64,000 nt of DNA, from positions 18,392,548 through 18,456,547 of the forward strand of contig NC_069135.1 in NCBI RefSeq assembly GCF_026914265.1, written 5' to 3'. The notes under the pieces were generated by a model. That model was not told where the DNA came from. It saw nothing but the letters and a program-made list of their open reading frames with translations, and searched no databases. The translations under genes were made by a program, and so were the position numbers. This document shows, piece by piece, positions 1 to 64,000 of this stretch; position 1 is the first letter of the stretch, and each line of letters opens with the position of its first letter. Source of the DNA: Mya arenaria (Eukaryota > Mollusca > Bivalvia > Myida > Myidae).

Positions 1-1700
1 TAAAGAACTAGCCATTTAATATCTATGTTAGTATAATATTACAAAGTTTAATGCATAAAGGCTTCGATTATACACATGTCTTAAAACCAGTCAATGAATT
101 TGATTTACATAACGTTTTCAATGCTGTTAATTAAATATTTAAACTCGTATTTCAAAATTCGCCCAAATTTATCGACTAAGCAGAGGATCGTATTGTCTCA
201 CTGTAGCCAGGCACATTATGCTATATTAAACGCAGTCTTGCGAATTTAGTAAATTTGTCAATTCTGGCGAATTTTGACCGAAACAGTTTGAAAATTTGTT
301 ACATAATTTTAAATATTACTAAAGGTAAACGTAGGGGCACATTCTGCTTTATGTCCGTTGCGATTAGTCTTGTTTGTAGGAACATTATGAAATGTTTGTG
401 GCGATTAAATGTTTCGTTTATCAATTGTTTCTAGACGATAACAAAACGAAAGGTCTTCGCATAGCGTTCGTCAACTGGCGTAAGAGGTCGCAAGTTATAA
501 GGTCATGATCAGCTAATTTGCTTATCAAGCGATCGAGGAAGACCCAATGACGAATCTTTGCGATAGTTTGCGAATTTGTACGAACTGTAGCAAATAATTA
601 CGTACTAAAGCTGATTGATCCGCAATTTCATGCCGAATGTAAACGAATTGTATTGATTGGATGACGTTCAGAAGACGAAACGAATACGCTTTCATATGAA
701 TCATTACGAAGGGTAACTGCGACATACGAATCCACATTAATCATAACGCATCTAAATATCTTGAGTAGACTAAAGAGTATTTCAACAGTTTTGTATAGTT
801 CTTTAACTTCATATGTAAATGAAGGAGGCTAAATATTAATATTATTAGTAATTCCCTGTGAAAATCTGGTTCCACAGAAGCAGCCTTTCTCCATCTCGCT
901 CTAGATGTTTCTCCTCTTCCCGTTGGCATACTTTGCACTTACAAAATATAGAAAGAGACTACATAATCAAACAGATGTAACAAATTTTCAAACAGTTTCG
1001 GTCAAAAATCGCAAGAATTTACAATTTTACCAAAGTCGTCGGACTTCGTTTAATGGATTTGCCTATGTGTGAGGAAGCTTTTTAAAGTTCTAAGCTTTTT
1101 AAATACACATGTTGAATTGAGTATTCTAATTTTGGTGATAACACCAATTTGATCACAAAATTGACCAAAATTTTTAATGACTAAAATTTAAAAATCGACA
1201 TATTGTACTTGATATATGAAATATGTTGGTGTAAGTAAGTATGATAACATCCCTTAGCACTGTAAAATCTTCACATATTTGTAATGTCAATATCATTTGA
1301 ACGCATTTTTACATGAGCTCATAATAGGTAATTTAGTTCCCTGTTGTTTCCGATGTAGTATTTATTTGGTTCCTACTCATTTTGCAGCTTCACTTATATC
1401 AATCGTTTTAGTTAAATAAATTTAGACAGATGATTATATTTAATAGGGTAAATAAGCTTTGAACTTCTCTGTTTTTGCTGACCATTCCAAGGCGACTAAG
1501 CCTACATGATGCTGAAAACGATAGAACTTTACGTTTTGCAGTACGTAGTATGTGATTTAAGATTACTGTGTGATTGTCTTTTGTTGTTGTGCTAGTGTGC
1601 CAATAAAGAAGGCCACAGTTATGATAAGGGGCTAGTCCATGTATAAAGCGTTCATGTTATTATGTATGGGGAATAAAAAGTACACCCTTTTGTTTTTCAG
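1..1700. other. Flank upstream of TIR-TM copy 1, no gene recognised
   Basis: AT-rich sequence with only short, unconvincing reading frames on either strand. I looked here for a TIR exon like the one that precedes the homologous exons at 24206 and found none. If copy 1 has such an exon it lies left of the window, or it has been lost. Confidence 0.5.
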
Positions 1701-4700
1701 ATATAGCGTCGGGACTTAAGTATCGTAAGTAACGCTCGTTTCTCTTTTCTTTTTCACTAAACTTTTCAGAAGGAAACAAAACCATAATATCAATTCGAGT
1801 TGTTTTTATTCTTAAATGTTCGGATACAATCATGGTAACTTAAGTTTAAGTCCCAGTTTGTTTAGCGGATGATGACTTCTCTTAAACTTTTGACGTTTTT
1901 AACCAAAAGGATGATAAATGCATTGATCGCAATTACGAGATGCAACAAAAACGAAAGTATAATATTAATATACCGTGCAAATCCTTATTATGAAATTTGC
2001 ATAACACATGACTTTCTTTATGTCAAATATTCAATGTTGCCTTATGCACTTAGAAGTTATTGGTTTTAATATTTTTTTAATCATACTTACTCTGTTATTT
2101 TCATTAAATATTTGCATTGAAAGTGACGGTAAATTTGGAAGGTAGTTGATAGTTGGGTATTCGAATATTCAGCTACAGCTAGTTGCCAGATAGGGATTCG
2201 CATATTTAACTACCAGCTAATTGCCAGTTAGTAGTTAGGGATTTAGATTTGGTCTTTTCATGGTAAAAAGGTACGAACAGTTATTGAATTTTATTCATGT
2301 ACATATATGTATCTACGTTACAAAGAATGTTTTAAATCACTTGTATTCACACATACGCCAGTCGGATATTCGACCATTACTTTTCGATTATTCGCGAATA
2401 TTCAACTATCAACCAGTTGGTAGTTGGAGATTCAGATTGTTTTCTTTTTATGGTTAAAAGGTATACATGTAAATAAATCAAACAGTAAATGTACTTTCAT
2501 TTATGCACAAATATGTATTTGCGCAACAAACACTGTTTTTAACAACTATTTTTCATACATTCACCCGTCAGATATTCGACCATTTACAGTCGGTTATTCG
2601 CGTATATTCAACTACTTATTAAGAAGATGCATATGTGTAGTTCATAGTTGAATATTCGCGAATAATCGACTGGAAATGGTCGAATATCCGACTGGCGTAT
2701 GTGGGAATAATAGTGATTAAAACAGTGTTTGTTACGAAGATACATATGTGTAATGAATAAAAATACAATAACTGTTTGATGTTTTTTTTTTAAATTACAA
2801 GTGTACCTTTTCACCACACAAAGAAAAAAAATCTGAATCCCCAACTACCCACCAGATTGTGAAGGATATTCGCGAATAACCAACTGGAAATAGTTGAGTA
2901 GCTTAATATCAACATCAACATCTCGAATCCTCAACTGCCAACTAGCTGGTAGTTGAATATTCGAATCCCCAACTACCAACTACCATCCAACTTCCGTCAT
3001 GAATTGAAAGCTAAATTACATTCAACTGAAGAAATGGGAGGTTATTACACAACACGTATTGACACATTAAATAGGCGAGTTTTCACTAAACAATATTGAT
3101 AAAAATATACATTTGAAAATGTTATTTGTAAATGTCTAGTATTTCTCTTGTTATTTCTCTATTGCTCAGGTACTGTTTGAAAAGCACTTTGCTCTGCCAA
3201 CTCTACTTCATTAAAGATTTATCAACATATAGTGAGTCAATGGTCGAATTAGGGATTCTCTTGGTACTTCCCATCCATTTCTGTTTAATAAAGCATCGTG
3301 TGAACCTCGTTTTTTTTCAAACATTAAGTGAGACGTCACCATAGTTAAAAACGCACTTTTAGCTTATATGAAATCTTTATAAGAACTCGGACTTTCAGTT
3401 AAGTTCCATTTGCAATCTCATTGTTCATTTATAAACATTTTTTGGCCTAAATTGTGGGGGGGGGGGGTGTTTGTGTGGATTAATGTTGTTACTAAATTAT
3501 ATTACAACCGTCTGGTAACATGTTATATATATTGTAATGTGTGATTGACCTTTTGAATTGTTACCAACACGCAAAACTGGGTTGTGTTTCATTTCATTGG
3601 AAAAAAGCAAGCAATGGAGAAACAAGCTTTTTCTTCTGCAATCCTGGTAAAACGTTTGCAATGTCACTCCCCAGATTTCGTTTGGAAATCGATCCTATGA
3701 AGCTTTTGCAAAACGAACTGCAGGTAAATACTTCTATATATTTCACTTTTCGGGTATGGAGTATGATATTTTTGCCAAAAAGGGCATATATATATTTTAA
3801 ATTATATTTTAATTTTACATATTGTCTCTACATTTTCAGCTTACGATGGAGGATAAAAATGATATAGAAACCATATTAAATGGTTCTTTTCTGATGAAGA
3901 ACATGCATATTATCGTCTACTTTACTCGAATAACACTTCTCGTGTGTGCATCATCTATACCTCTGATTATAGCAGTTTTGATGCTGTTGATGGTAACCAC
4001 ATTGGGCAGAAATGCGGAAGATGCTGCTAGAGGCTCTGCAGTGGTTTTTTACACGTTCATTTGCAGTGTTCTGCTAATGTTGGCATTGCCCCTTGCATTT
4101 GGAGCTTGCAAAAAGTTCGGAGGTTTTGAAAACGTTATTAAAAAGGTAAGCGATATTGTAATATTAAACAATGCGTATATTTCTCTTTTGGTAATGCATT
4201 TATCAAACACGTAAAGAATATACATATACCAACGTGTTTTCGCACATGACACACATTTTATATCTGATCGAATACAAGAATTGAGGTGGGAATTAAAATC
4301 TTTATCCAACTTGCAGTTGAATGTTAAAGGGTTTTATATTCTGTAAATCGAGATAAATCTTTTTAGGGAAAGGAGGCGATACAAAGACGACTATGGAAAA
4401 TCAATCGACGATACAAGACGTCTCATTTGTTTGTGTTATTTCAACACAACGTATCTTTTTGATATACGGGCAATATCGTGCAAGTTGTACGTTAAAATGT
4501 AAAGCTTAAACTACAGTCAAAATTTTGTACTTTTATAGCACAGATTTATTGATAATGCGTCATTATTTCTTAAACTATGTCGCAACATGTTGAATGTAAT
4601 CCGTATTGTGCTGTGCTTTGTCGCAATTACTCACCAGTTCCTTTTTTACGATGAGAACGAATTTATAAGCCATAGCATTCGTTACCAAATAGGTGTTACA

Positions 4701-5929
4701 AGGCTTTAATAATATCTCTAATTTATTGTAGCCACAAGATATCAATGATAAAAGGAAAATTGTTTGCAATAAGTGTGTGTTTTTTCCTGTTGAATATCAC
4801 CGTCTCTGTAAAATTAAATATGCCCTTAACCAGGATCAGACACGGTGTATTAAAATCATCAAATACAACACCAAACCTTGTAGGGTACGTATGTACTTGT
4901 AATACATGCTTATTGTAGAAGATATTTAATGTTGTAATTATACTTAACTATGGTGCTTATTGCAGAATCTGATTTTAAAAACTCATTTCAGACGTATTTA
5001 CTAAGGCGCTGTGAAAAGAATGAAAAGTTGAAAGACAAACTTGATGCAAGTCTTCCGATAGAGGTAGCGTGCTCATTATTAGTAAATATTCACGTTTGCC
5101 CGTCACATGAGACACTTAGGAATGTTTTCTAAATGTTGGCTTTTTATAAGAAATTTCAAACAATCGCCTGTAATTCAGTTTTAAATGGTTATACTCAACA
5201 CTCAGTTAAGATCATCTGTAAATATTTTGTAAAACGTTTTGTTATAAATGGACTGAAACGCCCAGAAATACGCAAAGAAAATTGAAAAACATTGCTTAGA
5301 TGAAGGTAAGATAACCATAACCGTAAGAACAAGTCAATCATGTTTTAAGATTATAAGTCTATCACTTCTAAAAAATGATGTCCTTTATGCGGACATATTG
5401 GTTAAGGTGATACTGTACAAAATTTGAGTAGTAAATGTTTCCGTTGTATATTTTAAGGTGTCTGATCGCATCATTTGCCTCTTGTATTGTAATTTCTTCA
5501 TCTAGCTCATTAAACATTGGGTCATCAACAGGTAACTCTTGGTCACAGAAATGTTCACTCTCGTCATCGGTTACAATGTTTATTTCGTCGACCAAATTGA
5601 AATAGTCGTAAAATTCATTTCTCAATGATTGTCCTTTTGATGATTTTTTTCATACAAAAATACTTCTAGAACTCTTTCGGTTTCTTTGTTTCAGGGCTTC
5701 AATTGGTCTCATTTTTTAAAATGTTTAACGTTTCTTTTTACGCTTTATCAACAGTTTATAAAGCCGTTTTTTGTTTTAGGAAGCTATCGACGTACTCTTT
5801 GACAATTTTCTGAGGAACGACATTCAAAGTGTTGACCGAATAGTATGGCCAACACGGCCAACACGGCATTTTCTGAAAAACGGAGCACAGTGCTTATGTA
5901 TGCAAATAGAACAATATTTATCTCACTAA
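1701..5929 (+). CDS. TIR-TM family gene, copy 1 (5' part missing from window)
   Basis: Seven exons are recognised by alignment to a second copy at 24.2-28.4 kb: 1701-1724, 3608-3723, 3840-4145, 4367-4450, 4834-4884, 4992-5063 and 5780-5929 (stop TAA). All are bounded by AG and GT, and they join into one open frame of about 267 codons. The third exon encodes two hydrophobic segments, roughly from ITLLVCASSIPLII and from VVFYTFICSVLLM, separated by a polar stretch (GRNAEDAARG). The remainder is polar, Cys- and Lys-rich, and ends with motifs VDRIVW and KNGAQCLCMQIE that are nearly identical in the other copy. The last exon carries an in-frame 9-base tandem duplication giving WPTRPTR where the other copy has WPTR. 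No TIR domain is visible upstream within 1.7 kb. The exon at 3608 has a weak polypyrimidine tract. I do not recognise the C-terminal module. The family assignment rests on the second copy; function, perhaps innate-immune signalling at a membrane, is inference. Confidence 0.7.
2123..2996. mobile_element. Foldback/MITE-like element in first intron of TIR-TM copy 1
   Basis: Imperfect terminal inverted repeats start near 2123 (TGACGG, then a GGTAGTTG-type motif repeated and an ATTCGAATATTC core) and match the reverse complement of about 2940-2996. The interior has three related units of about 180 bp, two direct (near 2240-2410 and 2430-2610) and one inverted (near 2630-2850), each with GATATTCGACCATT-type motifs. 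The short frames inside it are by-products. It lies in the 1.9-kb intron between the first two visible exons; the matching intron of copy 2 is only 144 bp. Confidence 0.65.
5368..5720 (-). mobile_element. LINE fragment (between endonuclease and reverse transcriptase)
   Basis: The minus strand reads through an acidic segment into ELDEEITIQEANDAIRHLK. This is the pattern found just ahead of the reverse transcriptase domain in many animal non-LTR retrotransposons (a P/EIT-x-EE-x-x-AI-x-x-LK type motif). The frame fades after about 85 codons without reaching the catalytic RT blocks. More related sequence upstream to about 5720 is interrupted by a stop. It is a short, dead 5'/3'-truncated LINE piece in the last intron (5064-5779) of TIR-TM copy 1. 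The clade (CR1, Jockey or other) cannot be told. Confidence 0.6.
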
Positions 5930-6285
5930 AGGTAAGATTTTGGCATTTGACAATACATGCTTAAGGGTTGGTAGGCACTGCATTGGTAATCCTTTACACG
6001 TGTATATAACCCACATTATAGTTTTGATCATGTTCAGCACATATATAAGTTATTCGGCTCACCCGATAAACTCCTCCGCCTTGCCAGATTAAACTTCCTC
6101 CATCCACGGCACTTACCTATCATTCTCTATATATAGATATATTTTGCCGAAAAGCATTAGTAACCCTTCAGAAAATTGAATAAGATTAGGTTTGGATTTA
6201 CAAAATTCTATTCAAATGAGTAAATGCCAGTTGTTGTCTGGTGTTTATTTATACAAGTGAGTAAAATAACTCAATTTCAACAAAG

Positions 6286-6641
6286 TTTGAAGCTACACTT
6301 TCACAAACATACCATTTTTTCAACTTTTTATTTTTTTGTCTTGGACAGGGCAAATTTTTGCTGATATATCTGTAAACCAAAGATATAAGATTGCTGACAA
6401 AAAAATCAGATCATAGATTTTCATATTACAGTTCGAAATTTAATGTTATGGCTTAAACCGTTACTAACGGTTTAAGAAAAATGCATAAATCACCATTTTT
6501 TTAAACTTAAATATAAAAATCTGCGATCTAATTTCTTTTCAGCAGTCTAATATTTCCATGGATTCTCGCAGAAATTGGCTCGTTCCAAGACAAAAAATAA
6601 AAAAAGTTGTCAAAACGTTCAATCTGTGAGAGTGCAGCTTT
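6286..6641. mobile_element. MITE with long inverted repeats (TTAA-type, Kolobok-like)
   Basis: The right end reads, on the minus strand, CTTAAAGCTGCACTCTCAC and is the inverted counterpart of the left end near 6286 (GAAGCTACACTTTCAC). Both arms continue through a TTTTTATTTTTTTGTCTTGG-like tract. The centre near 6452-6477 is a perfect palindrome, CTTAAACCGTT and its complement around ACT. I recall this repeat as very common in bivalve genomes; the class assignment from the TTAA-like ends is inference. Confidence 0.6.
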
Positions 6642-9560
6642 AAGATAAAACTATGAGCGGGATAATAGTCATCACATTTCTGTTAGTCTTATTTCAAAAC
6701 CACAAATTATTTGTATTAATGTCAGTTTTGAGATTGCTGGTCGATGTCTTGAAGTAGACCATTCTGAATAGCATGGTGTCTTCCACGAATAACGAACACA
6801 ATTCAGACTGCACAGCTGTCATAGAGGCATATTCGCTAGATTTCATGAAATAGTTTGGCCCTTTGTTGAAATGAAGTCGTTAGGTGGACTGTTTTGTGTT
6901 TTATCCTTTATTAAACTAAATAGAGCCACACATTAGGGCCTCTCAAGCTTGGTGGTGTAATCGAGAAGCTCAGAAATGTTATCAACACCAGCATCAACAT
7001 GAATAAGTTGCAACCAATTTCATTACTCGTCCCAACATTAGTCGTTCCCTTCCATTTATGTTTCTTTTTCCAGCATCAAGTCAAAGTATACGTTCAGCAG
7101 TAGGAAGAGTTCTCGTATATGTTGTAGTTGGTGACAATATATATGAGCTGCTGGGGTAGACGTTGTCACGTGTAAACCGCTTTTGGATATAGTAACCATT
7201 GATACGCGCCAAACGGTAACCATGTGTTGATTTTCAATATAGTTTTTCGGAAATTAAAATAAGAACATAATTCAAACAAATAATTTTTCATAAAAGATTA
7301 ACAACTATTTACTTTGTACGTGTTACAAACAGCTGAAAACAAGTATTTTCACGATTTTAATAGTATGTAAAATGTAAACGTAATATGTGTTTCTAGTGTT
7401 ATGCTTTGTGTTAGGTCATGCTTTTGTTAAAAATGTTTGTGTTAACTGTAACCAGTTTCATAATTTCAGCGTTTCAGGTGTTTTTACATCTGCTATTTGA
7501 AATATGCAACTGTGTCTGTAACTTTTTGTCAATAGCAACAAATTAAACTGTTGCTAATTTACTGTTTTACTGTTTTATTGTTTCTTTGTATTTTTTTAGC
7601 AGCCTGTCAAATGTTTTGATACAGAACTATTTCAAGTCCGAAGTAATTAGTTTGAGCTGAATTGTCCGTCTTTTTGAAGTATTTTCTGTTTTTCTATTGG
7701 CTAAATTTATGTAATGCATGACCGGGTCTCACATTATAAGGAATCTGATTTGTCGGAGCTCGGAATTGTCGCAAATTGTGTTGTCTTTGGACAAAAGTGT
7801 TACTCATGCAAGCCATACACGTGTCACAGCTCTTGTTGGATGATACATCTAGTAAATATAAGCTGCACATACTGTAAACACAATACATATGGTATTAAAG
7901 AGTACTTACTGTCTTGGTGCAACGAACAGCTCGCGCATATCGGAAGTTAATATATGAATTGCCCTGCGTGTCTGAAAACCGAACCGGGTGTAGACATAGT
8001 AAAATGACATGACCGACAATACGATATGATTTTGTTACATCTAACCTTTGACACACTTGTAAGACGCTTACACGGAGATGACAGTCGCAACTGGCACTTT
8101 GACGTCTGTCCAGCCTGATTACAAACTCGCGCAACTAAATGATCGTGTACTGATTACATAATTAATTCGAATTTTATCATTTTCAAGCATTTAAAAACAA
8201 ATCTGAAATATTTAAAGAGTATTGACGAAATTGTTATGTTCTTTTATTTGATTTGTAAGGGTAAATTCGTTGGTGTGTATTAAAAGGAAACCTTTCCTTT
8301 TCATTTCGCTTTTTTTTTGCATTTTAAGTTGTTGTTTTTTTACTTTCTGTGAATTTCACCATTCAACCCATATGAGATCTTTAAAACATTGACAAAACTG
8401 CGTTTCCTAACATTTTTAGAAGAAAAACTTTATTAATGCAATAAATAGGCATGTATATAAGTTAAGGACACTGCAGCACTTGGTGTTTTTGCATAAAATG
8501 AATTCATATTATTCGTGTATTTATGATGTGTTTGTGGTGTAAGTATTTGTGTGTGTGGTGTAAGTTTGTTTTTGGTGTTTTTTGTGTATGTGGGATAAAT
8601 ATGTTTTTGTTTATAGCACATTGTCGATTTGGCCCTTGCCTTGTGCCCATAAACAGGGTTTATTTTTGAATTTCGACTACTGGGCTTGTACCTGTATTTT
8701 TCGTTGTATAATTGTAAGTTTATATCAGTTGTATCATTTAATACCTTTGTATGTTTTATCTTTCTGTTTGTTTGATTTTTGTTAGAATTTTAGTTTTATT
8801 AAGTTTGGAATCGAACAGATCACATTATTAGATGAAAGCTATTAAAAATAAAGCTACCATACTCAAACAATCGATTATTGTCTTCATGATTATTTTCAAC
8901 GCAAACTTTATAAAAATTTTAGATCACCGAATATATAATGATACCTTTTCAGACTTACAAGTCATTCATAAGCGCCCGTCGTTGTCGACTGAATATGATT
9001 CATTGGTTCGGTCATTAAAGAGACACATTAAAACAATATATAACTCCTATACAGTCTAAACCTTTCCGGAGGAAAAAGGTCACTCATATGCGACATTGAA
9101 CGTAATTAAACATCGTCTCCATACATTCTGCGCATGTCGCTTCGCAACTGCACGATCAGTATAACCATCTGTCGTACATTTCATATCGCATAAATTTAAT
9201 GTTCTACGTTCTTTATGACTTGTAAATATCGCTTGCCATGTTGAATCCCGGCTCAATCGTATTCAAGAAAATCCATTGGCTCGAATAAACGGAACTGCAG
9301 AAATTACATAAAACGTGAGAGGATCGTGTCTACAGTCCAACAGTTAACTTATGCGTATGGCATTTTGCAGTTCTAAATAAGGCTTCGCATTTTTCTGGAT
9401 AAGGATCTAAATTAAATCTGAACAGCACGAACATTTTTAGATTTAAGAAAAAGGAGCAGTGTACTAATGACGTACCTAAATTTGCGAGGTAATTTTCAAC
9501 CCGTATATCAACAACATATACTATCGTGAATCCGCCCTACGGTTAAACGAAAAGAATGGT
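6642..9560. other. Intergenic, no gene recognised
   Basis: AT-rich intergenic DNA with no frame showing a known domain or codon pattern. The only distinct feature is a GT-rich low-complexity stretch at about 8515-8600. Confidence 0.5.
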
Positions 9561-9567
9561 GATGCTA

Positions 9568-11960
9568 ATGTTGTATTCATGTTTTATAATATTATGTATT
9601 ATTGTTGTTGAATGGGTCTTAGATGTACAAAGACATTGATGTGATGTGTGTGTACTAATGTCTATTATTGAAAATGGCTTTAAAACACAACTTAAGCAAA
9701 TGTCTTCGATTTCTTTGATACGAACCTCCTTCAGCAGTCTCTACAATGTACGACCTACCGTCAGCGTCAACTATTTCCCTTACAGTAGCTGGTACCAATT
9801 TGATACCTTGTCTAATGTTTATAGCTTCATATTTTGATAGTATTTTAAACTGTTATATTGACCTATCATAGTACGATTTTGACAGTGAGTTTTTTTCTCC
9901 ATGTTTGCTTTGTTTTTGTCGTGATATTTTGGTTGTAGGCGATAGTACATGACCAGGTTGTTGTGTGCTATAACAGCCTTAATCTTTTGCAAGGCAGTAT
10001 CATGTTCCGCATTCCAGCAGAATAAAATGTCATCTCTGTTTTATTTGGTGCGAAATGTTGCAAATGCCGCAAACCGTCATTTATTGCTTTGGACCTGTTC
10101 GGGTCAGTTTTACGTCCATGTGGCGTCAGTAAATCCTCAAAGAATGGAATTTCAGTCTTTCCAATATCCGTTTTTTTTCAGCATTTAATTTAATACGCTT
10201 GTCTCGACATTTTTCATGGACATGATTCCATATGGTAAGCGTAAAAACGGTACTAAAAAGATGGAGTGTTGAATACCGTCAAGTGAGATGATTTCACTCA
10301 GTTTCATTGACCAGTACCTGTTTCTGGCAACCACTTTTGAATATGCTGTCTCTCCTGTAAGATCTTGTAAAATGTAGTCTAGTAACGTTGAGTTATAGTG
10401 CGGTCTGAGGATCGCACCTTTAAGGTCTTTCGGATTTTGTTTTGCATAGCAAACGGAATACGTCGCGCGGGGTGTATGACAGGTTTAGCGTCGGTTTCAG
10501 ATTCACCTGGTAGCTTATCAACCAAGTCTATATACCTTTGTATTTTGACAGCACTTGTTATGTTGTGTATGTTTCGGTGTTTGATTGCATTGAATGCAAG
10601 AACTTAAGCATGTTCTGTTTAAGACATGTACCGAAACCGAATATCGGGCTTGATCTTGTATCAATGAAAAACTCAGCATGATGTGTTACTGTTATGTGTG
10701 ATTTTCTTCAACCTTGATTTCAGACCTGATGCCGGATGTATCTGGTTTGTTGATTTTAAGTGGACCTCTTACCCTGGTTTCGTGTATATGTTCTTTGATA
10801 TGACATTGACTTGGGATCCCGAATCTAGCTTGAAATTACCTGGAATTTCTTTCGGTTCAATAACAACATTCGCAAATGCTTGCAATCCATTTCGTTCAAC
10901 GTTGATAGAATCTACGAAATATTGATATGTGAAATCTGTATCTGAATTGCTCTCACTGTAACATTGGCCAAGAAATAAATTATTTATCTCAAATGTGAGT
11001 TTCTTTCCACGTTTCTTGGCTCTGTATACCGCACTGGAGTGGTTTAGTTTTTGGCAGTTAAGTCACGTTTTCCCCTTTGCTGGACAGATTGTTTGATACC
11101 TAATTTGATTATCGCAGTTTGGACATCTCCTATTCTTGGGGCTCCCCGTGCGACTAGGCTTTGTTGGTTGATGGGTTATAACAGGTAACTGTTGTTGATG
11201 TTTTTGAGTCCATTTCTACCAATGTAATTTACGGTTTGGTGTTTGTCGCCTTTTTTCAATGTGTCGTATCTGTGATTGACTAAGTGCTTAGGTTCTACCT
11301 ATGTCCATTGCATTTTGTAGAGTTGGGGCTGTACCTTTTATTGATGAGTTTATCTCGGGCCTTGGATGACTTTACTACAAAAAATGGCCTTGCACCATTT
11401 CGTCAACAGTCTTTGATCTGAAGTTAGAGATCGGAAACTCTCATCTGGGTTTTGAGTGCATGACTTGAAAAATCGGTTGTATATTGCGTTTCTGGACTAG
11501 CTTACGCTCTATCACCTGTTTATGTCCAAGTTCAGTATATTTGACGACATTTGTCCCCGGTCCAAAGCATAAAATAGATAAACTTGATTTCCTCCTCCTG
11601 GTCATAAAGTGGTCCACTCGACAAAAAGTCAGTGTGCCTGGAATTTTTTGAATTCAAGTGCTAGATATTTTCCATCCCAGGTCATATGCGGGGATTGTCC
11701 ATGGTTTTGTATATCTTCTATGTTTTACATTGTCAAATAATCCAGTATAAAATCTAATTAATGGTCCCTATTGAATAATATAACGTATACTATCCATTAG
11801 TCAAAACTAGATTCAAACCGCTTCTTACACCATGTTGTATTCCTTTGGATGGGTCTGAGATGTACAAGGACACGAATTGTTGATGATATGTTTACTATTC
11901 GAACGCCAATTTACAAATGTTATTTAAGTGTAAAACATCAGTATATAATAGATTTCATGC
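9568..11960 (-). mobile_element. Fossil Ty3/Gypsy-like LTR retrotransposon
   Basis: Read on the minus strand, recognisable parts come in the canonical order: a gag zinc-knuckle region (about 11040-11140), a retroviral-type aspartic protease segment (about 10830-10900), pieces of reverse transcriptase and the RNase H linker (about 9945-10350), and the basic tail of integrase (about 9640-9800). Short similar stretches starting ATGTTGTATTC near 9568 and 11832, each followed by a TGGGTCT-AGATGTACAA-type motif, may be LTR relics. The element is clearly broken in many places and looks old. The family call rests on domain order and motif style. Confidence 0.6.
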
Positions 11961-13561
11961 AATTGAGTTCATGATTAACGGGAATACTAATTCAATTCAA
12001 AACATTGTATATTGTGGTGTTTGAGTAGTGTAGATAAAACAACAGCTAATGAGGTATCTTTTCATGTTTTTAGTTATCAAAGAAGCGTATCTTCTTCTGT
12101 ACAATCAATGTCATCGTCCTCCTCCATGATTTCGATATGCCGAATGTAAGGCTTTTCCGAAAACGTCCTATCTCTTTGCTGCAAATAAATATTATGTTCT
12201 TGAAACAAAAATCGTAATTAAGTTTGCTTTGAGGCAGCATAAACATGATGGTTCAGTCAGAAAAGATCTAAACCGTTGACGGTGAAATGTACCAGTAAAG
12301 GTTTTAATCACATGACCTGCTTACTAGTATATTAAAGCGACACAAAAGGGTTCTCCGACCTAATAGTGACCCACTTTATTATCAATTCCTGTGTAGATAC
12401 TTATCAGAACTATGCAATTCCATCATGGCTGAGGATCGTTTTATTCCTACAATTGTCACGTGAAAGGACTCATTTGTTCGGCATGCAAAGGCATATTATA
12501 TTCCATGTGTGTAATGACCGGATATTAAGTTTTAGGTTGTATGTGAGGTTGAGTAAGTTATAAGCAGTATCGGAATTCTTTAAGAAGCGAAAATACACTG
12601 TAACTTAACAATTATATTGCCAAAAGTTGGCCTCTCAAATACATTTAGTTATAGTCTTCAAAATTAGCAAATGAGTAAGCTGGTGTCGTGCTTATATTTC
12701 AAGAGAACATGACCATTGAAGTATAGTCATCACTTCTAAAAGTATGTGAAATACTTTCTTTATTCATATGCTATTCATATACTAGAAGTATATCTATATC
12801 TGAAAAAACAAAATCGTTTTACCAATACACCGCAACTTTGGAGCCAAAAATGGAATGAAAATCAATAAAATTACTTCATCTAAACTTATCTCCCTTTTAA
12901 ATAAGAACAGATGAATATACAGTATTCTTTAATTATTCTTTAGCATCTGTCCATTTAAAGATAAGGTAAGCTTATGCATTATGTATGGCAACCACAAGTT
13001 AAAAATAATATGTGGTATGTTTTGAAGAGACGAAGAGACAACACATTTCAATGTTGTAATATTTATTGGTGTTTATTATTCAAATTCTTTCTTGGTCTAG
13101 ACGTATTTGGATACGGGGTGAAGGGGGGGGGGGGGGGGGTAATGCCAGTTATTCTTTATTTAACTGCCAGGGGAGTATACTTATGCTTTATTAATTTCAC
13201 TCAGTAAGTGATAGCACGAATCGTATCTTGTCAAGCAGTTATTTTGTTACTTATTAAGTGGGATTCACAAGGCCATTAATTTAGTTTTAAATCAATGATG
13301 GCCTAATCATATGAAATTAGTCATTCACCAGTACAGAATAAAGTGGTGACAAAACGGTAAATCGATGAAAGTGCAGCTTTAAGGAATAATAAATGTTTGA
13401 TTTTTTTTTAATTATCACCTTTTTAGTAAGAATACCGTTTTGATATAGCATCAAATAATTTCATATTATTTGAAGAGTTGTTTTATCATGCACACGTTCT
13501 TTATATTTAAATATTCAACTATACTTACTGTCTTTGACAACGCCAATCCTATGACGAGGAT
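11961..13561. other. Intergenic; G17 tract at 13123-13139
   Basis: No supported gene. It contains a 17-base G run at 13123-13139 and, at about 13350-13382, a short remnant ending GTGCAGCTTTAAG. That remnant resembles the terminus of the MITE at 6286-6641. Confidence 0.5.
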
Positions 13562-15925
13562 TCAATCCTGCATAGCCCTTGCGCTATAAACCACGACAAT
13601 TGTCAATAGAATAACGAATACTGTACACACCAGTATTGGGGTAGAACTTTTCATACATGTATACCGTCCATCTATAAGGGAATAATAGCATAAAAAACCA
13701 TCGCTACATTCTGAGAGACATTTTCCTCCAAATAAGATGGCACCCGAATCAGCACATTCTTTGTCTGTGATACACGAATTTAGTTCACCGTTCTGAATTT
13801 TGTTGTTGGCTGCACATTCTTTAACGCATGTTTTATGGCGATCACCTAAATTGAATGGTTGCACACTTGGGCATTCGTTAACACAAGTTTTATTGTACAA
13901 AAATCCAGCACATTCATTTGCGGTTATGCATTTGCTAATATTCCTGTCTAAGAAATGTCCAGATGGGCACTGATCGACGCAAAATTTATTGAGCAAGAAT
14001 GGTGCCCTTTTGGGGCATTTATCTACACAAGTTTCAGCAATAGCAAATGATGGGCACGATATCACACATGTTCCATTATGTGTATAGGACGCACTTTGGG
14101 GCAAACATCCACACAGTAAATACCGCGGTAAAGGTATTTTTCGATACAATTCGGGACACATGTTCTCATTCCTTGGATGTTTTGAAGTCTTGAGAGATAT
14201 GGTCTCTGTAGCGGACATGTCGACACACACATTTGCGTGATCTTATCATACGCGTAGGGCTCACTGCAGTTGGTAACGCATTGGATTGAGGTCATAATTG
14301 TATTGTATGATGTAAAGTGGGCAGCTTTTGAACGCTGCCATCTTTCTATTTCCGACAAAAACGATTGTTTATAGGGACTTGTAATCGGACAAGATTCAAC
14401 GCACTCTCCTTTAAGTGCCAAGGAATTCGATGGGCAAGCGAAAACACACGTTCTATTCATGAGAAACAGCCCAGATGGGCATTTTTCTTGACACCGAAAG
14501 TACTGTCTGTAAACATTAACGGAGCACGATGAACTGCATCCGTTTACCGTCATAGATACATTAACTAAAACGCGATCAAATGAACATGTTTCTATACACG
14601 AAACATTTTCAACAACGTAATCAGGAGGACATGTGTAAACACACGTGCTGTTTAAGTAGAAATCATTTATATTGCACTTTTCAGTACATAAAACATACTG
14701 GTCAAAAACGTATGATAGCGAATTGCATTTCTCTGAATGACAGATACCGTTCGTAACGAACCTAAACTGAAAAGGACACGAAGAAACGCATGTGCCATTA
14801 AATTCAAAATTGTCTTCATCACATTTGTCCACACACTCGACACCTTCAACGTTTATTTGAATTGGATAATAGCAAGAGCCAACCATTTCGACAGTTGATT
14901 ATGTGAAGTTTTTAGTTCGCCGCAAGTCATCTGGTAAACACGAAGTAACACACGAACTATTTTTTAAAAAGTAACCCATGCCACAGTAATTGACACACTT
15001 GTCTTTTAATCTTTATGTTCCTTGATGACAATTATGAACACACAATCGTTCTGTTACAGCTTGACAAAAAAGCCAGCCTCTTACTGCAATAGTTGTATTA
15101 AAGCTTAATGTACCGTTCGAGCACTGTTCTTCGCAAGTCCTGTTGTTTAAAAATGTGTTCAATGGACAGTTATCAACACAGTATGAGTTATAGACACATT
15201 GTCGAGACTTACATGTTGATACACACCTAGTAATTGCTCGAGTTTGTATCTTGTATGGATACGCTTCTGAGCAGTTAAATACGCATATTTTATTTTCAAC
15301 AAACTGGCGACTAATTGGACATGCACATTCCACGTTCACTGTTTCGTTCGAACACTCCTTGTAACACGTCTTATCATACAGAACTGGATTTGTTTCAGGA
15401 CATTTCTTTAAACAGATTTTGTTTATTTTCACAAAGCCATTTTCACATTCTGCCGTGCAGTATTTGTTTTGAACAAGACTGATACAACTGTTTGTGCATA
15501 TCCTATGGCTTATCCCATTCATAGTATAATTGGTCATGTATTGCTTAAGGAGAGGGCATTTTTTACGACAGTATGAAGTAAAAAAAATGGTCTTCGTCAG
15601 TGTCTACATAGCGCTGCCCTATGGGACATACCGTTACACATTCGTTTCTCAAAACATACTCCTGTGATACACATTGTGTTACACATTTCTTGTCTATTAT
15701 AAAGTCCTCCCCTGCCCCTCTCACTGACTCTCTAAAAAAATTGGTTTCACATTGGTCAGTGCACCTTTTATTCTGGTCTACAAACATTGTACCGCAGTCT
15801 CGGACGCAGTGGTCACCATTTACATAAGAGTCGAGCGGACATTGGAAAACACATCCTGCGTTTGTACAGTATGGCTTGTGGGCAGGACATGGTGTACTAC
15901 CGTTGCAGAGCAACACGCCAGCAAC
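13562..15925 (-). pseudogene. Cys-rich repeat single-pass membrane protein, disrupted
   Basis: One large minus-strand exon begins after an acceptor at 15926 and encodes about 785 residues of tandem Cys repeats (pattern C-V-x-x-C-P followed about 8-15 residues later by another Cys), as in furin-like/growth-factor-receptor Cys-rich domains. Near the C-terminus is one membrane segment, ILVCTVFVILLTIVVVY, and a very short tail. The signal-peptide exon must lie upstream and was not found. The frame is interrupted four times: a one-base length change in an A8 run (15580-15587), in-frame TAA codons at 15013-15015 and 14899-14901, and a frameshift near 14085-14110. The Cys-repeat pattern continues across every break, so the decay is recent or part of it is assembly error. 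The gene probably encoded an orphan cell-surface protein; database entries of this style are often labelled PCSK5-like without being proteases. Confidence 0.65.
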
Positions 15926-17935
15926 CTGAATAAATAATGGAATCTATAATAAAAACGCAAACTTAGCGACATTATTTCTTTTAAATCCAACTCTATTTGT
16001 GAGTTTTTCGTTATGATTTAAATCCATTTAAGGCAAAAATTTAATATGAATTGCGACTAATAGCGATTTCGAGATTGATCTATGCTTATGTCTACACATC
16101 TGGTACAGTCGCCGTGTACGGTTGCGAGTTCTAATTAACTCACGCTCCATACGGTTGTGTCACTAACACATATACATGTACGTACACTGTAAAAATTGCG
16201 TTAAAATACTAAACGCTTCTAAACGCATGTTTGCAGGTCTCCGATTTTCAAAGGCTTTAGATCTTAACATGTTTACAATGTTTACGAAATACAGATAATA
16301 AACGCGTTTAGAAAATTCACATGTAGATAATAAACCTGCTTAGATCACAACAACTACAGGTATCACTCTGGTGATCAATACCTTCGAAGTATAAACTTGA
16401 CGTAACCTGTGTCATGTTAAACCTGGTCTTGCAGCGTATCGCGCAGCAATAACATCAATGGTAGAGAGTATGACCATTTGATACGTACAAAACACCAAGT
16501 TCCGAAAATTGAACAGTACAATCATTTTAGATACAGTACAATAATTCAAATGCATGTATACATTCGATTATTAACCCAGACTAACACACATGGCCATTAT
16601 GGTCATATTCAAAGATATCAACCTTACGCCGACCGGTTTTTGTGTAAATGCAGATCAGTCTGCTGGATAATTTATACAACAGACATTTTATTAGATACAC
16701 GTAAATTATGTAAAACTGTACTCTATCAGTGTCTAAACCTACCATTTTAACCAGTGTTAAAAAGGTAGGTATAGTTAGATAGATGGATGGATGGATGGAT
16801 GGATGGATGGACAAGATTTTATATTGCCTGAGTGACTCTTACTTGAAACGAAAATGAAATCCAAGAAAAGATATTGGCTATGTAACAATACAAACATATG
16901 CCATCCCATTTATATTGCTTTAATTCAGACAAAAACGGGGAATAATTCATATCACAAAGTTTTTTTTTCTAGTAAAAGATAAAATATTTTATCATTATCA
17001 ATGTTTGTAAGGGTTACTTCATGGTAACTGGGAGATTTCCATCATATTTGCTGTTGTCTCAGGTACTGTCAAGTATTAGCAATGATAAGATTCATAACAG
17101 ACTAGTCATGAACGTTCATGTTTTAATTTAATATCTAACAACTAGGGGGTGGTCTTAGTCTATTTGTGTTGCGTTTACAACATTCCAAAACAATTACATA
17201 ACAATGACTGATCTCTGTAATTCCCTTAATACCATTCTATAACCTCCTATAAAAAATAACAAAACCAATACTTCTCAATGATATTTTTTTTGGAAGTCTC
17301 AATGATTTAGGAAACCGATAAACATATACAGCATAAACTTGCAACATGAGCAAAGTATGTCTTATTAACAACATGCCTGACAAAAATGGAGCTTTATACA
17401 GACGTGTTCGACTGGCTGAGGAAAAACTGAGATAAAACCCTCCTTCTTGGGAAAACTCAGAAACCTCTGCCCGTTTGTCATCCAGATTTACAGGATTTGT
17501 CTCGTACCACTAGATGTCGGGCCTCATCACCCGTAAGCTCCTTAACAAATATGTATAAAAAACATATCATTATATGATTCATGTATACGTACTATATCAA
17601 GTTATACAAGTGTCAATTACAACGCTATGTATACACGTGATGACACATAGATCATTAATATGATAAAATTACATAATAACAGAAAACTTTCAACATTTGC
17701 TTGTAAAATTTAACGATCAATTGTATCGTTGTGAACGTATCGGCTTCCCAGCGTTGAATGCCTTTACATTCATATGCGCACGAAATACTCGTGCGTATAA
17801 ATCACTCGTGCTTATCAAACGCCACCAGGCGGTTATTCCATTACAAAAAAGGGAAAATAATTTCTTCTTATTCGTTATACTCAAACGCAGAAAATATATT
17901 ATTTTAATAACGTAGTTCAATATCGGTAGAAGGAT
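15926..17935. other. Intergenic; MITE-like copy and GGAT microsatellite
   Basis: No coding exon was recognised, although the first exon of the Cys-rich gene should lie somewhere here. It contains a (GGAT)n microsatellite at about 16778-16811 and the repeat listed at 16184. Confidence 0.45.
16184..16345 (+). repeat. Dispersed MITE-like repeat, copy A
   Basis: It begins ACACTGTAAAAATTGCG and continues with several AAACG-type motifs. The same start occurs in reverse orientation at the right end of 22640-22775. Only one terminus is clear in each copy, so the family is unassigned. Confidence 0.45.
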
Positions 17936-17939
17936 CAAC

Positions 17940-19130
17940 ATTTTCTCCCACCTCAATTATATAGATCCAAAAATTTGACCATGCTAGAAATACTTTTCTC
18001 CCACCTCAGATAAGTAGATCCAATAATTTAACCATGCTAGATATTCTTATCTTGCCCACGGGCGAAGATAAAATGCCCGTATGGAACTCCTTTTACCACA
18101 TTGTAATTACCTCCCTTGTTGAAGACTGTCGTCAGTAGCATCAAGGAAATCTTGTCTTATTTTAATATTTAGAACTCTAATTAATTATTTCTCGCTTCAG
18201 ATGTCACCATAAAACAGTTTTCAGGCAACATTCAAGAAATAATGCTTCATTCTCATTAGAACTATTTAAAAAGACCGATTTGACTATTAACATTAACTTG
18301 ATCACTGCGCGTATATCCATGACAACCACGTGCTATCGCATATCCATACGCAATTATTTTCACTAAGCAAAAAAGAGTTCCAGCATAAAATACATTTTTA
18401 CTTAATTTTGTTTAACTGAGGTGGGAGAAAAAGCATCTACCATAGCCGCTCGTATAAGATAGGTTCATCCCGACCCTCGCGCAGGGTGTTTTGCGGAAAC
18501 TCGGTAAACCTCGTTTCCGCAAAACACCCTACCCTCAGGTCGGAATGAACCTATCTTACACTCTCGGCCATGGAAGATACTTATAATCTTGCTCACGGGC
18601 AAAGATAAAACAACTATGGAACTCCTTTTTATTGTCATCACACAATTACCTCCCTTGTTGAAGACCGTCGTCAGTAGCATCATGGAAACCTTGTTTTATG
18701 GCAATTTTTAGTATCCTTATTATTTTTTTCTCGCTTCAAATGGCACCATAAAAATAGTTTTAACGCTCCATTCAAGAAATAATGCTGCACTCTCCCCAAA
18801 CTATTTAAATAGCGATTTGACCATTAACATAATCTGAATCACTGCGCGCATATATCCATGACAACCACGAATTATCACATATCTATACGCATTTATTTTC
18901 ACTACTCACAAAATATTTCAAACGAAAACTACATTTTCACATTATTTTTTTTAACAGAAGTGGGAGAAAAAGCATCTACCATATCCGCTCGTGTAAGATA
19001 GGTTCATCCATACCCTTGCGCAGGTTGTTCTGTGGAAACTCGGTTAACCTCGTTTCCGCAAAACACCCTACGCTCGGGTTGGGATGAACCTATCTTACAC
19101 TGTCGGCCATTGAAGATACTTACAGTCTCA
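17940..19130. repeat. Tandem duplication of ~530-bp unit with a hairpin
   Basis: The unit around 18050-18580 is repeated at about 18590-19120 with scattered differences (shared CCTCCCTTGTTGAAGAC, TCGTCAGTAGCATCA and CATTCAAGAAATAATGC). Each unit ends in a long palindrome, 18455-18558 and 18994-19097, with arms beginning TAAGATAGGTTCATCC. A TTTTCTCCCACCTCA motif at 17940-18015 is inverted near 18420, suggesting element ends. A diverged third copy of the palindrome flank is at about 27590-27665. Confidence 0.7.
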
Positions 19131-19447
19131 CCTTTCCATATTATAGAACGGTCTATGGATCTTTTAAATTACCTCAGCATCATCCATTTTTTGTTATATA
19201 TCACTTATGATGCACATTTTTTTGCCAAATTCAAGAACTTAAATCACTATCACAACTTGTTTCAATTTATAATATATTAATCGATAAAAGTACAATAAAC
19301 AAATGTCGAATGAGGTTGACCCTGATATATAAATGACTACAAGGCAGGTGAAAAGCTCAGTGTTCAATAATATATTGCCATGAAGTTATGGGGATGGAGA
19401 ATGCATCATGAAGTAATGCCTACAACTTAAAAATTGTAATTATTCAT

Positions 19448-21045
19448 TTAAAAGTCATTTCCCATCTCCTCAACAATCTTTACATACCCTGAGCTTGTGT
19501 AGAAATTATTTATATTGTCTTCTATGATAAACTGTTTAATAAATCCCAAAAGCTGAAAGTGCTTGGGGTACGACAAGTCCCATCCATAGTATGCAAACAT
19601 TAGGCCCGTAAGACCCTCAATCAAACCATCAAAGAGCAATGTCTTTTCCTCACTATTGATGGCACATTCTGCCTTGGTCTCATCGGTATTCATCACTTAT
19701 GTCAGACTAGAAGGCGTCGCTTTAGGCACTTTTAAAGTTTCCAACTCAGTGGCCTGTCGATAAACATGTGTCGTTTTAAGTAATCCATTCGGACTGAAAC
19801 TTAAATAAATTACACATAGCCTGTTCATTGTAAGGCAACACTTTTGTGTGCATATATTATTTACTCTGGAAATGCTGTTTTAGACTTGTTTATAGAACAA
19901 TACTCCAATTGAAGAAAATAGTTTAAACTTAGAAAGACCCTTACAATTAATAGGTGTACCTTTTTGTACTGCAAGACTTTTACCACATGGAATCATTGCA
20001 TACAGTTTTGAATTACCAAGCACGGGAAATTCAATGGTTGGATACCTTGGACATTTGTTGTTTATTTTTGCCTGCTCTCGAGCCGTTCCAGCACTTTCAT
20101 CTCACCAGGTGTAGAATCATCATCCTAGCATTCAAGAAAAGCTGATTGTATTAACTAGAATAATAAGTTAACCCTAAAGGACAAGAACCTCGCCTTGTCG
20201 CGAAAAACAAGCTAATCCTACCATGTACCACAGCTGGTGACCTCTACCCCTGCCAGCACTATACTTTATTTTTGCGGAAGGCCTCATTCATTACACAGTG
20301 TGGTCTATTACTATAGTTACAAACAAACTTTTGAATGGGACATCAAACCCAGGGTACTTACCCACGAGCATGTTAGAGAACCGGTGGATACTATTTAATG
20401 GTTACTGTTTCCTGCACTATCCAACTATGACTAGTCCAACGACTACCACTCGTTTTTGTGCATTGCCCAAAATGGGAACTGGCATTATTCATCCATACAT
20501 TTGATAGAATGTTAAGTCGGAAGCTAAACCAACAGCTTCGTTGGATTTGCCGTTGGTATGGCTGAAAACTCAGCAGTTGACTAGTTTTCTAAACTGCCCA
20601 GTGAGCTTATTAATAATTGACTAAACAAATTAAAACAGATTCAAGATCAAGTTACCTGATCTTTACTGAACCCAAGTAGTTGGTCCAAAACGCTAGCGCA
20701 GTTATCGGAGATTGATGTATTGGATAGCAAAGACTGCATCAGGAAGAACTCCTTCTCAATCTGGAAGAGTGATGTAGATTAATAATGTGCGGACAAGCAG
20801 AAGCAACCGCAAAATAACTAGAAAGATTTCACTACAATGTCACGACGGTCTATGCCAAAATGTTTGACTTAAATCTAAATTGATATATCCTTAAATAAGA
20901 CGAAATAAAATGTATACTTTAAAAACATTGTTAAAATACTGACAAACTTCTTGTTTCCAAAGAAATTTGTCAACTATTTTAGCAACACCCACATCCCGGT
21001 TGGTCCCGATGAATGTTCGCCCCTCCCGTAATGTCCTCCTCTGAG
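19448..21045 (-). CDS. Unrecognised four-exon gene (3' end)
   Basis: Four minus-strand exons join in one frame with GT-AG borders: 20948-21045 (REGRTFIGTNRDVGVAKIVD), 20656-20760 (IEKEFFLMQSLLSNTS), 20106-20124 and 19448-19695. The last encodes LLFDGLIEGLTGLMFAYYGW and ends at a stop. Phases agree at every junction, and the first two exons have convincing acceptors with pyrimidine tracts. The acceptor before the last exon (AAG) is weak. If the third exon is read through instead, it ends after ERLESRQK. The final exon is mildly hydrophobic but has no clear membrane span. No family is recognised. Further 5' exons must lie above 21045 but were not found with confidence. It could also be a captured or decaying gene fragment. 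Confidence 0.4.
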
Positions 21046-22499
21046 CTGCAACAAGAGAGCAATGTAAAGTAGACAGATTTTACACAGATTTAATGTTCTT
21101 AAGACAAGGATTTAACCACAACGGAGATAAGTAGTCTTTACTATGGCTTCACTTGGCCACTCCTGACTCGTCAAATATTTTAGTTTCTCAATGACATAAT
21201 GCATTTAAAAATTTACGACTCGAAGATAACAAAAGTAGTGTCTCAATAATTGAAGAGTTGCACGAGTTGTACAGGGCTGTTCAGACTCGACAGCTTAAAG
21301 AATACTTTAAGAAACAGAGCCTGTTCTTGATCTTAAGCAGGCTTCTTCATTTCATTTAGAAGGATAAGGCTGAAATCACTCAGGCTCAAATCATCCTTAT
21401 CTACATCATCTGTCGTTCTGCATCAATATACTTTAGAAGCCAGCTTTCGAACAAATTTTTGAAGTTTTCAGTCTTGGTATTGTTTGATATGGGTCAATTT
21501 CGACCATATCTCAAAGAAAATGCACTGCAGTCACTTCATTAGTTTAATATGTGAATGAATATATTCAATCTTATGAATTATAAAACTTCAAAAATAGTTT
21601 AATGGATCAAACTTTAATAAAAAAAATCAAAGTTAAATGATTCCATTTTATGGTAAAGCTTTAAGGGTTTCGAGTAAAACCTGGCCCTTCCCATCCACAT
21701 GTTCTCGAATGAAAATAGCCGACATCTCAGTGATAGTAAAATTGAATAAGGAGTAAAGTATTATGCAGGAAAAAATGATTTTGTCATTTTGACAGATTCG
21801 TGTTTGTTTCAAGTTTATTCATGTCCGAACTTGGCGTGGAAATGTTTCGTAAATTGCGAAAATACCTCTCCTTTCATTCCTTATAACTCTAGAGGAAATA
21901 AGCTTTGCTAGTATGTGGAAATATTGTCGTTTTATTATAATAAGTTTATGTAGTATGTCCCATGATGTGATAAACAGTCCAAAATGTGACTCTGCATTTT
22001 ATATACTGGTGTTTGTGTGCATCCGTTTTTTTACGCAGACGGTTCTATACTAGTGTGTACTGTTTACAGACTCATTACCAATAAAGCAGTGTTTAACTCA
22101 GACAACTGTTGACAGAAAAAGGGCTGCACCGATTATCATTGAAATCTCACTATGCCGATTCGTGATAACAGACACTAGAGGGCAATGCAGATTGGGACTT
22201 ATAAACAACCCTGTCAGAATACCCAAATTCTGAGGCATACTTAAACTGTGTCTTAAACATAATTTAACAATGTTCACTATTTCTCCACCAACCTTTTACG
22301 AAAAATCGTAACATAATCACATATGATGAAATGTACAACTAAACGGCTAAAACTTACATGAGTTAGATAGAAAATAATACAAACTAGCATAAAACATAAA
22401 AACATAACAAAAAATTAATGTCTTGACCTTCAATGTGTTGATAAAGCGATGACAAATATACACAAAAATACGCGCGATCTTCCTTACAACGGATTTGTA

Positions 22500-22615
22500 G
22501 TTCTTGGATACTGAAGTACATCTGGGAGGAAACGTGCGCCGGATGTGGGGCTCGTACCAACGACCACCGGAACACTTTCATGGAGCTCTAACCAGCATAG
22601 GTAACCGGGTGGCTG
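22500..22615 (-). mobile_element. tRNA-derived SINE head
   Basis: The minus strand contains an A-box-like GCTGGTTAGAGCTCC and a B-box-like GGTACGAGCCCC at tRNA-like spacing. This is the RNA polymerase III promoter layout of tRNA-derived SINEs. The flanks do not pair as a clean acceptor stem, so a working tRNA is unlikely. Confidence 0.5.
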
Positions 22616-22639
22616 GCTCTTACCCACACACGCTACAAT

Positions 22640-22775
22640 TCTCCGATGAAACATGTTCAGATTGCGAATGCGTTTAAAAAAATATGTGCTTAGAAATTAA
22701 ACACTTATAAGGAAACATTCAGATTTTAAACATCTTAAGACGTTTAATATCCAAACGCAATTTTAAGAGTGTACA
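22640..22775 (-). repeat. Dispersed MITE-like repeat, copy B
   Basis: The right end, read on the minus strand, starts TACACTCTTAAAATTGCG and continues into GGATATTAAACG, matching the start of the copy at 16184. The orientation is opposite to that copy. Confidence 0.45.
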
Positions 22776-23209
22776 TATTTTAAAATCAGGTCGTTTTGAC
22801 ACCGCTTTGAGAATGAATGTTGTAATAAAAAAAAACAATACCAAGTGTTTCCATTTGGAAGCTCAATACATTTGAAATAAACTTCAACAATGGCAGTATG
22901 TAAAAATGAAAACAACTTAATTTAGCCTCTTCCGATTGATCAACATTGAGTTCTAACTAAAACTCTTCATATGTTTAAATAATTATTTTTTAACTTGAAT
23001 ACGTTGTACAGTACAGTGTGTAATATTGTAGTTATTTATACTTACATAATTATTAATCGAAACAAATGTACAAAAGAGAATGACAATCATATCCAAATCC
23101 ATGATTGCACATGGCCTCTTATCATCTGGGGCAAAATATTTGTTTAAACCGTCAGCAATGCGTGTAAAGTAATCGGGTAGGTATAAACACAGTGTTCGAT
23201 ATTGATTAA

Positions 23210-26200
23210 ATGTTGAACAGAAGTGCATTTATTCTTCCAAATATGGCGTCAACTGGGTTATCCGGGGGATATGAAGAATTAAGAGGCGCGCCAGATCTTC
23301 CATTAAACAAGGACTATCATTTATTTGTGTGTTACACACGTGAAAACTTGAATGAAGTTCGTATAATCGTAGGTAATTTGGAGAAGGAGGGGTACAAGTG
23401 CTGCTATTATGAAAGGGATTTTACGGCTGGGCAATCAGTACTTGAAAACACGGACCAGGCGATGAACAAAAGTCTTCATATGCTAGTTATTCTCTCAGAA
23501 GATTTGACAACCCAACCGTTTGCCATTCATGAAATTAAGGAAGCACTACATAAAAGAATAAGTGATGGCTATTCTATTATTCCAATTCGGATAGAGCCAT
23601 GTACGGTTCCGGAATGTCTTAAGTCCATAACTTGGATTGAGTGTGCTGACGATGACATGCATTGTATGCATAAAAAGATTATCGATGCCGTTGTCCGAAA
23701 TGGTAAATATATTATGTTTATGGATGTTTTGTCTTTGCGATATTTACCTTAAACGCTTGCATGGCTCGTTTCTTAAAGCAACATCCTTGGAATTCCACTT
23801 CACAAATAAAGTTGCATATTACGCCTCCCGAACGCATGTATGTTTATTGTTATAGGCTACCTGAACACACATACTGTGTGTAAACAATTTTCGCGATGAG
23901 GTAGTAGGTGTATATACATCAGTATTTGAATATTGACAACCTTTTAGTTTAGTTTAAACAGTATTTATTTCAAATTTAAATATACAAGGTATTTATTGCA
24001 ATGTTGACAAAAAACGGAAAACACAAGAATAATATCATATAACTCGTTATTTGCCGCCTTGGTCCGGCATCAAGTAAATATATCTAGTGATCCATAATAA
24101 TTATTATTATTGTCGATGGGGTAGACCATTTTTTCAATGTTCAGAACGTTTATTATATAATCGCTACAACATGTTTTGTTCATGTCGAAATACTTTCTTT
24201 TCCAGATATAGCGTCGGGGTTGAAGTATCGTAAGTTTATATAAGCTCTTTTTTCTTTGATATGTTCTTTCTTGTTATTTTATCAGTGTTATCTAAATATG
24301 AAAACAATAACATTGAATCATTTCCATTAATTAAGGAAAAGCTTTAAAACACCATTCTATTTTTTAACAACAGCAAATAATGGAGAAACTCAAGTGTTCT
24401 TCTTGAGTTCTTCTGGTGGCTTCCGTTCGTTGTCTATTCCACGATTTCACTTGAAAATAGAGCCCACCAGTCTCTTGTCAAACAACATTCAGGTAGGGAT
24501 TTAGTCATATTTACAACTACGAAAATAATTAAATCTAGCTCTGAATCTAATTATTCTAGTTGAAATGGGCTCGTTTATCAAGATATTCTTCCTAGAACTC
24601 GTATTATCCTCAATGAAAGATCGTAGTTTGGCAGACGTTGTATTTATTAATATATGCCACATAAATCAAACTAAATGCTTTGCTATCCCCTTATATTTTT
24701 AGCTGAATATGGAGGACATCGAGGAAATAGAAGCTATCGTGAATGAATCTTTCCTTATAAAAAAGTTGCATGTTTTCGTCTTTTATGGTCGCATGGCAAT
24801 GCTTGTGTATGGAGAATTTTTACTATTGCTGATAGCAGTTAGTATGCTCTTGGTATTTGCACTGCTCGGTAAAAAACGGATGACGTCGCCACCGTAGGAA
24901 GTGTGGTTGCTCGTACGATTTTTCTTTGTCATCTGACAATATCTGTTGCAGTGTTGTTTTCCTTGGTCGTGTGCAAAAGGTTACGATTTTTTAGAGGAGT
25001 TATTGACCAGGTTTGCAATTTTTACTCACTTTATATGATTTTATATGAAAGAGTATTTATAGAACTGCATATTCTTGAGTGTACTAAATTCATGTTAATT
25101 GGGTCAGTTCTGACGATAATATATGCAGTTACAGTGTTTATCGTTAGTTTGTTCTTATGTTTTTTTCTTTTATTTTGTAGGGAAACGAACAGATACAAAA
25201 GAGATTATGGAGATTTAACCAAAATTACAAGACATCACACACATTTGTGTTGTTTCATCACTATGTATCTTTTTAAATACACTCCTTTTACGAGTTATGA
25301 ATGAAGGATTATAGGTTCCTGCGAAACGGATATATTGTGATAAAGATATGGCGTATTCCGATCAAGTCCAAAGTATTTTCTACAAATATCTGTTTAAAAA
25401 AATAGCATTTATAACCATTGCTGTAGTAACAGATCGCCGCAGTTGATCATATAAACCACAATGAGATGAATTGTGCACGGATGTATAAGATAACTCTTCG
25501 ATATAATTCGTAAAACATACTTGAATGTTCGATATGAATTTGAAAATCCTTCGGTAGGTACTTGGCAGTATGACAGTACTGTCACGATATACGCTACGAG
25601 TAACAAATTCGTCTGTTTCTGAAGTTTTTCATCTAAATAGTGTGTGTAAGAGAAGTCGTAGAAAACTCGTCATGTGCCAAAGTCTTACTCACGTCGTCAT
25701 TTCTCGCAAATTGCCGAGAACAGCCTGCAAGAATGTTTCACTTATATTCCCGTTGGCCAAGGAATTTTCGAAAAAAATCATACTTAATTCAAATATGTAT
25801 ATATTCATAGAATAGGGAATTACGGGTTATGTTATCAGTTTAATGCCATTTTACAACAATTTCGATTTTAACAATCATTTTAAACCATGTCTTAGACATT
25901 ATGTAGTTCATCGACGTTAGCCGAAAGTAATCCATAAACAAAAATGTTAGGTTTTGAAAAGTTTATAGCCATCAGGCCATGTTTCAGTTGACAAATAGGC
26001 ACCGCCTAAAGCATGCTTAAAGCATTTAAAGGCTTTCGGACTTCTTCGTGTTGTGAATATAGTCATGTAAATCTAAAACAAATAAGCATACATATCTAAA
26101 GGTGTGCATGCTCGAGAATTCCTTCGCAAATACTTTTAGATCTATATGCAGATACTCAATCAAATCAAGACCATGGAGTATCAGTCATTTGAAATACTCA

Positions 26201-28374
26201 TTTAATATGTGGAATACTAGTACCTAATTATTTACAAAAGTATTGAGTAACACTCAATTGCATCTGAAACCTTATCTTGCACTTTAGTTTCATAAACAAT
26301 GTACTGCCTCGGGTAAAGAATTTAGACATTATTGCAGTAAAATCTATTCTTCATTTCAAAAATGGCTGATTTATATTACTGCCAGGGTTTGACCGCTAAA
26401 AAAATGCATCCAATGTATCCAACAAAATGCATTGGACATTTTAATGACGTTTATGTTTAAGGTTTCTTTCTACAATGACAGGATCCTCGAGCAAAATTAC
26501 CTTGGATCGAATCACCCATGTACTAGTTATTCCCTGTTTGTATTGATGTATCTTCATATTGCCCTCAACATATGTCACTCGTGGACATAATGAACAGAAT
26601 TATATCAGTTGTTTATAAATGTGCATATGCACCATACTCAAGTCTCTGGGCTGAATTTACTGACACAAACTGAAAAATCGTCACACATTCTCCGTTCGAT
26701 TTGGAATTACATGACTATACTCACAAATTGTAGCAGGTCAAAACCTGTCAACGCTTTAAGCGCTTTGATTTTAATTGTAAAAAAATAATAAAGGTAATGG
26801 TGAAAGTCTGTACGTAAATGGTTTGATGCGACACAGTTGCATAACCATTTATTTTGTGAAAGTTTCATGTGCACTAACAATCTTTATCAAAACTTGTCAA
26901 GTTACAGTCGATTTAGGGTAATTGAAACATGGAAAATATATACAGGTTTAGAAAACACAGTATCTTGACACGGATTTTTCAATACGGCGTGCTGTATTTT
27001 CTCTGTTGGATATGGAAAAGGGAAAATTATAGGCATATAATAACTATTTTATTGTGTTTTTTTTATCTTATAAGTGGAGTATAGCATGTTGTTTTCCCCC
27101 GTAAGTTTTTTATGTATTATGTTTTGCCAAGTTTTGTTATATTTTATGTCCTTATGGGCCTCGAGCATAAGTGAACTTAAAATTTGCACCAAAAAAAGGA
27201 CGGATTTACTTTGAAATTTGTTCGATTATTTACGACAAAAAAAATACGACTTTGCATTCGATTTTGTTACTATTACCACACAGGCGTAGCATTCAATAGA
27301 AGATATAAACCAAAGCTACATATCAACGTTCATGATGGTTTCCAAATTTCCATTTAGTTATTATTGGTTTTATGAATCGGGTAGTTTAGTGGTTCGCGCA
27401 TGTGCGCTAGTTCGAGTAAAGACATTCGCGTCAATACTATATAATGTAGTTATTCTTAAACAATAACTATGTTTCTTCCAGTCTCCATAAGTAAATTCAA
27501 GTAGTTGGCCATGGGCACCAATTATAAAAAAGTACCCGTATGTGGAAAATAAATTTAAAAACTTTTTTACGATAATTTATTTTACTAAGGTATGAGAAAA
27601 GGCATCTTTATGGCCGCTCGTGTAAAAAATGGTTCATCCAAAGCCTCGCGCAGGATGTTCTCAGATAATCTAAAACCTCTTTCATGTTCAAAAGTCTCGT
27701 ATCAATGTCATACTAGTTGTGGGTTCGTGACATAAATAACAAATTTTGTACAGTGTGACAAGGTATTTGGTAATCTATTCTTTATTTTAGCCACAATATA
27801 TAGATTACACTGCAATATGCGTATTGAGTCGTGCATTCTTAAGTAATCAATATTTCCTTAACCACAGCAGACACGATGTGTAAAAATCATAAAATACAAC
27901 ACCAAACCTTGCAGGGTACGTACGCTATTGTCCAGTCATATAGAATGATATAACAATATTATACCTTGAAGTAGGATTTGTTATTGGTCTCAGATTATAC
28001 TGAGCTTGTCATTGCCAAATAATATTATAAAATCTGATTCCAGACATTTCTAGCTAGACGCTGTGAACGGAATGAAAACTTGAAAGACAAACTCGATCCA
28101 AATCTTCCGATAGAGGTGTGCCAGCTTTTTATTCGTTGTATTCCATTTTCCTGCAATTTATCGTTTGCACCAATATATTCTTTAATTAAGATCTTTCGTA
28201 ATGATTTAATCAATTTGTTTCGAAATATCTGTTGTTTTTCAGGAAGCTATCGATGTCCTGTTCGACAACTTACTAAGGAGTAACATTCAAACTGTTGAAC
28301 GAATGGTATGGCCTACTCGTCATTATTTGAAAAATGGAGCGCAGTGCCTATGTATGCAAATAGAATGTGGTTAA
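23210..28374 (+). CDS. TIR domain / two-TM protein, copy 2
   Basis: Eight exons: 23210-23702, 24206-24229, 24374-24492, 24703-25010, 25181-25264, 27868-27915, 28044-28115 and 28243-28374 (stop). Exon 1 encodes a TIR domain at residues about 36-160: box 1 YHLFVCYTREN, BB-loop RDFTAG (residues 69-74), and Glu108 in FAIHE, aligned with the glutamate that is catalytic in NAD-cleaving TIR domains. An in-frame ATG at 23243 is an alternative start. Exon 4 encodes two hydrophobic segments; relative to copy 1 it lacks one base in an A run near 24870-24876 that shifts the frame between them, so it is a sequencing error or an inactivating change. Exons 5-8 form the same C-terminal module as copy 1. Without the lost base the length would be about 426 residues. 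A polyadenylation signal follows at 28471. A TIR ahead of membrane segments suggests membrane-anchored immune signalling or NADase activity; this is inference. Confidence 0.75.
23805..23810 (+). promoter_or_regulatory. Candidate intronic polyadenylation signal
   Basis: AATAAA lies 53 bases after the stop reached (23750-23752) if the first intron of TIR-TM copy 2 is not spliced. Its use would give a soluble TIR-only protein of about 180 residues. No transcript data are available here. Confidence 0.35.
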
Positions 28375-30710
28375 GCACACGGTGGTCGGCCACTTCTCCC
28401 GCAATATTTTGAACATTAAGGCAGATCCAACGATGCTGTCAACAAAAAAAGACTTAACACGTATTAATTCAATAAACATCCTTAATTTTGAGTGCCCGAA
28501 AACCGGTTTAAACTAAGTGCGTTCTTGCTTAGATTCCCCTGATCGTGCCGATGGTGGATACCCAAACATGACAATATTAATATATTTGTTTATGGGTCGG
28601 CCATTATTTTTGAACGTGTTCGTATTTATTTAAAACATTTTCACGACCTGTCAGCGACACAGAGCCATAACAATGCACCCTGCCCCTGTGGTCAGTGAAA
28701 TAGTGAATGTTTCAATTGTCATAAACGATTAAAAGTACCTTCGAAAGCCCCAATATTTAGGCTTTTATTTGAATTTGAAAAAGAGCACTATTTCTGGCGT
28801 TTACTTAGACTATTTTTATCAAGTTACATGTACGCTTTTAAAAAAATATAGTATAGGTCTGGACAATATCAATATTACATTATTATGTCAATTGAATACC
28901 AGGCAAACTTCAATAACTGACCCTTTAATTTGCGTTTAATGACAGGCTTTAAGTTATGCATGAAGAAAAAACTCCCCCTGGAACAACCCCAGGACCCCTA
29001 CCATATCGGGGGAGGAGGTGGGGGGAATACTCCTGCCAGAACGCATAACGCCGTCACAAAGCCTACCATCTTTTTCCGCCGCTATTTTATTCTTTTAAAT
29101 TCATTGCATTGTACAGTATTACATGTCGATTAAAGAATATCAAACAAATATGTTTTTGGGTCTCGAATAATTTGTTCAAAGTTAATCATCACAGTAAAGG
29201 AACAGTGTAGGATCGCTGCACGTATATATGTTTTATAATGCCCTTAGGTAATATCCAAGGAAAACCAGGCTAGTACAGATATGTTCTTGAGTAATTGCTA
29301 AAGAATAATGACATGTAATGAAGAAGAAGAAGAAGAAGAAGAAGAAGAAGAAGAAGAAGAAGAAGAAGAGGAAGAGGAAGAAGAAGAGCATAAGTTATTG
29401 CCTGCTCAATCAAACTTTCAAGATCGACACTTCAGTATCTTTTCCTGACGCCGATACCGACGCTGCCGTTAACGAACTGAAAATTGGTCAGCTTAAAGTG
29501 CTAGGCTTGCTTTAATAAATTAAATCATAAATTTAATAAATAGATAAATTAAGTGAAAAATACATTTTCGATTATGGTAAGTTCAAAACAAGGGGCGGAA
29601 CTGGAAAATAATTTTATCCAAAGTTATGTGTTTTGCAGTTGCTATATCAGTGCCGTAGCCAGAAGCACATTTAAACCGAGGAAGTCAAACATTTTTCTAG
29701 GTTTTCTCTTAGTTTAACGACACTTCGGCCATGTAAAACCACCGTTAAATTCGTGTTATTGGCACTTTATATACATTTTTTTTAAATGAGCGAGCTTAAA
29801 GAAAGGAACTCCATAGATTTATATATTGGTATTAGGACCCAGGGACGAGTTCGGTAGAAAAAGCGGGGTTTAGTGATATTTAGCGATTTCTGATCATCGA
29901 AAGACAAATGAAGTAAACGAACACTGATACAAGATACACCATATATATAAGATTCAATTTTGTTTTCTGAATCAAAGCAAAAAAACACTTCGATGTCCGG
30001 AATCGCAATCGCACAGTATACGTGCAGTCTATTGGAATGTTTTTATGAACAAATATCAAAGCAAACGATTATGACAAGAGTCTTAACATGGTTAATGGTT
30101 TCCATTTTTTGAGTCTCCTGATGGCCATTACTACTTTCGCTCAAACATGAACCCACAGGTAATCTTAAAATTAACTAACAAAATGCATCACTAGTGGGGA
30201 AGTTGTTTTCGTCACACATTAAAAATCCTTCTTTGAGTGACACAGGAGTATTTCAATCTTTTACCATTGGTTTCAAATATGCTTATCTTAGGAAGATCGT
30301 TTGAAAACGTTTGTTTGATTTTGTTTCAAAGCCTAACGGAAGACTGCCATTATTTCCGGATAACACATATGTCCCCTCTTTAACGTCTTCCAAATGTTCA
30401 GGTGAACGAGTGAAGTAAAATAAAGTGTTGTATTACGTGGTCTAAAAATGGATAGAAGTGATAAAGCTTATAATGGTCCATCATTGATGTTTTTACACCG
30501 TCATTAAGCCTTTTATTTTGTATGGTTTTCCTTGCAATGTATTTATATGTATAGCTTTTATAACTGACCTGTCATAAATCTCTTTAAACGAGTCCTATAA
30601 ATACAAATATATACCACTTTCCATTGACTTCAAATAACTTGCCGCATCAGGTTCGTTAAATGTTTCTTAAATGCAAAGAAGATATGTTCATAATGGAAAG
30701 GGTACTAATG
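28375..30710. other. Intergenic; GAA microsatellite
   Basis: No gene recognised beyond the 3' end of TIR-TM copy 2 (AATAAA at 28471-28476). A (GAA)n/(GAG) microsatellite occupies about 29320-29388. Confidence 0.5.
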
Positions 30711-31185
30711 CAGTGTGTGAATACCACGTGTTCAATTGCGTCATAAGTGCTACGTCGGAATACAATATTTTGATTTAAAAAAACAACTTTAAACAAAGAT
30801 AACTTCACTATTTCTTCACCATTTTAAATGAAACATAGCTTACCGAAGCCCTGTATTCGGCCTTTACCACAGTTTGATTTTAATAGAGTTTAGTTTCTGA
30901 AAACAATTCGACAAACCTTTACCCAATACGGCCCGGTCTGACGGAGCAAGGTCAAAATATTGTTTTGGAAAAAGTTTTGTCGAAGTGTTTGATGAAACTA
31001 ATGACCTTATCAAATTTTGGTAATAAAACATTGCGGGGCTCTTTATGCGGCATTGAATGCCCTTTGTTTCATTTAAAATGATGTTGTTAATGAAAAGTAT
31101 TTCTTGATTTAAGTCTTCATTTAAAGCAAAATGTTGCCTTCGGACGTAGCATGACGTAATTTATCACGTGGTATACATACACTGT
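30711..31185. mobile_element. Foldback MITE, copy A
   Basis: Long imperfect inverted repeats: the left end near CAGTGTGTGAATACCACGTG matches the complement of the right end, which finishes ATCACGTGGTATACATACAC. Both arms contain GTCATAAGTGCTACGTC-like sequence and a TTTAAAGCAAAATGTTGCC-like tract. The same family recurs at 47928-48361. Confidence 0.65.
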
Positions 31186-32759
31186 AATGGTCTCCTTTCT
31201 TGATAACCATCGCGTAACCGAGAAAATGGGGAGAGTCTGTCATTTTGAAGTCCACTGAAACATGACATATTCGTTTCCTCCTTATTCTTAGGTTAGTCGA
31301 CTAGACACTGCGCTTTTACATGGCATGTGTATTTTGCGGAGTTGTTAAAAAAGAAAGTGATTTTTAAATGAGTTTATAAAATTGCAAATCGATGAAACCT
31401 GAGTGCATGATGAGACAACTACTTGATTTAGACAATGATTTATACAATGCATGAAAATCAAGGTAAAGAACACTAGTTACTTGACCACTCGCTATCGATG
31501 CACCATCAAACACTTTCCCTCGATAATTGTTAGGACCATGGCAATATTTGGTTTGGAAAGTTTTTCATCATATGTGCTTATCAAGTTCATAAAAAGTTAT
31601 TATTTCCATTCTTGCGACTTTTAAGCATCTCCTCTGAAAGGAATACGTCCTGCTGAAAGTTTCATAATACAAATGTAACTTAAATTATAATATCCATATG
31701 GAAATGTCTGTGTTTGTTTATTTTATAACGCGTGCGTAACCTGCGTGTTAAACAAGCATGGTCAAGATTTTCAGGAAAACTTTAGGATATTAGAGAAAGT
31801 TCTTTATTACCGTGGATAGAGCTCTTAAATGCGGGGTTTATGGTCTTTATTTCACAAAAAATCTCCAAATATTAAGAAAGTTATCTTTAAAAACCTTACC
31901 TGAATCGAGACTTGTTGACATTTGTTGCCGTGCACTTTACCGAATAAGTCACGTGGGTTCTCCACCGTGGTTAAGCAACCGTAGTTTTTCATTTCAGCTA
32001 AAACATTTTTTATATTTTTCCTACATGTAGCGGAGAATTAAGCATGTATAAAATGGAATATGCAATAATTCGTTAATAAAATTTGTATATATTGTCAAGG
32101 ATATTATAAATATAAAATATATGAAATTCATGCGGAATCAATTGAATAATACGAAGTCCCATTCTTTACATATAGCGTGCCGTCAGTGCGCTTTTAAAAA
32201 GTTCCGGCAGTGCTAAATGATAGCAAAGAAGGTGCTTGATTTTGCCTCAGTGTCTGGTGCTACGGCATTTTCATAATAAAATGTAACATCGTAGTCGTTT
32301 CACGCGGTCGATCTTAATAGTTTTCATTGCGTTAGTTATTTTTATTTATTTTATTTATTTGCTTTCCAAATTTTAACCGAGGCAGCTGCCTTGGTGTGCC
32401 TCAGTGTGGCTACTGCGCTGTATAATATATGCATGTGCGAATTTTCTCTATAAACACGTATACCAATCTAGTTTTCTAGACAGCATCTTGATTTTTTCGA
32501 ATAACCAGTCGAGCTAAAAGAAGAAATCCCTTCTTTCAGTTTCTATTTATTATAAGCGCACGATAGCTTAAGTTTTTAACAAGCAAATTCGTTGAATTAA
32601 TAACCCCCGCCAGTTGATGGCTTGATAATGACGTGTTAGCGAAATATTTAAACCGAAACATGCAATACTGCTGCAGAGTGATGGACTCTTATGAAAATCG
32701 GATATGTGATATGAGTTTGTAAGCAGCTAAATGACTATTGTATAAAGTGTAGCATTTAG
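31186..32759. other. Intergenic, nothing recognised
   Basis: AT-rich sequence without a supported exon, RNA gene or clear repeat boundary. Confidence 0.45.
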
Positions 32760-35545
32760 ATCTGACTTAGTCACCTAGATTTTGACACCACGTTACACAG
32801 TTTCAAACTATTCAAATATTTCTTCAAGGCAAACATTCGGATTAAGTTACATGAAGATTTGACCAGCAAAAATGTGCCCTAGTATTCCGAAGGTTTTTAT
32901 CAGATTGGACCTAGTGACCTAGTTTCTTTTTACCCCGTGTGATATGGTTTGAATCTTAACCAAGATTACATAGGCAAATTTTGAATAAGTTTCATGAAGA
33001 TTCGGGCGGATTATTTATATTGCTTCTGTTTGTTCACAAGTTTTCTTTCCGATTGATCTAACGACCTAGTTTTTGACCCAATGTGACTCACTTTGAAAGT
33101 ATAACAAAATAACAACAAGGAAAACATTTTGACCACAGTTTGAGTGAAGTCTGACCATTCACTACCAATATTAGGTTCCTGACATGAATTTTGAAAAAAA
33201 TTAACGAGTGACTAAGATTCTGATCTCATGTGACCCAGTTTAAAACTTCATTGATTTCATCAACGAAAACATTCTGGTTAATCTTAAAAATATTGGACCA
33301 GATATATTGCCTCTTCCAAAGATTGTTTTCTAAGATTTGACAGGGTGACATAGTTTTGACTCCCTGTGACTTTCTTTAAAACTACGGTGAGATTTCATCA
33401 AGGGAAATATTCTGTCGAAATTTGAACATAATCTGTGCAATAAATACCAGACAATTTTTTTTTTCGAATACTTTACCTTATGACCTGATTTATGATCACA
33501 TGTGACCCAGTTTTGAATTAGTGCAAGAGTTCATCAAGGTGTAACATTCTGATTGTATTTATTGGACCAAATCTAATGCCTCTAGCGCGTTTCAAAGATT
33601 TTTCTAAGATTTGAACTTTTAACCTAGTTTTTGACTCCATGTGACCCAATTTTACAAGCGGGTGGAACTTGATCAAGGGGATCATTCTGCCCAAATTTAA
33701 ACATAATCTACCTGGCCCCTACTAAGATAAGTCTCCGATGATATGATTCAACACAAAAATTCTTAGATTTGACCTAGTGACCTATTTTTTGAAACCACAT
33801 GACCTACTAACAAACTAATCGACGAGTTCATCTAGGAAAACATTCTACAAAACAAAACTAGAAGCGCCGCAATGCGACGAAACCAGGTTTTTGTTATGGG
33901 CAATCAGAAATTATAGCCAATTAATTTGTTGTATGAGCAAGTTCAATCTACAGCTTCATATAAGCTATATTCACACTAAGATTCATCACTATCCATCAAT
34001 TCTAACTAAGTTGTTGGGCATAAAAACATTTTTCTATTTTTAGGAACAGTGACCTTGACCCCACCTTCCAAGCTAGCTCTTCACATAAGCTACCTTTGCT
34101 CTAAGTTTCATCAATATCTATCAATGCTAACTAAAGTTATTGGGCAGAAACCATTTTTCTATTTTTAGCAACAGTGACCTTGACCCCACCCCCCTCAAAA
34201 GAAATTCCAAGCTTGCTCTTCACATAAGCTACTAGAGCCTACCCACAAAATTTCGTCAATATCTATCAATTCTAACTAAAGTTATTGGGCAGAAACTATT
34301 TTTCTATTTTTAGTTACAGTGACCTTGACCTTAGCTCCGCCCCCCTCAAAAGCAATCCCAAGCTAGCTCTGTACATAAGCTACCTACACACCAAGTTTTA
34401 TCAATATATATCAATGCTAACTAAAGTTATTGGGCGGACACCATTTTTAAATTTTTAGTAACAGGCGACCTTGACCTTAGCCCCACCCCCCTCAAAAGCA
34501 ATCCCAAGCTAGCTCTTTACATAAGCTACCCACACACCAAGTTTAATCAATATCTAACAATGCTATCAAAAGTTATTTGGCAAAAAACATTTTTCTATTT
34601 CAAGAAACAGTAACATTGACCGTAGCCCCTCCCCACTCAAAAGCAATCCCAAGCCAGTTTTTACATGCTACCTACACACCAAGTTTCATCAATATCTGTC
34701 AATCCTAACTTAAGTTATTGGGCGGAAACCATTTTTCTATTTTTAGTAATAGTGACCTTGACCTTAGCCCCTCCCCACTTAAAAGCAATTCCAAGCTAGC
34801 TCTTCACATAAGCTACCTACACACTAAGTTTCATCAATATCTATCAATGCTTACTTATGTTATTGGGCAGAAACCATTTTTCTATTTTTAGTAACAGGCG
34901 ACCTTGACCTTAGCCCCACCCCCTTCAAAAGCAATCCGAAGCTAGCTCTGTACATAAGCTACCTACACACCAAGTTTCATCAATATCGGTCAATGCTAAC
35001 TAAAGTTATTGGGCAGAAGCCATTTTTCTATTTTAAGTAACAGTGACCTTGACCATTTTTCTATTTTAAGTAATAGTGACCTTGACCATAGCCCCTCCCC
35101 ACTCAAAAGCAATCCCAAGCTAGCTCTTCACATCAGCAACTTACACACCAAGTTTCATCAATATCTATCAATTCTAACTAGTTATTGAACAGAAACCAAT
35201 GTTTGACGCCCGCCCGCCCGCCCAATGACAACCTCATTCTAATAACCCGGTTTTCGTTGAAAACCTGGTTAAAAATCATAAAGTTTCATGAATAATCGAC
35301 CAAAAAAATATCCTATGTTCCAAAGATATTTGAAAGTTGACTTAGTGACCTAGATTTTACCCCCATGTGACCCACATTAACAAGCAGTCCAGATTTTATG
35401 AAGGGGGACATTCTGGCCAAGTTCGAACATCATCTTACCAACCTGTAGCACAATATGGTTCTAGACAGATCAAACATGTGATAGACAGAAGGAATGATGG
35501 ATGGACAAACAAGGCCAAAACAATGTCCCCTCCCGAAGCCTTGAA
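32760..35545. mobile_element. Outer tandem-core element, split by an insertion
   Basis: From about 32760 to 33854 diverged units of roughly 140-150 bp recur, each with GACCTAGT, a CATGTGACCCA-type motif, CATCAAGG and ACATTCTG. The same phrase resumes at 35272 (AAGTTTCATGAA) and ends near 35545 in a GGATGGACAAAC, CCTCCCGAAGCC tail. The 1.4 kb in between is a different element. This composite style is frequent in bivalve genomes; the superfamily is not assigned. Confidence 0.6.
33855..35271. mobile_element. Inner tandem-core element (Helitron-like candidate)
   Basis: About nine units of roughly 145 bp contain AGTGACCTTGACC, CAAGCTAGCTCT, ACATAAGCTACC and AGTTATTGGGCAGAAACC. The left end has a small hairpin in GCGCCGCAATGCGACG; the right end has GGTTTTC and GAAAACC around GTT, followed by CTGGTT. 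A CGCC/GCCC-rich patch precedes the right end. Tandem cores plus subterminal hairpins recall non-autonomous Helitron-like elements of bivalves; this is an inference. Confidence 0.5.
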
Positions 35546-38317
35546 TCGACAGGTGATAATAACGGAGTACTTTTGTGATACTGGGGCCAGTAGGAACCTT
35601 AAAAGAAAGACTAGAAATCAATTTTACAATATTTATTTCTATGACAATTTTATTGTCGTAAATATCACAATAACAGTAAGAGTAGGTTAACATTACAGCA
35701 AAAGAATAATTGCAAAAATAGACCTAAGAATGCTCTGTTATATATCAAAGAAGGTAGAAATATCATGATTTTATCATGTAGAGCGAGGACAGATTTATAT
35801 TGGTCAAAACAGGCTAACATACGAACACCATTTTGGAACACATTAATAAATACATGGCTAACAGATCTCCACATAACTTTATAAAACACGGGCATCTGTA
35901 CAATTAATACATAAATAATGAATTTCCTAACAGCTTATTAACAAATTACATGTATGATACAAATCTACAAGGCATGGCGTTGCTCAAAGATAATCAGTAG
36001 TAGCCTACATTACTTGCTAACACAGACAGCAGTTTTTCAATGTATGGATATTATATGAGAAATGCACACCTTTGCAATTCCATAAATAAATAACAAATTC
36101 ATATCGCTGGTATGTTTGTGGTACATGCATTTTCCCATTTGTAATGAATTATGTTCTCATTGTTTCAAACAAAATTGAAATGACTCGCATGTGTTACCAG
36201 TATTTAAATAAAATAAATTAACCAATTCACTGAGTTATTTAATTTCACATGCAAAACATGCAGCATTGTATATATATTATATATAAATAAGAAATACAAC
36301 CACACCATGATTCCATTTGATTTTCATTCATATCATCCCTGACATTAAACTAATATCCAAATTCATGTAATATGGTTGAATCAGTTCATTTTGAGCAGCA
36401 TTTCCCTTTCTGAGCTCTTGAGCGTCATTACACCCTTCACCAGACCTTCAACATTTAGTACAATTTTGACCGGTTCTTCGCATCTCATCTTTCAAATACA
36501 TAACAATTTATTCAAAAGATATCCTCAAAAATTTACCGTATTTTTAATTGATTAACATGGCAATATATTGATTAAATTATGCTTCAGAAACAACCAGTGT
36601 TTACGTATTTGATTTGAAACATGACATGTGACTGGCTCAACAGTTACACAAACAACCAGTGTTAATAACTTAATTTGTAACATGACATATGCCTGGCATT
36701 ACACTTACACAAACAACCAGTGTTCGCATATGTTATGGTAACATACCGTATGACTAACTACAGAGTTATGTTAGTCAATAACTCTGAAATTCAGTTGTAA
36801 ACAATGATTGTCTCTCGTCTTGGTGAAGGATGGTGTATCAATGGTGCCTGTGATTTCTCTAGGTTAATTTGTTCTGTTAAACCACAACACAAGTAACTTG
36901 GCTGAATATAACTCCATTTTCAAAAAAAGACAACCCAAAATTTTTTTGTTGTTGAAATGGTATAATTCAATAATTATTAAAGACGGTGTTCATGGACTAA
37001 CTACATATACTCATATTGTCGCAAACACCAGAAAAATGTCTTCAGGGCTTGCTATTAGCTAAAATTCTGAATTTTATATAGCAGATCTTGTTCATAAAAT
37101 TGATGCTAAGCAACATTATTAAAGTACAGGCTTGTTCATCCAAAAGTCTAATTTCGATGGCTGCCAGAGGAACAAACTTTCATATACATACCTTGAATGG
37201 ATTTGAGTAACGACCAAGATTACAAAGTGAGCATATTGCCAGCTCCAATGATAATTGATCTTTATTCTTTGAAAAACGGATCAGCTTAAAAATGATTGCT
37301 ACTTCACCATGCTTTGATATGACTAGATCCCCCAAGGTCGAAGACTTTAAACCAAAAGTGAAAGCATTTAAGCACTGATACAAACACAATAGCATTTAAT
37401 GTTTCAGATGTCATGCAATTAATATATCCCTAAATCAGAATTTTGTTTCACATGTAGAGTTATTAAAATTCAATAAAAAGATCAAAACTACTAAAACAAT
37501 GTATTCAGTATTTTAGCATTATTTTTGGAATAAATACTATTTCAAGAGTTTAAAAGGTTATCTTAAAACTCAGATTCCCTGAAATAACAACACATGACAA
37601 AATATAGAGAATAAATATACATGTTGTATGTCACAGATATACTGACATGTGTATAAATAAACAAGGTACCCAGTATTATGCATTCAGTACAGATATTCAT
37701 ATCCAAAAATATAAAAGAAGTTTTTGTTTTGTACAGGGAGATAATTGAATCCCTAAGCAACATTTTTTTAAGTCCAAGACCTTGTGAATGCCTTAGTTAT
37801 TTTATTTCAGCTAGTTTTCATCAAATGTATGCATATGATAAAATAATATTCAGTTTGTTTTCTATATTTTAGGAGCCTTACTGTTACCAGCTGTTTGCTT
37901 CAGACTCAAATGACTATATTCAGTCACAACTGTATCAAAGGCATTGCCATTAAACAGTGAAATAACTCAAAACTCATTGCTGGGGAAACAGATTGAGCAT
38001 TACAGTGAACAACAAGTAGTGTGGAACTAGACTTACCCAGTACTCATTGTAATGCCAAAAAATAACATCTTACAAAATGGAACAAGATCTATCACAGGCA
38101 CTTAAAGAAAACATTTTGATTGTTTTGTATTCTTTCATACACCCACAATGCCATTCTGCTTTATCAGTAGAAGGTTAACAAACCAATGCCTTTTAATACG
38201 TATTAAATATAGAATAATTGTGCGTAAGAATCAAGTACAATGCACAAATTATAATGATGTCATCAGTTTAAGCTAGCACATATTGATGACATCATCATAA
38301 TATGTGCAGGTCCAGTG
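35546..38317 (-). other. 3' UTR/flank of ataxin-7 gene
   Basis: No coding signal on either strand. On the minus strand an AATAAA at 37801-37806 lies about 510 bases after the ataxin-7 stop and is a candidate polyadenylation signal. Another AATAAA at about 35630 would give a much longer 3' UTR. Confidence 0.45.
36588..36745. repeat. Short tandem repeat, ~62-bp unit
   Basis: AAACAACCAGTGTT recurs at 36588, 36650 and 36711, with similar sequence between (AACATGACATRTG). It lies in the 3' flank of the ataxin-7 gene. Confidence 0.6.
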
Positions 38318-41300
38318 CTATGAAATCATGGAGTTGTTTGGTGAGCTATGAGTGGTAAGGTCCTGCTGCTGCATGTGTAGGCCTGATTTCTGTGAGTCTT
38401 CACCGGTAATATACAGAGTATGATGCTGGCCCGCCATCTCTCCACCGCCCCCGGCAAGATTGTTCTGGGTCACAAATGGTATTGTGATGGACATGGGCTG
38501 CATACCCAGCTTGTTCACATTCATTGTACCTGACTTTGGCAGGGCACTGTTCTTAATGTGTATCTGGCCGGGTAATACTGAGTTAGGGTTAGCAGACATC
38601 TGGTTAGCCGTGTGTGGGGTGTGGAAGGTAATGTTCTGTAGCTGACCTCCAGTCAACAGGCCCTGACCATGGGACATGGGTCCACGTCCTTGAGGCAGCA
38701 CCGACTGGGCAACACCCTTAGTGGGAAATAAGCCCTGACCTGAAGCAGAAACAAGGGTTAAATAAGAGCAGTCAAAAACTGCCAAATCCCCCGCCAAATA
38801 ACGTACAGAATCTCCTTGGCATTTTGACAGATGATACAAAGGGCAAAACATAGAAATTAAGTATGGGTTTTGCTACGAGGTAACCATTCATAATTTTAAC
38901 TTTTGAATAAATCTCAACATTCATTCAGTGTTATCTATACTACTAAAAATACAAAAATACAAATAGTAAAATACTACTTAAAGCTTTAGTCTGCCAAAGC
39001 TATCAGATTGAATATAAGTGCACTGCACTTCACCTCAATCAGAAATTTGTGTACAAGTAAGTTTAAAGCCAATATCTTGAAGACTTTGAGAGTTGTGTTC
39101 CAGACAAAAAATAAGTATGGATATCAACAAAGGGTAAGAACAGAACTGCTAGAGTTATTGCTCCTTGGCTGGGCATTGCACTTTTCTTCAATGAGATCTG
39201 AATATGACTTTTAAAGTCAATACCTCAAAGACTTTGGGAGTATTGATCTGGACATAAATTATTTCAAATATGAAAATCAACAAAGGACAATTAATCAAGA
39301 AATACTGCAGTCATAGTTATGGTTCCTGATGCACTTCTCCTTAATATGATCTTTCTTTCTTTATAGATCAAAGTCCATGTATACATCAAAGGATTTCAGA
39401 GTTATGCTCCAGACAAATGCTTGATGAACGCGCGCATACACACACCTTACATTCTTATATCACTTTTTGGCAGGGGATAAAAAGCAACAATTGAGTTCAG
39501 CCCAGACAAACCTAAATACAAGGAATCTGACCAACCACTGTTTGAGTGTGAACTTGACCTTTGGAAAAAAATCTTGTTTGCAACACTTGGGCTTCCCTTG
39601 GTGAACATTTGTGTAAGTTTAAAAAAAAAAACAATACTAAACCACCCCAATCCCAATGCCTGAACGCGCCAGAATAAAAGGCATTTTGACTTATGAGGAC
39701 AGACAACATCACATGGACAAAAGTACCACTAACATAAAATTAACAGTATTTGTGGTAGCTATGTCCAGCTAACGGCAAGCAGGCTTGACAAAAATGCTGG
39801 TATTTATGAAATGTATCAGGACAAAAAAGAGCATCGCAGCAAGAAAATGCCAATGCTCATCTAATTATTTTTTCAATTGACCAAGGCGTTTAATTCAAAT
39901 ATTAAGCCCAGAGTTCAAATTCAACAATTATTAAGCCCAGAGTTCACTTCTTCATACATAATTATGCACATTATGCCATTGACCAGTAAAACATGTTGAA
40001 TGTTTAATGTATATTTCTTGAACGTTTTTATAAATGGCCAGGTCTAAAGGTAATGCAGGGATTTCCCTGATGCAGAAACTCTTGAGTCCAACACACAATT
40101 TTCAAGCTAGGGATGCTCATTTTGAACTTACTGTTCATCCCTGGGACTCCCAAAATAACACTCATTGAGTGTTTAACATTTTATGATATGCTTTTCTGCA
40201 GGTAAAAGAAATTTATCAGTGAGAAACCTCTGTTTATAAACATTTATATTCGAGATCAAAATGTCGGAAAATAGCTCAATGTTCATTATGTTTCTTGTTA
40301 TCATATTTCTGACTTAATAAAGATTCTTGTAACTTGTAACATTTATATTTCATAAGTGGTATCTATATAAAAAATAGTTTTATGCAAAAATACCATCCCT
40401 TTGGAAATGATTTTGTGATTTTTGGTCTAATGTGCTGACATTATAGATTCAATAAACAATTTCAAAATTAGTGAAAATTAATTTAACTTCACTGAAATAT
40501 CAGCATTAACCACCACAAAGTATATATTAAGAGTTATAATCATGCTAATATATTTAAGGATTATTTTTTGCTTACCTGCATGGTTTATTGTTTGGTTGGA
40601 GATGACTCCATTTGGCACGGTGGAAGTGGACACCATCGGACTGCTCATGTTCTGTCAAACAACAAGGGCACACATTGTAACTAATCAAAACCATAAGAAA
40701 TTTACATGATGATTGATCTGTGATGCTTTCTTTAGGAATCAAGTCATTATATCTGACTTATTGCAAGCAGTTTTGTTAATGGATATAAAAAGTTTAACAA
40801 CTTTAACTGTTTCATCATAATTAAAGCAATTACTCAAACTAAGGCATCTGTTATCTGAACAGCTTTGTTTTAAACCAAAATATATTGCAAAGCAATAGCA
40901 TTATTATGCACTACCAGAGCACTTACAGTCCTGATAGTGTTGATGTATGTTGATGGTTGGCCCTGGACTGAGGCACCCGCCGACATCATGGGCTGGGTCA
41001 TGGAGGTGGAGGTCAAGGTCACAGGTTGGAGAACAGCCCCTGGCTGGAGATTACTACTGTCTAGGAGCACAGCGTTAGGAGGGAGGCCAGTTATGAGCCC
41101 CCCTTTGCCCAGCTGGAGAGCCCGGATGTCGATGTTGTTGATGAACTTTGGCTGGTGAGAAACTGTCTTGTTGGATATCACACTGACTTGCTGAACTGCC
41201 TTACCAGAACCATCATCACTACTTCCTGATGGTATCTGATTGGGGTTAGCATTCTGTATATCAGCTTGGGAAATCTGTGAATTTGTAATATTCACTAATT

Positions 41301-44300
41301 GCCCATTAATTATCGCTTCTTGAGGTATACCTGTTACATAAAATCCCATATCTTTTATCACATTATTCTTTGCATGTTTGATATTGCCACTTGCAACCAG
41401 ACTAGCACCTATCTGAGAGAGGGTGGCAGCACTGATGTTTACACTGGGTATTGCTATAGCAAACTGCTGCTGGTTGCCACCAGAGGTTTGTGAGAGGGCA
41501 CCTACACTGCCCAGTATACTCGGGGTGGCTGTCACTATAGAAGCCCCTCCTATACTGGACTGAGCACTTGGATTGAGGGCACCAGCATTACCACTGCCAC
41601 GACGCTTCTTTGCTGCTGATGCAGCATTTGTTAAAAAGCCTTGGGTGAGACCAACAGAAGTAATACTCTTACACTGGGCTATGGTGTCTTTTATTTTTGG
41701 TTTGCTGCTCGTGAAGGACTGTACAGTGCTGGAGGACTTGGGTTTCTGTTTTGACAAGACTTTGTTTGCTGTGACTGATGTTATGAGATTGGATCCCTGA
41801 ACTAGTTGCTGCCCTAGAAGATTTCTCCCCGAGTCGAGGAAGCCAAATTCATACGGATCAGAACTGATCTGATCATTTTCTCGTGGTAGATTGGCCTCCA
41901 CACAAAGCTTCCTGTAATAAAGACATTTTACATAATAAGTTTCTTAATGATATTAAGTTAATACTTTTAAAAGTACTTCTACTTTTTAAGGATAATGTTT
42001 GCTTTAAATTCATTTAATATAATTCATAATCCTACTTGGGTGGTGATGGATTGGCATGCTTATCCAGCATGTCCAGGAAGATGGCTCTCACATAGTCTGT
42101 TTTGCGACCGAATGTGTGACACCCAAATCTGCTCCCATAACTGTTGTGGTAGCGTGCACCAAATGAACATGCCTGAAAGATTGTGGAAACTCACGTAACA
42201 CACATGTATGCTAACTACTGCAAACATAAGATCAAGTACAGCTATGTGTTCTTAACAACTTTAATAACAAAGCAAGGCTGGGAAAACAAGAATATCGCTG
42301 GAAGCGATGGATGCTCCCAATACGCAGAAATTGTAATACAATGTGCTGGTAGAGGGTAAATGGTTGGAGCAGTATTATTTACAAGTTGGGAAAATTCATA
42401 AAATGGAAATATATGGCAAGGTCTGAAAATATAAATTTTGAAGCAAATATCAAAAATATGGTCCAGACACACTCTGATTTTCAAAAACTGATCAGATAAG
42501 GGCAGTTTCAGGGGATATAACTTATGCAGGACAGGAGTATGGTTCTAGGGTAATGCACTTATTACCTTCTATCTACATTTCAAGTTTAATTTCAATCAGT
42601 TTAGTATTTTCAAAGATATGGCCCTGACAAGTACCCATTTTTGAAAATTATCAGGTCAAGGGGAGATAACTTAAGAACATGCAGGGCAGGGTTCTTGTGC
42701 ACTGCAATTTCTCTCATTCCATCTATCTATATACCAAGTTTTATTTCAATCCCAATAGTAGTTTTTAAGTTATTTTCTGGACAAGGGAGTGCCGGACTGA
42801 TGGACAAAGCAGCAACTATCTCTCCCTTCAGGAAGCACAAATATTCAAAAGGAAGGATGTTGTTGAACTCTTTGATTTCCCTTGTACTCACCGTCAGCTG
42901 GGGCCACAGGAATGTTAGTTTGATGACAATGTTTCTTGTACACAGCCACATTCTGAACTACATAATCAGCTGTATAGTACTTAACTTGTCAAATGTGACA
43001 AGTACAACAACTCTTACAAGGTGTCAGAAAGATTGTACTAGCATCTTGAATTTGACAGACTAACTCTATTGTTGCTGATACTCCTATCTTAACTATGTGA
43101 GCTACTCACGGCTATAGGCCTTGGATGGTAGGTTGTATATGAGCTATCCTCCTCCTCCTCCCCTCCAATCCTCTCTCCCGGCCTACCAGTGGGAGACTGG
43201 AGCTCATCTTGTGATGATGGTGACCCGATACTGCTAAAACTTGTCCTGAAACAAATGCTCATTATAAATCATGAGTAACTCACACAATAACTACAATATA
43301 CTTAAGGACAACAGTTCTGCATGGTTTGTTTTAATTCAAAATAGTTTATGCTTAAAAACAAATTATACCAATTTCAATAACAATTACAGCTTATTAGATG
43401 CTTTCCATTGGTTTAAAGATATATTTATTTGTGAAATCACTGTTTCAAACAGATGCTACAAGTTTTAACTAGACTATTCCAAACAATACTTCGTAGTTTT
43501 TTATTCTTTTCCTAATTATTTTTTTTTTTAGCTTAGACCAACGATAAAATACATTTAATTACCATGTTTGAAAAAGTAATGGCATTACACCAGTATATCT
43601 ACAGAATAACTGTAGTACTCTTGTGTACCTGTGTGAAGAGATGCTGGCGGGTCTCTGGATAGGGGCAGGTTTCACTGTGGAGAACTGGGGCAAGGAGAGA
43701 GACTTGCCATCCCTTGTCAGGGCTTGGGCGATGTGGGCATTGGGCGTGGTAGCTGAAGCAAGGACTGAGGTTACACTGGTGGCCTTGCCCAGCGGTGTGA
43801 CTATAGTGTGGGGCTGCTGACCCTTGCCAGATGCCTGCACGGCCTTGAGGGCAGCGGCTGCCTCCTTACTCTCATTTTTGGCTTTAATATACGCCTCTTT
43901 GGCGTCACGGTGCTCCTGTAAAAGCTCGTCAAACGGCAGACGCCGCCCCGTCACAGCACGTCGCAGGGAGAGGGCATGGGACTGTAAGAAATATTGAACA
44001 GAGAATATGTTTATTTCTTCATAGGAAATTATTAACTATGAACATTCAAAACACCATTGCCTTCTATTGTTGAAATGAAACAAAAACAACGTACTTAGAT
44101 CATTTACATTTATGAATGATTACAATATGTCATATTTGGCTTTTATAATGCATGTACAAAAATTAAACTTGAAATGTGAAGAACTCAAAAGGAAACACTC
44201 TTAACTTCCATGCATGATAACTAAAAGAACCATTAAAATACTAAGAGTATACTCGTTTCAAATACTCCAAAAGTTTCTTTTCCTGAAATAAAAATCATGA

Positions 44301-47300
44301 TTCAACTAGACACGCATCTCAAAAAAAGTGACAGGGAGATGTTTTGAGGCTGACAACGTTGTATGCAGTAGCTGTCTGTGTAAAATATCCTGATGTTAAA
44401 ACATCCAGATATTAATATTATAACTTAAAAACCATGGAGACATTTACTTGTCACATGATAACCCAGAAGAAACAAATGAATGCTTGGAGGCATCGATTTA
44501 TTCTTACCTATCATGATTTGGGACAAGACTGTTTCAATTGAGAATTACATGGCTGTTTTGAAAAAAATATGTCAGTCCACCCGCTACCTGCTGGTGACAT
44601 TTTGGTTCAAAGACTTTCAACGTTGGGTATATAAAAATATTGTGGGAGTTTTGTCAAAGTAGTGCCAAGATAAAGAAAATATTTTTTATGGGATATTCTT
44701 AAACTGTGACATTGACCTTGAGCTTGCACACCTGGAGTTTGGGCTCTGCATGTTTTGTTAATGCAGTAAACATTTTACCCATCTTTAATGAAAATCCTTT
44801 CAGGGGTTCGCAAGATATGTAGGGGACATAAAATCTATCACTCGAGAAACCTTGGACCATGAACTGTGACCTTGAGCTTGTTTCCCTGTTATGTGGGTGC
44901 TGGGTATCTATATAGCTATATATTTTGTGAAAAAAGCAGTATTTTTATGGGATTCAGCTCTAATCAGATTTGTGTGTCACATCAAATACATGTATGCAGT
45001 CAAGTATTCTGCTAATTTAATAGTGAACATCATTAATTTTAAAAACAGTTTAAACAAAGCACCTGTTTCATCTGAAAATCTTCAATCTAATAATGTAGGA
45101 ATAAGTGTGAGAAACACCCGAAACAATTTTCCCTGTTTCTCATGAAACAAATATATTGAAACATTATCATACATTAGCAGCATCTAGCCAAACCTATATA
45201 TACGAAGGCAATGTCTACATTTACAGTTTGTCCTACTTTGAAAGCCAATGAGATTGCTGCATTACATTTTAAATTTGAAAAATATTTCCCATATTCTGCA
45301 ATTCGTCCCTGATATGAACTCCGATACAGAGAAAATACAGTGATATTTGGCCTACGTGACTTTTCTAGAAAGTAGGCGGAGCCTGTATTGTTTACTGTAA
45401 AATGTTGATGCTTTCCATAATACGGGCATTCTAAAGTGGCCGACCCCTAGATTTGCAACCAAAATTAATCAACAACATATCTTGTGTGTTTATTAAATTT
45501 TGCAACCAAAATTAATCAACAACATATCTTGTGTGTTTATTAAAACGATATTTTAACATGAAAACAAAACAACTGTTAATTAAACATCGATGATTGCCGC
45601 ACCAGACATCACGTGACATCAAAGAACCAGTGCTGCGCGACTAGATTATTTCCCTGGCTTGTCAATCAATTTTAGGGTGGAGTCGGCATTTGTCAGTCAA
45701 CGTTTAGCCGGGTGTGCGGACGTGACAAACTGTAAGCAAGTTATCTTTCATATTTTTAAAAATACGGAACAAATTGCTGCGCTCGCCTTCGGCTCGCTTG
45801 CAATATATTCTGTATTTTTAAAAATATGAAAGATAACTAATACGTATTGAGACCAGGCATCTGAGCTTGATAATCATACCTTGCATGTGAGAGAGCGAGT
45901 ACAAGCTTTGCCAGTTTCGGACACCACTACTCCACAGTGCTTGTTCGGATCATACTCCCGGTCTGAAAACAAATACAAACTTTTTAATTTCAAAACACAA
46001 AAAATAAACAGTCAAAAGGCTTACTATAATGTTGTATGAATAATATTGCACAAAAAAAATACATGAAAATGTCTCACCTTTGAGTGGAATAATTTTGTCT
46101 GGCTTCTTTATCATCTGGAACTTCTCAATTGCTTCCGTGTTGACAGCTGGCACATTAGTGTCTCCAGGAGGTGGCTGGGTGCTGGGTGTCCCCCCTGAAC
46201 TTGCCTTGAACACTGCAGCAGCACCTGGGCTCAGCTTAGAGCCTGGCTTGGTAAGCCCAGTTCCAATGATGGGCTTTACCATGCTGCTGATTTTTGCTGA
46301 TGGTGACTTGAAAGAATTGTTTAGTTTTCCTGCTAGATTGTTTGTAGACTTGGGTGGACTAGATAATAGTGGACTGAGACTTTTAAAGCCACCAGCATTA
46401 CCAGAGTTTACAGCAGACTTAACTATATCACTGATTGTGCTCTCCATGTTGCTGTTATTCGACACAATACTTGGTTTACTATCACTTATTGAGCTGGTGT
46501 GTTTGGCAACATTATTATTAATTGTCAGATTGCTTAATGATGCACTACCCTCAGAAGATACAGTATTCAACACACCAGTGCTTGTAAAGTTAACACGTAT
46601 GGACCCCATAGGCAAATTAGGACGACCAATACTGTTAAACTTAAAGCTAGATGTTGAGTTATTCATCACACTGGTCACATTAGTGGCAGTAGTTGTCAGT
46701 GTCGCCATGGTGACAGTGTTTGTGGTAATGGTTGTGGACGATGTTGCCAAGGCAACCAACCCGCCAGGCTCCGGCTCAGGTTCAGGTACAGGAGACATGG
46801 GCTCCAATATGGAACTCACTGCACTGTTTATCTCTGAGGCTTGTGCTGTGTCCATCTCCATATATGAGTCAGACACTTCCAGAGCAGGAGTAAGTTCAGG
46901 TATAGGTGAAGGTGGTTCTTCTTTAATATCAGGTTCCTGAATATCAGTTATCACTGGCATTGATTTTGGGGGGGACTTGGAATCTCTTAATGACCCATTA
47001 GTCAAGGAAGTCCGAGCATTGCCATTAAATTCTCTTTGCTTTTTCATTGCAAGGGTGTCTGGCATTCGCTCCACTTTCACAACAGGAGAAGGGCTTTTGC
47101 TAATGAGATGACTGTTCTTCACTGTTTCAGTGTCAATTATAGCCCCCACTGTCGCGGCAGTATCAAACGACGGTGGAGGCTCCATTACACTAGATTTGGT
47201 AGAAACTTGCTGTTTCACATCTTTAAGATTTGGTTCTACATCAGCCCCTGAGTTTGTAATGTCTTTGTGAGGTTTCAGTGGTAAGGTCGTTGAGTGGCCA

Positions 47301-50300
47301 TGCCGGTGTAATTTACTTGATGAACTGTGAGATTTTGAATAAGATGATCTAGAATGAGATTTTGTAGGGGAATGAGTTTTTGAATGAGATTTTGATGAAA
47401 CAGAGTGCCGACTTGAAGACTGGTGTGTTTTTGATGAAGAATGCATTGAGAAACTACCCTTGCCTCCATGTCGAATTTCTGAAAAAGCAATGTCATTTTG
47501 AAAAACTGTGACTATGCATGGAAATCTTGCTAGTTATACCTCTTCTTCAGCGTTATCGATGGAAAATGAGCCTTTCTTTGATAACTAAGACATAATTTCA
47601 CAAAAATAATGAAAATAAAGGAACTTGTTAATCATTACCATTTTTAAGAAGTAAGATTACTTTATTTAATTACAGTATCTAAATATGACATAATGCCATA
47701 ATAAGCACACATATTCCAATGTTACTTGAAAATTTGCTTTTTTGTAAAAAATAAACTTTGCTATTTTTCAATTATTATTGTTGTTTTTTTTTCTTTTATT
47801 TCTTCACATTTAGAATATGACAGCCTTTCAACATATGACGAATTTCAATAAAGCAATCTATAATCGGTGTTGAAGTAATATTTGGAATGACCCCTTCAAA
47901 CATTGAAAATACATTGTAAGACATTTCAAATTGTGTCATATATGCTACGTCAGAAGGCAAAATTTTACTTAAAATGAAGACTTAAAACAAAGATAACTTT
48001 TGTTTGACCACATGAAACAGACTATGCCGCTTTAAGAGCTCTGCCTTTGTTTTATTACTGGAGTTTGATAAGGTGATTAGTTTCATCAAACACTACGACA
48101 CTGTTTCAAATACAATGTTTTGACAGTGCTCCATCAGACAGCTGTATTGTGGAAAGGTTTGTCAAAGTGTTTTCAGAAACTAAACTCTCTATCAAACTCT
48201 GGTAAAAAACTGAAGCATAAGCAGCGAAGACTGTGATATGTTTCATTTAAAATGGAGACGAAATAGTGAAGTGACCTTTGTTTGAAGTCTTCATTCAAAG
48301 CAAAATGTTGCCTTCCAACATAGCATTTATGACACAATTTATCACATGGTATAAACACTGTGTATATCTTCTCCAGGAATACAATAAAAAGAAATTATTT
48401 TGTTCCAGTGTAAGATCGTAAATATGTTTTAATAATTTCACCTTATGAAAACCTTAGTAGTTATTTCATTTGAGGCTATGCCACTTGCAAAATATAGCTT
48501 TTGGCGCTAGCTCAGTGATATATATATTATGATCTTGCACAGAAACAATTGTAAACCCTTTACATGTATGTTACATTTGTAACAGCAACCTTCAACAAGA
48601 GCTGTCACAGAGACAGCACGCTCGACTATTCCGCCGCTTTTCAATGTAAGGATTGAAAAGTTTTGGCGAAACATGCATGGATCACTGTTAGATCAGATTT
48701 CAATGCAATACATGGTGTGCTGAGATATAAAATATGCAAAATATTAACGAAAATTTCTAAGTCTAATAATAAAGGGCCATTATTTGCAAAATACAGTTAT
48801 CTAACTTGGTTACTCAATTAAGTTGGGTGGTTGAATACCATTGTATAAAGTCTCAATGCAATACATCAAAAAGTTGCTGAGATATTATCCTATGTGTGCT
48901 AACATGCAAGACCTTAACCAGAATTTTTAAGTCGCATAATAAAGGGGCAAAAATTATATATTATAAAAGATAGGGTTATCTTACTTGATTAAATAAGAAG
49001 GTTAAATAGATGGGAGCCTGTGTGTAAAGTTTCAATGCAATACATGATGTATTCGCTGAGGTATTAACCTATGTGTGCTTACACGCAAAACCTTAACCAG
49101 AATTTCTAAGTCAAATAATAAAGGGCAATTATTTGCATTAAATGCAAACTAGAGTTAGCTAACTTGGTTAATTAAGTAGGTTGGATGGTTGAGTACCATT
49201 GTATAAAGCCTCAACGCAATACCTCAAGTACGGTAGTTGCTGAGATATGAACCTATGTGTGCTTACACGCAAAACCTTGACCAGAATTTCTAAGTCAAAT
49301 AATAAAGGCCTATTATTTGCGTTATATTCAAATAATTGTTATCTAACTTCATTAATTTAGTATGTAAGATAGTTGGGAATACATATCCAAAGATTCAATG
49401 CAATAATTGATGTATTTACTGAGATAATGACTTAAAGGTGCTTACATGCAAAACCTTAACCAAGGTGTGACACCAACGCCAACGCCAGGGTGAGTAGTAT
49501 AGCTCTCCTTATTCTTCAAATAGTCGAGCTAAAAACCCATGTCATTTTGGGTTAATAAAGGTAAACATTATTAATTATTAAAAACAATTGCTTACCAAGA
49601 TGTGACTGAAGAGCTTGTGGTTTTAAAACTTGACCACATTTGTCACAGACAACCAGATAAAATTCATCCCTGGAGGGACAGAGGCCGAATAATGGCATAT
49701 CTGAAAGGTAAAAACAGCAAGTTAAATATAAATACACCTCATACTTTTGTTTGGATTTATTAAGAATAGACCAATTTCTAATTTAGTAATTATCTAAGGC
49801 TGTTATTCTTTGACTCAATGTACACACTCTGTGCTCCTTTCTGCACTGCATACCAGCATTTACTCTGGGGGCACTTTTCCATGCATTCGTGAAATTAATA
49901 ATTCTATTTTGTCTGATTCACTTCTTAATATCATGGTCTTTGAACAGAGAAACCGATACAAATATTGTCAGTCTGAGTGGAGTGTGGATGAATAACTAAA
50001 GGGATGTTTTTTAAAGGTTTGTTTAATTATGATCATGTAAAACTGAACTTTTCTGGTTGAAGTAATACTCTAAATGTTCATAGTATATGATGTGTTTCGA
50101 TATGATATAACTACGTACAGCATATTTGATTGCTTGTCATGACAGGAATATATGACTATATGATAATGATAATCAGGGCTTCTAAAATTTTGAAATCTCA
50201 ATCAGGGCCTGTCAACCTGGCACGATGTGCTCATGGAATAGCGACAATGGGTTTTCACTTGTTCTATTTTTGCAAATGTGGAACACACATGTGGTGTGCC

Positions 50301-51131
50301 CGCACAGAGTCATGGAATACCGGCCTAAAATTTCAGCAGATAAAAATGATTGATTTATGTCTTGCTCAATATTTTAAATGATTCCGAAATAATTAATTGT
50401 TCTTTGAACGCTCCAAAGCCTCGGAATCAATGTCCTTCAATAATGTATGAAACTTTAAGTGGATGGATAGTTTAAATAAAGCACACCTTTATACATCAAA
50501 GTATATATTTATCAAAATAATTAAGGCAAAAACTTCCAAGATATCGTTTTGCGGAAACCTGAATTTGCTAATAATAGTTTGCCTTGCAATTTAACACATC
50601 TTAATTCTTATTGCAGTGTTCGCTATCGGTCATTTTAAATCATTCCTTTCATTTGGCAAATCGACAATCAAACATATTAATTACAAACATTTTACTTCTC
50701 CTTATCTTTAATTTATTTTTAATTTTCACAGAATAAAATGTGTCAGGAACTTGACATAGTGGTGAAAATAATTGTTTTCTTATTGCAGATACCTTCAAAT
50801 TTTAGCTTCATACTGTCTTCTTCTGCATTGCCTTTTTCTGTGTCAGTATCTTCATTGTCTGTAAACATATGCGAAGTGCATGACATGACATACATACAAA
50901 AAACTACCTTCATATCTGATTCAACTTTGAAATGACGGTTTCCACCGTGACAAACATGACCTACTTTAAAGGAATATGAGGAGACAAAATGACTATTCTG
51001 TTGAAAAGTAAGACTATGATTGGATATTGGACACTGCATTTACCGGATTCTACGTCGGGCATTACAGCATCAGCCCAGTCAGCCCATTGCTGCCCTGAAA
51101 ATAGCGACGGACTGTCGTCCAGAGTCGCCAT
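38318..51131 (-). CDS. ATXN7: Ataxin-7, SAGA deubiquitinase-module subunit
   Basis: Eleven coding exons on the minus strand: 51044-51131, 50793-50858, 49596-49700, 46078-47478, 45880-45962, 43629-43981, 43110-43245, 42036-42172, 40927-41911, 40576-40651 and 38318-38739. They total 3852 nt, an exact frame of 1283 aa. The N-terminus [12 protein letters not shown] matches the conserved ataxin-7 start. A zinc finger (Cys70, Cys73, His85, His90) in [20 protein letters not shown] matches the segment that contacts the SAGA deubiquitinase module. The SCA7 domain, with Cys563, Cys574, Cys580 and His583, reads [19 protein letters not shown]; in vertebrate ataxin-7 it binds H2A/H2B. A later conserved block is [20 protein letters not shown]. 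Exon 4 is a long Ser/Thr-rich disordered region that opens with a Ser/His-rich stretch. There is no polyglutamine tract. Its first coding exon lies 255 bp from THOC7 in divergent orientation. Confidence 0.93.
39020..39420. repeat. Diverged ~170-bp tandem repeat in ataxin-7 intron
   Basis: Phrases such as AAGTTTAAAGCCAATA, CTTGAAGACTTTGAGAGT, CCAGACAAA and ATCAACAAAGG recur two to three times at irregular spacing. They lie in the intron between exons 11 and 10. Confidence 0.4.
45452..45545. repeat. Tandem 47-bp duplication
   Basis: The stretch beginning TTTGCAACCAAAATTAATC is repeated with a 47-bp period and essentially no mismatch, so it is recent. It lies in ataxin-7 intron 5. Confidence 0.8.
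45740..45837. repeat. Perfect 26-bp inverted repeat with 46-bp loop
   Basis: The left arm 45740-45765 begins GTTATCTTTCATATTT and the right arm 45812-45837 is its exact complement. The loop contains GCGCTCGCCTTCGGCTCGC, itself partly self-complementary. It lies 43 bp downstream of ataxin-7 exon 5 on the minus strand. Confidence 0.85.
47928..48361. mobile_element. Foldback MITE, copy B
   Basis: Same family as 30711-31185. The arms contain GTGTCATATATGCTACGTC on the left and its counterpart CATAGCATTTATGACAC on the right, plus the GCAAAATGTTGCCTTC tract. It lies in ataxin-7 intron 3. Confidence 0.65.
48592..49531 (+). mobile_element. Tandem-core element A (Helitron-like candidate)
   Basis: One end is a hairpin, AGCTGTCACAGAGACAGC, followed by ACGCTCGACTATTCC; the other end reads CTCCTTATTCTTCAAATAG then TCGAGCT. 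Between are about five diverged core units containing CTAAGTC.AATAATAAAGG, ACTTGGTTA and TATGTGTGCTTACACGCAAA. A second copy lies inverted at 54021-55650. Both ends show CTCGACT/AGTCGAG. The layout resembles bivalve non-autonomous Helitron-type elements; this is an inference. Confidence 0.6.
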
Positions 51132-51386
51132 TTTAGTTTTCTATTTCTTTTCGGGATTAACCGAACGTGACGTCATTCTCGTGGATTTCCGCACCCATGG
51201 TCGCTTAAAACATTGGCTAAACATTATCCAAAACATTAAGTTAATCATGGTAAATTTCATTCTTTTGACTTAAATTTTATTCTGAAAAAGAATCTTAGTC
51301 GAAAAAATCGCACATTAACATTTCGATGCCATTAAATTGGTCGCATTTATTTTGTATGTGTATGTTGATGTAGGAGGCAGCAAACA
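51132..51386. promoter_or_regulatory. Bidirectional promoter of ATXN7 and THOC7
   Basis: 255 bases separate the two start codons. A full CRE-type palindrome TGACGTCA sits at 51168-51175 and an inverted CCAAT (ATTGG) at 51212-51216. No TATA box is placed convincingly for either gene. A shared promoter is inferred from the spacing and divergence. Confidence 0.65.
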
Positions 51387-54300
51387 ATGGCAGCAGTTTC
51401 GGATGGTACAAAACGTTCAATTTTTAGGCCTTTTATGTGTTTCTCTTTTAAATTAAAAAATATTTCTTATAAACCATTCAAAATTAATTAACATGTGAAT
51501 ATTTTTTGTTAAAATGATGACAAAATTTGTCGATGATTTTGACATATCATGAAATGTAATATTATTCCGCGAGTCGTTTACAAACTCTCTAGTTAATTTA
51601 TTCATAGTTTCTTTAGTTCAACGCATTAAATTATGACACAATTTTAAATCTTATCATACCTTTCGTTTCATTCAAGATATCTGTCAATTTTGTCTCCTAA
51701 TGATCATTGGTGAATGTTATTCTAACACTCAAAACCGCCTCCAGGGACTAGTGGTTAAGGCTCTGCCTTTGAAGCGGGAGGTCGTGGGTTCAATCCCAGG
51801 CCGTGTCATACTGAAAGACATAAAAATCCGGTACAAGTATCTCCCTTCCTTGGCGATTGGCATTTAAAGGGTTGTGCTTGGAAATGTGGTGTACCAGGGC
51901 TTTTTCACCTTCTTTGCTAGGGGCTGAAATAAGACTACTTCACAATTGGGAAAAATTGCATATTTTCCCAATTTCCAGGTATTTTTTCCCCAATTCCCAG
52001 ATATTTTTCCCAAAAAGGAAGATATTACTTCAAAAAATCACAATAAAAATTTGTTCTGTTTGCGCAAATTATTCTGTTTTTCTTTTAAGTTAACATAAAG
52101 AGAATGTTGTATAATTTAAACATTATTTGAGGACCATCTAGTCCATATATTGTTATCAATTCTTTCCCTCGATTTAGAATCAACTCTATGAAAATTAAAA
52201 TTAATCTCTGTCCCTCACTTGTCATTGCGTCATGTTAAAGATGGAAAGTCACAGACATGATTTCTCCCCCAATAAGATCTACATGTGTATTAATGGCCCT
52301 GTGGAGTGTTTGTACACATTTCATATTAAAAAGGTCATAATTGAAAAAGAATCAGCTAGAAGTAGACTCACATGTAAGATATGAGCCTGTTTTTTTGTAA
52401 CATGATTACAAAGTTTCATATGGATACCTTGACCAGTGTTTAAAAGGTGTCTTCAATCCTCATATGTGGAATTTCCCAATTTGAGACGTTAAGGCATTTA
52501 AATTTCACAATTTGCAGCATTTCACGCGTTTAAATTTCCCAAAATGAAAAGGCTAGGCCTCTTCACAATTTTTGGTGAAAAAGCCCTGTGTACTCAGTAA
52601 TGGTTTAACCCAGGAAAGTTGTACCCCATGTATATTTGCTTTTCACCGAGCATGTAAAGGAACCAAGGGATCTCTTAGAAAAACAGCTAGGGTATTGCAC
52701 CCGGACTTCCTTGTATCCCACCACTTTCTCTTCCGTGTGCTTTCCTTTCAGCAAAGACAAAATGTACCTCGTTGGAAATAAGTGCTTGCACTTTCACGAG
52801 TTATCCTTGACCACAAGGTCTAAAGAAATCAAACTACAACATTGCCTGTTTAACCAGGGTCCAAAATGCTAATGAAAATGAATAACCAGAAGGATTGGAT
52901 TATGGCTGGGTGCAGAAACAAACAATGTTTTGTTAAACCAAAATTTCCTGGTCAAACTAGTTCTGTCCCACAGTCCTGTCTGCTGGTCCACATTACAAAG
53001 AGGGCACAGGACTTGCTCTTAACTATAATGGTTGGCAGCTGATGCAATCTTGACTGTGAGGAATCTTAAGGGAGTGCCATTTATAAAATATTGGTGCAGG
53101 GATTAATCTAGATGTCATTCATCTCAGTCTTAATAGCATGTTAGCAATATCTGATATGGTTTACACTACAAACAGCGGTTGTAAATGTTTCCTTTTTTGG
53201 TCTCCAAATGTTGCTTGAGTTGCATGTGGCATGATAAGGGGTCAAGCCATGGTAAATGGTATGGGCTTACAACTGAGATAAAGGCTAAGATCAGCTATTG
53301 TTATGGAAATAGTAATAAAAAAATATTTATAGTTACATGTACTTTTTTTTATTGTAGATGAGGTTATTAAGAAGCGACTGCTGATAGATGGTGATGCTGG
53401 GAATGATGAAAAACGCTTGACCAACTTCCTCAGAACTTTCATTAAATGGTGTAGCAGCGATGAGACACCAGACGAAAGGTTAGTTTTTTTTGTAACTTTA
53501 GGCTTCTTATTGCAATCAAACATGCATTATTTTTGTTGACATTAAGAAAAGATATAAATCAAATGTTTATAAATACATTATTTCAGTCTTAAACTTTTAT
53601 AAAAGATTCCTTTTTATTTATAGTCTATTTATTGTATTTATTTATATATTCTATTTAATGTCTTGCTCTTTTCACTGTTACATACTATGTATCTATTTTG
53701 CATTTTTAGTGGTAATAATCTGGACTTTGTATGACCAAAAAGAATTGACACAAAATACACATTGTCAACTTGCTTGAACTATTATGACATTGTAGTTGTT
53801 ATTATTATATGATTATTAAAATTTGGTGAAATTTACATGCTGCAGTCACCTGACAGTGCAGCGAATGCTGGCGACGCTGGCCCAGAGTGACCACTCCATC
53901 CAAAAGTCAGCCCAGGTCTACAAGATGAACCTGCTTGAACAGGAGAAATATGAACTGCTAAACAAGCAAATCAGTAGGTTATCCACATATAACTAACATG
54001 TATGAAGGCCAGATAATTTTTAGCTCGACTTTTCGAAGAATAAGGAGAGCTATACTACTCACCCTGGCGTCAGCAGTGGCGTTGGCGTCACACCTTGGTT
54101 AAGGTTTTGCATGTAAGCACCTTTAAATCATTATCTCAGTAAATAAATCAGTTATTGCATTTAAACTTTGGATATGTATTCTTAACTATCTTACATAATA
54201 AATTAATGAAGTTAGATAACAATTATTTGAATATAATGCAAATAATTGCCCTTTATTATTCGACTTAGAAATTCTGGTTAAGGTTTTGCGTGTAAGCACA

Positions 54301-57300
54301 CATAGGTTAATATCTCAGCAACTACTTGAGGTATTGCATTGATACTTGATACAATGGTACTCAACCATCAAACCTACTAAATTAACCAAATAAGATAACT
54401 CTAGTTTGCATTTAATGCAAATAATTGCCCTTTATTATTCGACTTAGAAATTCTGGTTAAGGTTTTGCGTGTAAGCACACATAGGTTAATATCTCAGCAA
54501 CTACTTGAGGTATTGTATTGATACTTTATACAATGGTACTCAACCATCCAACCTACTAAATTAACCAAGTTAGATAACTCTAGTTTGCATTTAATGAAAA
54601 TAATTGCCCTTTTTTATTCGACTTAGAAATTCTGGTTACGGTTTTGCGTGTAAGCACACATAGGTTAATATCTCAGGAACTACTTGAGGTATTGCATTGA
54701 GACTTTATACAATGGTAGTCAACCATCCGACCTACTTAATTAACCAAGTTAGATAACTCTAGTTTGCATTTAATGCAAATAAATTTATTATTCGACTTAG
54801 AAATTCTGGTTAAGGTTTTGCATGTTACCACATTTAAGTCAATATCTCAGCAAATATATCATGTATTGCATTGAAACATTAGATTTGTATTCCCAGATAA
54901 CACTTTTTTGAATATAATGCAAATTATGGGCCTTTATTATTTGACTTAGAAATTCTGGTTAAGGTTTTGCATGTAAGCACACATACGCTAATATCTCAGC
55001 TATTACTTGATGGATTACATAGATACTTTATACAATGGTACTTAACCATCTGCTTAAATAACCAAGTAAGATAACTCCAGTTTGCATTAAATTAAAATAA
55101 TGGCCCCTTTTTTTATTCGACATAGAAATTCTGGTTAAGGTTTTGCATGTAACCACTTTTAAGTCAATACCTCAGCGAATATGTCATGTATTGCATTGAA
55201 AATTTACACACAGGCTCCCATCTATTTAACCTTCTTATTTAATCAAGTAAGATAACTCTATCTTTTATAATATATAATTTTTGCCCCTTTATTATGCGAC
55301 TTAGAAATTCTGGTTAAGGTCTTGCATGTTAGCACACATAGGATAATATCTCAGCAACTATTTGATGTATTGCATTGAGACTTTATACAATGGTATTCAA
55401 CCACCCAACTTAATTGAATAACCAAGTTAGATAACTGTATTTTGCAAATAATGGCCCTTTATTATTAGACTTAGAAATTCTCGTTAATATTTTGCATGGA
55501 ACCACATTTATGTTTATATTTCAGAACACCATGTATTGCATTGAAATCTAATCTAACAGTGATCCATGCATGTTTCGCCAAAACTTTTCAATCCTTACAT
55601 TGAAAAGCGGCGGAATAGTCGAGCGTGCTGTCTCTGTGACAGCTCTTGTTAATATTTTCACTTACCACTGGACCTATGTCTTTAGGATGATCAAAAAACC
55701 TTTCAATTGTCAACAAAATTTGGCTTCATGTGTCATATTTGATCTCACTTTGTATGAGAATAAAAGGCATTTGAAACATTTCAAGATTTACTCAAGAAAT
55801 GTACTTGATAAGGAATCTTCTATTGTCTTTACAACCTCTATTTTAAAAAGCAAACCTAAACAATTTAAAGGTTTTATCAAAACTGATGGATTAAACATTT
55901 CTTTTTGTTTTTTAAATTTTAGGATATTTTTGTTTTGAATTTTAGCAATAACTTGCATTTTTGTTTGAAATATTTATCTTTTTATATATCATAAAAAGTA
56001 TTTGTCCAAAAGATCTGATTACGAGAATTAAAGGAATAATTCTTAATTTTCAAACAACAGATCTTAACTAGATACTTTGAAAAAAAAAGGTGATTCTGTT
56101 ATTTTTGAAATACACAAAAAGTTTGGGAACTGTGCAAATGAAGTGAAAAGTAATTAAATTTACTCAAATAGTTTCATAAATGTTTGACTGCTATTAAAGT
56201 TAAATCAGCTGGCTTTGTTTTACCCTAAAAATATGAAAGATACATGTCGTCATTAATTTGTGGTGTAAAAACTGTCTATCATTAAGAATAGTGAATGTTT
56301 TATAGTACAGTGAGAGTTATATGTCCTTTTAAATCTAGTTGAAAAGTCTTCCACATTAAAACTACTGTAGTTGTTATTTGGTTGTTGTTTTTTAATCAAA
56401 AAGCAAAACACAATGTATTTGTTTAAAATTAGTTATCATTTATTTATAACATGTATTATTTGGATTTCCAGAAAATCAGATTGAAGAAGCTGAGAAGAAA
56501 ATATTGGAGAGCAAAAAAGAGCTTGCAGAAGCCAAGCAAATACGCAAAAACAGACAAGGTAAGAGCTTCTATTATTAAACTTGGTGAGAATCCAAAAGTA
56601 TTGATAAATGAGATCCCAATTGACAAATGAGATCCCAATTGACAAATATCTAATTCCTAAAATAATTATAATATTGTTTTCACACAATTTTGATAAATGA
56701 AAGATGTTTATAATAACTCCTAATAGAATGTACAAAAAAAGACAGAGGCACTAAATGATTGACAAAAAGGGATACCAGCTTCAAAGCAGCTTATTGCTGT
56801 CTGGCTACTAAAGCTGAAATAAATAAGTGAAAATGTTTCCTTTCCAGAGTATGACACAATGGCCAAGAAGATCCAGGAACAGCCAGACAGACAAGGGACT
56901 ACCAAGTAAATTGCCCTGAGAGTGCCTTATTGGATTTCTTAGTTTCATGTCTATGATAGAATATAAAAGAAAATGCATAATAATTTACATGAGCTTAAAG
57001 CTTAGTTTTCAACTGTATGAAGCTGATATTTGTATTGATAAATATGCTACTGTTATTATTTAACTTTAGATATGTTTGTTCTCATCCTATTTACAAGTAT
57101 TTGTGACCTATTTTAACCTTAAAAAGGGTTTACATTTTTTATATGTATGTCAGAAATCAAAACAGTACCAAAATTATCCTTTCCTAGAATTGTGGTATGC
57201 AGTTGTTTATAAAGTGATTGTATAAATGTATTTTTTCACATTTCTAACTTTAAGTACTAGCAGTTAAAAAAAGTTTCAAAAATGTATTAATGGAATTAAA

Positions 57301-60300
57301 AGACAGTGATAAGGATGTTTGCTTAAAATTTACACACACCGTTTTTTGTTCAAGTTGCTAGCTGGAATAAGTTTTGACACAAATTTTTGTGGGAGATTTT
57401 TTTGTGGAAATATATGGTAGTATTTAGAATACCCCACATTCTCCCAATGGATTAGAGCTGAATGTAAATGCTCCCTGTATTGTTTTCCAGGAAACTGGAG
57501 TTTGTCGCTGAAGAGCTGGCTTCATTGGAGGAAACCAAGACAAAACTCGACCTCAAGGTGAGCAGTGAGAGATCTTATATCAGGGCTTACACAAATAACT
57601 TCTCTACTCTTCCATTTGTCTTAAAATCATGACCTGACTTTCCATAGTGATTGTGATTTTACTCTCCAATTAACAACTTCAGAATAACATTAAATCTAAA
57701 TAGAAAAAAAATGGACTAACCCAACTTAAAAAAGGCAAATAAACTTGATAGATGCTAACCAAAATTATTTTTGCCCAGTTTCCTGACCAACCCTATTTAT
57801 AAGCATTTTTGCCAGCAGACAATTTTTTATGAGTGTTAAATTTTTACTGCTTTTGGGGTATGTCTTTTGAGTAGTTTTGTGCACGGTAAAGAACTGTAAA
57901 CGTACCATGGCAAAATTGCAATGGTTTTTATTGTGGGAATGATATAAGACACAACGTTACTTTTAACAGTTTGGCTGAGAAATCTTAAACAAATAATAAC
58001 TAACATACTTTGATCCTTCAAAAATGAAAATAGGTTTAAACCAAATATTTTGTAGTGATATTTGCAATAAAAGTAAGTTTATTTCTGGGATATGTTTTAA
58101 CTAGGGATGCAAACGAATGGCAAAATTGATATTCGATTATTGGGTAATTCTTTCGATCGAATATTCAATTACCGAAATACATATTTTAGAAGATGTAGTA
58201 AACTACTATTATTATTCTCTTAGGTAATAGCCGGGGCAATTTTACCCTACTCTGTAGTAACCAGTACGCGCAGCGGACCCTGATTTCCCCCAAATGAGCC
58301 TTTGGAATTCTTCATTTTCAGGAAGAAAAAAACAAAACATTATCAACAGACAAACAACACAATCGAATAATTTTAATTCCGATGCCTTTATACTTGTAAA
58401 CAATGTGAAATTAGATGGATTCCTAGTCAAAAAGCGTTTTGCGCCAATTTGAGGGTCTTTCCGTTAGACGTGCAGCCTCGTTCTGAGATAGACCTCTAAA
58501 TTGACTAAATATAACTATGGAAAACCAAAACCATCTCCGGAACTAGTACAATAATAACATATGTGGATTTGACTCATCTTTTGTGAAACAATATATGAAA
58601 TATATCCTAAAACGCTATACCATACATTTACATTTCAAAGGACGAACATTGCATCGAAACATGGAAAAAAGTTTTAGCATATTAAATTGTAGCACATGAC
58701 ATTCATATCACGATTTGAGCTATGTTGCACAGTTTAATTTGCAGCCAAGACAACACGTTGGTGTTAAAGCCGATTCCTAGCCATTTCTTGTAAAAGTAGG
58801 AAGACTTTTTATAGTACCCGACGATATGTCCCTAAATGATATGTGGCGCGTGTTTAGTGTATTGTCATTACATTCACACCTCTTGCATTAGGGGCCAATC
58901 GTTGTAAAAACAAGCCAAACAAACTTTATAAACAACAACAGTGTTGTAGGCAAAAGGTTTTTTATTCTCTTTATTAAGAATTATCATTATTATTTTTTTG
59001 AATATTCGAATATCAATTATGACATTCGAATACCAAACGTTTGATCGAATATTCGAATATTGGAATATTCGTTTGCATCCATAGTTTTAACATTGTATTT
59101 AATATAAGAGTATAATCTTAACAAAAACATGAGTCTTGCCGTCTCTTATGTTTTTGCAGTCTTCATCAGGAATGAGAAATGGATGTTATGTATGGTATAA
59201 TGAATGCTTCGATCTTTGGCAAACAATTTGTAAAATTTAAGGGGTTAATATGTACATAATCTATAAATGACAATAATATATATTAATTAAGTTTTTATGT
59301 GTTATATTCATTATGTGACTTTCAGCTTGATCTCAGAAGGAAGCAGTTTCATGTTCTTATCTCTGCCATCCATGAGCTCCAGATACTGTTGGAAGGTATG
59401 TGTGCTTCATTCTCCAGATTCTGTTGGAAGGTATGTGTGCTTCATTCTCCAGATTCTGTTGGAAGGTATGTGTGCTTCATCCTCCAGATACTGTTGGAAG
59501 GTATGTGTGCTTCATCCTCCAGATACTGTTGGAAGGTATGTGTGCTTCATCCTCCAGATACTGTTGGAAGGTATGTGTGCTTCATCCTCCAGATACTGTT
59601 GGAAGGTATGTGTGCTTCATCCTCCAGATACTGTTGGAAGGTATGTGTGCTTCATCCTCCAGATACTGTTGGAAGGTATGTGTGCTTCATTCTCCAGATT
59701 CAGTTGGAAGGTATGTGTGCTTCATCCTCCAGATTCAGTTGGAAGGTATGTGTGCTTCATCCTCCAGATTCAGTTGGAAGGTATGTGTGCTTCATACTCC
59801 AGATACTGTTGGAAGGTATGTGTGCTTCATTCTCCAGATTCAGTTGGAAGGTATGTGTGCTTCATCCTCCAGATACTGTTGGAAGGTATGTGTGCTTCAT
59901 CCTCCAGATACTGTTGGAAGGTATGTGTGCTTCATCCTCCAGATTCTGCTGGAAGGTATGTGTGCTTCATACTCCAGATACTTTTGGAAGGTATGTGTGC
60001 TTCATTCTCCAGATTCAGTTGGAAGGTATGTGTGCTTCATCCTCCAGATACTGTTGGAAGGTATGTGTGCTTCATCCTCCAGATACTGTTGGAAGGTATG
60101 TGTGCTTCATACTCCAGATACTGTTGGAAGGTATGTGTGCTTCATCCTCCAGATACTGTTGGAAGGTATGTGTGCTTCATCCTCCAGATACTGTTGGAAG
60201 GTATGTGTGCTTCATACTCCAGATACTGTTGGAAGGTATGTGTGCTTCATCCTCCAGATACTGTTGGAAGGTATGTGTGCTTCATCCTCCAGATTCAGTT

Positions 60301-61377
60301 GGAAGGTATGTGTGCTTCATTCTCCAGATACTGTTGGAAGGTATGTGTGCTTCATCCTCCAGATACTGTTGGAAGGTATGTGTGCTTCATACTCCAGATA
60401 CTGTTGGAAGGTATGTGTGCTTCATACTCCAGATACTTTTGGAAGGTATGTGTGCTTCATTCTCCAGATACTGTTGGAAGGTATGTGTGCTTCATTCTCC
60501 AGATACTGTTAGAAGGTAGGTGTGCTTCATTCTCCAGATACTGTTGTAAGGTATGTGTGCTTTATTCATTTGTTAATTCAGTGCAAGTTGAGCCATTCTA
60601 TTAAATGTTGGCGGATTCACTGAAAACGCCCCAACTGAAATATTTGTTTGCCCTATTGAGTGACTTATTATTTGGGTTGGCTGTTGCAATGCCAGCATTT
60701 TTTTTAAGGATGGGCATAGCTGATCTGTGTTCGGGATTTAAAGCTATTGTTATAGCCTTGGTGTCATAAGCAGCCAAATTGTTTTCATACAAGACCTTCA
60801 TACTTGATTTATTCGGGTACTTTAACCTGGTACACTTGACTTGTTAAGGTTGACAAAAACATTGTGTGTTGCAAGTATTACTACTCAAGATAAAAGCATG
60901 TTGCATAATGCCATATAAGTACCACAGCATTGGGTGTATCTGATTTGAGGGCTGTTCATAGAACTCAACTGTCTTTCTGCTATTGGTGAAAGATGAGAAC
61001 CTGTAGACAATGGTGGAAAAGTGTAATAGCCTGTCATTAATTGTTAGTAATGCATCCTATATGTGTTTTTCTTTAACTATACAAATATCTTCACCAGTGT
61101 TAGGGTTAGGGGGTTGGGGGCAGTGTTGCATTATCCCCCTCATGACATTAAAGTGTACCTATCTGTTGACAGAGGATAGGGAGCTAAGGACAGGTTCAGA
61201 TGAGTGAGGAGCCTGAAAGAGGATTTAAACATCTGCCTAAATGGCAGGGGGGTGGGGCAGTGTTGCATTATCCCCCATCATGACATTGATATTTATCTGT
61301 TTACAGAGGATGAGGAGCTGAGGACGGGCTCAGAAGAAAGAGAGAGAAGTCAGAGGGATGATATGGACACTACATGA
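51387..61377 (+). CDS. THOC7: THO complex subunit 7
   Basis: Eight coding exons: 51387-51405, 53358-53478, 53846-53973, 56472-56558, 56848-56905, 57491-57557, 59326-59395 and 61307-61377. They total 621 nt and encode 206 aa, close to the 204 aa I recall for human THOC7. Diagnostic matches include MAAVSDDEVIKKRLLIDGD, FLRTFIKWC, IRKNRQEYD and LRRKQFHVLISAIHELQ. The middle is coiled-coil, as expected for a subunit that packs along the THO core in transcription-coupled mRNA packaging and export. All junctions agree in phase. A polyadenylation signal AATAAA is at 61685-61690. Two oddities: the donor of exon 7 is amplified into a 34-unit array (59377-60566), and the last exon has an upstream duplicate (61173-61207) with its own stop. 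The gene is divergent from ataxin-7. Confidence 0.95.
51735..52870 (+). mobile_element. tRNA-derived SINE, interrupted by another element
   Basis: The head has A-box-like TAGTGGTTAAGGCTC and B-box GGTCGTGGGTTCAATCCC at tRNA spacing, followed by a GGTACAAGTATCTCCCTTCC body. The body is cut at 51894 and resumes at 52594 with TCAGTAATGGTTTAACCCAG. The 3' boundary is uncertain (about 52750-52870). It lies in THOC7 intron 1. Confidence 0.65.
51895..52588. mobile_element. 694-bp TIR element inserted in the SINE
   Basis: The ends are perfect inverted repeats CAGGGCTTTTTCACC and GGTGAAAAAGCCCTG, flanked by a direct 5-bp duplication TGTAC (51890-51894 and 52589-52593). It has no coding capacity. The 5-bp duplication does not fit hAT (8 bp); the superfamily is left open. 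Confidence 0.85.
54021..55650 (-). mobile_element. Tandem-core element B (same family as 48592)
   Basis: The ends AGCTCGACTTTTCGAAG and GCTGTCTCTGTGACAGCTC are those of copy A in reverse. The core has about eight or nine units, the best-preserved with a 179-bp period (54242, 54420 and 54600: AATTGCCCTTTATTATTCG type). It lies in THOC7 intron 3. Confidence 0.65.
58102..59083. mobile_element. Non-autonomous hAT-like element (982 bp)
   Basis: Termini TAGGGATGCAAACGAAT (left) and the complement of TATGGATGCAAACGAAT (right) are flanked by an exact 8-bp direct duplication GTTTTAAC (58094-58101 and 59084-59091), as expected for hAT transposons. The arms are rich in ATTCGAATATTC. It has no transposase frame. 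It lies in THOC7 intron 6. Confidence 0.85.
59377..60566 (+). repeat. 34 x 35-bp minisatellite made of THOC7 exon 7 end plus splice donor
   Basis: The first unit starts inside exon 7 (CTCCAGATACTGTTGGAAG) and runs into the intron (GTATGTGTGCTTCAT). Unit starts at 59377 and 60532 are exactly 33 periods apart, so the period never slips. Variation is limited to a few positions (ATACTG/ATTCTG/ATTCAG, CATCC/CATTC/CATAC). Nearly every unit keeps GAAG followed by GTATGTG. Each unit also has a TTCATCCTCCAG acceptor-like tract 13 bases before the donor. None of the three forward frames meets a stop within the array. Confidence 0.97.
61173..61207 (+). other. Duplicate terminal coding exon of THOC7
   Basis: After TGTTGACAG, AGGATAGGGAGCTAAGG and the following bases match the start of the real last exon at 61307 (AGGATGAGGAGCTGAGG). 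Flanking TGTTGCATTATCCCC and CATGACATT also match, so a segment of about 135-140 bp was duplicated. Spliced from exon 7 it would encode EDRELRTGSDE and stop, a tail shorter by 12 residues. Confidence 0.75.
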
Positions 61378-61754
61378 GCCTCCACTCCCACGGCAGGGAT
61401 GGGGGGCAGTGTTGAGCAATTCATTTACGACATGAGACAGTTAACAAAGAGGGGACATTATTGGCCAATCTACAAGTGTTAGAAAAGGAGAGTTAACTTA
61501 CAATGGATAATACTGCACTCTTTGCCTTCAGGATAATGGCAACTAAAAATTATTACTGTTCATTGTTGGACTTATGGAGTGTTTAAAGATTGAGAGATGT
61601 CTTTTGAATGTACCATCTTGTTTATTGTTTGAACTGTTATTCATTTTGTCATTACATTGAATCATTTTGTGGCACATATGTCAAAATAAAATATAACAAA
61701 ATGTTTTTCTGTCGAGTTGTTTACATGAAACTACCTTTTAAGCAAAATAATTGG

Positions 61755-62055
61755 ATTATAGCCCTTGAAATTCTCAAACTTACTATTGTACAGTTTGTGA
61801 ACATGAGAGAGCCCCCATATCTCATCCAGTCATCACCAAACTTGGACAGTAGTAAATTATTGTTGATATCTTGGTTACTTTTGAAAACAAGCCAGCTCTG
61901 CCAATGCAAGACTGGAAAATGGCCCTTGAATTTGTACAAATTGTAATAGTTGAGCTTGTAAACTCAGAAGAGCCTTCATTTCTAATTCAATCTCCACCAA
62001 ACTTGTACAGTAGTTAAATATATTAATGAGAACTTGGCTCCTTTTGAAAACCATT
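61755..62055. repeat. Diverged two-unit ~190-bp tandem repeat
   Basis: GGCCCTTGAA, GTGAACATGAGAGAGCC, CACCAAACTTG and ACAGTAGT recur in two successive units downstream of THOC7. Confidence 0.45.
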
Positions 62056-64000
62056 CTATGGCCATTAATATTGACAACATTTCAATAATAGTAGTAATCA
62101 ATAGAGCCTCCATATTTTATTCATATTGCATGTAGTATGTAAGAAGTCTGTAATGTAGGTGCAAATTAACCAATACAAAATGTTTCAAGTGAAATATCAG
62201 TATGTTGCTTATTACTCATACATGCTCTGGATAGAAAGTGACCAAATGAGCCATGCCAGTATAGCATAGGCCCTTATGGGTGATGACCAGAAGTAAATAC
62301 TAGGTGGATGTGTTGCATAAAATTTCAGGACTGGTCAAATACTTTTAGTGTGTCATATAAACATCAGTTTCCATTAAATGTGACTGAACAGTGATGAACC
62401 AATATTTATACAACTTTGCATAGAAGTTCACTATGTTTCACATTCTAAGTTGAGGTCGGCAAGTACAAGGTTTACATCACTAAGTTAGGTAGTTTAATTA
62501 TCCAAATGTGATATATTAAGAATTCTGTGACCCTTGTAACTTTTATATGGCTTTGAATAATGTATACCACAGGTAGACAATGTCCACAAGTTGAAGGTTA
62601 CAGTTACAAACTTAACAATATATTACTGAGATTTGTTTTGCAATATATCACATGGAAGCAATTTTATGCTAACTCAGCAACTTGAACAGTGGAAGACAAC
62701 ATTAATAAAACTTGGTATAAAGTATCCCAATCAGATCATGTTTTCAAGGTCAAGGTGACTAACATGGCAGTCTTGTTTGATACAAGTTAAGATTTTTTTT
62801 TGCTTTGCAACTGTAACAGTAGTTAGCTAAATATAACAAAGCAAACATATTTGTAACATGGAATCTGCATTGGATAGAATAATTGAGACATGAACTTGGT
62901 ACAAATGTTGCCAGAGACAATTTGCCTATGTATACAACAATTATCAGATTAGCTAAATTGAAAAAGGGGATTAACTTGACAATTTTTCAGCCAGAGTCAT
63001 TGACCTTGCTCTAATTGTGTATATTGTCTCTGGCAACATGTTTATCAAGATTCATTTAAATATCTGAACAGGTTTTGAATTATAGCCAAGATTAAAGTTT
63101 TTGCACTACGCCAATGACGACACAAAGGCTATCATAATACATCAACTTTCAACAAAGATGAGTTAAACACTACTCATACTAGAAATTAAAACTACCCTGT
63201 TTGTTACACAACTGACAAGTATAAAGATATATTATGTCAATAAATAATAGCAAATACTCGCATAGTCCAATGGAATACTTTTACCACCTCAGACAAGTGA
63301 TGAAATGGGCAATGACCCCATTCATTTGGTGTTACTGGTGTCATCAGGAATTTATACCTTGGATTATTGCCTCTATTCAATGCCTTCTAACAATCCAGGT
63401 GCATATTTCACCATCAACAGCAAGAGTACATAAGAGAGACAACTGTTTCATTTTATTTTTATTTTCAATCAGCAGTTCAACAAGACAATGTAAATAAATC
63501 CTAATGAAATAAAGGAATAACATTACATGAAATAAGTGTATATCCGGACAGATGGTGGAAAACATAAATGACTCAAGGACCAAGATACTAGAAATTATCA
63601 CAGAGTGTTATTGTTCTGAATAAAAGCAGGACGGACACGTAAAATGCACAATGTAAATATATATAAACAAAAAAGATTGCTTCAAACACAAAAGAATATC
63701 AAACAAAAAATAACTGTAAATGGTAAAACAGGGATCCATAAATGCCTGGTTCCAGTTCTAGTACACGCCAATTCAATGCACACATGTTTTATCACATTAT
63801 CATTATTTATTGCTTAAAGAACACCTCTATATTCAAATGTATTTATTCCTGGATAACAATTTTAAAAGTCTTGATGAAAACATAAAAGTTGTACAATATC
63901 AACTTCGAAATACAATTGCAAACCAAGAAATTAATGTTCATGAAGACTTAATAAAATAATTTTGTAACATGTATATATCTTTTAATAATAACTAATATTT
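62056..64000. other. Intergenic, no gene recognised
   Basis: AT-rich sequence. A short stretch near 62905 (GTTGCCAGAGACAA) is inverted near 63025 (TTGTCTCTGGCAAC). No exon was supported on either strand. Confidence 0.45.

Follow-up and report, generated by a model that had tools for sequence, protein, structure and literature searches.

In the soft-shell clam Mya arenaria, the gene for THOC7, a core subunit in mRNA export, carries a 34-unit, 35-bp minisatellite across the border between its exon 7 and intron 7 (59377..60566, + strand; positions are those of the 64,000-nucleotide stretch that was analyzed, which we term the window). As in an IFI6-type minisatellite, a true exon end begins the array and its donor recurs in register, and its 34 in-register copies exclude a chance origin. 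We propose, with fair confidence, that this is a neutral minisatellite that was seeded at the exon 7 donor, that the first donor (donor 1) is dominant, and that the rest of the array is spliced out with some leakage.

The gene could be identified with confidence as THOC7, and the border as that of exon 7 and intron 7, just as the original prediction had it. The gene model has 8 exons (51387 to 61377) and encodes 206 amino acids. The protein belongs to the Pfam THOC7 family (121.1 bits against a curated cut-off of 28.7, 5.6e-35). It also resembles the human THO chain 7apk_G (4.4e-56), and its best protein match is P0001, the Mya arenaria THOC7 of the database (100% identity over 206 residues). 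A search of the whole genome with the THOC7 protein gave 7 matches, which all lie at the array locus and correspond to exons 2-8, and THOC7 appears to be single-copy in Mya arenaria. No retrocopy, which would be a fossil of past donor use, was found among the 16 candidates that were scored in this search. Exon 7 (70 nt; 59326..59395, + strand) is placed by the gene model, by 14 aligned THOC7 proteins, and by the human homologue. When spliced from donor 1 to the acceptor of exon 8, intron 7 is 1,911 nt long (59396..61306, + strand). The coding part of exon 8, up to the stop codon, follows at 61307..61377 (+ strand; gene model and match to P0001), and the protein tail that it encodes has the M-[DE]-T end that is conserved among THOC7 tails (M203 and T205 are invariant in 14 aligned sequences). 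Upstream of exon 8 lies a partial duplicate of its start that has its own acceptor (61173..61211, + strand; from an alignment of 61108-61211 with 61246-61346). Splicing from donor 1 to this acceptor would give a 194-aa product with the end EEDRELRTGSDE.

The array itself is as regular as was predicted, with 34 copies of 35 bases at 59377-60566. Tandem Repeats Finder reports it at 59377-60562 (period 35, 33.9 copies, 95% matches, and 0% indels), and cutting it in 35-base steps gives 34 units in register, which fall into 12 sequence types with 9 of the 35 columns variable. The prediction that the unit combines the last 19 bases of exon 7 with the intron bases that follow also held: unit 1 consists of 19 exon bases (59377-59395, + strand), which are the parent of the array unit, and 16 intron bases. 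From the unit split, the 33 intronic copies (59412..60566, + strand) each contain CTCCAG, then 13 bases ending in AAG, and then GT (GTATGT in 32 of the 33). The units occur in the order ABCDDDDDAEEFAEDDGHEDIDDIDDJDIIHAKL, which is non-periodic by eye, and in which, again by eye, there are no obvious expansion blocks of three units (105 bp, which would keep the frame). The two units at the intron end (33 and 34) carry private changes, and there are unit variants that copies share. In a DNA search that skips very common words, the array was found at one place only in the 1.216-Gb genome.

The exonic copy is the likely source of the array because its bases encode a conserved stretch of THOC7. (The exonic part of unit 1, CTCCAGATACTGTTGGAAG, encodes L-Q-I-L-L-E. 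The exon-7 stretch HELQ..LE is conserved in 14 aligned THOC7 proteins, at least 12 of them molluscan; H176 is invariant, and E177, L178, and L182 are nearly so.) That a conserved protein stretch is encoded there bears out the earlier view that the parent copy is the end of exon 7. We propose that the array was founded by a duplication of 35 bases across the exon 7 donor and that it then grew within intron 7 by slippage or unequal exchange, while the exonic copy would have been held under protein constraint.

The splice signals of the parent are well preserved in the copies. AAGGT, and with it the AGGT of intron gain by tandem duplication, is intact in all 34 units, as is CTCCAG, and GTATGT is present in 33 of the 34. 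The exception is the donor of unit 33, GTAGGT (60516..60521, + strand), which the unit split and the pairing calculation identify as the variant with the strongest U1 pairing of the array (−9.8 kcal/mol). The other 33 donors are identical over the 9 bases tested and pair with U1 at −6.3 kcal/mol. For comparison, pairing is −9.5 and −9.6 kcal/mol for the donors of exons 4 and 6, and −4.1, −6.2, −4.8, and −1.8 kcal/mol for those of exons 1, 2, 3, and 5. The common array donor is decent but not exceptional: on the + strand of the window, 120 of 3,695 GT sites equal or exceed it in U1 pairing. On the acceptor side, the pyrimidine fraction is 0.62-0.69 in the six array acceptors that we examined, and each has 16-20 consecutive bases free of AG. 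Two further ideas about these signals were rejected. First, selection on the splice bases: AAGGTA and CCAG contain none of the variable columns, which counts against neutrality (P = 0.029, a post hoc test on ten core columns), but there is no deficit of variation in wider donor or acceptor windows (P = 0.24 and 0.25). Second, a hairpin or duplex that hides the donors: the folding of six real units is not superior to that of tandems of 200 shuffled units (z = 0.25).

Donor 1 (AAG/GTATGT, with the intron bases at 59396..59401, + strand) accounts exactly for the database protein: by the gene model and the database match, its 206-aa product is P0001, at 100% identity, and the 90% cluster of P0001 has one member. 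Judging from the names and from the pipelines described, P0001 is probably a RefSeq model from NCBI that was made with the aid of RNA-seq. The NCBI annotation of this Mya genome is described as using RNA-seq from six tissues and, according to its authors, catches more transcript isoforms than the first annotation did (PMC11978232). No second Mya arenaria protein is present among the best 120 of 149 THOC7 protein matches, in a search whose length limit (1.75 × 206) leaves room for the products of donors 2 to 15 and cuts off those of donors ≥16. P0001 and the absence of a second Mya protein from these matches favor donor 1, with use of other donors possible. Because short reads are ambiguous within a near-identical array, the lack of annotated array isoforms is weak evidence. 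With these observations, and with array donors that pair less strongly than those of exons 4 and 6 (−6.3 kcal/mol versus −9.5 and −9.6), although more strongly than the other four of THOC7, the original prediction's claim that the cell must choose among many equivalent donors is not supported. We expect instead that donor 1 would yield most of the mature THOC7 mRNA and that the other 33 copies would be removed with the intron. Because the donors of the array are nearly identical, nearby ones, with donors 2-4 first, are probably used in a minor fraction of transcripts, which would lead to altered C-terminal tails.

What such tails would look like follows from the frames. Donor n adds 35(n−1) bases to the transcript, and the frame of exon 8 is kept by donors 1, 4, 7 ... 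31 (11 of the 34), which agrees with the earlier arithmetic that every third donor is in frame. With donors 2, 5, 8 ..., exon 8 is stopped after 4 residues (RMRS), and with donors 3, 6, 9 ..., after one residue (G). From donor 34, translation would not reach exon 8: the exon's own frame ends in unit 33, at a TAG (60517-60519) that is made by the donor variant of that unit. The second forward frame also stops in unit 33, and the third continues beyond the array. Thus, the claim that all three forward frames stay open is correct up to unit 32 but not beyond it. This openness is only mildly unusual, as 8.3% of shuffled units are likewise open in all three frames.

All 34 single-donor products retain THOC7 residues 1-183. 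By the usual rule, transcripts whose stop codon is in the last exon are not expected to undergo nonsense-mediated decay, and this would apply to all of donors 1 to 33. (Transcripts from donors 2-34 would have the intron bases GTATGTGTGCTTCAT of the array within about 35 nt upstream of the exon 8 junction; these bases are absent from donor-1 transcripts.) In the structural report on the human complex, the model of THOC7 in one monomer covers residues 22-181, and the THOC5-THOC7 coiled coils are described as forming, with their C-terminal ends, a four-helix bundle for dimerization that was modeled as poly-alanine (PMC7744094). The exon 7/8 junction corresponds to residue 184 in Mya and to about residue 183 in human, so it lies at the edge of modeled THOC7, and an insert there would presumably be harmless. 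Altered tails should be tolerated for two reasons: translation would stop within the last exon or far along the array, and the tail is at or beyond the end of modeled THOC7.

An alternative explanation is that several donors, mainly the first few, are used in normal tissue, so that THOC7 would be a functional gene with multiple isoforms, whose C-terminal tails form a ladder. The identity of 33 of the 34 donors in the bases tested and the retention of residues 1-183 in every single-donor product are both consistent with this. There is also the precedent of IFI6, for which donor use in two downstream repeat units is reported, with three mRNAs as the result (PMC4526556). But the conserved M-[DE]-T end would be lost in two of the three donor classes, and no second Mya protein is among the best 120 of 149 matches, although the products of donors 2 to 15 fit the length limit of that search. 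Overall, we consider this alternative to be unlikely. A broader version, which we find more doubtful still, is that Mya THOC7 contains a length-variable splicing module, in which all 34 near-identical donors, and some acceptors of the array, are sampled by the spliceosome. If so, then the repeat number of an animal would set a ladder of Cys-containing C-terminal tails as well as products with 13-nt micro-exons.

The possibility of splicing at array acceptors is raised by another protein of the database, the 448-aa P0121 ("THOC7-like protein [Mya arenaria]"), which was the one protein found with the translated array as the query. (The 7,997 candidates with the most shared words were scored in this search, which could miss products that are only one or two units longer.) From NQIEEAEKK to its end, P0121 has a sole (acceptor, donor) solution over the array: donor 1, the acceptor of unit 7, units 7-24 as one exon (59593..60200, + strand, acceptor 7 to donor 24, by enumeration), donor 24, a 13-base micro-exon whose source copy cannot be told among the units, and exon 8. 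All 34 units have the geometry that had been predicted for micro-exons, with 13 bases between CTCCAG and the donor, and in P0121 one micro-exon of this kind is present in a public model, beside an array exon of 18 units. With these features, P0121 counts against the explanation by a dominant donor 1. However, P0121 looks like the product of a gene finder, and it is weak evidence for the use of the array in mRNA because of its other odd features: its start is aberrant and comes from upstream sequence, and exon 3 is left early, after ATLAQ. From the names and the pipelines, we infer that P0121 is a MAKER/GenBank model. The first annotation is described as MAKER with a Trinity transcriptome, bivalve proteins, and SNAP (PMC10663159), and because this pipeline also used an RNA-seq transcriptome, P0121 could have partial transcript support.

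Could transcripts like P0121, in which array acceptors are spliced to array donors to give variable internal exons and 13-nt micro-exons, explain the array? P0121 maps letter for letter from NQIEEAEKK onwards, each of the 33 intronic units has CTCCAG, and the pyrimidine fraction is 0.62-0.69 in all six acceptors examined. On the other hand, the aberrant start and the early exit from exon 3 are as in ab initio models, and MAKER used SNAP. Also, the distance from an array donor to the next acceptor is only 22 nt if they are adjacent, and reaching 57 nt requires skipping a unit. Finally, our branch-point rule found a usable, well-placed site at none of the 6 array acceptors and at 4 of the 7 true THOC7 acceptors, but as it misses 3 of 7 real ones, this rule is too weak to tell the two kinds of acceptor apart. 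We regard this explanation as improbable.

Two other explanations seem very improbable. First, the length of the array, or the array itself, might be an assembly artefact. Repeats are prone to assembly error and there is a single assembly, but the PacBio long reads, FALCON-Unzip assembly, and 10x polishing that are described for it (PMC10663159) should span 1.2 kb, and 12 unit types in an order that is non-periodic by eye argue against an artefact. Second, the array might be selected as an intronic regulator, such as a platform for multiple U1 snRNPs that aids the recognition of exon 7 or acts against premature polyadenylation. There are indeed 34 moderate U1 sites within 1.2 kb, with AAGGTA free of variation, but a pairing of −6.3 kcal/mol is moderate and the pattern test gave only P = 0.029, post hoc.

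The genomic background is compatible with the neutral minisatellite that we propose. In 8 of 20 random 10-kb samples (200 kb in total), there is an array of 1 kb or more. Among the repeats with 15-100 bp units in these samples and the window, 9 of 93 rows contain a donor-like site that is at least as good as the array donor. Six of these nine rows are one locus, and after merging of the rows there are 5 such places among 51 distinct ones, including the THOC7 array. In this survey of 20 samples and the window, minisatellites are ordinary in Mya, and the unusual part seems to be the seat of this one at an exon end.

Studies of how the spliceosome chooses between equivalent donors usually rely on a few engineered sites. 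The THOC7 locus has 34 natural near-identical donors before one acceptor, and with its 12 unit types some of them would be distinguishable by long reads. The copy number of a minisatellite is expected to vary between individuals, and the array probably varies naturally in length. The locus also indicates that a minisatellite can span an exon border without breaking the gene, as the parent copy remains coding and the tails end either in the final exon or near the far end of the array. A hazard for annotation is illustrated as well: in one public gene model, 18 array units are read as protein.

A similar event may have occurred in another species. Dreissena polymorpha has two THOC7 proteins, encoded on contigs of equal length, that differ by an insert of 20 residues (the longer model is P0003). 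In the insert, the ten residues before it (KYSQLNQQIG) are nearly repeated twice, with its last residue, V, unexplained, and its position matches the Mya exon 3/4 junction (residue 90). The residues G-K-Y of the unit are what a GGTAAGTA donor would encode. These protein models alone suggest a second donor duplication in THOC7, in a different intron from that in Mya.

In the literature that we searched (by titles and the starts of abstracts, with few subscription papers covered), there was no molluscan donor array. Three known systems are comparable. First, in tandem alternative 5' splice sites, neighboring donors are reported to compete (PMC2423196). The Mya donors are neighbors too, but that study puts its emphasis on donors three to six bases apart, whereas Mya has 34 near-identical sites that are 35 bases apart. 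Second, in intron gain by tandem duplication (the Rogers model, with ATP2A1 and fission yeast as cases), a segment with AGGT is copied in tandem, as in Mya. In fission yeast, the report describes 24-bp multi-copy AGGT duplications with introns that cross two or four copies (PMC4974935). In Mya, however, the source already straddled an existing donor with an intron after it, and no intron gain is required, because in the donor-1 gene model the array is inside an intron between two coding exons.

Third, human IFI6 has a minisatellite with a donor in its units, as Mya THOC7 does, but its unit is 12 bp and keeps the frame, whereas the 35-bp unit of Mya shifts the frame with each donor, and each Mya unit also has an acceptor-like site. 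For IFI6, the use of two downstream minisatellite units as donors, with three mRNA species, is reported from transcripts (PMC4526556), while the Mya array is known from the genome and from protein models. If the extra donors are used, then the Mya array would be on the same plan as IFI6. Thus, a minisatellite that repeats a donor is already known, and what is new in Mya is the acceptor-like sequence in each unit and the frame-shifting period.

The array has a single variant donor, the GTAGGT of unit 33 (60516-60521), the next-to-last copy. This donor is predicted to have the strongest U1 pairing among the array donors, and the same variant creates the stop that closes exon 7's own frame. A public Mya protein described as "THOC7-like protein" (P0121, 448 amino acids) takes 18 array units as coding sequence. 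P0121 looks like a faulty gene model, and caution is due for users of the gene set that contains it.

The acceptor side of the last intron is also duplicated: the start of exon 8, together with about 65 bases 5' of it, is copied immediately upstream of exon 8 (61108-61346). The upstream duplicate holds a second acceptor (at 61173) which, if used, would give a 194-amino-acid THOC7 with a changed tail.

Other repeats lie in and around the gene. Exons 1-3 are flanked by two elements in opposite orientations, each with 179-bp internal tandem repeats (48574-49535, and 54017-55670 in intron 3), and the two elements together form extended inverted repeats (as long as 453 nt at 84%; 392 nt at 95%). 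Intron 6 contains an element of about 1 kb (58092-59093) with imperfect terminal inverted repeats (arms of 27 and 28 nt, 89% complementarity); from these sequence features, it resembles a non-autonomous DNA transposon.

Finally, two THOC7 models of Dreissena polymorpha (P0002 and P0003) differ by two additional 10-residue repeats containing G-K-Y, placed where the exon 3/4 junction falls in the Mya gene. Judging from the protein models, these repeats are possibly a second case of donor duplication in THOC7.
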